Assembly (NCBI RefSeq): GCF_014879935.1
Contig: NZ_JACSRD010000213.1
Location: 1-54,381 of the forward strand
Source of the DNA: Prosthecobacter sp.
GTDB taxonomy: Bacteria; Verrucomicrobiota; Verrucomicrobiia; Verrucomicrobiales; Verrucomicrobiaceae
Reading direction: 5' to 3'
DNA: 54,381 bases
Below are positions 1 through 54,381 of the stretch, piece after piece. The position numbers were made by a program, and so were the translations under genes. The notes beneath the pieces are model-generated. The model was given only the letters and a program-made list of their open reading frames with translations, was not told the origin of the DNA and ran no database searches. The first letter of the stretch is position 1; every line of letters starts with the position of its first letter.

Positions 1-598
1 CCGGCACTGGAGGGGGCGCGGACTCGCCCGCTGGCTGCGATTCGCGTGCCTTCGCGATCAACCCAGGCAATTTCGCCGCAGGCAGGGCCACTTGACGGGG
101 ATCCTGGGGTGAAATCGGCGTCTGAAACAGCGCCGGGCAGACACGATACAACTCGAACACTGGCAACGCGGCCTGACCGCTGCGGAGGGCATTTTCCAGC
201 AAGGTCGGCGGCAGGGAGAGCGGTTGCTCGGCGGGCAGGGCACCTGCACGCACCAATTCCGGCGGCAACTGGTGGATCACATCACCCACCGTCAGCGGTG
301 CGTTCGTGGGCGTGGCCCCCGCGATATTGAACGGCGACATCCCAACGACCGAATTGATCGGCGGAGCTGCCACGGGTTCATTTCCAGCCGTTTTGAACAA
401 AGGGCTGGCACCGATTTGAAAGGGGGAGGCTCCGGCTGAGGCAGGCAGTGGAGAATGGGCTTGCATGGGCGGGTAACTGGAAGGTGCAGCGCCGGCCATG
501 GAAGGATGATTCCCCGGAAAGTGCGGTTGCGGCATCCCGTGGCCCGGTTGGTCAGAACCGGGGGGACGCTGAAACAAACTTCGGAACGAGAAACTCAT
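1..598 (-). CDS. Proline-rich protein of unknown function, C-terminus beyond the window edge
   Basis: The minus strand is open from an ATG at 598-596 to the left edge, giving 199 codons without a stop. The N-terminus reads MSFSFRSLFQRPPG and is followed by about 90 residues rich in Pro, Gly, Ala and Ser, which look disordered. From about residue 100 the sequence becomes more globular, with stretches such as TVGDVIHQLPPEL, SLPPTLLENAL and FELYRVCPALFQTP. There is no signal peptide or membrane segment. I cannot assign a family. The alternation of hydrophobic and 'LP' segments suggests a repeated small beta-rich domain. The gene is followed upstream by a 341-bp leader with a perfect palindrome. 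Function unknown; coding status is fairly sure because the frame is long, open and codon-biased. Confidence 0.75.
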   Translation of the reverse strand, partial: MSFSFRSLFQRPPGSDQPGHGMPQPHFPGNHPSMAGAAPSSYPPMQAHSPLPASAGASPFQIGASPLFKTAGNEPVAAPPINSVVGMSPFNIAGATPTNAPLTVGDVIHQLPPELVRAGALPAEQPLSLPPTLLENALRSGQAALPVFELYRVCPALFQTPISPQDPRQVALPAAKLPGLIAKARESQPAGESAPPPVP

Positions 599-939
599 CG
601 GCGCATGGAACGGCCCGACCCGTTAAGGTAGCAAGCCAGTGTGGAAAATCTAGTTTTTATAAACAAATACTTCACCAAAACCAGTTAATTAATCGAGATT
701 AATTATCGAAGCCATGGAGTTCAAGGTTTTTTCCATGCTTTTGGGAGACTTGAACGCTTGTTCAGCAGGCCCAGCGCCAACCTGCCAGCATTTGATGTCT
801 CACACCGCCGAGATGGAATCCTGGGGCTCAAACCGCGGTGCGAAAACCATGGTGAGAAAGGAAATGCAGATGCGATGAATTTTCCCTTGCGCATTCGTCC
901 AAAGAACGCACTATCCCGGCCCGCTCGTCCCGAGCAAAT
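599..939. other. Intergenic leader between the proline-rich gene and tRNA-Glu
   Basis: No convincing gene lies here. The stretch around 645-710 is clearly AT-richer than its surroundings and holds a perfect inverted repeat (listed separately), so it probably carries the promoter of the minus-strand gene at 598. The part from 750 to 939 shows no recognisable signal beyond serving as upstream sequence for the tRNA. Confidence 0.5.
686..705. promoter_or_regulatory. Perfect palindrome, possible operator of the proline-rich gene
   Basis: TAATTAATC and GATTAATTA form a perfect 9-bp inverted repeat with a 2-nt spacer, lying 88 bp upstream of the minus-strand start at 598 in an AT-rich stretch. The size fits a dimeric regulator site. 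The regulator is unknown. Confidence 0.35.
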
Positions 940-1014
940 GACCCCTTCGTCTAGCGGTTAGGACACATCCCTTTCACGGATGCGACACGAGTTCGATTCT
1001 CGTAGGGGTCGCCA
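940..1014 (+). tRNA. tRNA-Glu (anticodon UUC)
   Basis: The acceptor stem pairs GACCCCT (940-946) with AGGGGTC (1004-1010), followed by the discriminator G and an encoded CCA (1012-1014). The anticodon stem CATCC/GGATG encloses the loop CTTTCAC, giving anticodon TTC. The T-arm contains GTTCGATTC. Length without CCA is 72 nt, normal for tRNA-Glu. Confidence 0.95.
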
Positions 1015-1092
1015 CTTCTTCTCCGGCAATGCCGGAAGCAAACAAGAAGCTCCCGCTGGACACTGGCAAACACGACCGCTAAACGAAGCGTC

Positions 1093-2037
1093 ATGTCTTC
1101 TTCAGGCGGCAAACTCTTCATCACTGGTCACAATGGTCTCGTCGGGCGTGCGCTGCTGCGCCACTACGCGGAAAAACCGGAATGGCAGATCATCACTCGC
1201 ACGCGTGCCGAGCTCGATCTTCGCGACCCGCATGCGACGAACGCGTTCTTTGAAACCGAGCGGCCTGATTGCGTCATCCTGGCGGCGGCGAAGGTCGGCG
1301 GGATTAAAGCCAGCTACACCCAGCCGGTCGATTTCCTGCTCGACAACCTGCAGATCCAAAACGCCGTCCTCTCTGCTGCGCACCGTTATGACGCGAAGAA
1401 GGTCCTCTTCCTTGGCAGCACCTGCATTTACCCGAAAGTCGTCGAGATGCCCATTCGTGAGGACAGCCTGCTCACGGGACCGATGGAGGAGACGAACGCG
1501 CCCTACGGCATCGCCAAGATCGCCGGGATCAAGCTTTGCCAAGGCTATCGCCATCAACACGGGCGTGACTTCATCTGTGGCATGCCCGCGAATCTCTACG
1601 GTCCATTTGACAACTTCGATCCTGAGCACTCGCACGTGCTGCCTTCGTTGATCCGCCGTTTCCACGAGGCGAAGCGCTCGAACGCCCCTTTCGTCACATT
1701 GTGGGGCAGCGGCACGCCGAAGCGCGAGTTCCTCTTCGTGGACGACCTTGCTTCCGCCTGCGCCTTCCTGCTCGACCACTACAGCAGCGCCGAGATCATC
1801 AACATCGGCTGCGGCTGGGAGATCAGCATTCGTGAAGCCGCGGAGATCATTCGCGAGATCGTCGGTTATCAAGGCGAGATCAAATGGGACACCTCGCAGC
1901 CCGATGGCAATCCGCGTCGTCTGCTCGACATCAGCCGCATGGAGAAGCTCGGATGGAAGGCGAAAACGGATTTCCGTGAAGGCGTGGCACACACTTATCA
2001 GTGGTTCCTGGAAAACCGCGCCACCGCGCGAACCTGA
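1093..2037 (+). CDS. fcl: GDP-L-fucose synthase
   Basis: This 314-residue enzyme belongs to the extended short-chain dehydrogenase family. It epimerises and reduces GDP-4-keto-6-deoxymannose to GDP-L-fucose with NADPH in the cytoplasm. The nucleotide-binding loop TGHNGLVG is at residues 11-18. The catalytic serine lies in LGSTCIYP (S109), and the YxxxK pair is Y138 and K142. The motif KVGGI near residue 67 is typical of this subfamily. Length matches the family. The GDP-mannose 4,6-dehydratase that would make its substrate is not in the window. A methyltransferase follows 36 nt downstream, suggesting that the pair works on deoxysugars for surface polysaccharide. Confidence 0.93.
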   Translation: MSSSGGKLFITGHNGLVGRALLRHYAEKPEWQIITRTRAELDLRDPHATNAFFETERPDCVILAAAKVGGIKASYTQPVDFLLDNLQIQNAVLSAAHRYDAKKVLFLGSTCIYPKVVEMPIREDSLLTGPMEETNAPYGIAKIAGIKLCQGYRHQHGRDFICGMPANLYGPFDNFDPEHSHVLPSLIRRFHEAKRSNAPFVTLWGSGTPKREFLFVDDLASACAFLLDHYSSAEIINIGCGWEISIREAAEIIREIVGYQGEIKWDTSQPDGNPRRLLDISRMEKLGWKAKTDFREGVAHTYQWFLENRATART

Positions 2038-2073
2038 GCCGCAGCAAGTCCGGCTGGACACGCCAGCGCAACC

Positions 2074-3372
2074 ATGCCAATTGACCGCATGGCAATCCAG
2101 GCCTTCCGACCCGTTCTCATCACCCGCAACACCTGCCGCATCTGCGGTTCCCGCAGCCTCACACCTGTCGTCAGCCTGGGGGATCAGTTCATCGGCGGCG
2201 TTCTCGCCAGCGAGGATGGCAGTGCTCTCATCAAGCGCAAAGTCCCGCTCGATCTCGTGCGTTGCGACCCGTCCGTCGATGAAAACGCCTGCGGCCTCGT
2301 GCAGATGCGCCATTCCGTGCCACCGAAGGTGCTCTACCATCGCTACTACTACGAGTCGGGCATCAACCAGTCCATGCGTGACAACCTCGCAGGCATCACG
2401 GCGCTCGTGGAGCAGACGGTCACGCTCAAGGCGAACGACATCGTGCTCGACATCGGCTGCAACGACGGGACGCTCCTTTCCAGCTACCAAACGCAGGGTC
2501 TGCGCCACATCGGCATCGATCCTTCCGACGTGGCGCTCAAAGCGCGCGCCAAAGGCTTCCAGGTCGTGAACGACTTCTTCAGCGCACGCGCCTTCAAGAG
2601 CGCTCATGCCACGGAGAAAGCCCGCGTCGTCACCAGCATCTCCATGTTCTACGACTTGGAGAACCCGCACGCCTTCGTTCAGGACATCGCCAGCGTCCTC
2701 GCCACCGACGGCATCTGGATCCTTGAGCAGAGCTACCTGCCAGCGATGCTCGACATCAACAGCTTCGACACCATCTGCCACGAGCACCTCGAATACTACT
2801 CGCTCGCCGTGCTGGAGCGCCTCTTCGGCGACCACGGCCTCGAAGTCATCGACGTCCATCTCAACGACGTGAACGGCGGCAGCTTCCGCCTTGTCGTCGC
2901 CCATGCCGGCCAGGTCAAACCGAGCGCCGAAGCCGCCGCACGCGTGCAGGAGCTGCGCATCCGTGAATTTGAAATGGCGCTCGACTCCGACGCGCCCTAC
3001 GCCGTCTTCCGCGACAACATCGAACGCATTCGTGCCGATCTGACCGCCTTCCTCACCAAGGCGAAGGCCGAGGGCAAACTCGTCCACGGCTACGGTGCCT
3101 CGACGAAGGGCAGCACCACGTTGCAATACTGCAACGTCACGCCCGACCTCGTTCCCGCCATCGCCGACCGCAACCCGGTGAAGTGGGGCAAGTACACCAT
3201 CGGCACGCAGATCAAGATCATCTCCGAAGAGGAATCCCGCGCTGCGAAGCCCGACTACTACCTCGTGCTCCCGTGGCACTTCATGCCGGAATTCCTCACC
3301 CGTGAGACCGAGTTCCTCGCCCGCGGCGGCAAGTTCCTCGTGCCGATGCCTCAGGTGCATCTCGTCGGGTAG
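2074..3372 (+). CDS. Class I SAM-dependent sugar C-methyltransferase
   Basis: The 432-residue protein has the three-part build of deoxysugar C-methyltransferases. It starts with a zinc-binding domain (C21 and C24, then C64 and C73). A SAM-binding Rossmann domain follows with DIGCNDG at 126-132. The conserved HEHLEYY motif at 236-242 carries the catalytic His/Tyr residues of this family. The C-terminal domain contains GYGASTKG, typical of the accessory Rossmann-like domain. Family members such as TylC3 and TcaB9 methylate C-3 of nucleotide-linked 4-keto sugars. Here it directly follows GDP-fucose synthase, so the substrate is probably a nucleotide sugar for surface glycan; the exact sugar cannot be read from the sequence. 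Met6 is an alternative start. Confidence 0.85.
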   Translation: MPIDRMAIQAFRPVLITRNTCRICGSRSLTPVVSLGDQFIGGVLASEDGSALIKRKVPLDLVRCDPSVDENACGLVQMRHSVPPKVLYHRYYYESGINQSMRDNLAGITALVEQTVTLKANDIVLDIGCNDGTLLSSYQTQGLRHIGIDPSDVALKARAKGFQVVNDFFSARAFKSAHATEKARVVTSISMFYDLENPHAFVQDIASVLATDGIWILEQSYLPAMLDINSFDTICHEHLEYYSLAVLERLFGDHGLEVIDVHLNDVNGGSFRLVVAHAGQVKPSAEAAARVQELRIREFEMALDSDAPYAVFRDNIERIRADLTAFLTKAKAEGKLVHGYGASTKGSTTLQYCNVTPDLVPAIADRNPVKWGKYTIGTQIKIISEEESRAAKPDYYLVLPWHFMPEFLTRETEFLARGGKFLVPMPQVHLVG

Positions 3373-3373
3373 T

Positions 3374-3417
3374 GCAAGCGTCCCGCTTGCCGTATGGTAT
3401 GGCGACGACTCGTCGCC
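3374..3417. repeat. Two adjacent short palindromes after the methyltransferase
   Basis: GCAAGCG/CGCTTGC (3374-3380 with 3384-3390) and GGCGACG/CGTCGCC (3401-3407 with 3411-3417) form two hairpins within 45 nt, directly after the stop codon. They lack a U-tract, so they look like dispersed palindromic repeats rather than a classical terminator. Confidence 0.5.
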
Positions 3418-3467
3418 ACTCCACATCCGCTTGAATCCCGCTCTGCGCTCGCTCGTCTAGCCTTCGC

Positions 3468-5231
3468 ATGGACGACCAGCCCGAGCCAATGACGAACCGC
3501 AACGCCCTGAGGCGTCTGTTCGCATTCGCACGCGGCCATTGGCACATCGCCGCGGTGCAGTTCGCCCTCGCCGCCGCCGGCACGTCGCTCATCTTCGTGT
3601 TTCCCGGCGTCGTGCGCTGGTTCGTCGATGAAATCATTCCGCAAAAACGCACCGATCTCATCTGGCAGGCCGGAGGCCTCGCGATTCTCGCATTCACGCT
3701 GCGCGAAACGCTGTTCTACTTCCGCACACGGGTGAATTGCACCTTCGAGCAGCGCATGATCACCGACCTGCGCGGCCAGCTTCATCGCAAGGTCGAACTG
3801 CTGCCACTGCGCTGGTTCGATCGTCAAAGCACCGGCGACATCCTCACCAAGCTCGCCGACGACGTGCCTGCCACGCAGCGTGTGATCTTGGAAGGCATCG
3901 AGCAGGGCCTCACCGCCGTGCTGCAGATCCTCATCACCGCCGTCGTCATGCTCGTGGTCGATACCAAGCTCGCGTTGCTCGTTCTCCTGCCCACACCGCT
4001 CATTGCAGCTGGCGGCTGGATCTATTCGCGTTGGGTGTCTCCACGCGCGACTGCTGCGCGTGAAGCGACGAGCCTGGTCAACGCCACGCTGCACGACACC
4101 CTCACCGGCATCCGCCAGATCAAGAGCTACACCGCCGAGGATGCGCGTCAGGAGAAGTTCCTCGCTGCCAGTCATCACCTCAAAGACAAACAAACGCGTC
4201 TTATGGCCGCGTGGGCGTTTTACGCGCCGTCCATGACGCTGCTGGGGAATCTCGGCCTCGTGCTGCTCCTCATGGCTGGTTCGTGGTGGTGCGTGCGCGG
4301 CAACATGACGCCCGGCGAGTTGATGCAGTTCATTCTGCTCGTAGGCTTTCTCTACGAACCCATCGCGCGCCTTCACGGCGTCAATCAAACGCTCCTGAAC
4401 GGCCTCGCTGCTGCCAAACGCGTCTTCGCCATCCTCGACGACGAAACCGAGGAAGACCTCGATTCGGGGCAAGCACTCGCATACATCCGCGGTGACATCG
4501 CATTCAACGCCGTCTCGTTCGCCTATCGCAAAGACGAGCCCGTCGTTCACGACATCACACTCGCCGCGAAGCGTCATCAAACCATCGCCATCGTCGGCGC
4601 CACCGGTTCCGGCAAGAGCACGCTGTTCCAGCTCCTCACGCGCTTCTACGATCCGCCAAGCGGTTCGATCACGCTCGACGGCATCCCGCTCACGCAGATC
4701 AGCAAGCGTTCGCTGCGCCAGTCGCTCGCCTACGTCACGCAGGAGCCGTTTCTCTTCGCCGGAACCGTGCGCGACAACCTCCTGCTCGGCAAACCGGCCG
4801 CCACCGACGACGAACTGTGGTCGGCGCTGCGTTCCGCCTGCGCCGAAGACTTCATCAAACGCCTTCCCGAAGGTCTCGACGCCGAAGTCGGCGAACGGGG
4901 CGTGCTGTTGAGCGGCGGCGAACGTCAGCGCCTCGCCCTCGCCCGCGCATTCCTCAAAGACGCGCCGATTCTGTTGCTCGATGAAGCCACCTCATCCGTG
5001 GATGTGAAATCAGAGCAGCTCATCCAGCAGGCGCTCACCAAACTTCGAGCTAATCGCACCAGCCTCGTTATTGCCCACCGCCTCAGCACCGTCATCGAGG
5101 CCGATGCCATCTACGTCTTTCACCAGGGCCACATCCTCGCCCACGGCACGCATGCCGAACTCCTGCAATCCTGCCCCTACTACCGCGAGATGGCTGCGCT
5201 GGCGTTTGAGCAAGGGGAGAGCCGCCCTTGA
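3468..5231 (+). CDS. ABC exporter, fused membrane and ATPase domains (MsbA-like)
   Basis: The 587-residue half-transporter is expected to act as a homodimer in the inner membrane. The N-terminal half carries the membrane domain, with hydrophobic helices around residues 25-50, 60-80, 140-185 and 245-300. The ATPase domain has Walker A GATGSGKST starting near residue 377, the signature LSGGE at 481-485, and Walker B ILLLDE at 501-506. A D-loop and an H-loop (IAHRLSTV) follow. Length and order match lipid/oligosaccharide exporters of the MsbA type. Its position after two sugar-modifying genes suggests export of a lipid-linked or glycan substrate, but substrate cannot be told from sequence. Met8 is an alternative start. 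Confidence 0.85.
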   Translation: MDDQPEPMTNRNALRRLFAFARGHWHIAAVQFALAAAGTSLIFVFPGVVRWFVDEIIPQKRTDLIWQAGGLAILAFTLRETLFYFRTRVNCTFEQRMITDLRGQLHRKVELLPLRWFDRQSTGDILTKLADDVPATQRVILEGIEQGLTAVLQILITAVVMLVVDTKLALLVLLPTPLIAAGGWIYSRWVSPRATAAREATSLVNATLHDTLTGIRQIKSYTAEDARQEKFLAASHHLKDKQTRLMAAWAFYAPSMTLLGNLGLVLLLMAGSWWCVRGNMTPGELMQFILLVGFLYEPIARLHGVNQTLLNGLAAAKRVFAILDDETEEDLDSGQALAYIRGDIAFNAVSFAYRKDEPVVHDITLAAKRHQTIAIVGATGSGKSTLFQLLTRFYDPPSGSITLDGIPLTQISKRSLRQSLAYVTQEPFLFAGTVRDNLLLGKPAATDDELWSALRSACAEDFIKRLPEGLDAEVGERGVLLSGGERQRLALARAFLKDAPILLLDEATSSVDVKSEQLIQQALTKLRANRTSLVIAHRLSTVIEADAIYVFHQGHILAHGTHAELLQSCPYYREMAALAFEQGESRP

Positions 5232-5246
5232 TCCCGGTCCACAAAA

Positions 5247-5276
5247 AACGCCTGACCGCTTTTACGATCAGGCGTT
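5247..5276 (-). terminator. Intrinsic terminator of efp
   Basis: AACGCCTGA (5247-5255) pairs perfectly with TCAGGCGTT (5268-5276). On the minus strand the stem is followed by a run of T residues (complement of 5243-5248), so it terminates efp transcription. It also lies at the end of the convergent ABC exporter gene. Confidence 0.75.
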
Positions 5277-5304
5277 GTCTTGAATCGAATCAACCGGGCG
5301 AATC

Positions 5305-5871
5305 TCAGTTCGAGCGGCCGAGGTAGCTGCCGTCTTCGGTCTTCACGCTGATCTTGTCGCCAGGGCCGATGAAGAGGGGGACCTGCACACGGAGGCCGGT
5401 TTCCATGATGGCTTCCTTGTACACGTTGTTGGCGGAGTCGCCCTTCACGCCTTCCGGGGATTCAGCCACGGTCATGACCACGGAGGCAGGCAGTTCGATG
5501 CCAGCCACCACGTCGTCGGCGAGGAGGATCATGTACTTCTGGCCTTCGATCAGGTAGTCCTTCTCTTTCTTCACCATGTCCTCGCCGAGGAGCACGTCTT
5601 CGAAGGTCTGGGGGTGCATGAAGTGGTAGCCGTCGCCATCCTTGTAGCTGTACTCGTGCTGGTCACGGGAGAGGTTCACGGACTCCAGCGACTCGTTGGA
5701 GGTCATGCGGAGGTTGTACACCTTGCCGATGGTGATGCTGCGGACGGACATCTGCACGAAGGAGGCCATACGCGGCGGCGTCTTGAGTTCGAAGTCGGAG
5801 ACGACGCAGACGTCGTTGTTGTAGCGGACGGCGTGTCCTTTGCGGAGGTTGATGACGGGGGTGGCAGGCAT
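5305..5871 (-). CDS. efp: Elongation factor P with arginine at the modification site
   Basis: This 188-residue protein is EF-P, which enters the ribosomal E site and rescues stalling at polyproline. All three beta-barrel domains are visible: the N-terminal KOW-like domain beginning LRKGHAV, the middle domain around YHFMHPQTFED, and the C-terminal domain ending KISVKTEDGSYLGR. The tip of domain I reads TPPRMASF, with Arg34 at the place of the lysine that EpmA/EpmB modify in E. coli. EF-P proteins rhamnosylated by EarP also carry arginine there, but in a PGRG context that is not seen here, and no earP neighbour is present. The gene stands alone between convergent and divergent neighbours and has its own terminator. 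Confidence 0.95.
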   Translation of the reverse strand: MPATPVINLRKGHAVRYNNDVCVVSDFELKTPPRMASFVQMSVRSITIGKVYNLRMTSNESLESVNLSRDQHEYSYKDGDGYHFMHPQTFEDVLLGEDMVKKEKDYLIEGQKYMILLADDVVAGIELPASVVMTVAESPEGVKGDSANNVYKEAIMETGLRVQVPLFIGPGDKISVKTEDGSYLGRSN

Positions 5872-6006
5872 AAGAGCCGGAGTTCATGGCGAGATCGGGG
5901 CGCTTTGCAAGCGCTGGTTCTGGCTCCCTCCCGGCATGCCAGCCGCCGCTGCAAATTCGACAGGCGCGGGGGCTGGCAGAGGCGCGATTCATTCGACGTT
6001 CCCCTT

Positions 6007-6882
6007 ATGAGAGCGATCTGGAAAGGAACCATCAGTTTCGGCCTCGTCTCGATCCCGGTTTCCCTGTATCCCGCGATCCAGCGGGAGGAGCTGCAGTTTC
6101 GTCTGCTGCGCGGGTCGGATCTGAGTCCGGTGAATTACAAACGCGTGGCGGAGAAGGACGGCAAGGAGGTGGCCTGGGACTCGATCGTGAAGGGCTACGA
6201 GTATGAGAAGGGCAAGTTCGTGGTGCTGAAGGAGGATGACTTCAAGCGGGTCGATGTGGAGGCCACGCAGACGGTGGAGATCATGAGCTTCGTGGCGATC
6301 GACGAGGTGGATCCGCTGCTGTTTTACAAGCCCTACCATCTGGAGGTGGGCAAAGGCGGCGGGAAGGCCTACATGCTGCTGCGTGACGCCTTGAACAAGA
6401 CCGGGAAGATCGCCATCGCCCGCGTGGTGATCAAAACGCGGCAGCATCTCGCCGCGATCAAGCCGCAGGACGAGAATTTGATGCTAGAGCTGATGCACTT
6501 CCCCGACGAACTGCGTGACAAGTCCGAACTGAAGACGCCGGAAGGCAAGGCGCCTGCGAAAGCGGAGCTCAGCATGGCGGAGAAGCTGATCGAGACGATG
6601 ACGACGCCCTGGAAACCGGAGGACTACAAAGACGAGTATCGCGCGGCTTTGGAGGACATGATCGAGGACAAGATTGCCCACGGCGATGCGAAGCCGATGA
6701 AGACGGCGAAGGCGAAACGTCCTTCCAATGTGATCGACCTGGTCTCAGTGCTGCAGGAAAGCCTGGCGGCCTCGAAATCGAAGCGTTCCTCCACATCGTC
6801 GTCATCGAAGGCAAAGCCGGCAGCGAAGTCGAAGGCGAAGAAGCCGGCCAGACAGACCAAAAGCCGGAGAAAGGCGGCGTGA
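6007..6882 (+). CDS. ku: Ku protein of bacterial non-homologous end joining
   Basis: The 291-residue protein starts MRAIWKGTISFGLVSIPV, the hallmark N-terminus of bacterial Ku. It forms a homodimeric ring that binds DNA double-strand ends and recruits LigD. The beta-barrel core covers about residues 1-240. The C-terminus from about 245 is a low-complexity tail very rich in Lys, Ser and Ala, as in many bacterial Ku proteins where it contacts DNA. The start at 6007 was chosen because the frame, although open further upstream, has the family N-terminus exactly here. LigD follows only 6 nt after the stop codon, so the two are almost certainly co-transcribed. Confidence 0.95.
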   Translation: MRAIWKGTISFGLVSIPVSLYPAIQREELQFRLLRGSDLSPVNYKRVAEKDGKEVAWDSIVKGYEYEKGKFVVLKEDDFKRVDVEATQTVEIMSFVAIDEVDPLLFYKPYHLEVGKGGGKAYMLLRDALNKTGKIAIARVVIKTRQHLAAIKPQDENLMLELMHFPDELRDKSELKTPEGKAPAKAELSMAEKLIETMTTPWKPEDYKDEYRAALEDMIEDKIAHGDAKPMKTAKAKRPSNVIDLVSVLQESLAASKSKRSSTSSSSKAKPAAKSKAKKPARQTKSRRKAA

Positions 6883-6888
6883 TGTCGC

Positions 6889-8499
6889 ATGTCCCTGCGT
6901 GAGTATCAGCGGAAGCGTGACTTCCAAAAGACCGGGGAACCCAGCGGACGCCGCGAGAAGCGTGGCGCGGCGGGCCTGCGGCGGTTCGTGGTGCAGAAAC
7001 ACGCGGCATCCCGGCTGCACTATGATTTCCGCCTGGAACTGGATGGCACGTTGAAGTCCTGGGCCGTGCCAAAGGGCGTTCCCTTTGCCCACGGGGAGAA
7101 ACGTCTCGCGGTGCAGGTGGAGGACCACCCGCTGTCGTACATCGACTTCGAGGGGCCGATACCGAAGGGCCAGTATGGCGGCGGCACGGTGATGGTGTGG
7201 GACGAGGGCACGTATGTACCGGCCTCCAAAACTCCGGCCAAGGATCTCGCCACCGGAAAACTGCACTTCACGCTCCATGGCGACAAATTGAAGGGCGAGT
7301 GGTATCTGGTGCGGCTGCGTGACGAGGACCAGTGGCTGCTGATCCGCGGTGGCGAGGACATGAGGCCGGTCAGCAAGCGTCTGGATGACACCTCGGCACT
7401 GTCAGGCCGCAACATGAGGCAACTGGCCTCCGCGGAGCCATGGATTTCCGACCGCCCGGCGAAATCCGCGGCCCCCAGGCTCAAGGCGGCCGTGAAGCGG
7501 AGCAAAGCCAGACGTTCATGGACGGCGCTGTTCATCGAGCCGATGAAGGCCAAGGCGGTCGCCGCCGCAGCGGAGGAGGACGAGGGCTGGATCTATGAGG
7601 TGAAATTCGACGGCTTTCGTGCGCTGGCCATCGTTCAGGGCGGTGAGGTGTCACTGATCTCCCGCACCCAGAAGGACATGACCGACAAGTTCCCCGAGGT
7701 CGTGGAGGCCTTGCAGGACCTGGAGCTGCCGGACTGCGTGATCGATGGCGAGATCGCGGCGCTGGACAAAAACGGCCGCTCCTCGTTTCAACTGCTCCAG
7801 GCCTATGAACTGCACGAGGAGCAGCCGCCGCTGTGCTACTACGCCTTCGACCTGCTGCATCTGAAGCGGGAGGACCTCACCGGAATGTCGTTGATGGAGC
7901 GCAAGGAGGCGCTGAGGCGTCTCTTTGAAGACTCCGATGTCGTGCGCTTCTCCGCTTCCCTCCAGGGGGATGTCACGCAGCTTTTGAAACAGGTGAAAAA
8001 GCTCGGCCTCGAAGGTCTGATCGGCAAGCAGGCCGGTTCGCGCTACGAGGCCGGCCGCCGCAGTGGAAAATGGATCAAGCTGAAGATCAGCCGCGAGCAG
8101 GAGGTCGTGATCGGCGGCTTCACGCCGCCTGCGGGAACACGAAAACACTTCGGAGCCTTGATTGTCGGCGTGCACGCGGATGGCGGCCTGCAATGCGTCG
8201 GCAAAGTGGGCACCGGCTTCGATTCAAAGATGCTGCGTGAGCTGCACGTGCTGTTCCAGCCGTTCATCCAGAAGAAGTGCCCCTTTGCCAATCTTCCGGC
8301 GACCAGCAGCGGCCGTTGGGGGCAGGGCATCACAAAGACTGAAATGGAAAAATGCACCTGGCTGAAACCAAAGCTGGTCTGCCAGGTGAAATTCGCCGAA
8401 TGGACACGCGACGGGCGGCTGCGGCAGCCGGTCTTCCTCGGCCTGCGGGAGGACAAACCTGCGCGTGAAGTCACCCGCGAACGCATCAGCCACCCATGA
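6889..8499 (+). CDS. ligD: LigD: 3'-phosphoesterase plus ATP-dependent DNA ligase
   Basis: The 536-residue enzyme carries two of the three LigD activities. The N-terminal phosphoesterase domain (about residues 1-160) includes HAASRLHYDFRLE and the loop GPIPKGQYGGGTV. It trims 3' ends left at breaks. The ligase domain begins near residue 210 (EPMKAK) and has the adenylation lysine K239 in the KFDGFR motif. Further ligase motifs follow: DGEIAAL, YYAFDLL, and EGLIGK with the lysine that binds the ATP phosphate. The OB-fold lies at the C-terminus. The polymerase domain is absent from this polypeptide and is encoded by the next gene, which overlaps it by 4 nt. Confidence 0.92.
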   Translation: MSLREYQRKRDFQKTGEPSGRREKRGAAGLRRFVVQKHAASRLHYDFRLELDGTLKSWAVPKGVPFAHGEKRLAVQVEDHPLSYIDFEGPIPKGQYGGGTVMVWDEGTYVPASKTPAKDLATGKLHFTLHGDKLKGEWYLVRLRDEDQWLLIRGGEDMRPVSKRLDDTSALSGRNMRQLASAEPWISDRPAKSAAPRLKAAVKRSKARRSWTALFIEPMKAKAVAAAAEEDEGWIYEVKFDGFRALAIVQGGEVSLISRTQKDMTDKFPEVVEALQDLELPDCVIDGEIAALDKNGRSSFQLLQAYELHEEQPPLCYYAFDLLHLKREDLTGMSLMERKEALRRLFEDSDVVRFSASLQGDVTQLLKQVKKLGLEGLIGKQAGSRYEAGRRSGKWIKLKISREQEVVIGGFTPPAGTRKHFGALIVGVHADGGLQCVGKVGTGFDSKMLRELHVLFQPFIQKKCPFANLPATSSGRWGQGITKTEMEKCTWLKPKLVCQVKFAEWTRDGRLRQPVFLGLREDKPAREVTRERISHP

Positions 8500-9404
8500 G
8501 CCGCAAAACCCAGCTCGAAGTGGACGGTGTCCAGGTGCCTGTCAGCAATCTGGACAAGGTGCTGTTTCCCCAGGCCGGCTTCACCAAGGGCGATGTCATC
8601 GACTACTACGCCCGCATCGCACCGCAGATGCTGCCGCATCTCAAAGCGCGTGCGTTGACGCTGAAGCGTTACCCCGACGGCGTGGACAAGTTCTTCTTCT
8701 ACGAGAAGCAGTGCCCGGATCACCGCCCGGACTGGGTGAGGACCACACGCGTGGCGAAAACCAAGGGTCACATCGACTACTGCGTCATCGACGACCTGCC
8801 CTCGCTCGTGTGGGCCGCGAATCTGGCGAATCTCGAGTTCCACACCTTCCTGCATCGCAAAACAGCCACCCACCGGCCCACGGCGCTGGCCTTTGACCTC
8901 GATCCCGGTGCGCCGGCGGACATTCTCACGTGTTGCGAGGTGGGACTGCTGCTGCGGGACTGCTTTGACTCGCTGGGGCTGCAATCCTTCCCGAAGACCT
9001 CCGGCTCCAAAGGCCTGCAGGTCTATGTGCCGCTGAACACACCGGTGACATACGAGCGCACCAAGGCCTTTGCCCTGGCTGTGGCGCAGGCGCTGGAGAG
9101 CCAGCTTCCGGAACTCGTGGTGTCAAACATGCTCAAGAAGCTCCGCACCGGGAAGGTGCTGGTGGATTGGAGCCAGAACGACGACCACAAGACCACTGTG
9201 TGCGTCTATTCGCTGCGGGCCAAGGAGCGGCCCACCGTCTCCACACCGGTGACGTGGGATGAAGTGGCCTCCGCGCTGAAACGACGGAAGAAGCTCGTGT
9301 TTGAGACCAAGGACGTGCTGAAACGCGTGAAGAAGCAGGGGGATCTCTTCGCACCGGTTCTCACGCTGAAGCAAAAGCTGCCCGCGCTCAAGGCGCTGGG
9401 ATGA
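8496..9404 (+). CDS. LigD-type primase-polymerase, free-standing
   Basis: The 302-residue protein corresponds to the LigD polymerase domain, an archaeo-eukaryotic primase fold that adds nucleotides at broken ends. It starts SNLDKVLFP after a short leader. The catalytic pair lies in LAFDLDPG (D-x-D), and the SGSKGLQVYVP motif carries the conserved His/Ser-region equivalents. WSQNDDHKTTV near the end carries the third-metal-region residues in variant form. It overlaps the ligase gene by ATGA, so the two are translationally coupled. In many bacteria this domain is fused to the ligase; here LigD is split into two chains. It probably works with the Ku and LigD products. Confidence 0.9.
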   Translation: MSRKTQLEVDGVQVPVSNLDKVLFPQAGFTKGDVIDYYARIAPQMLPHLKARALTLKRYPDGVDKFFFYEKQCPDHRPDWVRTTRVAKTKGHIDYCVIDDLPSLVWAANLANLEFHTFLHRKTATHRPTALAFDLDPGAPADILTCCEVGLLLRDCFDSLGLQSFPKTSGSKGLQVYVPLNTPVTYERTKAFALAVAQALESQLPELVVSNMLKKLRTGKVLVDWSQNDDHKTTVCVYSLRAKERPTVSTPVTWDEVASALKRRKKLVFETKDVLKRVKKQGDLFAPVLTLKQKLPALKALG

Positions 9405-9444
9405 AGACCACATCCGGCATGCTGCCCGTCCGCGATTTCAGGGC

Positions 9445-9597
9445 ATGAGCAACATCCTCCTCATCATTCTTCTCCTCCTCGTCCTCGGTGCGCTTCCTGC
9501 GTGGCCCTACAGCGCGAACTGGGGCTACTACCCCAGCGGCGGACTCGGCCTCATCCTGCTGATCCTGCTGATCCTGGTGCTGCTCGGGAAGCTCTGA
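9445..9597 (+). CDS. DUF3309-like small membrane protein
   Basis: A 50-residue protein starting at the ATG at 9445. It is almost wholly hydrophobic: one leucine/isoleucine helix (residues 4-17), a central WPYSANWGYYPSGG segment, and a second helix (34-47). The central Trp-Pro-Tyr and Gly-Tyr-Tyr-Pro-Ser-Gly-Gly pattern is the signature of the DUF3309 family, whose role is unknown. It sits 40 nt after the polymerase gene and 68 nt before topoisomerase IB, inside the end-joining cluster, so it may share a transcript. Confidence 0.8.
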   Translation: MSNILLIILLLLVLGALPAWPYSANWGYYPSGGLGLILLILLILVLLGKL

Positions 9598-9665
9598 GGA
9601 TTCGCTCACGTTTTGACAGCGCCGCAGGACTTTTCACGCAGGCGCGTGATCAACGGGCTTCATGC

Positions 9666-10772
9666 ATGAGCGCCAAACGCCATCCCGGCAATCCCGTCGC
9701 CGCGGCCCGGCAGGCAGGCTTGCGCTACGTTTCCGATCAGAGCCCTGGCATCCGCCGCATCGCCGCAGGGAAGGGGCGCTTCGTTTTCCGCCAGCCCGGT
9801 GGCGGTCGCATCTCAGCCAAGGACGCGGACCGCATCCGCCGTCTCGCCATTCCACCCGCGTGGACGGAGGTGTGGATCTGCCCCCTGGAAAACGGGCATG
9901 TCCAGGCCACCGGCCGCGACGCACGGGGACGGAAGCAGTATCGCTATCACGAGCGCTGGCGGATCATACGCGACGAGGCGAAGTTCGACCGCGTGCTCGA
10001 CTTTGGCGAGGCGCTGCCACGCATCCGCCGCTGCGTCGCCGCGCATTTGAAACGTCCCGGCATGGACCGCTGCAAAGTCATGGCCACCATCATCCGTCTG
10101 CTGGAGAGGACGCTGATCCGTGTCGGCAATGACGAGTATGCGCGGCAAAACGGCAGCTACGGCCTCACCACGCTGCGCAATCATCATGCGAAAATCCGGG
10201 GGGCGCAGATTGTCTTCGAATTCAAGGGCAAGAGCGGCAAACGGCATCGTGTGGGCGTGCAGGACGCACGTCTGGCGCGGCTCGTGCGGCGCTGCCAGGA
10301 GCTGCCGGGGCAGGAGCTCTTCGGCTATGTCGATGACCATGGCGTCGTGCGTGACGTCAGCTCTGGCGATGTGAACGACTACCTGCGCGAGATCGCCGGC
10401 AGCGACTTTTCGGCCAAGGACTTCCGCACCTGGGCCGGCACCGTCATGGCCGCCAGCGCCCTGCGCGAGCTCGGCGGCTGCCAGTCCGCCCGGCAGGCGA
10501 AGCGCAACATCATCCAGGTTGTCGAGCGCGTGTCCAGGGCGCTTGGGAACACCCCCGCCATCTGCCGCCGCTGCTACGTGCATCCCGCCGTTCTCGATGG
10601 CTACCTCGCCGGTCGCAGCATCGATGCCCTGTGCGGTTCAAACGCCCGCAACCTCCGCAAAGTCGTCCACAAGCTCCGCACCGAGGAACTCGACGTGATG
10701 CAGCAGCTCCGCACCCAACTCCGCCGTGCCAAGGTTCATCGTCCCGCCACGCGTCCAAAACGCGCATCCTGA
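9666..10772 (+). CDS. DNA topoisomerase IB
   Basis: The 368-residue enzyme relaxes supercoils by a 3'-phosphotyrosyl intermediate. The N-terminal domain includes GIRRIAAGKGR and DRIRRLAIPPAW. The catalytic domain has KVMATIIRLLERTLIRVGN, the LTTLRNHH segment, and DFRTWAGT, which carries a catalytic Arg. The nucleophile is Y304 in CRRCYVHPAV. The ATG at 9666 is chosen since the family N-terminus starts soon after it; the open frame upstream is non-coding. Bacterial members of this poxvirus-like family are about 340-370 residues. It ends the end-joining cluster. Co-occurrence of type IB topoisomerase with Ku/LigD suggests a stress-related DNA-repair unit (inference). Confidence 0.9.
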   Translation: MSAKRHPGNPVAAARQAGLRYVSDQSPGIRRIAAGKGRFVFRQPGGGRISAKDADRIRRLAIPPAWTEVWICPLENGHVQATGRDARGRKQYRYHERWRIIRDEAKFDRVLDFGEALPRIRRCVAAHLKRPGMDRCKVMATIIRLLERTLIRVGNDEYARQNGSYGLTTLRNHHAKIRGAQIVFEFKGKSGKRHRVGVQDARLARLVRRCQELPGQELFGYVDDHGVVRDVSSGDVNDYLREIAGSDFSAKDFRTWAGTVMAASALRELGGCQSARQAKRNIIQVVERVSRALGNTPAICRRCYVHPAVLDGYLAGRSIDALCGSNARNLRKVVHKLRTEELDVMQQLRTQLRRAKVHRPATRPKRAS

Positions 10773-10844
10773 CTCATCGAACCTGGAACGTGAAACTTGA
10801 AACTTGGAAGCTGAACCCAATCCCCCGTCTCTTCCGCAAACAAA

Positions 10845-10883
10845 AGCTCCCGCGCGGCGCAACACATCGCCGGCGCGGGAGCT
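10845..10883 (-). terminator. Terminator of the CsbD-like lipoprotein gene
   Basis: AGCTCCCGCGC (10845-10855) pairs perfectly with GCGCGGGAGCT (10873-10883). On the minus strand it is followed by CTTTTGTTTG, giving a U-containing tail. It lies 23 nt beyond the stop of the lipoprotein gene. Confidence 0.65.
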
Positions 10884-10906
10884 GACCAGAACACAAGCCA
10901 CCTGGC

Positions 10907-11239
10907 TTACAATTCATTCAAGATGCGCTCGACTTCCTCGCGGCTCTTGCCCAGACGCTGCTGGAGACGGCCGTACAGCTCGTCCTCCTTGCCGTTTTGA
11001 TACATCAGGTCGTCGTCCGTGAGCTGGGCGAACTTCTGCTTCAGCTTGCCTTTCATCTCGTTCCAGTTGCCCTTGATCTTCAGCGTGCTTGGCGAGTCCG
11101 TGGCCGCCTCACGAGCGTCTTCGCGTTGTTCGCGGGCCTCTTCACGAGCTTCGCGGGCTTCCTCCCGGACATTGGAGTTTTTTTCACACGACGACAGGCA
11201 GAGAGTCAATGGCAGGGCGAACAGGCAGAGGGTTTTCAT
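10907..11239 (-). CDS. CsbD-like domain lipoprotein
   Basis: The 110-residue protein starts with a lipoprotein signal peptide ([18 protein letters not shown]), with the lipidated cysteine at position 18. Next is a highly charged stretch of [14 protein letters not shown] type, probably an extended helix (about residues 24-45). The C-terminal 60 residues resemble CsbD stress-response proteins: [17 protein letters not shown] and a helix ending in EVERILNEL. CsbD proteins are usually cytoplasmic; attachment of the domain to a lipid anchor puts it in the periplasm. The start at 11239 is set by the signal peptide; the frame is open further upstream but without signal. An SDR gene lies upstream on the same strand, 62 nt away. 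Confidence 0.8.
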
Positions 11240-11301
11240 AGGGTTGGTGGGTGGATGCACTGACAGATCGGTCAGGTGCCCGGCCTTGGATGTATCGGGG
11301 G

Positions 11302-12183
11302 TCAAATCGGCATCTGGCCGCCAGTCGCGCCATAGATCTCTCCGGTCACGTAACTGGCCGCCGGGCTGGCCAGAAACACAAACACCGGCGCCATCTCCAC
11401 CGGTTGTGCCGCGCGGCCAAAGGTGGTGTGCGCCCCGAAGGTCCGCACGCGTTCCTGCGGCAAAGTCGCCGGAATCAGGGGCGTCCACACCGGCCCCGGA
11501 GCCACTCCATTCACACGCACGCCCTGCTTCATCGCCAGATGTGCCAGGGACCGGGTGAAGCTCGCGATCGCTGCCTTCGATGACGCGTAGGCCAGCAGGC
11601 TGGGGCTCGGATCAAAGGACTGGATCGATGCTGTGTTGATGATCGATCCGCCCGGCTTCATCTGCGGCAGCAGCGCCTGGCAGAGCCGGAACATGCCCAG
11701 CACGTTCACATGATAGGTTTCCTCGAACTCACCATCCGGGATCTCCGCGAACGCCTCATGCGAGCGCTGGAATGCCGCGTTGTTCACCAGGATGTCGATG
11801 CCGCCCAGCGCCGTCACCGCATCTTCCGCCACCGACTGGCAGGTGGTCTTGGAATCCAGGTTCCCCGGCAGCAACACCGCGCGTCGTCCGGCGTCCGTCA
11901 CGAGTTTTTCTGTCACCTTCGCATCGTCATGCTCTGACAGGTAGGAGATGGCCACATCCGCCCCTTCGCGGGCAAAGGCCAGCGCCACCGCCCGGCCGAT
12001 GCCGCTGTCCGCGCCCGTGATCAGCGCCCGGCAGCCCTGCAGGCCCGATGCAGCGGCTTTTTGGATGGCTGCAACGCCCGGAAACGGCGCTGAAACGGCT
12101 TTTAGCCATGCTGCAACGACTTCAGCGTGGTATCCGGGCGTTTCAGGCATTGTTGCGGGCGAGGCAGGGCTGGAGACGGCCAT
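11302..12183 (-). CDS. SDR-family oxidoreductase (YghA/general stress protein 39-like)
   Basis: The 293-residue protein is a classical short-chain dehydrogenase with an N-terminal extension of about 50 residues. The cofactor loop is [12 protein letters not shown] near residues 55-66, followed by NNAAF. The catalytic serine is in NTASIQSF and the YxxxK pair in YASSKAA. The C-terminus ends [15 protein letters not shown], typical of the YghA group, which reduces aldehydes or sugars with NAD(P)H. A start at the in-frame Met12 is also possible. A perfect 8-bp palindrome sits 20 nt upstream. Such genes often belong to a general stress regulon; with the CsbD-like neighbour this fits, but it is inference. 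Confidence 0.87.
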
Positions 12184-12202
12184 TGCAGGAGAAAAAAGAG
12201 GC

Positions 12203-12219
12203 GTAACTCATTGAGTTAC
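12203..12219. promoter_or_regulatory. Palindrome upstream of the SDR gene
   Basis: GTAACTCA-T-TGAGTTAC is a perfect 8-bp inverted repeat around one central base, 20 nt upstream of the SDR start. The position suits an operator or a leader hairpin. No known regulator can be named. Confidence 0.4.
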
Positions 12220-12459
12220 AGGCTTGTTCTAGGCAGTCTATGGGGTGTGAATCTAGAAAAGGCTTGCGAACTGAGGAAAAGGTTTATGCTTGAGCCAAGT
12301 TCGGGGGCCTAGGAAGCGATTCCGGGGCTCCTTGGACGGTTGAATGAGGCACACCGACCATGAGCCGCTCTTTCATTCTCCTATCCCATCGCAGGCGCGT
12401 GAATTGCCGCCGCCCTGCGGGTGCGATGCTGACGCGTCGCGAACGTCACTGCCACACCG

Positions 12460-13557
12460 ATGCCGAACCCTGCCGGTCCCCGCTGGAATGATGGCCTGAC
12501 GTTTTGGAACGACGGCTCCTTGTGGTCGAGTTCCTCAAGCCCGGCCGTGCCTGCCGCCTCTTTGCCAAGCCAACCCATCAACCTCAACACCCTGACCACC
12601 ATGCAATTCTGGGAAATCACCAAGGAACGCGCCCAACTGTCCCTGACCGTGTGGACGCAGCACGCGCCGACGCTCAAGATCGGCACGCAAGGCACGACGG
12701 AACTGACCGCGCTGATCGCGCAGTATGAGCCGCTGGTGCAGATGCGTGCGGTGAAGCAGGATGACGCCGACGCGGCCTATCGCGCCGGGCAGGCGACGCT
12801 GCAAAAGCTGAAGGTGCTGGGCACGAAGATCCCGCAGATCATCGAAGGCATGCTGGGGGACAATGTGCTGCTGATGAAGGACCTGAAGGACGTGTATCAG
12901 ATTTCCCCGCGCACGGAGGGCACCATCCTGGAGCGTGCCCGGGCGCTGTATCCGGTGTGGGTGCGGGCGAACACGGCCCTGGCCGCGCTGACCCCTGCAC
13001 AGCCACCCATCACGCGGGTGCTGCAAGGCATGCCACAGACGGCGGCGATGTTCAAGGCGTTGCTGGACGGCTACACGACGGAGGTGCAGGCCGTCAGCGA
13101 CACCGAAGGACTGCTGGAGGCGACGCGGAAGGAGCTGAAGGACCTGGACGACGAGACGGACCAGCTCATCAAGAAGTGGTACAAGGTGATGAAGGCCAGC
13201 TACGATCCCGGCTCGCCCGAATACGAGGCGCTGGGCAGCATCCCGACCGAGACGGGCACACCGGCACCGGACACGACCGAGATCAACACGGTGATGCAGG
13301 GCGGGGAGGACGGCCTGCATGTGAAGGCGGATTACGTGCCGGGTGGCGGTGCGCATGCGACGACGCAACTGCTGAAGTGGATGGTGGTGGGCGTGGACAC
13401 GGGCTTCACGCACAGCGTGCCGCTGGAGGCGGCGGGCAACGAGATCGGGCCGTTCACGGTGGGTCAGACGGTGAAACTGATCACGGAGGCGACGAACAGC
13501 AGCGGCACGCGCACCAGCGCGGAAAGAACGATCACCATCGAACCGCCGATCGTGTAG
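12460..13557 (+). CDS. Protein of unknown function, helical core with C-terminal beta domain
   Basis: The 365-residue protein has no signal peptide. It opens with a Trp-Asn rich leader (RWNDGLTFWNDGSLW). From residue 48 (MQFWEITKERAQ) to about 260 the sequence is mainly amphipathic helix, including a Lys/Asp-rich part (KELKDLDDETDQLIKKWYK). The last 90 residues look like a fibronectin-like beta domain (KWMVVGVDTGFTHSVPL ... GTRTSAERTITI). I recognise the overall pattern as recurrent in Verrucomicrobiota proteins without known role, but cannot name a family. Met48 at 12601 is an alternative start. The gene stands alone, with a strong palindrome after its stop. Confidence 0.65.
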   Translation: MPNPAGPRWNDGLTFWNDGSLWSSSSSPAVPAASLPSQPINLNTLTTMQFWEITKERAQLSLTVWTQHAPTLKIGTQGTTELTALIAQYEPLVQMRAVKQDDADAAYRAGQATLQKLKVLGTKIPQIIEGMLGDNVLLMKDLKDVYQISPRTEGTILERARALYPVWVRANTALAALTPAQPPITRVLQGMPQTAAMFKALLDGYTTEVQAVSDTEGLLEATRKELKDLDDETDQLIKKWYKVMKASYDPGSPEYEALGSIPTETGTPAPDTTEINTVMQGGEDGLHVKADYVPGGGAHATTQLLKWMVVGVDTGFTHSVPLEAAGNEIGPFTVGQTVKLITEATNSSGTRTSAERTITIEPPIV

Positions 13558-13565
13558 CGCGCAGC

Positions 13566-13628
13566 CCAAGGAGCGGGGGACTCTGTCCCCCGCGTTTCCA
13601 AACCGGGGGTGGCCCACCCGCTCCTTGG
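13566..13628. repeat. Long nested palindrome after the unknown gene
   Basis: CCAAGGAGCGGG (13566-13577) pairs perfectly with CCCGCTCCTTGG (13617-13628). A second hairpin, GCGGGGGA/TCCCCCGC (13573-13580 with 13586-13593), competes within the same element. There is no U-tract. It resembles a dispersed REP-like element lying between convergent genes. Confidence 0.6.
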
Positions 13629-13707
13629 TGCGCTGGGCGGGCAAAAGAATGTGCAGGATGACAATTGGACGCGAAGCGAGAGCGCTGAGGGGAAGGGGTA
13701 ACCAGAC

Positions 13708-14802
13708 TCAGGGCTTGGCGGTCTTGGGAGGTAGTCCCTCCTTTGGGGCAGGCGTTTGCTCGATGAGTTTTATCAGGTCGTGATCCGACGCGGCCTTCGC
13801 CACATCGCGCAGTGCCACGCGCCAGGACTCAGACAGCGCGGCACCCCGTTGAAGCAGGATGTGGCAGGACTTGAGAGCGCCCTGCAGCTCGGTCAGACCC
13901 GTTTCAGACAACACGCGCGGCTTGTTGCTTTTCGCTTCCGCCTCGCGGGCTTTCTGCGCCAGTTCCGCAGCGACGACGAGCGGTGTTTTTTGATTTGAAT
14001 CGGCAGGGTCGATGACATGACCTTGGTCCAGCAGGTAGTCGATGACTGCGGGAGCGCCTTTCTCGGCCGCGCAATGCAGCGCGGATCGTTGTCGCTGCCA
14101 GGCAGAACGGCCTGAATACCTGGCGTTCACATCCAATCCCGCTTCGATCAGACGTTTGACGGCAGGAAGATAGCCTCGGCGGCACTCGCCATGGTATTCC
14201 TCCACCGCCTCACGGACGGCGATGGCGGAGGGATCGGTCTCGTCGCGGGAGAAGATCTTGTGGGCTGTCGTCACGCCGGTGTCGGCGCGCTTGACCTCGT
14301 AGTACTGGCCGCCCGCCTCGTTGCCATAGATCCTCACAGAGAAGGGGTCGGCTTGGAGGTTGAGCGCGTTGCTGTAGCGGGAATGCTGTTGCAGGCCGAT
14401 TCCGAGCACGTCGGACCTCCACGCCTCTTTTCCAGTGGTCAAATCGACGGCGACGATTGTGGCACCATCCGATGCTGGGCTGAAGAGGGCGTAGTAAAGC
14501 CGGTCTTCCCAGATTGAAAACACGGTGCAGGTGTGGCCTTTGAAGGTGAAGACCTCGCGCTCGCCTTCGAAGAAGGATATGTGGAGATGGTGGCGCAGTT
14601 TTTCCTGCTTCGAGAGGAGGCGGACATGGTACTTTGGACTGATGCGATTCACGAAGGCAAAGGGGCTCGCAGCGCGTTCGTCCCACTCCCACGGGACGTC
14701 TTTCGCGCCCTGGTTCCAGAAGGCAGGCATCTGTGCGCGGGCGGCGCCTGGATGAAAGAGGACGAGCAGTGCGGAGAGTGCGAGGGCGAGGCCTGGGTTC
14801 AT
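13708..14802 (-). CDS. Secreted protein with beta-propeller-like segment and ankyrin repeats
   Basis: The 364-residue protein begins with a signal peptide of about 23 residues (LALALSALLVLFHPGAARA, cleavage near AQ). Residues 85-160 contain WD/PQQ-like strands (HTCTVFSIWEDRLYYALF, VDLTTGKEAWRSD). From about 205 there are ankyrin-type helices: a 'GYLPAVKRLIEAGLDVNAR' unit, 'SALHCAAEKGAPAVIDYLLDQG', and 'TPLVVAAELAQ', with a further degenerate unit near 325. Ankyrin repeats mediate protein contacts. It is expected in the periplasm or outside the cell. The partner is unknown. The C-terminus is Pro/Lys rich. Confidence 0.75.
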   Translation of the reverse strand: MNPGLALALSALLVLFHPGAARAQMPAFWNQGAKDVPWEWDERAASPFAFVNRISPKYHVRLLSKQEKLRHHLHISFFEGEREVFTFKGHTCTVFSIWEDRLYYALFSPASDGATIVAVDLTTGKEAWRSDVLGIGLQQHSRYSNALNLQADPFSVRIYGNEAGGQYYEVKRADTGVTTAHKIFSRDETDPSAIAVREAVEEYHGECRRGYLPAVKRLIEAGLDVNARYSGRSAWQRQRSALHCAAEKGAPAVIDYLLDQGHVIDPADSNQKTPLVVAAELAQKAREAEAKSNKPRVLSETGLTELQGALKSCHILLQRGAALSESWRVALRDVAKAASDHDLIKLIEQTPAPKEGLPPKTAKP

Positions 14803-14963
14803 GGCGGGGGCGTGGTGCGAGTGGATGGCGTGCGTGATGCGGTGGCTGTGGTTGTGGAGGGTACCTTTCCACGCCGTGTGCTGTCGATGCTTTTGTCGGA
14901 AGGTTCAGATGCTGCCGCGAGACGCGGGGGCGCGATGATTGCAGGCACCGACGGAGCACGAAA

Positions 14964-14989
14964 AAGGGCAACGCTTTCGCGTTGCCCTT
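14964..14989 (-). terminator. Intrinsic terminator of the ATP synthase operon
   Basis: AAGGGCAACGC (14964-14974) and GCGTTGCCCTT (14979-14989) form a perfect 11-bp stem closed by a 4-nt loop (GAAA on the minus strand). On the minus strand a run of T residues follows. It lies 27 nt past the atpC stop. Confidence 0.9.
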
Positions 14990-15015
14990 GAGGGATTCGA
15001 TGGAACGAAGGCGGC

Positions 15016-15432
15016 TCAGACCGTCCTGCGCTTGCGCTTGAGGTGGAGCTGGGCGGTGCTGCGCTGGATGATGGCCATGACGGCGGCGACTTCTTCCTGC
15101 TGCTCGCCGGGTTTGAGGTCGGCGAGGGATTTCTGGGCGCGGTCGAGGGCTTCCTGAACGGCGGCTTCGTCGATCTTGTCGGCGTCGATGGCGAGATCCG
15201 TGAGGATGCGCGTGGCGGTGCCGGTGACTTCGACCAAGCCTTCGCCAACGGCGAATTCAGTCGTCTTGCCGCCTTTGGTGATGCGGAGCTCACCGGGCTT
15301 CAGCGTGGTGACGAGGTTGGCGTGCGCCGGCAGGACGCCCATCTCGCCCTCGTAACCCGGAAGCACGACGGTATCGACCTCATCGGAGAAGATGCGGGCT
15401 TCAGGAGTGACGATTTCGAGTTTGAGAGGCAT
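15016..15432 (-). CDS. atpC: F-type ATP synthase epsilon subunit
   Basis: The 138-residue central-stalk subunit begins LKLEIVTPEARIFSDEVDTVVLPG, the usual N-terminal beta-sandwich, with GYEGEMGVLPAHANLVT following. The C-terminal helical hairpin is about residues 90-135. It links rotation of the c-ring to catalysis and can inhibit ATP hydrolysis. Length is normal. It is last in the operon and is separated from atpD by 96 nt holding an unusual AT-rich inverted repeat. Confidence 0.95.
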   Translation of the reverse strand: MPLKLEIVTPEARIFSDEVDTVVLPGYEGEMGVLPAHANLVTTLKPGELRITKGGKTTEFAVGEGLVEVTGTATRILTDLAIDADKIDEAAVQEALDRAQKSLADLKPGEQQEEVAAVMAIIQRSTAQLHLKRKRRTV

Positions 15433-15436
15433 CTGA

Positions 15437-15525
15437 ATTTATGATTTGCGATTTGTGATTTATGATTTGGCAGGCGGTCGAGTCATGATCTTCAAATCAT
15501 AAGTCGAAAATCATAAATCATAAAT
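15437..15525. repeat. Imperfect 33-bp inverted repeat between atpD and atpC
   Basis: The arms 15437-15469 and 15493-15525 match at 28 of 33 positions when one is reverse-complemented, with a 23-nt spacer. Each arm is built of repeated ATGATTT/AAATCAT-like heptamers and is much AT-richer than the genes around it. As RNA it would form a long stem filling almost all of the atpD-atpC gap. Confidence 0.85.
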
Positions 15526-15528
15526 GGG

Positions 15529-17013
<1,485 letters not shown>

Positions 17014-17038
17014 TCAGAGGGACAAGAGAGGCTGCGCT

Positions 17039-17917
17039 TTATTCGAGGGCCATCTTGGCGGTGGTGATTTCGAGGAGTTCGTTGGTGATGCTGGCCTGGC
17101 GGAGCTTGTTGTACTCGAGGCTGAGGTCCTTGATCATCTGCTTGGCGTTGTCGGTGGCGTTCTTCATGGCCACCATCCGGCTGGAGTGCTCGGAAGCGCG
17201 GGATTCGAGCACCATCTGATACACGGTGTCGTTCACATACTGCGGGAGCACGGTTTCGAAGACGACGGCGGCGCTTGGCTCGAAGGTGTACTCCTGCGTG
17301 GCGGTGGCGGTCGCGATTTCGGGGGCGAAGTCACGCTTGCCACCGAGGGTCACCGGATTGACGGGCAGGATCTGCTCGACGGTGGGAAGCGTGGTGACGG
17401 TGTTGATAAAGTTGTTGAACACCACGAGCACCTTCTTGTATTCGCCGGTGAGGAATTTCTCCTGCAGGAAGCGGGCGACGCTGCGCACATCGGCGAACTT
17501 GGCGGGGTCCTTGATGGGGAAGTCAGCGAGCAGGTGGCGGCGCAGGCGATTGATGACCTGGACGGCCTTTTTGCCGATGGTGACGTAATCAACTTCGCCT
17601 TCGCTGAGTTCGCTGCTGAGAAGCTTTTTGAAGAGATTCGTGTTCAAGGCGCCGCAGAGACCTTTGTCACTGGCGATGAGCAACACGAGCATCTTGGAGC
17701 CCTTGCCCTCGCTGAAGAAGGGATGGAGACCTTCCTCGGCGTTGTCCTTGAGGTTGACGAGCACCTTGTTCAGCAGCTCGGCGTAGTGACGGCCGTTGGC
17801 GGCCTGATCCTGCGCCTTTTTCATCTTCGCTGCCGCGACGAGCTGCATGGCCTTGGTGATCTGGGCCGTGTTCTTGACCGATTTGATTCGGCGGCGGATG
17901 TCGCGTGTGGAAGGCAT
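17039..17917 (-). CDS. atpG: F-type ATP synthase gamma subunit
   Basis: The 292-residue rotor subunit starts MPSTRDIRRRIKSVKNTAQITKAMQLVAAAKMKKAQ, the typical N-terminal coiled coil. The middle domain has LLIASDKGLCGALNTNL. The C-terminal helix contains SRMVAMKNATDNA and NKLRQASITNELLEI. The two helices form the coiled-coil shaft turning inside alpha3beta3. Length is normal. It lies between atpA and atpD. Confidence 0.96.
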   Translation of the reverse strand: MPSTRDIRRRIKSVKNTAQITKAMQLVAAAKMKKAQDQAANGRHYAELLNKVLVNLKDNAEEGLHPFFSEGKGSKMLVLLIASDKGLCGALNTNLFKKLLSSELSEGEVDYVTIGKKAVQVINRLRRHLLADFPIKDPAKFADVRSVARFLQEKFLTGEYKKVLVVFNNFINTVTTLPTVEQILPVNPVTLGGKRDFAPEIATATATQEYTFEPSAAVVFETVLPQYVNDTVYQMVLESRASEHSSRMVAMKNATDNAKQMIKDLSLEYNKLRQASITNELLEITTAKMALE

Positions 17918-17959
17918 GGAGCGGAGAGCGAAGGGCTGGGAGAGGAGAGCTGGAAACGA

Positions 17960-19489
17960 TTACTTCCAGGAGGCCTTGAAGTCGTCGAGGGCGGACTTGA
18001 GGCCGGCTTCGACATTGTCGAGTGTCTTCTCGTTGGCGAGCTGCTGCATGAGCTCGGCTTTGCGCGTGGTGAGGTATTCTTCGAGCTTGGCCTGGAATTC
18101 CTTCACGCGGTCAACGGCGACGCTGTCGAAATAGCCCTTCTGCATCGCGTAAAGCGTGCTGACCATGACGGGGAGGCTCTTCGGCTGATACTGCTGCTGC
18201 TTGAAGAGTTCGACGATGCGTGCACCGCGGTCGAGCTTGGCCTTCGTGCCGGCGTCGAGATCGGAACCGAACTGGGCGAAGGCGGCGAGCTCGCGGAACT
18301 GGGCGAGGTCGAGCTTCGTGGTGCCGGAGACCTTCTTGATGGCCTTCGTCTGCGCGGCGGAACCCACGCGGGAGACGGAGAGACCGACGGAGATGGCGGG
18401 ACGGATGCCTTGATAGAACAAGTCGGTCTCAAGGAAGATCTGGCCGTCGGTGATGGAGATCACGTTCGTCGGGATGTAGGCGGACACGTCACCGGCCTGC
18501 GTCTCAATGATCGGCAGAGCGGTCATGGAACCACCGCCGTATTGATCGCTGACGCGGCAGGAGCGCTCGAGGAGGCGGGAGTGGAGATAGAACACGTCAC
18601 CCGGATAAGCTTCACGACCGGAAGGACGCTTCAGGATGAGGGACACCTGGCGATAGGCGACGGCCTGCTTGGAAAGGTCATCAAACACGATGAGCACGTC
18701 CTGTCCCTGGTCCATGAGGTATTCACCAATGGCGCAACCAGCATACGGGGCGAGGTATTGGTTCACCGCGGAGTCGGAAGCGGAAGCGGAGACGATGGTG
18801 GTGTATTCCATCGCGCCGGCGTCTTCGAGGGTCTTGACGACGCGGGCAATGTTGGACTGCTTCTGGCCGATGGCGACGTAGATGCAGTAGAGGGGCTTGT
18901 GGCCCTGCAGCTTGCCCTGTTCGGCGGCCTTGTTCTGCTGCGCCTGGGAAATGATGGTGTCCACGGCGATGGTGGTCTTGCCGGTGGAGCGGTCGCCGAT
19001 GATCAACTCACGCTGACCGCGGCCAATGGGGATCATGGCGTCGATGGCCATGATGCCGGTCTGCACGGGGACGGACACGGACTTACGGGCGATGATGCCA
19101 GGGGCGAGCTTTTCGACGGGATACTGTGCCTCGCCTTTCACTTCGCCTTTGCCGTCGATGGCCTGACCGAGGGCGTTGACGACGCGGCCGAGGAGGCTCT
19201 TGCCGACAGGCACGGAGAGAAGACGACCGGTGGTGCGCACTTCGTCGCCCGCCTTGATGTTTTCACCGGAACCGAGCAACACGCAGCCGACTTCGGTTTC
19301 TTCGAGGTTCAGAGCGAGGCCGAACACGCCGCCGGGGAACTCGATCATCTCATTGAGCATGACATCGCTGAGGCCTTCGATCTTGGCGGCGCCGTCGCCG
19401 ATTTCACGGACGATGCCCACATTGGACTTCGTGACGGCGGTCTTGAGGCCGGCGATTTGGGATTCGATCTCTTGCAGGATGTTGCTCAT
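17960..19489 (-). CDS. atpA: F-type ATP synthase alpha subunit
   Basis: The 509-residue non-catalytic F1 subunit contains the P-loop [11 protein letters not shown], with Ser where many family members have Gln in GDRQTGKT. It also has the [17 protein letters not shown] segment and the signature [17 protein letters not shown] with the arginine finger. The N-terminus ([13 protein letters not shown]) binds delta. Length is normal. It is encoded between atpH and atpG, the usual order. Confidence 0.97.
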
Positions 19490-19540
19490 GGGATTGCGGG
19501 GTAAAAGCGGAGTGGACGGAGGTGTTTGAAAACGGTCGGA

Positions 19541-19939
19541 TTATGCGGCGAGGGAACTGGCGAGGCCTTCGAGACGGGCCTTCACGCTGCCGTCCCACAC
19601 GTCGGAGCCGACCTTGATGCGGATGCCGCCGAGAAGCTCGGGACGGGTCTGAAATTCAAGGTTGAGGGTCCGGCCGTACTTCTTCGAAAGACTGGCTTGA
19701 AGATCGGACTGGATCGCGGGAGTCAGAGCCGTGGCGCTCTCGACGATGGCGCGCTGGCGATCGACTTCGCTGGCCACGAGGCGGGCGAAGGCATCGAGAA
19801 TCGCGATGTAACCACGGGGCTTGCTGTTCGCTACACTGCTCACCACGGTGCGCACGCGGGCCTCATCGAGCTTTCCATCGACCATGCAGGCGCGGAAGAG
19901 CTGGCGGGACGAGCGGCGGGCTTCTTTGGAGATTTTCAT
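19541..19939 (-). CDS. atpH: F-type ATP synthase delta subunit, short form
   Basis: The 132-residue protein occupies the delta position between b and alpha. The C-terminal part is clear: ALTPAIQSDLQASLSKKYGRTLNLEFQTRPELLGGIRIKVG, shown here only as landmarks TPAIQSDL and LLGGIRIKVG, then a DGSVKARLEGL ending. The N-terminal helical domain is shorter than in E. coli, whose delta is 177 residues, by some 45 residues. Start at 19939 gives SRQLFRACMVDGKLDEARVR-type helices that resemble a trimmed domain. It connects the peripheral stalk to F1. Identity rests on the C-terminal half and operon place. Confidence 0.88.
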   Translation of the reverse strand: MKISKEARRSSRQLFRACMVDGKLDEARVRTVVSSVANSKPRGYIAILDAFARLVASEVDRQRAIVESATALTPAIQSDLQASLSKKYGRTLNLEFQTRPELLGGIRIKVGSDVWDGSVKARLEGLASSLAA

Positions 19940-19975
19940 GGCGCGGATCGCAGTTCTCGGTTCGCAGTTCCCGGA

Positions 19976-20497
19976 TTAAGCCGAGACCTGGGCGGCGGTT
20001 TCCTGGTTGATGCGGGTCTGGTCGTCGGTGTTGAGGACCTTGCCGGTGACACGGCTGGTGGCGTCGGCGACCATGCGGCCGAATTCGCGCTTCAACTGGG
20101 ACATGAACTGCTCTTTTTCGAGTTCAGCAGCTTCGCGTGCCTTGGCAATGATGGTGTTGGCAGAAGCGACAGCGTCCTGCTGGCGGCGCTCCTGGAGAGC
20201 CTTGGCGGCATCATCGGCTTCCTTGATGCGGCGGGCTGCGTCAGCCTCCGCCTTGTCAACGATGGCCTGGGCGTTCTTGGCGGCGTCAGCGGCGTCCTTG
20301 GCGATCTTTTCCAGCTTGGCTTCGCCATCGGCGATGCGTTGACGGCGCTGCTCCAGCATCGCGAGGATCGGGCCGAAGGCGTACTTCTTCAAAATGGTGT
20401 ACACCGCGATGAAAATGATGACTTGGGCAAAGAACTTGGCCCAAGCGAGGCCGAAGTCGCCTGCGATCTGATAAGCAATTCCTTTGATCTGGTCCAT
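19976..20497 (-). CDS. atpF: F-type ATP synthase b subunit
   Basis: The 173-residue peripheral-stalk subunit has one N-terminal membrane helix (AWAKFFAQVIIFIAVYTILK, residues about 18-37) and then a long charged coiled coil rich in Ala, Lys, Asp and Glu up to residue 150. I chose the ATG at 20497 (MDQIKGIAYQ). A frame-compatible ATG 57 nt upstream lies within a terminator-like hairpin and would add a spurious hydrophobic leader. The subunit holds F1 against Fo as a dimer. It follows atpE after an 79-nt gap. Confidence 0.9.
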   Translation of the reverse strand: MDQIKGIAYQIAGDFGLAWAKFFAQVIIFIAVYTILKKYAFGPILAMLEQRRQRIADGEAKLEKIAKDAADAAKNAQAIVDKAEADAARRIKEADDAAKALQERRQQDAVASANTIIAKAREAAELEKEQFMSQLKREFGRMVADATSRVTGKVLNTDDQTRINQETAAQVSA

Positions 20498-20538
20498 GGC
20501 GGTGAAAAAAACGAAGAGAAAGAGGAGAGAGGGAAAAA

Positions 20539-20564
20539 GCGGCGGGCTGCGCACAGCCCGCCGC
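20539..20564 (-). terminator. Terminator-like hairpin between atpE and atpF
   Basis: GCGGCGGGCTG (20539-20549) pairs perfectly with CAGCCCGCCGC (20554-20564) across a 4-nt loop. On the minus strand the stem is followed by TTTTTCCC. It has every feature of an intrinsic terminator but stands inside the operon, just 12 nt after the atpE stop, so it may act as an attenuator or as a 3' stabiliser of an atpB-atpE transcript. Confidence 0.8.
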
Positions 20565-20576
20565 GGAATTCAGGGC

Positions 20577-20834
20577 TTACTTGCCAAGAATGAAGGCAAG
20601 AATACCAAGGCCTTCTGCGAGGGCCATGGCGATGATGCCGAGGGTCAGGATGTTGCCGAAAGCGCCGGGGTTGCGGCCGACGGCTTCCACGGCCTTGGAG
20701 CCGATGAGGCCCACGCCGATGGCGGCACTGCCTGCACCGAGACCGGTGGCGATGCTGCCAGTGACGCCTGCGGCGGCGGCTGGGGCTCCGTGAGCGGCGG
20801 CTTCCTGCGCCATCGAGATGAGTTCCATTGTCAT
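20577..20834 (-). CDS. atpE: F-type ATP synthase c subunit
   Basis: This proteolipid forms the rotor ring. Starting at MTMELIS it has 85 residues; the second ATG (20828, MELISMAQ) is equally possible and no clear ribosome site decides. A longer in-frame start at 20888 would add a polar leader not seen in the family. Helix 1 is Gly/Ala rich (ATGLGAGSAAIGVGL), the polar loop is GRNPGA, and helix 2 carries the ion-binding glutamate in ALAEGLGIL. The residue after the glutamate is Gly and helix 1 lacks the sodium-type Gln, so proton coupling is likely. Confidence 0.9.
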   Translation of the reverse strand: MTMELISMAQEAAAHGAPAAAAGVTGSIATGLGAGSAAIGVGLIGSKAVEAVGRNPGAFGNILTLGIIAMALAEGLGILAFILGK

Positions 20835-20911
20835 AGTGTTGGTCGAGTTGGGTTCGTGTTGTGTCACCAGCGTCCACGCGTTGCGCATGATCCCGCAGGC
20901 AAAGTCAGAGA

Positions 20912-21772
20912 TTAATGATGGGCCTCCTCATGACCGTGATCGTCATGAGTGGTGGAGAGCTGGATGTAAACGGCGCAGAGCAGGGTGAAGACGATCGCCT
21001 GCAGAATGCCGACCAGAAGCTCCATGAAGTAGAAGGGAAAGGGGGCAAGGATGCTGCCGATGAAGCCGCCCATGCCGCTCATGGTATGCAGCACATTCTC
21101 ACCGGCGAGGATGTTGCCGAAAAGACGGAAGGACAGGGTGATCGGGCGGAAAAGGATCGAGAAAACTTCCACCACGCCGACGAACAGGAAAACCAGGGCC
21201 ACAATGGCTCCCATGAGCCCTTTCAGGCCGCCCTTGGGGCCGAAGGTGTGAACGATGAAGCCCCACACGCCCACTTCACTGATGGTGACGTAAAGCCAAA
21301 CGAGAAACATCGAGACCGAAAGACCAAAAGTCATGTTCAAGTCAGCGGTCGGCGGACGCAGGAGAGGGTCATGCACTTCCTTCACGCTAAGGAAACCTGT
21401 GCCTTCGCCCCAACCGATGGTGCCGATGCCGGGAAGGAGGCCGAACCAGTTCGAGACCAGGATGTAGATGAAGATGGTCGCAAGCAGGGGGAAGGTGCGG
21501 GGAGCCACCTTCGGGCCGACGATGCCCTCCACCTGGTTGTAGAGGAACTCGACGATGAATTCGAAGAAGTTCTGCGCCTTGTGGGGGATCAGCGTCATGT
21601 TCTTCGTGGCCTTGCGGGAGAACCAGAGCACGAGTCCGAGCACCACCAGCGCCACGAGCACCGAGTTCGTCACAAAACTCAGCGTGCTGCCCGCTTTGAA
21701 GAACTCAGACGCGTAGCCGTGCACGGCGAGCAACGGCATAAAGGAATCAGGCTGAGAGGTAAAAAACGACAT
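20912..21772 (-). CDS. atpB: F-type ATP synthase a subunit
   Basis: The 286-residue membrane subunit conducts protons to the c-ring. It has about five to six hydrophobic helices. The essential arginine is R216 in LSFRLFGNILAG. The C-terminus VYIQLSTTHDDHGHEEAHH ends in a His/Asp/Glu-rich tail of about ten residues. It is the first gene of the operon; no atpI or atpZ precedes it in the 210 bp before the divergent sulfatase gene, where a CRP-like site sits. Confidence 0.95.
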   Translation of the reverse strand: MSFFTSQPDSFMPLLAVHGYASEFFKAGSTLSFVTNSVLVALVVLGLVLWFSRKATKNMTLIPHKAQNFFEFIVEFLYNQVEGIVGPKVAPRTFPLLATIFIYILVSNWFGLLPGIGTIGWGEGTGFLSVKEVHDPLLRPPTADLNMTFGLSVSMFLVWLYVTISEVGVWGFIVHTFGPKGGLKGLMGAIVALVFLFVGVVEVFSILFRPITLSFRLFGNILAGENVLHTMSGMGGFIGSILAPFPFYFMELLVGILQAIVFTLLCAVYIQLSTTHDDHGHEEAHH

Positions 21773-21864
21773 GTGGGTAGGGGCCTCGGGGGAGGCGGCG
21801 CGTAGGGTCGGTCCGGGATAGCGGACGGTTTTTCTAGCCAGATGATCCAGGGGGGCAAGCCCTA

Positions 21865-21884
21865 TTTGTGAAAAATTTCACAAA
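21865..21884. promoter_or_regulatory. CRP/FNR-type binding site between atpB and the sulfatase gene
   Basis: TTTGTGAAA-AA-TTTCACAAA is a perfect 9-bp inverted repeat. It contains TGTGA-N6-TCACA, the exact consensus spacing of CRP-family regulators. It lies 93 nt upstream of atpB and 100 nt upstream of the sulfatase, so it could control either or both. That it binds a CRP-family protein is inference. Confidence 0.55.
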
Positions 21885-21983
21885 GTCCGACGAGCGTATC
21901 ACCACATCTGAAAACGCCGCCCCCAGCATTGTCGGCAGGACGCTTGCTCGACAGATCGTGCCGCCCATGCGAGGCTGGGCCGG

Positions 21984-24011
21984 ATGTCGAGATTCATCTG
22001 CACCTGGGCGCTACTGATGTTCATTGTTCCTGGCATTCTGCTAGCGGCCGTGAAGGCGAAATCCCGCGCCATCGTCTCCGCCCATGGCAAGCCGAACGTG
22101 GTGTTCATCATCGCGGACGATCTGCGTGACTACGTCGGCTGGATGGGGGGGCACCCGCAGTCCGTGACACCAAACATGGACCGCCTGGCAAAGATGGGCA
22201 TGCGTTTCACGAACGCCCATTGCAATTACGCCCTCTGCAATCCCTCGCGCACCAGTCTGCTGACAGGCATGCTGCCCTCGTCGAGCGGCGTCTTTGGCAA
22301 TGAGCAGGACTGGCGGCGCAGCGTCCAGATCGCTGACAAACCGACGCTGCCGGAGCACTTCAAAGGCCAGGGCTTCAGCACCGTGGCTGCGGGGAAGATT
22401 TTTCACGCGAATCATGGCGGTCCGGAAGGTCGTCTAGCAGGCTGGCATGGTGGCAGGCGTGGGTTTGAGCAGGATGCGGCGTGGGACCAACGCTTTCCTC
22501 AAGCGGGAGTGCAGATTCCAGACCTCCCCGTCCACACCGGGCAGAATTTCAACGGCCTCAATATCTGGCATTGGGACTGGGGTGGCATCCAGGTCGAAGA
22601 TGAAAAGACTGATGATGGTCAAGTCGCCGCCTTTGCGGCCGAATTCCTCTCCCAAAAGCATAAGAAGCCTTTTTTCCTCGCCCTGGGCCTCTACCGGCCG
22701 CATTCGCCCTGGTATGTCCCGCAGATGTACATCGACGCCCTCCCGCTGGACGCAATCAAACTGCCGGAGGTGAAGGCGGACGATCTTGACGACATGCCTG
22801 AAATCGCCAAAGGCCATCTCAAAGCGGGCTATCACTCGAAAATCGTCGAAAAGAACCTCTGGAAGGACGCCGTGCGTGCCTACCTGGCCAGCGTGGCGTT
22901 TTGTGATGCGATGCTCGGCCGCATCCTGGATGCGGTTGAGAAAGGGCCGAATGCCAGGAACACCATCATCGTGTTCACCTCCGATCATGGGTGGTATCTG
23001 GGTGAAAAGCAGATGTGGCACAAAGGCAAGCTGTGGGAGCCGACCACGCGCGTGCCGCTGACGATCTACTCTCCGCAGCTCACCAAGCCGGACACGGTCT
23101 CATCGCAGTCCGTGGCCTTGATCGATCTTTATCCCACGCTCTGCGATTTGGTGAAAGTGCCGAAGCCTGAGCACCTCGACGGCACCAGTCTGAAGCCCCT
23201 GCTGCTCGACCCGGCGGCGAAACGCGACAAACCGGCAATCACCTGCACGGGCGGCGGCCAAAAGGCCGGTTACGCGGCACGGGACGAGCGCTGGCGTTAC
23301 ATCCGATATGCGGACGGCAGCGAGGAACTTTACGATCACCAGACCGATCCGAATGAATGGACGAACTTGGCCACCAAGCCCGAGCACGAGGCTGAAAAGA
23401 AGCGTCTGGCCGCCTTTTTCCCGGCGGAATTCAAAAACGCCTCCCGTCCGCCGTCTGAGATTGTGCATGCATCGAGTCCGTCTGGCTCCGTCGATCTCAG
23501 TTTGGTCCCAGGCGATGAAATCAGTGCCGCAGACGCGCCGAAATTGCAGGGCAGGGGCGTCTTCATCAACGCGGCCTTCGATTTCGACCCGCAGATCGAC
23601 CAGGACAGCACGCTGCTGGCTCAAGGCGATGAACAATCCGGTTACGCGCTGCATCTGGTGGCTTCAAAGCCGACGCTGACCGTGTTTGCGGAGGGCAAGG
23701 AGGTGGTGGTGAGCGGTGCCGCCCTGGAAAAGGGCCGCGTCAACATCAGAGCCCAGATTGATGGCGGTGGATCGCTCTCACTCGCCGTGCCGGGGCACAG
23801 CGAAGTCATCGGCGTGGCACCGTTTGAGAAAGGATTTCCGCAGGAACCGAAATCCGGCATCGCGGTAGGGCAGAGTTTCGGCATCTTGAAGGCAGCCAGT
23901 CATCCCGACAGCACGCCGTTTGACGGCGTCGTCCACCGGATGAATCTCACCATCCTTCCTCCCCACGTCACCACCCCCATCGAAAACCGCGAAACGAAAA
24001 CTGCGAACTGA
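21984..24011 (+). CDS. Secreted formylglycine-dependent sulfatase (iduronate-2-sulfatase-like)
   Basis: The 675-residue protein starts with a signal peptide (MSRFICTWALLMFIVPGILL). The sulfatase domain begins KPNVVFIIADDLRDYVG with the metal-binding aspartates D45 and D46. The active-site motif is CNPSR with C85, to be converted to formylglycine. Other family parts are GKIFHANHGG, PHSPWYVP, TSDHGWYLGEKQMWHKG and the ELYDHQTDPNEWTNLA segment at the end of the domain, near residue 460. Residues about 510-660 form an extra C-terminal beta domain that looks lectin/LamG-like. It likely removes sulfate from polysaccharides in the periplasm or outside. Verrucomicrobiota typically encode many such enzymes. 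QueD follows 4 nt after the stop. Confidence 0.92.
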   Translation: MSRFICTWALLMFIVPGILLAAVKAKSRAIVSAHGKPNVVFIIADDLRDYVGWMGGHPQSVTPNMDRLAKMGMRFTNAHCNYALCNPSRTSLLTGMLPSSSGVFGNEQDWRRSVQIADKPTLPEHFKGQGFSTVAAGKIFHANHGGPEGRLAGWHGGRRGFEQDAAWDQRFPQAGVQIPDLPVHTGQNFNGLNIWHWDWGGIQVEDEKTDDGQVAAFAAEFLSQKHKKPFFLALGLYRPHSPWYVPQMYIDALPLDAIKLPEVKADDLDDMPEIAKGHLKAGYHSKIVEKNLWKDAVRAYLASVAFCDAMLGRILDAVEKGPNARNTIIVFTSDHGWYLGEKQMWHKGKLWEPTTRVPLTIYSPQLTKPDTVSSQSVALIDLYPTLCDLVKVPKPEHLDGTSLKPLLLDPAAKRDKPAITCTGGGQKAGYAARDERWRYIRYADGSEELYDHQTDPNEWTNLATKPEHEAEKKRLAAFFPAEFKNASRPPSEIVHASSPSGSVDLSLVPGDEISAADAPKLQGRGVFINAAFDFDPQIDQDSTLLAQGDEQSGYALHLVASKPTLTVFAEGKEVVVSGAALEKGRVNIRAQIDGGGSLSLAVPGHSEVIGVAPFEKGFPQEPKSGIAVGQSFGILKAASHPDSTPFDGVVHRMNLTILPPHVTTPIENRETKTAN

Positions 24012-24015
24012 CCCC

Positions 24016-24381
24016 ATGCGAGCCCGCGTCATCAAAGACTTCCGTTTTGAGGCAGCCCAGACGCTGCCCAATCTGCCCTGCGACCACAAGTGCACCAAGA
24101 TGCACGGTCACTCCTTCAAGCTGGAGATCGCCATCGAGGGCGAGGTCAATCCGGCGATTGGCTGGGTGTACGACCACGCCGAGATTTCGAAGGCGATGAA
24201 ACCCATCATTGACCTGATCGACCACTCCTATCTCAACGAGATCGAAGGCCTCGAAAACCCGACGATCGAAAACATGTGTGCCTGGCTCTGGAAAAAGCTC
24301 GCGCCCCAACTCCCCGGGCTCTGCGAGATAGTGCTTCACGAGACTCCAAGCGCTCGCTGCATTTTCCGCGGCGAGTTTTGA
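24016..24381 (+). CDS. queD: 6-carboxy-tetrahydropterin synthase QueD with a substituted zinc ligand
   Basis: The 121-residue enzyme converts dihydroneopterin triphosphate to 6-carboxy-tetrahydropterin in queuosine synthesis. Family signatures are KDFRFEAA, the catalytic C26 in HKC, H30 and H32 in MHGHSF, the IGWVYDHAEI segment, LDHSYLN-like IDHSYLNEI, ENPTIEN and the catalytic Glu in LHET. The first zinc-binding histidine of the family, expected at the place of Q15 (FEAAQTLP), is replaced by Gln. The rest of the site looks intact. It lies 4 nt behind the sulfatase gene, so both may be on one transcript though their roles are unrelated. No other queuosine gene is in the window. Confidence 0.9.
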   Translation: MRARVIKDFRFEAAQTLPNLPCDHKCTKMHGHSFKLEIAIEGEVNPAIGWVYDHAEISKAMKPIIDLIDHSYLNEIEGLENPTIENMCAWLWKKLAPQLPGLCEIVLHETPSARCIFRGEF

Positions 24382-27363
<2,982 letters not shown>

Positions 27364-27411
27364 ATGCCGTCAAGGGGTCAAGAAGCTGTCAAGAATCGTC
27401 AAAGAGTTGTT

Positions 27412-27876
27412 ATGGGAACGGTCGATCTACATGAATTGAGAGTCTATCAGCTCGCCATGCGAGTTGGAGAAGACGTGTGGTCGATCACCGCGGGCTGGGA
27501 GTGGCTGGCGAAGCAGACGATTGGTTTGCAATGGATACGTTCCGCTGACTCGATCGCCGCAAACATCTCGGAGGGATACGGGCGCTATTCCTTCAAAGAG
27601 AACGCCAAGTTCTGCTACTACGCCCGAGGTTCGCTGCGCGAGACACAGACCTGGCTCGAAAAAGCGGTGAGTCGCCATCTGCTCAGCTCAGGCATAGCCG
27701 ATGATCTCGCGCTACGTCTCGAAACACTCCGTCGGCAACTCGACAACTACATTCACTCCCTCGGCCGCACCTCCGGTAATGTCCTTCGTGAAGAGTCTCC
27801 TGAAACCGAGGTCGAGCTTCCGCCACTCGAGGAATTCCTCGCCAGCCGCGATCCCGCCCGCTTGACCAATCCTTGA
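27412..27876 (+). CDS. Four-helix-bundle protein (S23/IVP family)
   Basis: The 154-residue protein starts MGTVDLHELRVYQLAMRVGEDVW, typical of the four-helix-bundle family first found inside 23S rRNA intervening sequences. Other signatures are IRSADSIAANISEGYGR, YYARGSLRETQTWLEKA and LRRQLDNYIHSL. An in-frame ATG 48 nt upstream, abutting the gyrB stop, would add a leader without family similarity. The function of free-standing members is unknown; the structure is a helical pentamer. Here it lies between gyrB and gyrA and is probably co-transcribed with them. Confidence 0.88.
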   Translation: MGTVDLHELRVYQLAMRVGEDVWSITAGWEWLAKQTIGLQWIRSADSIAANISEGYGRYSFKENAKFCYYARGSLRETQTWLEKAVSRHLLSSGIADDLALRLETLRRQLDNYIHSLGRTSGNVLREESPETEVELPPLEEFLASRDPARLTNP

Positions 27877-27942
27877 CCTCTTGACTGCGGCTCCGCCGCA
27901 TTTTGACCCGCATCCCGCCCCATCCCCTTTACAGCTCCCTTC

Positions 27943-30606
27943 ATGCAAGACTCCAACACACGCCCCATCTCGGTAGCCGACGAAGTGAAGAACAGCTTCC
28001 TCGACTACTCGATGTCCGTCATTATCTCCCGCGCTTTGCCGGATGTGCGCGACGGATTGAAGCCCTCTCAGCGGCGTATCCTTTACGCGATGCATGAGCT
28101 GTCGCTTTACCCGCCGAAGAAGCATGTGAAGTGCGCGAAGATCGCGGGTGACACTTCGGGTAACTACCATCCGCACGGCGAGGCGGTCATTTACCCGACG
28201 CTCGTTCACATGGGGCAGGAATGGGCCATGCGGGAGACCTTGATCGATCCGCAGGGGAACTTCGGCAGCGTGGAAGGTGACCCTCCGGCGGCCATGCGTT
28301 ATACCGAGGCGCGCATGACGCACCTTGGCGGCGCTTTGATGCAGGACATGGACAAGGACACGGTCGATTTCGTCCCGAATTATGACGAGCGACTCACCGA
28401 GCCCACTGTGTTCCCGGCGGCGTTTCCAAACCTGCTCGTCAATGGCGGCACGGGTATCGCGGTCGGCATGGCGACGAATATGCCGCCGCACAACCTCGGC
28501 GAGGTCGTCGATGCCGTTTGCGCGCAGATTGACAATCCGGCGATCACCACGCCGGAGCTGATGGCGCACATCAAAGGGCCCGATTTCCCGACGGGATGCA
28601 CCATCATGGGCACCACGGGCATCCGCGAATACATGGAAACCGGTCACGGCAGCGTGCGGATCCGCGGTCAGGCCGAGATTGTCGAAAACGGCAACCGCGA
28701 GCAGATCGTCATCACCGAGATCCCCTACAACGTGAACCGCGCGGAGCTCGAAAAGAAGATCGCCGAGCTCGCGAACGAAAAAATCATACCGGAAATCAGC
28801 AGCGTGCGAAATGAGTCCGATGAGAACTCGCGCCTCGTCGTCGATTTGAAGAAGGATGCGCGTGCGCAGGTCGTGCTGAACAATTTATACAAGCACACCG
28901 AGCTGGAGGCCTCCTTCAGCGTCCACATGCTCGCCATCGACGGCAACCGCCCGCGCGTTTTCGGCATCAAAGACGCCATCGGCTGCTACATCGAGCACCG
29001 CCGCGAGGTCATCATCCGCCGCACGAAGTATCTGCTCGGCAAAGCTGAGGTGCAGGCCGAAAAACTCGAAGCCTTCCTCCTCGCGCTCGGTCACCTCGAT
29101 GATTTCATCAAGATCATCCGCGACAGCCGCAACCGCGACGAAGCCCGCGCCGGACTGAAGGCCTACACCTTCCCAGTCGCCACCGCCGAGAGCCTCGGCC
29201 TGCTCATTCGCGGCCAGCCGAGCATCCAGGACGGTCGCTACGTCTTCACCGACAAGCAGGTCGATGACATCCTCGAACTCCGCCTTTATCAGCTCACCGG
29301 CATGGAGCGTGACAAGGTGAAGGCCGAATACGACGCCATCCTCGCCACCATCAAGGACCTGCTCGACATCCTCGCGAACGAGCACCGCGTGCTCACGATC
29401 ATCAAAGACGAGCTGAACGTCATCAAGGCCAAGCACGCCACGCCGCGCCTCACGCGCATCGAGGCCGTCTCCGGCGACATCGACAGCGTCGATCTCATCC
29501 CGAACGAGGCCGCCATCGTCACGATGACGCACATGGGCAGCATCAAACGCACGCCCACCGCCGAATACCGTCTGCAAGGCCGCGGCGGCAAGGGCCTCAA
29601 AGGCATGGAAACCCGCGAGGCGCAGAGCGAGGAGGACGCCGACGACTTCGTCGAGCATCTCTTCAGCGCCCAGCTTCACGACTTCCTGCTCTTCTTCACG
29701 AACACGGGCCGCATGTATGTCGAGCGTGTGTATCAGATCCCGCAGGCCACCCGAACCGGCAAAGGCCGCAGCATCAAAAACGTGCTCAACCTTCGCACGG
29801 AGGAAAAAATCGCCAGCGTGCTCATCTTGAAGGCTCAAGGAGCCGAGGACGAGGCCATGTGGGCTGCAGATCGCTACGTGCTCTTCGCAACGAAGGACGG
29901 CACCATCAAGAAAACCGCCCTCGAAGAGTTCAAAAACTACCGCAAGGACGGCATCATCGCCATCAAGCTCGATGAAGGCAACGATCTCGTCGATGTCGTG
30001 CTCACCGACGGCACCAAGGAAGTCTGCCTCGTCACGCATGAAGGTATGTGCGTGCGTTTCCACGAAACCGGCGAAGATCCCACCTCGCCAAATCTGCGTC
30101 CGATCGGCCGCAACACGGCCGGCGTGCGTGGTGTGATGCTCGATGCCGACGACTTCCTTGTGAGCTGCCTCACCAACGAAGCTGGCACCATGGTGCTCGT
30201 CGTCAGCGAAAACGGCCTCGGCAAGCGCACGCCGTTCGAAGAATACCGCATGATCAACCGCGGTGGCAAAGGCGTCATCACCATGAACGTCACCGAAAAA
30301 ACCGGCAAAGTCGTCGCTGCTCTCGCCGTGAAGGAAACCGATGAGCTCATGCTCATGACCAGCAAAGGTCAAAGCGTGCGCATCAAGGTCAGCCAGATCC
30401 GCGAAACGGGCCGCAATGCCCAAGGCGTGAAGCTCATGACGCTGAACGAAGGCGAAACCATCCAGGACGTGGCCACGGTGATCGCGGATGAGGAGGAAGT
30501 GGGCGAACCCGCTGTTGAGGACTCAAAGGCCAGTTCCGAGCCTGACACTTCGTCTGTTCCGGAAGGTGCGGGCGAGGGCTCAAGTGGAGCGTCTGACCGC
30601 GTTTGA
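27943..30606 (+). CDS. gyrA: DNA gyrase subunit A
   Basis: The 887-residue subunit cuts and reseals DNA through Y120 in AMRYTEARM. The winged-helix region YHPHGEAVIYPTLVHM (residues 75-90) has A81 and P85 at the places of E. coli S83 and D87, the residues that anchor fluoroquinolones. The C-terminal beta-pinwheel carries the GyrA-box as QGRGGKG near residue 545, which supports true gyrase activity. The tail is acidic and Ser-rich. Length matches the family. A terminator-like hairpin follows at 30675. Confidence 0.96.
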   Translation: MQDSNTRPISVADEVKNSFLDYSMSVIISRALPDVRDGLKPSQRRILYAMHELSLYPPKKHVKCAKIAGDTSGNYHPHGEAVIYPTLVHMGQEWAMRETLIDPQGNFGSVEGDPPAAMRYTEARMTHLGGALMQDMDKDTVDFVPNYDERLTEPTVFPAAFPNLLVNGGTGIAVGMATNMPPHNLGEVVDAVCAQIDNPAITTPELMAHIKGPDFPTGCTIMGTTGIREYMETGHGSVRIRGQAEIVENGNREQIVITEIPYNVNRAELEKKIAELANEKIIPEISSVRNESDENSRLVVDLKKDARAQVVLNNLYKHTELEASFSVHMLAIDGNRPRVFGIKDAIGCYIEHRREVIIRRTKYLLGKAEVQAEKLEAFLLALGHLDDFIKIIRDSRNRDEARAGLKAYTFPVATAESLGLLIRGQPSIQDGRYVFTDKQVDDILELRLYQLTGMERDKVKAEYDAILATIKDLLDILANEHRVLTIIKDELNVIKAKHATPRLTRIEAVSGDIDSVDLIPNEAAIVTMTHMGSIKRTPTAEYRLQGRGGKGLKGMETREAQSEEDADDFVEHLFSAQLHDFLLFFTNTGRMYVERVYQIPQATRTGKGRSIKNVLNLRTEEKIASVLILKAQGAEDEAMWAADRYVLFATKDGTIKKTALEEFKNYRKDGIIAIKLDEGNDLVDVVLTDGTKEVCLVTHEGMCVRFHETGEDPTSPNLRPIGRNTAGVRGVMLDADDFLVSCLTNEAGTMVLVVSENGLGKRTPFEEYRMINRGGKGVITMNVTEKTGKVVAALAVKETDELMLMTSKGQSVRIKVSQIRETGRNAQGVKLMTLNEGETIQDVATVIADEEEVGEPAVEDSKASSEPDTSSVPEGAGEGSSGASDRV

Positions 30607-30674
30607 CAGGAACATTGACCCGGCCTGTCATGCGGACGTCAGTAAACGCGCAAGTTGTGAGAGCGTTTTTGAAG

Positions 30675-30694
30675 CTGCCGATTCGGCAGTTTTT
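30675..30694 (+). terminator. Terminator after gyrA
   Basis: CTGCCGA and TCGGCAG (30675-30681 with 30683-30689) form a short stem followed by TTTTT. It lies 69 nt after gyrA and abuts the end of the convergent redoxin gene. Confidence 0.5.
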
Positions 30695-30697
30695 GAA

Positions 30698-31243
30698 TCA
30701 CTTCATGCCGCCGATCTTGCAGCCTTGGGCTTCATGCTGTGGCTCTGGCACGGGTTTGCCGGCGAGGATGGCGTCCAGTGCGTTGCGCAGGTCCTGGGTG
30801 GTCGCTGCACGCTGGCGTTTCGTGGGGCCGAGGTACAGGTCGTTGATGCGGCCTTTGTAGAGTGTCTTGCCAACTGCGTCCATCACCACGGCCTCCGGGG
30901 TGATTTTGGCCTGAACCTGCTTCGCCAGGACCTGTGCCTTGTCGATCAAGACGGTCGTTTTGACCTCGGAAAGGACCGCGTGCTCCAGGGCGACCTCTTT
31001 GGTGATCTCTGGATCGGAGTGGACGAGGTGAACCACTGCTTTGTCGGCGTAGTCGGCGGAGATCTGGTTGATCTCCTTCATGAACGACTTGGTCGTCGAG
31101 CAGAAGGGCGACACGAAGAACAGCACGACGGCCTTCTTGTCGCTGGCCGCCAGTGGATCGTAGCTTTGGCCGTCCGTGGCGGGCAATTCGAGCGCCGAGA
31201 CGCTGCCGGTGAACAGCAGCAGGGCGCAGAGCAAGGTTTTCAT
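30698..31243 (-). CDS. Secreted thioredoxin-fold redoxin
   Basis: The 181-residue protein starts with a signal peptide (MKTLLCALLLFTGSVSA). The thioredoxin-like fold is indicated by KAVVLFFVSPFCSTTKSF, ITPEAVVMDAVGKTLYKGRIND and ALDAILAGKPVP. The expected redox motif is CSTT (C50) rather than CxxC, so only one cysteine is at the active site. A second cysteine near the C-terminus (QGCKIGG) may be the partner. This combination, one N-terminal Cys plus a C-terminal GC-I motif, recurs in redoxin families of planctomycetes and relatives. Substrate is unknown; periplasmic location is likely. It lies 4 nt after fabD. Confidence 0.78.
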   Translation of the reverse strand: MKTLLCALLLFTGSVSALELPATDGQSYDPLAASDKKAVVLFFVSPFCSTTKSFMKEINQISADYADKAVVHLVHSDPEITKEVALEHAVLSEVKTTVLIDKAQVLAKQVQAKITPEAVVMDAVGKTLYKGRINDLYLGPTKRQRAATTQDLRNALDAILAGKPVPEPQHEAQGCKIGGMK

Positions 31244-31247
31244 GGCC

Positions 31248-32171
31248 TTATTGCAGTTGGGCGACCGCCGCGTCGAGCGAGGCGACGTCCTTGATCGAGA
31301 TCACCTTCACGGATTTGTCGATCTTGCCCATGAGTCCGGCGAGGGTGGCATCGGGGCCGAGTTCGATGAAGAGCGTGTGCCCAGCGGCGATCAGATGCTG
31401 CATGGATTCGACCCAGCGAACGCTGCCAGTGACCTGGCTCGTGAGCGTGGAGCGAATCTCCTCCGGAGTCGAAACCGGGCGTGCTTCGAAGTTGCAGACC
31501 ACGGGCACTCGCGGGCTTTGAATCGTCGCGGTGGACAGGGCTGCGGCGAGTTTGTCCTGCGCGGTCTTCATCAAGCGGCTGTGATAGGCGCCGGCGACGG
31601 GCAGGGGAATCGCGCGTTTGATGCCTTTTTCCTTCGCCTTGGCTGCGGCGGCTTCGATGCCTTCGACACTGCCACTGAGCACGATCTGTCCGGGAGCGTT
31701 GAGGTTGGCGACATCGACGTCACATTCCTGGGCGAGTTCACGGATGGCGGATTCTTCGCCGCCGATCATGGCCAGCATGGCACCCTTGGTGTTTTCGCAG
31801 GCTTCCTCCATGAAGCTGCCGCGCTGGAAGACAAGATTGAGGCCGGTGGCGAAATCGAATGTCCCTGCGGCGGCGTGCGCGGTGAATTCTCCCAGGGAAA
31901 GACCGGCCGTGGCGGTGATTTCGAGCGAGGGCACCTTCGATTTGAGCACTTCCAGGATGGCGAGGCCATGCGCATAGAGCGCAGGCTGGCAGCGGCTGGT
32001 CTTGGTGAGCTCCTCCATGGGGCCTTCGAACATCGCATTCGTCAGCCAGGGGCCGATGGCGTTGTTGGCGGCGTCAAACAGGTCACGCACGACGGGGTAG
32101 GCATCGGCGAGGTCTTTGCCCATGCCGACTTTTTGGGCGCCTTGACCGGCGAAGAGGAGAACTGCTTTCAT
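31248..32171 (-). CDS. fabD: Malonyl-CoA:ACP transacylase
   Basis: The 307-residue enzyme transfers malonyl from CoA to acyl carrier protein at the start of fatty acid synthesis. FAGQGAQKVGMG is at the N-terminus, the nucleophile is S92 in GLSLGE, the active-site arginine is in FQRGSFMEEA, and the catalytic histidine is H197 in AYHSRLM. NLNAPGQIVLSG is also typical. Other fatty acid genes are not adjacent; instead it lies between glycerate kinase upstream and a secreted redoxin downstream on the same strand, with a 48-nt and a 4-nt gap. Confidence 0.95.
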   Translation of the reverse strand: MKAVLLFAGQGAQKVGMGKDLADAYPVVRDLFDAANNAIGPWLTNAMFEGPMEELTKTSRCQPALYAHGLAILEVLKSKVPSLEITATAGLSLGEFTAHAAAGTFDFATGLNLVFQRGSFMEEACENTKGAMLAMIGGEESAIRELAQECDVDVANLNAPGQIVLSGSVEGIEAAAAKAKEKGIKRAIPLPVAGAYHSRLMKTAQDKLAAALSTATIQSPRVPVVCNFEARPVSTPEEIRSTLTSQVTGSVRWVESMQHLIAAGHTLFIELGPDATLAGLMGKIDKSVKVISIKDVASLDAAVAQLQ

Positions 32172-32219
32172 GAAGGGAGATGAGGGATCAGGGATGAGGG
32201 TGGGAGGGATTGAGCACGG

Positions 32220-33347
32220 TCAGCGAGGCTGTGCAAGTGCTTGCAAGGCAGGGGATTGCGAGAGCACGGCGGCTTCAAGGAGTTCGGCACCGCGTCGCAT
32301 GGCCTCGGCCAGCGGCATTTCGGCGGGCTTGATGGCGCAAAGCAGGTCAAAGCGGGTGCGGAGCTGGTCTTCGGCCTCGATGGCTCCGGCGAACGCGGCG
32401 ACGGGTTTTCCGAGCGCCCTGGCCATGCCAGCCACACCCATCGGACCTTTGCCGTGCAGTGTCTGGGCGTCGAGACGGCCTTCACCCGTGATGACGAGGT
32501 CAGCCGCCGCGATCCGATCCTTCAAATGCACGAGATCGGCGATCAGATCGAATCCACTGGTGAGCCGGGCTTTGCAGAAGGTCATGAGGCCGAAACCCAG
32601 TCCACCAGCGGCTCCAGCGCCGGGAACATCACGATGGTTGATGCCGAGGTCCCGTTTCGCAATGTCAGCGAGGCGCAGGAGGCGGGACTCGAAGAAATCG
32701 CAGTCCGTGACGCCCTTCTGCGGGCCATAAACCCGCGTGCAGCCCTGCGGGCCGAGCAGCGGATTGTTCACATCACAAGCGACGAGAATTTCAGGAAGGT
32801 CGAGCTTGGTCGGCGGGACGATGCGGGACAGGCGGTCCATGTTTTGAATCTCAGGCTCCAGCGGGGAACCATCCGCATCGAGAAACCGAAACCCCAGGAC
32901 GTGGGCCATGCCGATGCCGCCATCGTTCGTGGCGCTGCCGCCGATGCCGATGACGATGCGACTGACACCCCTGTTGATGGCGTCCTGCATCATCCAGCCG
33001 GTGCCGCCGGTGGTGGCGGTGGCAGGATCGAGCGGAAGATCGCTGACCATTGCTAGGCCGGAGGCGGCGCTCATTTCCATGACGGCTTCGAGCGTGCCGC
33101 CATCCCGCACCAGGCCGTAACGGGCCACGGCGGGCCGCTTGCGGGCGTCGCTGGTGGGAACGCTGCACCACTCGCCACGGAGCGCGGCAATGACGGCCTC
33201 CGCCGTGCCTTCGCCACCGTCGGCGATGGGGCAGGAATCGCATTCCACGCCGGGAAGCGCCTGTTTCAGGGCAGATTCGATGGCCTGGGCGGCGGCGGTG
33301 GCGGCAATGGAGCCCTTGAACTTGTCGATGGCGACGAGGATGCGCAT
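32220..33347 (-). CDS. Glycerate kinase, type I
   Basis: The 375-residue enzyme phosphorylates D-glycerate. The N-terminus MRILVAIDKFKGSIAA is the family signature, followed by PIADGGEGTAEA, GIGGSATNDGGIGM (the glycine-rich loop), ACDVNNPLLGPQG and VITGEGRLDAQTLHGKGP. The ATG at 33347 was chosen for that N-terminus; the frame continues upstream without similarity. It may feed glycolate/glycerate carbon into central metabolism. Upstream it faces a divergent histidine-kinase gene across 226 bp. Confidence 0.93.
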   Translation of the reverse strand: MRILVAIDKFKGSIAATAAAQAIESALKQALPGVECDSCPIADGGEGTAEAVIAALRGEWCSVPTSDARKRPAVARYGLVRDGGTLEAVMEMSAASGLAMVSDLPLDPATATTGGTGWMMQDAINRGVSRIVIGIGGSATNDGGIGMAHVLGFRFLDADGSPLEPEIQNMDRLSRIVPPTKLDLPEILVACDVNNPLLGPQGCTRVYGPQKGVTDCDFFESRLLRLADIAKRDLGINHRDVPGAGAAGGLGFGLMTFCKARLTSGFDLIADLVHLKDRIAAADLVITGEGRLDAQTLHGKGPMGVAGMARALGKPVAAFAGAIEAEDQLRTRFDLLCAIKPAEMPLAEAMRRGAELLEAAVLSQSPALQALAQPR

Positions 33348-33573
33348 GGAACCGCCGATGATGGCGAGGTGGCACCGGCTGCCAAGGCGCGGTGTGTTCT
33401 GAATCGGCAGTGGTGGGCCGTCCTCACACATCGGCGGGGAAGGGCCCGGGCCGAGCCTTGGAAATCGGGCAAAAAGCAGGGCCAGAACAGGCCGGGAGAT
33501 TGTCAGGAAGTTGTAATTTGGCGTTGCTTGGCAGCTGATGATCCGCCTATATTTACCATAGTTTGTAAAATTT

Positions 33574-35019
33574 ATGTCTTTTGTGGCTTTGGCAGACACC
33601 AGTCCTCCTCTGGTTCAAGCAAGGCAGGAGCGCGTTTCATACGACACTCCTGCCGAGGCGCTGCCGCGTGCCGACAAGTTCGAGCAAGAGCAGATGGAGC
33701 TGAACCTCCGCAATGCCCGAATGGGGGCGTGGTTCGTGATGGTCCTGGTGCCGCTGTGCAATTTCCTCGACTGGATGGCCTACCCGGAGCGGGGCTGGGA
33801 ATTCCTCGTTCTGCGGGTGGCCTGCGCCGCGAGTTGCGTGCCCCTGCTGCTGGCGCTGAATGGCTCCCTGGGGCGGAAATACTGCCGCGCCTACCCGGTG
33901 GTGCTGCCGCTGCTGCCGGCGCTCATGATCTGCTTCATGATCTATCTCAGCGGTGATCCCGGCTCAGGCTACTACGCCGGGCTCACGCTGTGCATCGTGG
34001 CCACGTCCTTTGTGTTCCACTGGACCTTCCGGGAGATCGGTCTGACGCTCGGTCTGGTGGTGGTGGCCTATCTGGCCTCCACGCTGCCGAATTTGAAGGA
34101 GGCGGAAGATCCCCGCGCGCTAGGCATCTTCGTGAACAACACCGGTTTCATCCTGCTGAACTGCGTCGTGCTCTACTTCGGCAGCCGCCAGCATCACGCC
34201 ATCCGCGTGCGCGAGTTCCGCAACCGCTGCAAGGTCGAGGACCAGCGCGAGGAGCTGTCCGCACGCAACGAGGAGCTCACCGCCACGCTGAAGCGCCTTC
34301 GCGAGACCGAGGCGCAGCTCGATCAGAGCGAAAAGCTCGCCTCCATCGGCCGTCTCAGCGCAGGGATCGTCCACGAGATCAACAATCCGCTGAACTACGT
34401 GAAGTCGGCCATCTACCTGCTCAAGAAGAAGAGCCGCCACCTGCCGCCGGAGATGGCGGAAAGCTTTGAGAGCATCGCTGCCGACATCGGCGAGGGCATC
34501 GACCGCGTGGCCGCCATCGTGTCCGACCTGCGCACCTTTGCCCATCCGGAAAACCGTGGCGCACGGCCGATCGATCTGCACGAAACCTCGCGCAAGGCCT
34601 TGCGCCTCCTGGCCAAGGAGATCCACGACCGTCAAGTCACGCTGGTGGATGAGATCCCGCCCGGGATCATCGCCCAGGGGGATGAAAACTACCTGATCCA
34701 GATCCTGCTCAACCTCGTCCAGAATAGCCTTGATGCCCTCGCCGGCCGTCCTGATCCCACGATCCTCATCAAGGCGCAGCCCACCGCCTCCGGCGTCGAT
34801 TTGATCGTCCGCGACAACGGCAGCGGCATTCCCAAGGAGAACCTCTCGAAGATCTTCGATCCCTTTTTCACCACGAAGCAAGTCGGGCAGGGCATGGGCC
34901 TCGGCCTCAGCATTTGCTTCCGCCTCATCCAGCAGATGGGCGGCGAGGTGAAGATCGACACCGCCGAAGGCAGTCACACGCAGTTCACCCTCAGTCTCAG
35001 GAGGCCCGCCCATGCCTGA
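33574..35019 (+). CDS. Membrane sensor histidine kinase
   Basis: The 481-residue protein has an N-terminal polar part (1-50), a membrane region with about six helices (residues 52-205), a coiled coil (215-255) and a kinase core. The H-box is SAGIVHEINNPLNY with phospho-acceptor H267. The ATPase domain has N-box LVQNSLDA, G1 DNGSGIP, F-box FDPFFTTK and G2 GLGLSICF. There is no extracytoplasmic sensor domain, so the signal may be sensed within the membrane. Its last 8 nt overlap the next gene, which encodes a receiver protein, so the two form a two-component pair. Confidence 0.92.
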   Translation: MSFVALADTSPPLVQARQERVSYDTPAEALPRADKFEQEQMELNLRNARMGAWFVMVLVPLCNFLDWMAYPERGWEFLVLRVACAASCVPLLLALNGSLGRKYCRAYPVVLPLLPALMICFMIYLSGDPGSGYYAGLTLCIVATSFVFHWTFREIGLTLGLVVVAYLASTLPNLKEAEDPRALGIFVNNTGFILLNCVVLYFGSRQHHAIRVREFRNRCKVEDQREELSARNEELTATLKRLRETEAQLDQSEKLASIGRLSAGIVHEINNPLNYVKSAIYLLKKKSRHLPPEMAESFESIAADIGEGIDRVAAIVSDLRTFAHPENRGARPIDLHETSRKALRLLAKEIHDRQVTLVDEIPPGIIAQGDENYLIQILLNLVQNSLDALAGRPDPTILIKAQPTASGVDLIVRDNGSGIPKENLSKIFDPFFTTKQVGQGMGLGLSICFRLIQQMGGEVKIDTAEGSHTQFTLSLRRPAHA

Positions 35020-36286
35020 GATCGCCATGCCCACCCAGTTGAAGTCGCCTTATCACATCCTCTATGTGGATGACGAGGAAAAGGCGCTGCATTACTTCCG
35101 CGAGCTCTTCGGCGACGACTACATCGTCCACATCGCCACCAACGCGATGGATGGCTACCGCATCCTCCAGGAATACGGCACCCAGATCGGCCTGCTCCTC
35201 ACCGACCAGCGCATGCCCGGCCCCAGCGGCGTCGAATTGATGGAGCACGCCCGCAAGCTCAATCCCAACCTCATCCGCATCCTCGTCACCGCCTACACCG
35301 ATTATCAGGCCGCCGTGGACGCCGTGAATTCCGGCCGCTGCTTCCGCTACCTCCACAAGCCCTGGGACCCCGAGGAGCTCGAGGTCGTCATCAAGCACGC
35401 CCTCGACTACTACCACGCCCTCATCGAGCGCGAGCGACTCCTCGTCGAAAAGGCGGACACCGTCCGCCACATGCTGTCCTCCGACAAGATCTCCGGCCTC
35501 GGCATCCTCGCGGAAGGATTGAACCACCACCTCCGCAACGCCCTCACCGTCGTCCGCGCCTTCATTGACCTCGCCCCCATGAAGCTCATGGAGGAGATCG
35601 GCGGCGCCCGTCCGCGCGACATGTCCTTCTGGGGCGATGTGCAAAATCAGGCCCAGGGCCAGATCGACCGCATCCAGTCCCTCCTCGCCCGCCTGGCCGA
35701 AGCCTCCCACGCCAAGCAGCTCGATCGTGGCGACGAATGCACGCTCAACGCCGTGCTCGACGAGATGATCAACATGTTCGCCACCTCTCTCCAGGCCAAG
35801 AACCTGCACGTCGATGTCGAACTCGCCCCGGACATCCCCATCCTGCACGTCCAGGGCAGCCGTTTCCGGCAGATGTGGCGTCTCATCTTCATGGAGGAGA
35901 TCACCCACCTCGCCGCCGGCGACAGCATCCAGATCAGCGCCCGCGTGAAACGCGACGCCGCCGGCCAGGACAACCTCGTCATTTACGTCCGCGACACCGG
36001 TGCCTGGGAGGGCACCGACAAGCCCGCGAATCTCTTCGATCCCTTCTACACCCGCAGCCGGAAGCCCGACGACTTCGGCGTGAACATGATGGCCTGCTAC
36101 GTCACCATGCACCTCCACGGTGGCACCGCCGAAGCCCGCCACCTGGAGCCCCGCGGCCTTGAGCTCCGCCTCAGCATGCCGCTCGATCCCACCGTCCGTC
36201 CAAAGCAGGAGGAGGACTTCTTCCGCCAGCTTCTCCACCACGAGCAGCGCTGGAAACAGCGTGAGGAAGTCATGGCCGCCGCCTGA
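35012..36286 (+). CDS. Response regulator fused to a degenerate histidine kinase
   Basis: The 424-residue protein opens with a receiver domain: acidic D20/D21, phospho-acceptor D65 in LLTDQRMPG, T93 and K116 in HKPWD. A helical HisKA-like region follows, with EGLNHHLRN where H172 aligns with the phospho-histidine. The C-terminal part resembles an HATPase domain with VRDTG and NLFDPFYTRS, but the N-box and the last glycine-rich lid are weak, so ATP binding is doubtful. There is no DNA-binding output. It overlaps the upstream kinase by 8 nt. It probably relays or modulates that kinase's phosphate; the final output is not in the window. A strong hairpin terminator follows. Confidence 0.82.
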   Translation: MPEIAMPTQLKSPYHILYVDDEEKALHYFRELFGDDYIVHIATNAMDGYRILQEYGTQIGLLLTDQRMPGPSGVELMEHARKLNPNLIRILVTAYTDYQAAVDAVNSGRCFRYLHKPWDPEELEVVIKHALDYYHALIERERLLVEKADTVRHMLSSDKISGLGILAEGLNHHLRNALTVVRAFIDLAPMKLMEEIGGARPRDMSFWGDVQNQAQGQIDRIQSLLARLAEASHAKQLDRGDECTLNAVLDEMINMFATSLQAKNLHVDVELAPDIPILHVQGSRFRQMWRLIFMEEITHLAAGDSIQISARVKRDAAGQDNLVIYVRDTGAWEGTDKPANLFDPFYTRSRKPDDFGVNMMACYVTMHLHGGTAEARHLEPRGLELRLSMPLDPTVRPKQEEDFFRQLLHHEQRWKQREEVMAAA

Positions 36287-36347
36287 TCGCAGCCCCGCTG
36301 TTCTCAGTTCTAGCCCGGGCTAAGCGGGGCTAAAGCCTCTTCGTGCA

Positions 36348-36391
36348 TTGTTCACGCTGCGTGAGAAAAGCCCTTCACGCAGCGTGAACAA
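36348..36391 (+). terminator. Strong hairpin after the two-component pair
   Basis: Positions 36348-36364 and 36375-36391 form a perfect 17-bp inverted repeat with a 10-nt loop. A second hairpin CGCGGACG/CGTCCGCG follows at 36410-36429. There is no clear U-tract. The pair lies between the kinase operon and the group II intron. Confidence 0.6.
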
Positions 36392-36432
36392 CATACTCAA
36401 GCCCTCCATCGCGGACGAGGGCGTCCGCGCTC

Positions 36433-38205
36433 GTGTGCTTGGCATGAACATGAACTAATCAGATGAAAGGAACTGATCGGAAACGATGGGAGTTAACCGT
36501 AGCCGCAGGACAAGGCAGCGGCCGCGAGGTCGTGGCTGAAAGAAGTCCGAGGCAGACCCTCGACCACAGGAACACGAAGGGCCAGCGAGGCTCGGAACGG
36601 GCGACAAGCGTGCGAGCAAACGCGAAGTCCGAAGACCATCAAGACGTTCCGGGTAGAGACCCGTGGCACGAGGGGAAAGCTCATGTTCTTACCCAAGGAG
36701 GTCTGTCCGGCGAAGCCGGGCAGAAGTCAGCAGAGGCCATAGTAGTGAAGAGAGCCGCCGAAAGACGGCAGGAGCGAAGGGCCGAAGGAACGACTGCAAA
36801 GCGACCCGGGAGCCTGTGACCCGCGCAACACCCGCCCAAACGTCAGCCGACTTTAGCGCCGCAGGCGCGAAACCCGGCACGAACCCAAACCTCCCCGATG
36901 GTGCAGCCATCTCAAGCGGCGAGGAGAGCGGCACTGCGGAGATCATGCGACACCCAGGGAACAAGCCAGCAATGCAGGAGGCAGGAATGGAAGCAGCCGT
37001 CGAGGCGGGCAACAGGGAGGCGGCGCTGAGCGCAGTTGAGCGCAATGCGGGCGCCCCCGGCCCCGACGGCATCAGGACGCAAGAACCGAGGGGTCACCTC
37101 GCAAAACACGGAGCCGGGATCAAGGCCAAGCTGCTCAAGGGGAGCTACCCGCCCGGAGCTGCGCAGCGCAAAGGATCCCCAAGCCCAATGGCGGTATCCG
37201 GCCATTGAGCATCCCCAACGTGGTTGACCGCTTCGTGCAGCAGATGCTGCTGCAAGTGATGCAGCCGATGTTCGAGCCCCACTTCAGCGAGGGCAGCCAC
37301 GGGTTCCGACCCGGACGCGGCGCGCATGGAGCCATCAAGGCCGCACAGAGGCAGGCACGGGAAGGGAGGGAGTGGGTGGTGGACATGGACATCACCGCGT
37401 TGTTGCCAGCATCATTGAAAAAGTCAGGCTGGCTGTCTCGCTGCGCTCGGCTCGACCGAGTGAGCCACGACATCCTCATGACGCAGGTCAGCCGCGTCGT
37501 GAGGGACAAACGGATGCGCCAGCTCATCGGGCGGTTCCTGCGCGCAGGGATCGTCCTGCCAGGAGGATGCAAAGTCAGCAGTGAAGAGGGCACGCCGCAA
37601 GGCGGGCCGCTGTCACCGCTGGCCAACATCTACCTGGACAAGCTCGACAGGAGATCGAACGCCGAGGATTGAAGCACGTCCGCTACGCCGACGACTGCAA
37701 CATCTACGTGAGCAGCCAGCGTGCTGCGCAGCGGGTGCTGGAAGTCATCAGCCGGTGGATAGGCCGACATCACAAGCTGGAGGTCAATGCGGAGAAGAGC
37801 GGTGTAGGGAGAGTCCGGGAGCGCAAGTTCCTGGGCTTCATCCTCACCGCAGGCCATCGCGAGGTATAAAGACCAGGTGAGGGCGAAGTGGGATGCGCGG
37901 CAGTCACTGAGCAGCGCACAGTTGCGCGATCAATGGAGCAACTATCAACGCGGCTGGTGGGCCTACTACGGCCGGGCCGAGGAGCTGCGGAACATGGTGC
38001 AGTTGAGCGGCTGGATACGCCGCCACATGCGCAAGTGTTTTTGGCAACGCTGGCACAGCGCCAGCAGACGCCGTGCAGCCCTCGCCCGCCTGGGAATCCT
38101 AGCATCGCGAAGAGACGTTGCGCACAGCAGTCGCGGAGCCTGGTGCATGGGGAGGCACCTCGTGATGCAGGAAGCGCTGGGCAACCGCATACGGAGGCAC
38201 GAAGG
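36433..38205 (+). mobile_element. Decayed group II intron
   Basis: The 5' end is GTGTGCTTGGCATG at 36433, matching the GUGYG consensus and the conserved start of bacterial group II introns. The structured RNA region follows, with recognisable pieces such as ATGGGAGTTAACCGTAGCC near 36486. A reverse transcriptase/maturase coding region spans about 36972-38205 but is broken in several places. I see no domain V consensus before the next gene's stop at 38258, so the 3' end seems lost. The intron inserted 4 nt after a hairpin (36410-36429), as group IIC introns do, although the class is not certain. The 3' boundary given is approximate. Confidence 0.85.
36972..38205 (+). pseudogene. Group II intron reverse transcriptase/maturase, multiply broken
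   Basis: All blocks of the family are present but in different frames. The N-terminal part (MEAAVEAGNREAALSAVERN ... GPDGI) is in the frame of 36972. Near 37190 the frame changes to give LSIPNVVDRFVQQ, HGFRPGRGAH and WVVDMDI. At about 37398-37450 a stretch of foreign-looking residues replaces the expected EKFFD, just before RVSHDILM. GTPQGGPLSPLANIYLDKLD follows, then a one-base deletion near 37655 shifts into HVRYADDCNIYV (the YADD catalytic motif). A last shift near 37868 leads to the maturase domain (WDARQSLSSAQLRDQW, GWIRRHMRKCFWQRWH). No stop codon is left at the C-terminus. It cannot make a full-length protein. Confidence 0.9.
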
Positions 38206-38257
38206 CCCCCCACTACTCTTCGCCCTTCGCCCTTCGCCCTCTGCCATTCGTCATTCG

Positions 38258-40285
38258 CTACGCATCCCCCGCCTTCGGCTCCCGCACCACGCGATCGACG
38301 CTGTGCTTGGTGATGATGTTGCCCTGGCTGTCGCGGTTCTTGATGGCGATGGAGTTGAAGGGGAACTTGATCTGGAGATTGCGCAGGTAGAGCGCGGGCT
38401 TCAGGTGCACCACGGCGCTGAAGGCGTTGCTCTCCTCCTCCGTCTCGTGGCGGATGAGATACAGCACCGTCGAGCCCGGCGTGCCCTTCGTCAGCACGTA
38501 TTCCTTGTCGCGGGTGATGCCGCCCACGCGGAAGCGCTTCGCCATCACGCTGCCCTGGCGGCCGTCGCGATAGACCAGACTGTAAACGGCCTGGTCGTCC
38601 TTCTTGAACAGGCCGATGTACGGCGGGTTCTTGCCCACGAAGAACTTCTCCCCGGCCTTCGTCACGCTCATCGTGCCGTCCTTGGTGAAGAAGATCACGT
38701 CATCCAGCGGCGAGCACTTGCACACCGGTTCGCCCTCGCGCTTCAAGCCCGTGCCGGCAAAGCCGTCCTTGGCGTTGAGGTAAAGCGTCTCGTTCTGCAT
38801 GATCACCTCCGCGGCGGCCACGCGTTCAAAGCTGCTCACCACCGTGCGCCGCTCGCGGCCGGGGCCGTAGGTCTTCTTCAGCTCCTCGAAATGCCGGATC
38901 GTGTACTTCGTCAGGGCTTTGAGGAATTTCTCCGCCTGGTCGATCTCCTCCTCCAGCTCCTTGATGTGGTTGTCCGCCTCGAAGCTGTTGAACTTCGAGA
39001 TGCGCTTGATCTTGATCTCCGTCAGCCGCGCCACGTCGTCATCCGTCACCGGGCGTTTCAGTTGGTCCAGGAAAGGCTTCAGGCCCTTCCAGATTGCCGC
39101 CATCACCGCCTCCCAGGTCTCGCACTCCTCGATCTTCCGGTAGATCCGGTTCTCGATGAAAATCTTCTCCAGGCTGCTGAAGTGCCACTTCTCATTCAGC
39201 TCCCCCAGCAGGATCTCCAGCTCCTGGCCCAGGATCTTCTTGGTGTTCTCCGCGCTCGCCTTCAGCAGGTCGTTCACGTTCAGGAAGCGCGGCTTGTCGT
39301 CGTGGATCACCACCGCGTTCGGAGAAAGGCTCACCTCGCAGTCGGTGAAGGCATACAGCGCCTGGATCGTCTGCTCCACATCCGCTCCGGCCGGCAGTTG
39401 CACCACCAGCTCCACCTTCTCCGCCGTGTTGTCATCCACGCGGGCGATCTTGATCTTCCCTTTCTCGTTCGCCGCCACGATGCTGTCCATCAGGCCGCCC
39501 GTCGTCGTGCCAAAGGGGATCTCCGTGATGATCAGCGTGTTCTTCTTCGGCCCTTCCTCGATCTTCGCCCGCACGCGCACCCGGCCGCCGCGCAGGCCGC
39601 CGTTGTAATCCTTCGCGTCCATGATCCCGCCCGTGGCAAAGTCCGGCAGCAGGTCCACCTCCTCGCCCCGCAGCGCCGCGATGCTCGCATCGCACAGCTC
39701 GATGAAATTGTGCGGCAGAATGCGGCAGGACAGGCCCACCGCAATGCCTTCCACGCCCTGCGCCAGCAGCAGCGGGAACTTCACCGGCAGCGTCACCGGC
39801 TCCTTGTTGCGGCCGTCATAGCTCGCCACCCACTCCGTCACCTTCGGGCTATAGACCACGTCCAGGGCGAATTTCGACAGCCGCGCCTCGATGTATCGCG
39901 GCGCTGCCGCGTTGTCGCCCGTCAGCGTGTTCCCCCAGTTCCCCTGGGTGTCGATGAGCAGGTCCTTCTGGCCGATCTGCACCATTGCATCCCCGATCGA
40001 GGCATCCCCGTGCGGGTGATACTTCATCGTGTTCCCCACCACGTTCGCCACCTTGTTGTAACGGCCGTCCTCCAGCTCGTCCATCGAGTGCAAAATGCGG
40101 CGCTGCACGGGTTTGAGGCCGTCGTGGATGTGCGGCACCGCGCGTTCCAGGATCACATAGCTCGCGTAATCCAGGAACCAGTCGCCATACAGGTCGTCCA
40201 CCGGCTTGTGCTCCACCGGCGCGGCGGAGGGCAGGATGGGGGAGTTGTCTTCAGCAGAGGTTTTTTTGGAGGACTTTTTGGCCAC
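38258..40285 (-). CDS. DNA topoisomerase IV subunit A-like protein
   Basis: The 675-residue protein belongs to the GyrA/ParC family. It begins with a Lys/Ser-rich leader, then the winged-helix domain with YHPHGDASIGDAM and the catalytic Tyr131 in APRYIEARLS. It is shorter than the GyrA of this window (887 residues); its C-terminal beta region is reduced and lacks a GyrA-box, as expected for a decatenating topoisomerase IV. The segment DTQGNWGNTLTGDNAAAPRY is of the type seen in Bacteroidota. A ParE-like partner gene is not in the window. The region upstream is repeat-rich and the decayed intron lies just beyond its 3' end. Confidence 0.85.
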   Translation of the reverse strand: MAKKSSKKTSAEDNSPILPSAAPVEHKPVDDLYGDWFLDYASYVILERAVPHIHDGLKPVQRRILHSMDELEDGRYNKVANVVGNTMKYHPHGDASIGDAMVQIGQKDLLIDTQGNWGNTLTGDNAAAPRYIEARLSKFALDVVYSPKVTEWVASYDGRNKEPVTLPVKFPLLLAQGVEGIAVGLSCRILPHNFIELCDASIAALRGEEVDLLPDFATGGIMDAKDYNGGLRGGRVRVRAKIEEGPKKNTLIITEIPFGTTTGGLMDSIVAANEKGKIKIARVDDNTAEKVELVVQLPAGADVEQTIQALYAFTDCEVSLSPNAVVIHDDKPRFLNVNDLLKASAENTKKILGQELEILLGELNEKWHFSSLEKIFIENRIYRKIEECETWEAVMAAIWKGLKPFLDQLKRPVTDDDVARLTEIKIKRISKFNSFEADNHIKELEEEIDQAEKFLKALTKYTIRHFEELKKTYGPGRERRTVVSSFERVAAAEVIMQNETLYLNAKDGFAGTGLKREGEPVCKCSPLDDVIFFTKDGTMSVTKAGEKFFVGKNPPYIGLFKKDDQAVYSLVYRDGRQGSVMAKRFRVGGITRDKEYVLTKGTPGSTVLYLIRHETEEESNAFSAVVHLKPALYLRNLQIKFPFNSIAIKNRDSQGNIITKHSVDRVVREPKAGDA

Positions 40286-40729
40286 GGCAGGAATCGGTTC
40301 AAAGGGGGAAAGGGCGGCGAGAATAGACGCTCAGGAGGCAGGCGCAAGGCTTCCGTGCCTCACGTTCCGGCCCTTCTCGCCTTCTGAGCCCCTCGGGCGT
40401 TTGTAGAATCGGACTCCCAGGGGAGGCCATAGGCCTCCATGATCTGCTAAACCCAATCAAGCCGCTTCCCGCCCTCAGTCAGCACCCTCCACCTCAAATC
40501 CCTTGGGATGCCTGTGTTCTGAAATCGTTCTACCCCCAATCTTTCTACCACCATTCTGTCTGCTGAAGCCCAGCCACCTCGGAACCGCTCGTGAGACGCT
40601 GATGTCAGAGATTGGATCGGGATTAGAGTCAGGTCAGCGGTTCGATGCTTCTGGGCTCCCGTCTTGCTGATGGCCGGGCTGTTCATTCCAGCCGCGCCTC
40701 ACGCCAAATGCGGCTTTTTTGAACCCGAT

Positions 40730-40790
40730 GGTAAAATGATGGCGGGTAAAATGATGTTCCCAATCATTTTACCCTTCATCATTCTACCCA
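40730..40790. repeat. GGTAAAATGAT-type inverted motif cluster
   Basis: GGGTAAAATGAT (40744-40755) pairs perfectly with ATCATTTTACCC (40763-40774). Outer copies of the same motif (GGTAAAATGATGG at 40730 and TCATCATTCTACCC ending at 40790) flank it. Related motifs occur at 40523-40556 and at 53999-54078. Confidence 0.7.
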
Positions 40791-40837
40791 CTCCTCAGGT
40801 TCGTTCGATCATCATTCGCGTCACCATGATTTGTGAT

Positions 40838-40918
40838 TTCCCACATACAAGATTCAAGGAGGCCCGCAGATTTCTTTTTCTCAGACAATCTGTGGGCCTC
40901 CCTGAATCGGTGGGAGAA
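40838..40918. repeat. Dispersed 80-bp palindrome, copy 1
   Basis: The core pairs GATTCAAGGAGGCCCGCAGA (from 40851) with a right arm ending CTCCCTGAATC near 40908, with outer TTCCCAC/GTGGGAGAA arms. The same sequence recurs in cleaner form at 52120-52187. Confidence 0.8.
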
Positions 40919-41075
40919 AACCGAATTCATAAAAAGTGATGACGCGAGGCACAAATACGGAGTGAAGCTGCCGATGCTGATAGCCGGCAGTGGGCAAACA
41001 AGGCACGAATCGGCCCACCTACACCCTGGAATTCAGAGGCTGGACGATTTCGGGGGAATCGCCGACACTCGCGGC

Positions 41076-41399
41076 ATGAACACCTTGGAAACCGATGTCG
41101 AAGTCAGCGCCGATGGCAGCTTGAAGTTGCTTTCGCCGCTGCCGGAATGGCTGAAGCCGGGGCGTGCCCATGTGCTGCTCTCGGTGCCGAATGGGGCCTC
41201 GCCCAAGCCGAAGCGCGTGATACCGACCGCCACGCCGGAGATGCTGGCCAAACGGACGGCGGCTTTTGAAGCCATTCGAGCGTTGGGTGGGCTGAAGGAC
41301 GTGATTCCTGATCCGGTGGCTTGGCAGCGGGAGATGCGCGAGGACGTGGTGCTGAACGACCGCATCCATTTCCGTATCAAAGGCGACGCGGAGCGTTAA
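41076..41399 (+). CDS. Antitoxin-like small protein, orphan
   Basis: The 107-residue protein starts MNTLETDVEVSADGSLKLLSPLPEWLKPGRAHVLL, which looks like the beta-hairpin N-terminus of AbrB/VapB-like antitoxins, where 'DG-L-L' and 'PG-V-V-L' strands form the DNA-binding dimer. The rest is mixed helix with RTAAFEAIRALGG and ends in a polar tail. No toxin follows; the next gene is the HNH/NB-ARC protein. The ATG at 41076 is chosen because the frame upstream crosses a palindromic repeat. It may be an antitoxin that has lost its toxin, or a regulator of its neighbour; both are inference. Confidence 0.55.
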   Translation: MNTLETDVEVSADGSLKLLSPLPEWLKPGRAHVLLSVPNGASPKPKRVIPTATPEMLAKRTAAFEAIRALGGLKDVIPDPVAWQREMREDVVLNDRIHFRIKGDAER

Positions 41400-41442
41400 G
41401 TTAAGCTGGTCAGTAGAAACGTTCACCATACCCACTCTTGTT

Positions 41443-44172
41443 TTGAAGCGTGATACATTTATTGAGCTGATGATGGGACGCGGGCTTCGCTCCGATTTGG
41501 CGGAGCGCATTGCATCGCGCTTTTGTGATTGGGAGGCTCTGTGTGGTGCCGAGAGCGGGGAGTTAGCGAAACTGTTCGCTCCGCCAGAAATCGATGAGAT
41601 CCAGCGGGCAAAGAGGCGGCGAGAAATTCCACGTGCGACAGTGAAACGTCTTATCACGGAGTGTGAGTTCAGGTGCTGCCTCTGCTGGAACATCGACAGC
41701 GACTCGGGAGTCCTAATCCACCATATCCGCTTCCACGCCACCGCCCCGGATGACCGTTTCGAAAACCTTGTTGTTCTCTGCGCTGATCACCACGACAAGG
41801 TCCATACCAAGCGGGAACTGACTCGGCACCCGTATCCACCGGAGCTTTTGCTCCGCCGGAAAGATGAGTTCGCCGCTGCGATCACGGCATTCAAAGCGGG
41901 CAAACGTGTCGCGCCTGGTCGGGAAAAAAACGCGGAGACTGGGATGCTGACGGCCCCACCTCTTCCATCTCCACACTTTGTCGGACGGGATGCCATAGCA
42001 CGGGACATCGTAGAGGCATTGGAGTCAGAGAAAGGGCGGGCTGCCATCGTCGGTATGGGAGGTATCGGCAAGACTGCGCTCGCGCTGAAAGTCGCAGATG
42101 CATGTCGAGAGAAATTTCAAGGTGGTGTTCTGTGGGCTGAAGTCGCGACCGATTTCGGCGGAATGCCGGAGATGCTACGAGCTTGGATCAGGTCGCTTGG
42201 ACATGATGTCTCCGGCATGGAAATCGACGAGCAGTTGGCGCTTTTTGGAGCCCTGTTAACGAAACGTTCAGCGACCAATGGACGCCTACTTCTTCTGATT
42301 GATGATGCCGGCGAACGCATCGTGAAAGACCTTGTCAAGCTCGCCTCGTATGTGCCGCCGGATGTATCAATTTTGATGACGACGCGGGAAGCGACCGTCG
42401 GCGCTGCTTTAGTAGCGAGCCAGTTTAATGTTGAACCGCTGGAGCGTGCGGACTGTCGTCAATTGCTGGAATCGCTGTCAGGCTCCGCACTCGTCCGGAT
42501 GGAAGTGAGCGCCGTGGACAAGTTGCTTTCGCTGCTGGGCGATCTACCGCTCGCAGTAGAACTAGTGGCACGTCAGATTGCCATGCGGGAACGTAAACCG
42601 GAGTTCAGCATCGAAGGACTCTGCCGGCGGCTTGAGGAATTTGATTCCAAGATCCTCTCATTCCCTGGCCATCGCGGAATCGCGATGTCGTTTGCCTTAA
42701 GCTACGAGCACTTGGACCAAGACGAGCAAAGGGTCTTTCGTTCATTTGGTGTTTTCGCATTCGGCCCGCTCAACACGGTTAGCGTCGCTGCTATCGCCGC
42801 AGCGAGCGAAGATGCGATGGAGGAGACCCTGGATCGGCTTGTCGTAGTCTCCATGCTGAACTGGGGGGCTGGTGTAGGTGATTACCGGCTTCATCCTCTA
42901 ATGCACAAATATGCAGAGTTCCTTTTCGGTCGCACCGACGAATCGGAGCAGAGTGCGACCCGCGTCCGTTTCTATCAGCAATACACTTCAACGGCAACGG
43001 CGGCGGCGAAAGACGCCCCTGGGAATCTCCAAGCAATCGACCGAATACTCCCCAATCTCACCAAGGCGATTCACTGCGCCGCCGCCAGCGGTGATTATTC
43101 CGCAGTCACCGAAACCGTGCTCGGACTCTGCGCCAATATGGGTTTCTTTATGTCGCGGAACCTTGACCGCGAAGCGATGCCTCTGCTGGAAGTGGCAATC
43201 AGCGCAGCGAAGCATCGTGGCGATCGGGATAGTGAATCCGCCTGCATTGGGCACCTCGGTTCTGCTTGCGCCCGGCTTGGCGTAATCAGAAAAGCGATTG
43301 GTCACTTCGAACAAGCCATCGCCATAGCCCGAACGACTGGCAATGCCTACGATCTCGCGAGCCACCTTCATAATCTCGGAAGCACTCTACTCAGCGAAGC
43401 CGCAGACATCCCGCGGGCGGAGCGATTGCTCCACGAAGCCCTCTTGATGGCTGGGCCTTCAATGAACGCAGACGTCGTAATTGGCAGTCTCAGCACACTT
43501 GGGACCCTTCACCGTGATGTAGGCAATCTAAAAGAAGCAGCTCGGCTTTATGAGAGAGCGCTGGAGGCAGCACGGCTTGCCGGAAACCGGCTTGCCGAGG
43601 GTAACAACTTGAGCAATCTCGGACTCATAACCGATCAACTTGGCAACTCCGAAGAGGGCGAACGAATGATCCGAGAGGCGCTGGCGATTGCCGTTGAAAT
43701 CGACGACGTGCGTGGCGAAGGAAACCGAACTGGCCACCTCGGTGGAATTCTTTTTGCAAAAGCGTCACGTCTTCCTCCAGGGCCAGAGCGGTCAAAGATT
43801 CTTAATAGCGCTCGCGAGTTGCTCGCTACTGCGTTGCAGCTTGCTCAAGAAACGGGCGATGTGGAAAAAGCGGGTTCATGGGAGATGAATCTGGCCAACA
43901 TCTGCATGCTAGAAGGGAGGTTCACTGAGGGAATCACCATGTATGAGGGGGTCTTGGACATGGCGAAGGCAAAAGGCTTTGCAAGATTGGAAGCGCAGGT
44001 TCGCTTCAATCTAGGATTGGCATTGGTCCCGATTGGAGAACCACAGGCGCGTGACGCACTTAATCACTTCCGCACATCAAGGGCCTTGCTCCGAAAAATG
44101 GGATCTCCGACGGCTGCCAAAGTCGAAACCTACATCAACCGTCTCACCGATTTGCTCGCGAAACCAAACTAA
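41443..44172 (+). CDS. HNH nuclease / NB-ARC ATPase / TPR protein (bacterial NLR-like)
   Basis: The 909-residue protein has three parts. Residues about 70-145 form an HNH nuclease: CCLC (C78, C81), LIHHIRFH with H93/H94, N108 in ENLVVLCADHH, C113, H116, H117. Residues 178-495 are an NB-ARC STAND ATPase: FVGRD, P-loop GMGGIGKT (204-211), Walker B LLLLIDDA (282-289), sensor MTTRE (312-316), GDLPLAVEL (366-374), and HPLMHKYA (484-491) at the MHD place. Residues about 530-905 are TPR-like helical repeats (for example LGTLHRDVGNLKEAARLYERAL). In this fold the repeats sense a trigger, the ATPase oligomerises, and the N-terminal nuclease acts. An anti-phage role is inference from architecture. The start is TTG at 41443, without a clear ribosome site; ATG at 41470 is an alternative. 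By eye the gene is AT-richer than its neighbours. Confidence 0.88.
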   Translation: MKRDTFIELMMGRGLRSDLAERIASRFCDWEALCGAESGELAKLFAPPEIDEIQRAKRRREIPRATVKRLITECEFRCCLCWNIDSDSGVLIHHIRFHATAPDDRFENLVVLCADHHDKVHTKRELTRHPYPPELLLRRKDEFAAAITAFKAGKRVAPGREKNAETGMLTAPPLPSPHFVGRDAIARDIVEALESEKGRAAIVGMGGIGKTALALKVADACREKFQGGVLWAEVATDFGGMPEMLRAWIRSLGHDVSGMEIDEQLALFGALLTKRSATNGRLLLLIDDAGERIVKDLVKLASYVPPDVSILMTTREATVGAALVASQFNVEPLERADCRQLLESLSGSALVRMEVSAVDKLLSLLGDLPLAVELVARQIAMRERKPEFSIEGLCRRLEEFDSKILSFPGHRGIAMSFALSYEHLDQDEQRVFRSFGVFAFGPLNTVSVAAIAAASEDAMEETLDRLVVVSMLNWGAGVGDYRLHPLMHKYAEFLFGRTDESEQSATRVRFYQQYTSTATAAAKDAPGNLQAIDRILPNLTKAIHCAAASGDYSAVTETVLGLCANMGFFMSRNLDREAMPLLEVAISAAKHRGDRDSESACIGHLGSACARLGVIRKAIGHFEQAIAIARTTGNAYDLASHLHNLGSTLLSEAADIPRAERLLHEALLMAGPSMNADVVIGSLSTLGTLHRDVGNLKEAARLYERALEAARLAGNRLAEGNNLSNLGLITDQLGNSEEGERMIREALAIAVEIDDVRGEGNRTGHLGGILFAKASRLPPGPERSKILNSARELLATALQLAQETGDVEKAGSWEMNLANICMLEGRFTEGITMYEGVLDMAKAKGFARLEAQVRFNLGLALVPIGEPQARDALNHFRTSRALLRKMGSPTAAKVETYINRLTDLLAKPN

Positions 44173-44177
44173 AATTA

Positions 44178-44198
44178 GTGCGCTCTAAATCAGCGCAC
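44178..44198 (+). terminator. Hairpin after the HNH/NB-ARC gene
   Basis: GTGCGCT (44178-44184) pairs perfectly with AGCGCAC (44192-44198), 6 nt after the stop codon, followed by CTTTGTT. A weak terminator at best. Confidence 0.4.
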
Positions 44199-44341
44199 CT
44201 TTGTTACGAACGGAAAGACGCGAGTAAATAGAGGATAGAGACGCATCGCTCACAGAACCTCGTCTAAGGCGGATAACAGGACGCTTTGCCTGAGACCAAT
44301 TCAATGATCCGATCAGCACAGGCTAGAAAGCCCATTCTACG

Positions 44342-46897
44342 TCACTTGCGGATGCCGATCTTCTCCACGGGGATCGCTTCAAAGCCGAGCTTGAAGGCGG
44401 GGGAGTCCGCTTGAAGGCGGAAGTCGTCATGCTTCCAATCGACGAACTTGGGATCGGCGATGAGGCTGTGCGTGTCCCATCCTTCAGCTTGCCAGGAGGT
44501 CCATTCGTCAAGGGGTTCGCATTCGGTGAGGCGGACGGTGTCGATGAAGATCTGGCCTTTGGGCTCGTGGCAGTCGATGCGGAGCCAGAAGTGCTTCATC
44601 CAGGGTTTCCAGGCGGCTTCGTTTTCGCGGAGCATGCGGCCGGTGGCTTCGAACTCGGTCCACTCAGACGTGGCGGTGATGCTGGTGCTGCCGGCCTGCC
44701 AGTAGCCTTCGCCGTTTTTGAAGCTGGCGAAGGCGAGGCTGAGCTTCGCGGCGGGTTCGGTGGATCGGATGCGCAAACGCATGCGGTAGGCCGCGCCGGG
44801 CTTGATGGGGATGTCGGGGCCGTGGAAGACGGTCTTCGGATTGCCGGGATCGGTGCCGAGGGCGCAGTCGGCACGCAACGCGCCATCGGCGACGACGAGT
44901 TGCACGTCTTTGTTGGGGCGATGGTTGAAGCCCCAGCCTTTCGGGGTCTTGCCGGGCTCGGTGGTGTCGAAGGTTTCGGTGAGCAGCGGGGCTCCGGGCT
45001 TGTCGGGGCCGACTTTGTTCACGCCGGTGACGACGGGATGGCCGCCATTCCAGGCGAGGTTGTGATCGATGGTGTTCCACTTCGCGGTGGCGTGGCGGAT
45101 GTCGCCATACTTCACGCCGGGAGTGTCGCTGAACAGGATGTTTCGCTGGAAGCTGTTGCCGCTCATCATGGTACCGTCGTCGCGGATGGCGTCCTCGGGA
45201 TGCAAGTCCATGCCGCGCATGCTGGCCCAGGCGAGCTGGCCGGCGACAGATTCGTAGCCTTTGATCATGGTGTCCATGTGGCTAGTGTAGAAGCGCTGCT
45301 CCTTGGTCCAGCCGTGCAGATCGAACTGAAACTTCCCGCCGAGGGCGAAGATGTTGTTCTCCACGATGCAATCCCGCGAGTTGTGCATGTGGATGGGCGT
45401 GTGGGCGACGCGGAAGACGATGTTGCCGATGATGTCGATGCCGCCGGAGTTGTCGTCGGGGTAGAGGCCGAAGGTGAACCACGGATGCTTCAGCCCGCCA
45501 GCCTCCTGACCGCAGCCGATGACATCGTGGATCAAATTGTAGCGCCACTTGCTGCCGCGGCTGCTGATCCAGTCGCGTCCGCCGGTGTAGATCGCGCCGC
45601 CGTCCTGCGTCTCCAGACAGAGGTGGTGGAGGTGGTTGTATTCGACATACAGATTGTTCCCGCTCATCTGCACGCCCATGCGCGGGCCGTCGTGGATGTG
45701 GCAATGCCGCACGGCATTGTCCACGCCATACATGGCGACCCCGCAGGCGTTCTTGTTGAAGACGCCCATGTGATGGATGTGGCAATCCTCGACGGCATGA
45801 CCGGGTCCGGTGAGCGTTTTGCGGTCGCCGCCGCTGAGGCTGACGCCATTGCTGCCGGTGAAACTGATGTCGCACTGCGAGACGCGGACGTTTTTGCCAT
45901 CGCTCACACCGACGCCGCTGCCGTGGAAGGCTCCGACCTTGGTGATGACGCACTTTTCGACGAGGCAGTCCTCCGCTCGCTCGAAGACGATGGCGCTGCC
46001 GTGCGTGCCGGTGAGCGTGAGGCCGCGAATCGTGATGTGTTTGGCCCCTTCGATTTTGAAGAAGGCCTCGGTGAGGGGGAGGCGGATGTCCCGTAGATCG
46101 AAATTCCGATTTCGATCATCTTGGGACGCGAAATTGGAATTTCGCGCTACGTCCGGCCAGAAATACAGCACGCCGCGGTGCTTGTCGTAAAACCACTCGC
46201 CGGGGGCGTCGAGTTCTTCGAGGGCGTTTTGGAAGTGGTAGCGGTTGTGCGGGTGGAGGTCGTAGGAGCAGTCTTTTTTCAGCGTGAGCAATCGCGTTGC
46301 GGGATCGAGCGATGCGACGGGCTCAAGGAAGTTCCACCAGCCGTATTGCGCGAAGATATCCAGCTCCACGTCCTCAGGATGCGCCCACTGGCGAACGTCC
46401 TCGGGCTTCACGAAGAGGGTGCGTTTCCAAAGATGCCCCTCAGGCGCACCCGCAGGCGGAAACGGCGCGACGAAGGCCCAGCTGCCGTAGAGCGGGTTCT
46501 TCGCGTCGAAGTTCGGATAACGAGCGAGGATCTGGCGTTCGCCGTCGCAGAGGAGTTGTTTGGGGAGGAAGCCTTTCGGCAGCAGCTTGGAGACATCGGC
46601 TTTGACGATCTCCCCCGTGTGTTTTTCCCAGCCGGTGACTTTGGGGCCACCGATGAGGGTGCTGTGCGTGCCGGTGAAGGTGATGTTCGAATCGGTGGCC
46701 TCAAGCGTGAGGGGCGTGAGCAGCTCGGTGGTGCCTTCGGGGAAAAAGATTGTCGCTGGCGAGGCATCACCGGCTTTCCGCGCCTCACGCACCTGCTGGA
46801 GCGCCTGCGCGGGAGTGAGCGTGTCGGAAATGCGCACCTCCAGGGCAGGGGAGAGCGATGGCAGCAGGAGGATGGCGAGAAAAAGGCGACGCAGCAT
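44342..46897 (-). CDS. Secreted right-handed beta-helix protein (polysaccharide-active type)
   Basis: The 851-residue protein starts at the ATG at 46897 with a signal peptide (MLRRLFLAILLLPSLSPA). Residues about 25-110 resemble the cap of pectate-lyase-like proteins (ATIFFPEGTTELLTPLTL, SNITFTG). The middle part, about 280-560, has the repeated rungs of a parallel beta-helix, for example HITIRGLTLTGTHG, CVITKVGAFHGSGV, CDISFTGSNGVSLSGG, and several HCHIHD and HNLI-type turns. Residues about 620-790 look like a carbohydrate-binding beta-sandwich (YRMRLRIRST ... WLRID). Such proteins cleave or bind polysaccharides outside the cell. No clear catalytic residues could be fixed. A 60-nt palindromic element is inserted in frame near residues 249-269. 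Confidence 0.82.
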   Translation of the reverse strand: MLRRLFLAILLLPSLSPALEVRISDTLTPAQALQQVREARKAGDASPATIFFPEGTTELLTPLTLEATDSNITFTGTHSTLIGGPKVTGWEKHTGEIVKADVSKLLPKGFLPKQLLCDGERQILARYPNFDAKNPLYGSWAFVAPFPPAGAPEGHLWKRTLFVKPEDVRQWAHPEDVELDIFAQYGWWNFLEPVASLDPATRLLTLKKDCSYDLHPHNRYHFQNALEELDAPGEWFYDKHRGVLYFWPDVARNSNFASQDDRNRNFDLRDIRLPLTEAFFKIEGAKHITIRGLTLTGTHGSAIVFERAEDCLVEKCVITKVGAFHGSGVGVSDGKNVRVSQCDISFTGSNGVSLSGGDRKTLTGPGHAVEDCHIHHMGVFNKNACGVAMYGVDNAVRHCHIHDGPRMGVQMSGNNLYVEYNHLHHLCLETQDGGAIYTGGRDWISSRGSKWRYNLIHDVIGCGQEAGGLKHPWFTFGLYPDDNSGGIDIIGNIVFRVAHTPIHMHNSRDCIVENNIFALGGKFQFDLHGWTKEQRFYTSHMDTMIKGYESVAGQLAWASMRGMDLHPEDAIRDDGTMMSGNSFQRNILFSDTPGVKYGDIRHATAKWNTIDHNLAWNGGHPVVTGVNKVGPDKPGAPLLTETFDTTEPGKTPKGWGFNHRPNKDVQLVVADGALRADCALGTDPGNPKTVFHGPDIPIKPGAAYRMRLRIRSTEPAAKLSLAFASFKNGEGYWQAGSTSITATSEWTEFEATGRMLRENEAAWKPWMKHFWLRIDCHEPKGQIFIDTVRLTECEPLDEWTSWQAEGWDTHSLIADPKFVDWKHDDFRLQADSPAFKLGFEAIPVEKIGIRK
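46092..46151. repeat. 60-bp palindromic element in frame within the beta-helix gene
   Basis: The element runs from CGTAG to CTACG. Its 25-nt arms match at 20 of 25 positions when one is reverse-complemented, around a 10-nt spacer. Its length is exactly 20 codons and it is read as a polar segment containing ARNSNFASQDDRNRNFDLR, which breaks the local strand pattern. It looks like a mobile palindrome tolerated inside a coding region. Confidence 0.7.
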
Positions 46898-47022
46898 GAG
46901 TCGGGTGAGATAAGCGACGATCCCCAGCGGGCAAATGCCGCGTGTGGGCGGATTTTGGCGCTGCACACGCTTCTTGCCACCCGGGCCCTCCGCGCTACGC
47001 TCGCCCTCCTTTTTCCCCGAAC

Positions 47023-49791
<2,769 letters not shown>

Positions 49792-49792
49792 G

Positions 49793-49810
49793 CGCATTCG
49801 CCAGAATGCG
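49793..49810 (+). terminator. Hairpin after ileS
   Basis: CGCATTC (49793-49799) pairs perfectly with GAATGCG (49804-49810) over a 4-nt loop, starting 2 nt after the stop codon. A T-rich stretch (GGGTTGGGTTTTT) follows. Plausible terminator. Confidence 0.5.
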
Positions 49811-49956
49811 AGGGTTGGGTTTTTGGCCCGCAAATGACATGCGACAAGATTGTTTGGCTTGCCGCCGAGCAGTTCTTGTTCACCTGTCCGATGCCCCGAG
49901 CTTGATCAAATCTCAAAAGGTAGGATGGTGCGCCACTGACGCATCAGTCCCACGCC

Positions 49957-50265
49957 ATGGTCTTCCAGGAATTGCCAGCATTCACCCACCAGGCAGAGGA
50001 GCATTTGCCGGATGATGAGCTGCTGCACCTCCAGCTTCATCTCATGGATCGTCCCGATGCTGGAGACGTGATTCCCAGCGGTCGCGGACTTCGCAAGATC
50101 CGCTGGCGGGGTTCAGGTCGTGGCAAACGCGGCGGCCTGCGCATCATCTATTACTGGGTGACAGAGGATGATGTGATCATTCTCGCCCGTTGCTATCCCA
50201 AGAACGAACAAGAGAATCTCTCCCCGAAAGAACTCAAAGACATCCTCCGCCAGATCAAGCCATGA
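49957..50265 (+). CDS. RelE/HigB-type toxin
   Basis: The 102-residue protein has the RelE-fold pattern: LPDDELLHLQLHLMDRPDAGDVIPSG, GLRKIRWRGSGRGKRGGLRIIYYW, then DVIILARCYPKNEQENL. Such toxins cut mRNA at the ribosome. Its stop overlaps the start of an XRE-type antitoxin by ATGA, the toxin-first order of higBA-like systems. It sits in a module between ileS and a duplicated ileS end. The start at 49957 is an ATG. Confidence 0.85.
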   Translation: MVFQELPAFTHQAEEHLPDDELLHLQLHLMDRPDAGDVIPSGRGLRKIRWRGSGRGKRGGLRIIYYWVTEDDVIILARCYPKNEQENLSPKELKDILRQIKP

Positions 50266-50621
50266 AAAACTCCGAGCTAACCGCCATCCATGCTGAAATC
50301 GCCGCGCTCCGCAGCGGCAAAACAGCGCCTTCCCGTGCCTGGAAACTCGAAAAGCGGCCAGACGGCGGCGTGCGCCGAATCGCTTTAAAGCCCGAAGCCG
50401 TGCGCAAAGCCAACGCAGAAAAAGAAGCTCTCCGTCTGGCTCAGGACGCCCGCGCGGCGCTGAAAGTGACGCAGAAGGACTTTGCCGCGCTGCTGGGCAT
50501 CAGCCTGCGGACACTCCACCAATGGGAACAAGGCCGCTGCAAGCCAACGGGTGCTGCTTTGACCTTGCTGCGTGTCGCCCGCGCAAACCCCAAGGCTGTG
50601 ATGAAGGCAGCCTGCGCCTGA
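50262..50621 (+). CDS. XRE-family antitoxin
   Basis: The 119-residue protein carries a C-terminal helix-turn-helix (TQKDFAALLGISLRTLHQWEQGRCKPTGAALTLL landmarks: TQKDFAALLG, TLHQWEQGR) of the XRE type, and an N-terminal helical part (AEIAALRSGK). It overlaps the upstream toxin by 4 nt. It should neutralise the toxin and repress the promoter. The start at 50262 was chosen for the overlap; the frame runs further upstream but inside the toxin gene. Confidence 0.87.
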   Translation: MKNSELTAIHAEIAALRSGKTAPSRAWKLEKRPDGGVRRIALKPEAVRKANAEKEALRLAQDARAALKVTQKDFAALLGISLRTLHQWEQGRCKPTGAALTLLRVARANPKAVMKAACA

Positions 50622-50644
50622 ACTCTTGACGCACCTCAATCATC

Positions 50645-50842
50645 ATGAAGACCGTCCCCATCCAGATCAACCTGCTTCGTCTCAAAGACGGCTCCCGCCT
50701 CCTCCGCCTCAGCGAGCCTGAAACCGGCCTGGCACTGGAACGCGTTCTCAACCCGAGCCGTCCGGTGCTCCGCCAGAAACAACAGCTCAAAGCCTTGTTT
50801 GAGCCCATGATTCAAGGAGCCGATGCCTTGGTGGCTGCATGA
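50645..50842 (+). CDS. Small protein of unknown function, third gene of the TA module
   Basis: A 65-residue protein, 23 nt behind the antitoxin, starting at an ATG. It reads [29 protein letters not shown] and has two predicted strands followed by a helix ([13 protein letters not shown]). I cannot assign a family. Its stop overlaps the next small frame by ATGA. It may be a third component of the toxin-antitoxin unit or an unrelated antitoxin-like protein. Confidence 0.6.
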
Positions 50843-51003
50843 AGCTATTTCGTTCCAGCACCCGCGCCCCCGACCTCGCCGCCACCGTCGAAGTCTGCAC
50901 CCATCCCAAGTGCGAACGCTGCTGGCGCCTCCTCCCCGACGTCGGCACCCACGCCGCCCACCCGACCCTCTGCGGCCGCTGCGCAGAGGCGGTGGATTCG
51001 TGA
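50839..51003 (+). pseudogene. Duplicated zinc-ribbon end of ileS
   Basis: From about 50859 the sequence matches the last 140 nt of ileS (49650-49791) with about 85% identity, judged by eye, up to its own stop at 51001-51003. The frame starts at ATG 50839, overlapping the previous gene, and would encode a 54-residue protein: [13 protein letters not shown], then [10 protein letters not shown] and LCGRCAEAV. Whether it is expressed is unknown. The cysteines of the zinc ribbon are all kept. Most likely a remnant from insertion of the toxin-antitoxin module at the ileS 3' end. Confidence 0.7.
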
Positions 51004-51033
51004 ATCCTGTAGTGCGTCAGGAGTCATCCGAAT

Positions 51034-51780
51034 TTGAATACAAACGAAAAAGGACAGTCGTTCGAAAAGGCGGTCGAGAATGCCCTCGTCGCTGTTTATG
51101 GCTCATCGTCACTCAATGAGTTCGTTACGATTGAACACAATGTAACCGAAATTGGGCGGTCTGGGCAGGGGCATCAGATTGACATACGCATTCGGATTCG
51201 GGCAGGCATTGTTGAACTCAAGCTTCTTTGCGAGTGCAAATGTTATGAGGGGCGAGTTCCTCTTACCGATGTGCTCGCTTTGAAGTCGCGAATCGATGAT
51301 TGTCGCGCGGCAGGGGGGATTCTGATTACAAATAAAGGGTTCCAAAAGGGTGCTAACATCTTCGCAAAACAGAATGGAATTACACTGCTTACCCTGAAAG
51401 GGCAGCATATCGTTTCATGGGGCGGGAGCGCGCGGGTGCGAAACAACCGAGCGGTTTGGACAGTTGTATCAAATCTAGCAACACTCTGGCCCTACCCTCT
51501 ACCTTCCGGTGTCGAGTTGTCCTTGGTTCGGCACTGTTGGAACTGGCGGGAAAAGGTTTTTTCCCTGTTCTCAGATTGGGTGGATGCAGTTGAGTTCAAA
51601 TGGAATGGAATTTCAATTCAGTTTCAAAGCAGCGACTTCAGTTTAGATGGAGATCCAGTCGAATTCTCTGGGCAGCAACATACGTGCTTTGCGAACGAAC
51701 AAGGTTTCACTATGCCAGCAGCTACTGTTAAGAAGGTGCTCATTTGGAGAGCCATGATGTGTAGCGCATCATGTGAATGA
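51034..51780 (+). CDS. Mrr-like PD-(D/E)xK restriction endonuclease
   Basis: The 248-residue protein begins at a TTG (51034) with CAGGAG about 10 nt upstream. The nuclease core lies at residues 10-130: FEKAVENALVAVYG, GQGHQIDIRIR with D50, and CECKCYEGRV with E67 and K69, the D-ExK pattern of Mrr-type enzymes. ILITNKGFQKGA and GITLLTL follow as in Mrr_cat domains. The C-terminal 110 residues are not recognised and are mostly beta-like with aromatic residues. By eye the gene is richer in A/T than ileS. It may cut modified or foreign DNA. No methylase accompanies it. Confidence 0.78.
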   Translation: MNTNEKGQSFEKAVENALVAVYGSSSLNEFVTIEHNVTEIGRSGQGHQIDIRIRIRAGIVELKLLCECKCYEGRVPLTDVLALKSRIDDCRAAGGILITNKGFQKGANIFAKQNGITLLTLKGQHIVSWGGSARVRNNRAVWTVVSNLATLWPYPLPSGVELSLVRHCWNWREKVFSLFSDWVDAVEFKWNGISIQFQSSDFSLDGDPVEFSGQQHTCFANEQGFTMPAATVKKVLIWRAMMCSASCE

Positions 51781-51852
51781 TCCGTAAACGGGTCGGAGGA
51801 CAACTAGCTGACCCAATCCTTTCCGCTCTCTAATCGCGTCCCAAGCCCCTCC

Positions 51853-51985
51853 GAAGCCCGTGACCCGCGAAGGCAGGCACCCCGGCCCAACGATCTCCCG
51901 GCGGGGGCCTTTCCGCCGCCCTGCAGCGTGAACGGACGGCTTCGAACCGCTCATAGGACGCTGATTTGACGCTCATCCCAAGCCT
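51853..51985. repeat. 133-bp direct repeat, copy A
   Basis: Positions 51853-51985 match 53865-53997 over 133 nt with only a few differences. It begins GAAGCCCGTGACCCGCGAAG and ends GCTCATCCCAAGCCT. It lies 73 nt after the Mrr-like gene. A degenerate copy of its 3' third is at about 40562-40605. On the minus strand it reads MSVKSASYERF, a frame that is probably not a real protein. Confidence 0.9.
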
Positions 51986-52119
51986 CTCGTAATCCCAGCC
52001 ATAGACTACCTCGGAACACACGGAAGACACAGAAAGAGGCCAGACAGTGAGTTCACCCACCTGAGCCCATCGTTTCAGCCTGACCTCGGAGGAATCAGAA
52101 GGATCCCAATCCAGGTTTT

Positions 52120-52187
52120 CCCACAGATTCAAGGAGGCCCACAGATTTCTTGTTCAGTCAATCTGTGGGCCTCCCCGAATCTGTGGG
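52120..52187. repeat. Dispersed palindrome, copy 2
   Basis: The 28-nt arms (52120-52147 and 52160-52187) match at 26 of 28 positions, around a 12-nt spacer. The sequence begins CCCACAGATTCAAGGAGGCC. It is the cleaner copy of the element at 40838-40918. Confidence 0.9.
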
Positions 52188-52336
52188 AGATCATTCAGGC
52201 TTCATCTTGTTTCCACGGCAGATCGCCAGTCTCGAAGGCGGCTAAGAATGTCTGAGCCTCTTCCGTGAATTCCGTGTCTTCCGTGGTCAATCACCGGTTC
52301 CCGTTTCTTTGCGCCTTGGCGTGAGACCCTTCTGGA

Positions 52337-52768
52337 TCAAGGCGTCACGCAGACGAATCCACCCAAGACGGTGAAATCTCGGGAGTTCGTGGTGAGGATC
52401 GACGTCACAGCGGCTTCGCGGAAGGTGGAGGCCAGCAAGGTATCGAGAATGCGCTTTCGCCCGAGGCGATGCTGCCGCATCCAGACGAAAAAAGTGCTCA
52501 TGGAGAACGCATCGGCACCGATTTGATCCACCTCCGGTGATTCCCACCAGATTTCCGCCCGTTCCAGCGCCGCCTCCATCGCCAGCGGTTGGGAAAAGCG
52601 CTTCGGGTCCGTCACCACATGCACGAACTCCGCCAAGACCTGCGGAGCGAGCGCAAAGCGGTCTCCCGCAGCCCTGAATTGCTGAAACCTCAGCCGCGCC
52701 GCCGCATGATCCGCATGCTCAGCCACCTCGGCAGCCACCAGAAAGCCTGTATCAATCCCGTGAATCAT
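52337..52768 (-). CDS. PIN-domain toxin VapC
   Basis: The 143-residue protein starts MIHGIDTGFLVAAEVAEH with the first PIN aspartate at D6. The conserved glutamate follows in VLAEFVHVVTD, and the later acidic residues in RILDTLLASTF and SRDF. These make the magnesium site of a VapC ribonuclease. Its gene overlaps the upstream antitoxin by 17 nt on the same strand. It is part of the toxin-antitoxin island. Confidence 0.88.
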   Translation of the reverse strand: MIHGIDTGFLVAAEVAEHADHAAARLRFQQFRAAGDRFALAPQVLAEFVHVVTDPKRFSQPLAMEAALERAEIWWESPEVDQIGADAFSMSTFFVWMRQHRLGRKRILDTLLASTFREAAVTSILTTNSRDFTVLGGFVCVTP

Positions 52769-52967
52769 GGAGCATCTCCTCCAGCAGATCGTCCTCGGTG
52801 CTCAACGGTTTCAACACCTTGCCCAGCTTCAAGGGCGGCAAGTCGAGAGCGCTGCGCTGCTGCTTGGCCTTCCGGACCCGCAGCGAGTGAACGAGCCGCT
52901 CCAAATAGGAAAGCTCGTCCGCCGCGAGATGCGGGACAGCCAGTTCAATTTCTGCCAGAGTGCTCAT
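52752..52967 (-). CDS. VapB-type antitoxin
   Basis: The 71-residue protein begins MSTLAEIELAVPHLAADELSYLERLVHSL and ends in an acidic LEEMLHDSRD tail, the form of helical antitoxins whose tail wraps a PIN toxin. It overlaps vapC by 17 nt, so translation is coupled. No ribbon-helix-helix can be seen with confidence. Confidence 0.75.
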   Translation of the reverse strand: MSTLAEIELAVPHLAADELSYLERLVHSLRVRKAKQQRSALDLPPLKLGKVLKPLSTEDDLLEEMLHDSRD

Positions 52968-53029
52968 GGGAGAAGCCTATGCCTTCAAGAGAAGCCGGCA
53001 AGCCTTCGTTTCATCTCGTGAAGCTGCGA

Positions 53030-53077
53030 TCAACAGCACAGCTCCGCCTGGAAGTGCTGCGAATAGACGACCTTCAT
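53030..53077 (-). pseudogene. Truncated RelE/ParE toxin remnant
   Basis: An ATG at 53077 overlaps the stop of the addiction-module antitoxin by ATGA, exactly where its toxin partner should begin. The frame reads MKVVYSQHFQAEL, like the first strand and helix of a RelE/ParE toxin, then stops after 15 codons. No further toxin sequence is recognisable up to the vapB start at 52967. The toxin appears lost. Confidence 0.6.
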
Positions 53078-53304
53078 GCCGCAAGAGCCTTGGCTGCCGC
53101 GAAGACATCCTCATGACTCAATCCACGCTCCAGGCCGGCCTTGAACGCCTCAAAGCGTCGTTCCACCTCGGTGGCGATGGTGGCATCGTTCTCCCACTGC
53201 GCCGGCAAATCGGCATCCACCGTTTCCCAGATGATCTCCGCGAGGAATCGCCGTTCCTCGGCAGGCAGGCGAGCAGCTTGAGCGAAAAGTTCTTGGGTGA
53301 CCAT
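53074..53304 (-). CDS. Addiction module antitoxin (unstable antitoxin family)
   Basis: The 76-residue protein starts MVTQELFAQAARLPAEERRFLAEIIWETVD and ends with EVERRFEAFKAGLERGLSHEDVFAAAKAL. The 'LP-EER' and 'R-EAF--G---G-SHEDV' patterns match the addiction module component family, which pairs with RelE/ParE toxins. The expected toxin gene overlaps its stop but is cut to 15 codons. The start at 53304 is set by the family N-terminus. Confidence 0.85.
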   Translation of the reverse strand: MVTQELFAQAARLPAEERRFLAEIIWETVDADLPAQWENDATIATEVERRFEAFKAGLERGLSHEDVFAAAKALAA

Positions 53305-53392
53305 GATGCTGGAGGTTAGCGGATCGGCGCCGGAATGCCTAGCGCGGATTAGCCGCTTGCGAAACAAGCCAAATGTCCGCATCATTCCCGCC

Positions 53393-53605
53393 ATGACGAC
53401 CACCCACATCCGCGAGCAGATCGACGCGATGTCCGACGAGGACCGTTTCTTTGCCTCTGCCTACCTCCAGCATCTCAGCAACGAGGCAGACCCGCAGCAC
53501 AAGGCAGCCCTGGCCGCCCGGATGACGCGCATGGACGAGGGACACAAGTTCACCCTCGACCAGCTCGTGGACGTGCATCAGGAACTTGAGCGTCAGGGGC
53601 TGTGA
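53393..53605 (+). CDS. Antitoxin-like protein paired with the next RelE-like gene
   Basis: A 70-residue helical protein (MTTTHIREQIDAMSDEDRFFASAYLQHL ... HKFTLDQLVDVHQELE). It is predicted to be wholly helical and acidic, as small antitoxins are. The gene ends 3 nt before a RelE-like toxin, in the antitoxin-first order. It runs opposite to the antitoxin at 53304, sharing the 88-bp divergent promoter region. Confidence 0.7.
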   Translation: MTTTHIREQIDAMSDEDRFFASAYLQHLSNEADPQHKAALAARMTRMDEGHKFTLDQLVDVHQELERQGL

Positions 53606-53608
53606 GCC

Positions 53609-53866
53609 ATGCCCGCCGATCCCAAGCTCGTGCTCGATGAATCGGTGATGCGCTATGCGCTCGCCGCACCGCCGAAACTGCGCAGCCGCCTCGTGGCCCA
53701 CCTGGAACAGCTCCAGCGATCCCCCGCCGAGCCACCTGACTTTCGCGAGCAAGATGCCACCGGCCGATGGCTGAACGTCAAAGCCCTGCGCCCCTTCCTG
53801 ATCACCTACTGGCTCGATGGCCCCGTGAACGAACTCCGCATCGTGGACGTGCAAACCGTCCGCTGA
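53609..53866 (+). CDS. RelE/ParE-type toxin
   Basis: The 85-residue protein ends NVKALRPFLITYWLDGPVNELRIVDVQTV, the strand pattern of RelE/ParE toxins, after helices LRSRLVAHLEQLQ. It follows its antitoxin after 3 nt. Copy B of the 133-bp repeat starts inside its stop codon (53865). Confidence 0.75.
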   Translation: MPADPKLVLDESVMRYALAAPPKLRSRLVAHLEQLQRSPAEPPDFREQDATGRWLNVKALRPFLITYWLDGPVNELRIVDVQTVR

Positions 53867-53997
53867 AGCCCGTGACCCGCGAAGGCAGGCACCCCGGCCC
53901 ACCGATCTCCCGGCGAGTGCCTTTCCGCCGCCCTGCCGCGTGAACGGACGGCTTCGAACCGCTCATAGGACGCTGATTTGACGCTCATCCCAAGCCT
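53865..53997. repeat. 133-bp direct repeat, copy B
   Basis: Near-identical to 51853-51985 and the same length. It begins at the second base of the toxin stop codon. Together the two copies enclose vapBC and two further antitoxin genes. Confidence 0.9.
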
Positions 53998-53998
53998 T

Positions 53999-54078
53999 GG
54001 GTAGGATCATTGAGGGTAGGATGATTTGAAGAGGTTCCGAACCTGAAAGCCAATCATCCTACCCACAATCATCCTACC
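53999..54078. repeat. GGTAGGATGATT-type inverted motif cluster
   Basis: GGGTAGGATGATT (54014-54026) pairs perfectly with AATCATCCTACCC (54052-54064). Outer copies GGGTAGGATCATT (53999-54011) and AATCATCCTACC (54067-54078) flank it. It is the same family as the cluster at 40730-40790. Confidence 0.8.
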
Positions 54079-54381
54079 AAGCCCGTCCGCAGCCTGGGCT
54101 CCGCGTGCTTGCGCCGCCAGGAAAGGCGATGGACAGGCACCGCTGGTCCACCTCACCCCGCTGGGGCTTCTGTTCTTTGACGCCTTCGAGCGCCCCCCTT
54201 CGGTGCCCTTCAAAAGGAGTCAGTCCACCATTGGGTGGATCGAATCCATCTTCGGGGAGATCGAATCCATCTTCGGGGAGATTGAATCCATCTTTGGGGA
54301 GATTGAATCCATCTTCGGGGAGATTGAATCCATCTTCGGGGAGATTGAATCCACCTTCGGGGAGATTGAATCCATCTTCGG
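54047..54381 (+). other. Open frame over a tandem repeat, running off the right edge
   Basis: The plus-strand frame is open from 54047 (after a TGA at 54044) to the edge but has no ATG; GTG at 54203 is the only common start. It reads KGDGQAPLVHLTPLGLLFFD and then repeats of GEIESIF. The minus strand over the repeat is also open, reading MDSISPK repeats ending MVD and a stop at about 54219. Neither can be called a real gene from this window. Confidence 0.3.
54239..54381. repeat. 21-bp tandem repeat at the right edge
   Basis: Six complete 21-bp units and a partial seventh, each like ATTGAATCCATCTTCGGGGA plus G, run from 54239 to the window end. Units 1 and 2 have ATC for ATT; unit 3 has TTT for TTC; unit 6 has ACC for ATC. 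The period is a multiple of 3, so any frame crossing it stays open. The array may continue beyond the window. Confidence 0.95.

Follow-up and report, generated by a model that had tools for sequence, protein, structure and literature searches.

A candidate NLR-like defence protein of Prosthecobacter joining an HNH nuclease core to an NB-ARC switch and a TPR arm

Background

STAND proteins with C-terminal repeats occur in defence hotspots with TIR, SIR2, Mrr_cat or BpuSI_N domains, and protection was shown for the TIR version of the STAND 'NLR' proteins of the P4/P2 hotspots (PMC9122126, available text). STAND-TPR proteins with other N-terminal nucleases, namely Mrr_cat and BpuSI_N, are already published in the same source. 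In Avs1-Avs4, the activity of the nuclease is lethal to the cell (PMC12931631, available text). Some TRADD-N genes adjoin AP-ATPase-TPR genes (PMC8195603, available text). An HNH on an NB-ARC-TPR chain was not found in the literature surveyed, which comprised partly accessible sources and lay apart from most subscription papers, all bioRxiv preprints, Gao 2022 and Kibby 2023.

Here we describe a protein of this composition encoded in the window, i.e. the whole stretch of 54,381 nucleotides that was analysed (Prosthecobacter sp., assembly GCF_014879935.1, contig NZ_JACSRD010000213.1, positions 1-54,381 of the forward strand). A first-pass annotation, made from the letters of this DNA, had proposed a candidate NLR-like defence protein. 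The domain order and the motifs support it as a candidate.

Results

Gene and domain organisation

The features of the gene are collected in Table 1. The protein was aligned end to end with three further full-length homologues (L016, L086 and L087, 54-67% identity), and its TTG start is supported by the Met that pairs with it in all three. In L087, no start codon of the frame precedes the aligned Met; in L016 and L086 it is an internal ATG, both of their frames containing earlier possible starts. The order HNH, NB-ARC, TPR proposed at first pass was confirmed by the reading frame, Pfam and a check of the motifs; every residue and motif that had been named was found, and the invariant H117 is to be added to them. 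The N-terminal HNH is likewise present, but the helical HhH-like domain ahead of it had been missed.

Table 1. Position of the gene, its domains and its motifs in the window
Feature	Position	Strand	Basis or detail
Whole gene, HhH-like/HNH - NB-ARC - TPR	41443..44172	+	single intact ORF, 909 aa, TTG start
Helical N-terminal domain, probably (HhH)2-type DNA binding, residues 1-58	41443..41616	+	AlphaFold2, profile, Foldseek
HNH nuclease core, residues 63-135	41629..41847	+	C78, C81, H93, H94, N108, C113, H116, H117, H121
NB-ARC NTPase, residues 179-400	41977..42642	+	Pfam NB-ARC E 3.9e-13 at residues 192-387
Walker A GMGGIGKT, residues 204-211	42052..42075	+	G204, G206, G207, G209, K210, T211 identical in 4/4 full-length copies
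Walker B LLLLIDDA, residues 282-289	42286..42309	+	D287, D288 identical in 4/4 full-length copies
MHD-like HPLMHKYA, residues 484-491	42892..42915	+	H484, P485, L486, H488, K489, Y490 identical in 4/4 full-length copies
Putative TPR sensor, residues 572-909	43156..44169	+	16 predicted helices, about 8 repeats; Pfam TPR families
Terminator-like hairpin just past the stop codon	44178..44198	+	7 pairs

AlphaFold2 models residues 1-58 as five helices, with a pLDDT of 72-92 by 10-residue block. The profile of the nine members of the module family (HhH-like domain and HNH) matched the HhH repeats of topoisomerase V with an E-value of 4.5e-6, which is the sum of several weak repeats, none of them significant singly. 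The Foldseek matches of the domain, which we take to be mostly HhH proteins, were not significant (best E 3.3), and no Pfam HhH match was detected in six N-termini of the family. Judged from the profile and the model, residues 1-58 probably resemble an (HhH)2 DNA-binding unit.

Conservation of the HNH core

Residues C78, C79, C81, H93, H94, N108, C113, H117 and H121 are identical in all nine module members, window included, while position 116 is H in five, D in three and C in one. The set C-x2-C, H-H, N, C-x2-[CHD]-H, H, whose residues we presume to have metal/zinc and catalytic roles, is thereby present in the nine; loss of these residues in most homologues, which the first-pass annotation had named as evidence against itself, was seen in none. 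Both the HNH and the switch residues are intact in the four full-length copies. The HNH is the region most identical to the window protein in each of the three comparisons (77, 77 and 72%), its lead being narrow for L086, whose NB-ARC reaches 75%.

With PF01844 (gathering score 21.4 bits), the window HNH remained below threshold, at 14.1 bits for the core and 11.7 bits for residues 1-166. The score was passed by the module stretch of L014 (25.5 bits), by L020/L080 (25.2 bits) and by L021/L081 (37.1 bits), and by L015 with its module stretch (21.9 bits), the whole L015 protein giving only 19.9. L017 (18.3 bits), L086 (17.0 bits) and L087 (17.7 bits) fell below it, and no match to this family was listed for the HNH of L016 at E 0.01.

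The structure prediction proposed at first pass was run with AlphaFold2 and proved weak over the HNH, mixed over the NB-ARC and better over the N-terminal helices and the TPR. The pLDDT blocks of the HNH region were 33-52 in the module model and 26-46 in the full model, since the alignments had only 3 and 2 rows, respectively; the models therefore do not confirm the nuclease fold.

Over the HNH core, the profile also matches solved proteins that include a maturase reverse transcriptase (E 8.9e-6) and IscB, as could be expected if a STAND scaffold had taken up, as its N-terminal module, an HNH endonuclease that is sequence-specific or mobile (homing or intron-like) and devoid of immune role. 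We regard such a capture as highly improbable: the match spans the generic HNH core only, and the HNH is joined to NB-ARC-TPR in all four full-length copies.

The NB-ARC switch and the TPR arm

The NTPase domain scores 49.7 bits with Pfam NB-ARC (cut-off 23.5) and 14.8 bits with NACHT, under the cut-off of 26.7. Besides the motifs of Table 1, a TTR was located at residues 313-315 and an LPLA at residues 368-371; the names Walker A, Walker B, sensor-1 Arg (TTR), GLPL-like (LPLA) and MHD-like are those we take to apply. Pfam TPR_12 (E 6e-23) and other TPR families were detected in the C-terminal part, which is modelled with a pLDDT of 69-94 by block from residue 581 on. With this domain, these motifs and these C-terminal repeats, the protein belongs by its sequence to the NB-ARC (AP-ATPase) clade of the STAND NTPases.

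The four-row NB-ARC profile matches AfsR, MLA13, NRC4, Sr35, APAF1 and RPP13-like 4. The nearest solved NB-ARC is that of AfsR (PDB 8k60, E 1.9e-26), which is what one would anticipate of a signal-responsive regulator akin to NB-ARC-TPR proteins of the AfsR/SARP and HaaT types, its HNH only binding DNA or having a housekeeping role outside defence. Matches to the NCBIfam models HaaT (E 4.7e-40) and AfsR (E 2.4e-36) point the same way, both far below their own cut-offs; AfsR scored 125 bits against a cut-off of 1430, with its best stretch from residue 173 on, which places the protein outside that family. In addition, L059, the only other core match at E 1e-20 when 294 genomes from the phylum of L016 were scanned, has an N-terminus that looks like a transcription regulator by eye. 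Against a regulator stand the lack of any Pfam HTH or BTAD family in residues 1-166, the HNH set kept in nine of nine members, the HNH as the most conserved region, and the patchy distribution, foreign-looking composition and single island context described below. Taken together, a regulatory role appears quite unlikely.

Distribution of full-length homologues

Two of the three homologues come from other orders of the same class and one from a Planctomyces MAG. One scan of 35 same-genus genomes recovered a single carrier, the genome of the window itself, and 3 of 315 genomes of the class are carriers, again counting this genome. Homologues fixed in core genomes, which had been put forward as speaking against a defence role, were thus looked for by genus, class and phylum, and the distribution is patchy instead.

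The phylum scan with the single HNH sequence gave 9 of 387 genomes at E 1e-3, i.e. the genome of the window and 8 weak matches (E 1.2e-5 to 9.9e-4). Seven of these eight were judged generic HNH and set aside as relatives; the eighth (G276, L012) lies outside that judgement. The scans with the module profile matched 49 of 392 and 35 of 200 genomes at E 1e-3, with E < 1e-30 in only 3 and 1. As G387 and G388 (one per set) are the profile centre and a profile row, the new strong carriers number 2 and 0. The weaker matches were taken as generic HNH, judging from L022, L023, L025-L028, L039 and L040. The named-genome scan returned 2 relatives out of 58 pattern matches; it was limited by its pattern, and rarity cannot be read from its low yield. 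No phage record matched the whole protein at E 1e-3, and two scans of viral contigs with module alignments yielded no relative among their 26 and 39 pattern matches.

The link to defence genes expected at first pass holds for one of the four full-length copies and for one other module carrier. L087 is preceded on the same strand, 104 bp upstream, by a ThsB-like TIR gene (PADLOC E 2.9e-40), and a cytosine methylase fragment and Vsr lie on its other flank. For the remaining three full-length copies, judged partly by eye, the link does not hold: no defence gene was seen immediately beside L016 (by eye) or L086 (two neighbours scanned, the rest by eye), nor by Pfam of the neighbours directly beside the window copy.

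The N-terminal module on other proteins

The HhH-HNH module is also joined to other C-terminal parts, of which there are at least three; two occur on conjugative plasmids and one near type I R-M genes. The plasmid carriers lie on 3 records, all typed conjugative, from Pantoea, where an integrase adjoins the carrier, and Bradyrhizobium. At L020/L080, an HsdM-like methylase is found about 2 kb away and an HsdR C-terminus about 7 kb away; a weak match to an integrase fragment, at 19.7 bits under the cut-off, also lies near L080.

These plasmids and integrases would suit a protein with the same switch that is directed at plasmid or conjugative DNA entering the cell and not at phage, the gene serving mobile elements against competing ones. 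The full-length form, however, was not found on plasmids: 72,556 records gave 112 matches, none covering 80% of the protein, and the 30 of these 112 that were listed start at residue 134 or later. No NB-ARC match was found in the plasmid module carriers either, and we hold a plasmid target to be unlikely.

Counting NB-ARC-TPR, TPR without NTPase match and two unclassified C-terminal parts, with shared chassis judged by eye, HhH-HNH may tentatively be seen as a portable DNA-destroying module on at least four chassis. It could then form an unnamed family of immune modules in the phylum of the window, Planctomycetota, Gemmatimonadota and Proteobacteria plasmids, and the TIR-adjoining locus could pair DNA destruction with an NAD-linked effector; this extension we consider possible and rather doubtful.

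Neighbourhood and composition of the window gene

The gene had been described as alone, AT-richer and set in a repeat-rich accessory region. Its isolation was borne out, the neighbours being a small ORF without Pfam match upstream and a convergent beta-helix gene downstream. The small ORF (41076-41399) was dropped as a partner gene because it has no Pfam match. The composition agrees as well: the gene has a GC of 0.559 and a GC3 of 0.58, against a GC3 of 0.72-0.91 in 14 longer window genes chosen by eye, and on this basis it looks acquired from elsewhere. As to the accessory region, the upstream side does contain an RT fragment and a handful of short palindromes, but the gene is flanked by a parC-like gene and the beta-helix gene, with ileS beyond the latter, and toxin-antitoxin-type genes appear only from about 50 kb onward. 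The 16-33 nt repeats seen within the gene and near it appear to reflect chance or the similarity of TPR-coding stretches.

In 10 same-genus genomes, synteny was seen for neither the ileS nor the parC flank, and an empty insertion site could therefore not be demonstrated. No sigma-70-like promoter was found in 40290-44400, and the 4 terminator-like sites of the region do not exceed the mean of 4.1 in its shuffles.

Discussion

Proposed mechanism

We favour, as the probable reading, a single-gene NLR-like sensor of phage (or mobile elements) in which nucleotide-switched oligomerisation licenses DNA cleavage. In the resting cell, the NB-ARC switch would hold ADP and the protein would be kept closed by its TPR arm. 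Binding of this arm to a phage product, or to a host factor that infection has altered, would be followed by nucleotide exchange, and the protomers would form a ring. The N-terminal HhH-HNH units clustered in this way would become an active DNA endonuclease, cutting DNA with little sequence specificity and stopping the infection, with the cell itself probably lost. The phage trigger, the oligomerisation, DNA as the substrate and the suicide of the cell are the four elements that we infer.

The observed basis is the domain order, the conserved active-site and switch residues, the occurrence as one unit in four genomes, the patchiness, the foreign-looking composition and the defence genes around one copy. 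The NB-ARC match to APAF1 and plant NLRs, the HNH conservation, the HhH-like N-terminus, the HsdM-like and HsdR genes near one module carrier, the plasmid carriers and the published parallels also speak for a sensor. Counting against it are the three copies without adjoining defence gene, the lack of an Avs/STAND PADLOC model, AfsR as nearest solved NB-ARC, the low pLDDT of the HNH, and the lack of an empty site and of a promoter-like site.

If the sensor reading is true, an HNH with its own probable DNA-binding domain joins the effectors of bacterial NLR-like receptors, on an NB-ARC switch similar to that of APAF1 and to those of the resistance proteins of plants. What this switch contributes could be tested directly by comparing chassis that combine the module with an NTPase and chassis that do not, and for so small and clear a family a single gene with a handful of point mutants would suffice.

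Comparison with known systems

AfsR/SARP regulators share the closest solved NB-ARC and differ in their SARP/BTAD N-terminus, replaced here by HhH-like and HNH domains. The bNACHT proteins are bacterial and NLR-related with the same effector-switch-sensor plan; the NTPase of the window protein is NB-ARC and not NACHT. PtuB of Septu shows a weak HNH similarity to four of the nine module members (best E 6.1e-6), Septu being a two-gene system with an ATPase separate from PtuB. The nucleases known from Avs proteins are of types other than the HNH of the window protein. The comparison with STAND/Avs collections proposed at first pass was run as a PADLOC search, in which no named Avs or other STAND defence model matched any of the four full-length copies, the matches being TPR and weak HNH models. 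The nuclease - STAND - repeat sensor plan is nevertheless that of Avs1-Avs4 (AVAST), with a nuclease that kills the cell (PMC12931631, available text).

Residues 1-166 are weakly similar to PADLOC SAVED_HNH (E 6.7e-5), and Cap5, the SAVED-HNH protein of CBASS, is also a signal-activated HNH effector; Cap5 is activated by a cyclic nucleotide (PMC8568899, available text), whereas the window protein has an NB-ARC-TPR switch in the same chain. The GreA/B-C and TRADD-N conflict proteins have swappable N-terminal effectors, HNH included, on TPR-containing proteins; in the available text of PMC8195603 their HNH is off the AP-ATPase chain, and the window protein matched no GreA or TRADD-type domain in Pfam.

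Finally, the STAND 'NLR' proteins of the P4/P2 hotspots differ in their effector, which is HhH-like plus HNH here, the term 'HNH' being absent from the main text of PMC9122126. They share with the window protein an N-terminal effector, a central STAND NTPase and C-terminal repeats (TPR in the TIR version), and they too are found in a defence context (PMC9122126, available text), as is one full-length copy of the present family, L087.

Architecture of the candidate protein

The gene boundaries proposed in the first-pass annotation delimit a single intact ORF, and all the motifs it had named were found in the window protein as described. In Pfam, residues 192-387 match NB-ARC (E 3.9e-13), and there are hits to several TPR families. 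A search of its own genome recovered the gene in single copy, with three other matches to the protein (E 2.0e-12, 2.2e-5 and 1.4e-4), all confined to its TPR region. The whole architecture is common end to end to four proteins: the window protein and its homologues at L016 (a Planctomyces MAG), L086 and L087 (both from the window's class), which are 54%, 67% and 61% identical to it, respectively. None of the four differs in Walker A, Walker B, the TR of TTR, GDLPLA or HPL-HKY. Whichever homologue is compared with the window protein, the HNH is the best-conserved region: in L016 its identity is 77%, that of NB-ARC and TPR 52-53%; in L087 it is 72% against 59-60% for these other regions; and in L086 it is 77% against 75% for NB-ARC, a narrow gap only.

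The N-terminal effector module

Since the HNH core of the window protein scores 14.1 bits, below the Pfam gathering score of 21.4, the earlier HNH call was based on motif reading. It proved right: the profile of the nine module-family members matches the HNH stretches of solved proteins, namely a maturase reverse transcriptase (E 8.9e-6) and IscB entries (E 3.1e-4 to 0.012), and C78, C79, C81, H93, H94, N108, C113, H117 and H121 are identical in all nine. At position 116, where the fourth zinc ligand would lie, five of them have H, three D and one C. By the general scheme of HNH enzymes, H94 would serve as the general base, with H93 and H117 as metal ligands. That the HNH is a captured mobile endonuclease seems highly improbable.

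The first-pass annotation had overlooked a further domain at residues 1-58, predicted as five helices with a pLDDT of 72-92 per 10-residue block. Pfam searches on six such N-termini returned nothing except DUF434 in one (E 0.16). The nine-row profile matched the HhH repeats of topoisomerase V with a summed E of 4.5e-6, no single repeat being significant. Foldseek gave 18 hits for the module model, none of them significant (best E 3.3); we take most of them to be HhH proteins (XPF, FANCM-FAAP24, Hef, DisA, topoisomerase V). Because of this profile match and these hits, the effector probably has the form HhH-HNH, that of a nuclease equipped with a DNA-binding unit of its own.

Distribution of the module

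Proteins with the HNH module form a recognisable family, and a rare one. The module was detected at E 0.1 on 3 of 72,556 plasmid records (one Pantoea, two Bradyrhizobium), all typed as conjugative; a rival reading, in which the same switch would serve an anti-plasmid role, is unlikely. A single, pattern-limited scan of named genomes yielded the L016 MAG and a Gemmatimonadetes MAG (L017). Strong matches in sampled genomes (E < 1e-30) were found in 3 of 392 genomes from the phylum of L016, its own counted, and in 1 of 200 from that of L017, its own. L016 would belong to a phylum other than the window's, since its MAG is titled Planctomyces and the displayed parts of the two phylum lists share no genome. 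Within the window's class, 3 of 315 genomes matched at E 1e-9 (the window's own and two new), and scanning the orders of the two new carriers (157 and 146 genomes) gave no further ones. Among 56 relatives (35 same-genus, own genome included), the protein was detected at E 1e-30 in its own genome only.

The module is also carried by other chassis. In the 628-aa protein from Pantoea and the 625-aa one from the Gemmatimonadetes MAG it is followed by a region without NTPase match and then TPRs. In the Bradyrhizobium protein (422 aa) and at the carrier locus L021 (389 aa) it precedes C-terminal parts without Pfam match, alike by eye, and at another carrier locus, L020, it is joined to yet another C-terminal part.

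Genomic context

GC3 was compared over 18 features, a small ORF (0.76) among them: it is 0.58 in the window gene vs 0.72-0.91 in 14 longer window genes chosen by eye. No defence gene adjoins the window gene. At L087, a TIR gene matching ThsB (E 2.9e-40) lies 104 bp upstream on the same strand and possibly forms one operon with the NLR-like gene; on the other side come Vsr and, where the contig begins, a fragment of a cytosine methylase. These four genes have GC3 values of 0.46-0.55, and 12 script-picked ORFs further along the contig have 0.65-0.87 (9 ORFs) and 0.53-0.61 (3 ORFs). The L086 copy has 0.53 and its neighbours 0.54 to 0.75. L020 has an N6-methylase (HsdM-like) gene about 2 kb away, an HsdR C-terminus at 7 kb and, on the opposite side, a weak integrase fragment. 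No evident defence neighbours were seen, mostly by eye, at L016, L086, L017 and L021.

Features of the window and of related loci
Location	Position	Strand	Feature	GC3
Window	37205-37672	+	Reverse transcriptase fragment (RVT_1, E 4.6e-11); decayed group II intron remnant by eye	0.81
Window	40730-40788		GGTAAAATGAT units in an imperfect inverted repeat; arms of 26 nt, 88% complementary	
Window	40858-40901; 52133-52174		Hairpin, two copies, arms GGAGGCCC(A/G)CAGATT	
Window	41076-41399	+	Small ORF just 5' of the NLR-like gene; no Pfam match; orphan-antitoxin-like by eye	
Window	41443-44172	+	Candidate NLR-like gene, 909 aa, start TTG	0.58
Window	49957-50621; 52337-53602	+ (first)	Toxin-antitoxin-type genes: RelE-like ORF (26.1 bits, just below cut-off 27), HTH_3 ORF, Unstab_antitox ORF, PIN-like ORF by eye (no Pfam match)	
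Window	51034-51780	+	Mrr_cat-type restriction endonuclease protein (Pfam E 2.4e-12; NACHT-associated iREase1 1.7e-6); second foreign-looking nuclease gene, ~7 kb from the NLR-like gene	0.49
Window	54074-54381		Contig end: short tandem repeat coding for NLPEDGF-type units	
L079 (another same-genus genome)	~9483-9558		Stretch related to the hairpin	
L087	3708-4892	-	ThsB-like TIR protein, 394 aa, directly 5' of the NLR-like gene copy (G1200)	

Proposed mechanism and relation to known systems

Published bacterial STAND defence proteins join repeat sensors to N-terminal effectors (PMC9122126, PMC10907252), and killing by Avs1-Avs4 is through nuclease activity (PMC12931631). By analogy with these, we consider it reasonably probable that the window protein is an NLR-like sensor: the TPR arm would sense a trigger, the NB-ARC switch would undergo ADP-ATP exchange, the protomers would assemble into a ring and the clustered HhH-HNH units would become active on DNA, resulting in cleavage.

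The top match of the four-row profile was AfsR (E 1.9e-26), followed, among NB-ARC proteins, by MLA13, NRC4, Sr35/CNL9, APAF1 and RPP13-like protein 4 (E 2e-8 to 1.8e-5). Judged by sequence, the window protein is an NB-ARC and not a NACHT protein; that it acts as a regulator is quite unlikely. No Avs model was among the PADLOC hits of the four full-length copies, and our literature search, in a library of limited coverage, showed no HNH on an NB-ARC-TPR chain. HNH appears among the variable effectors of other conflict proteins (PMC8195603), and STAND proteins that end in C-terminal repeats carry nucleases other than HNH (PMC9122126).
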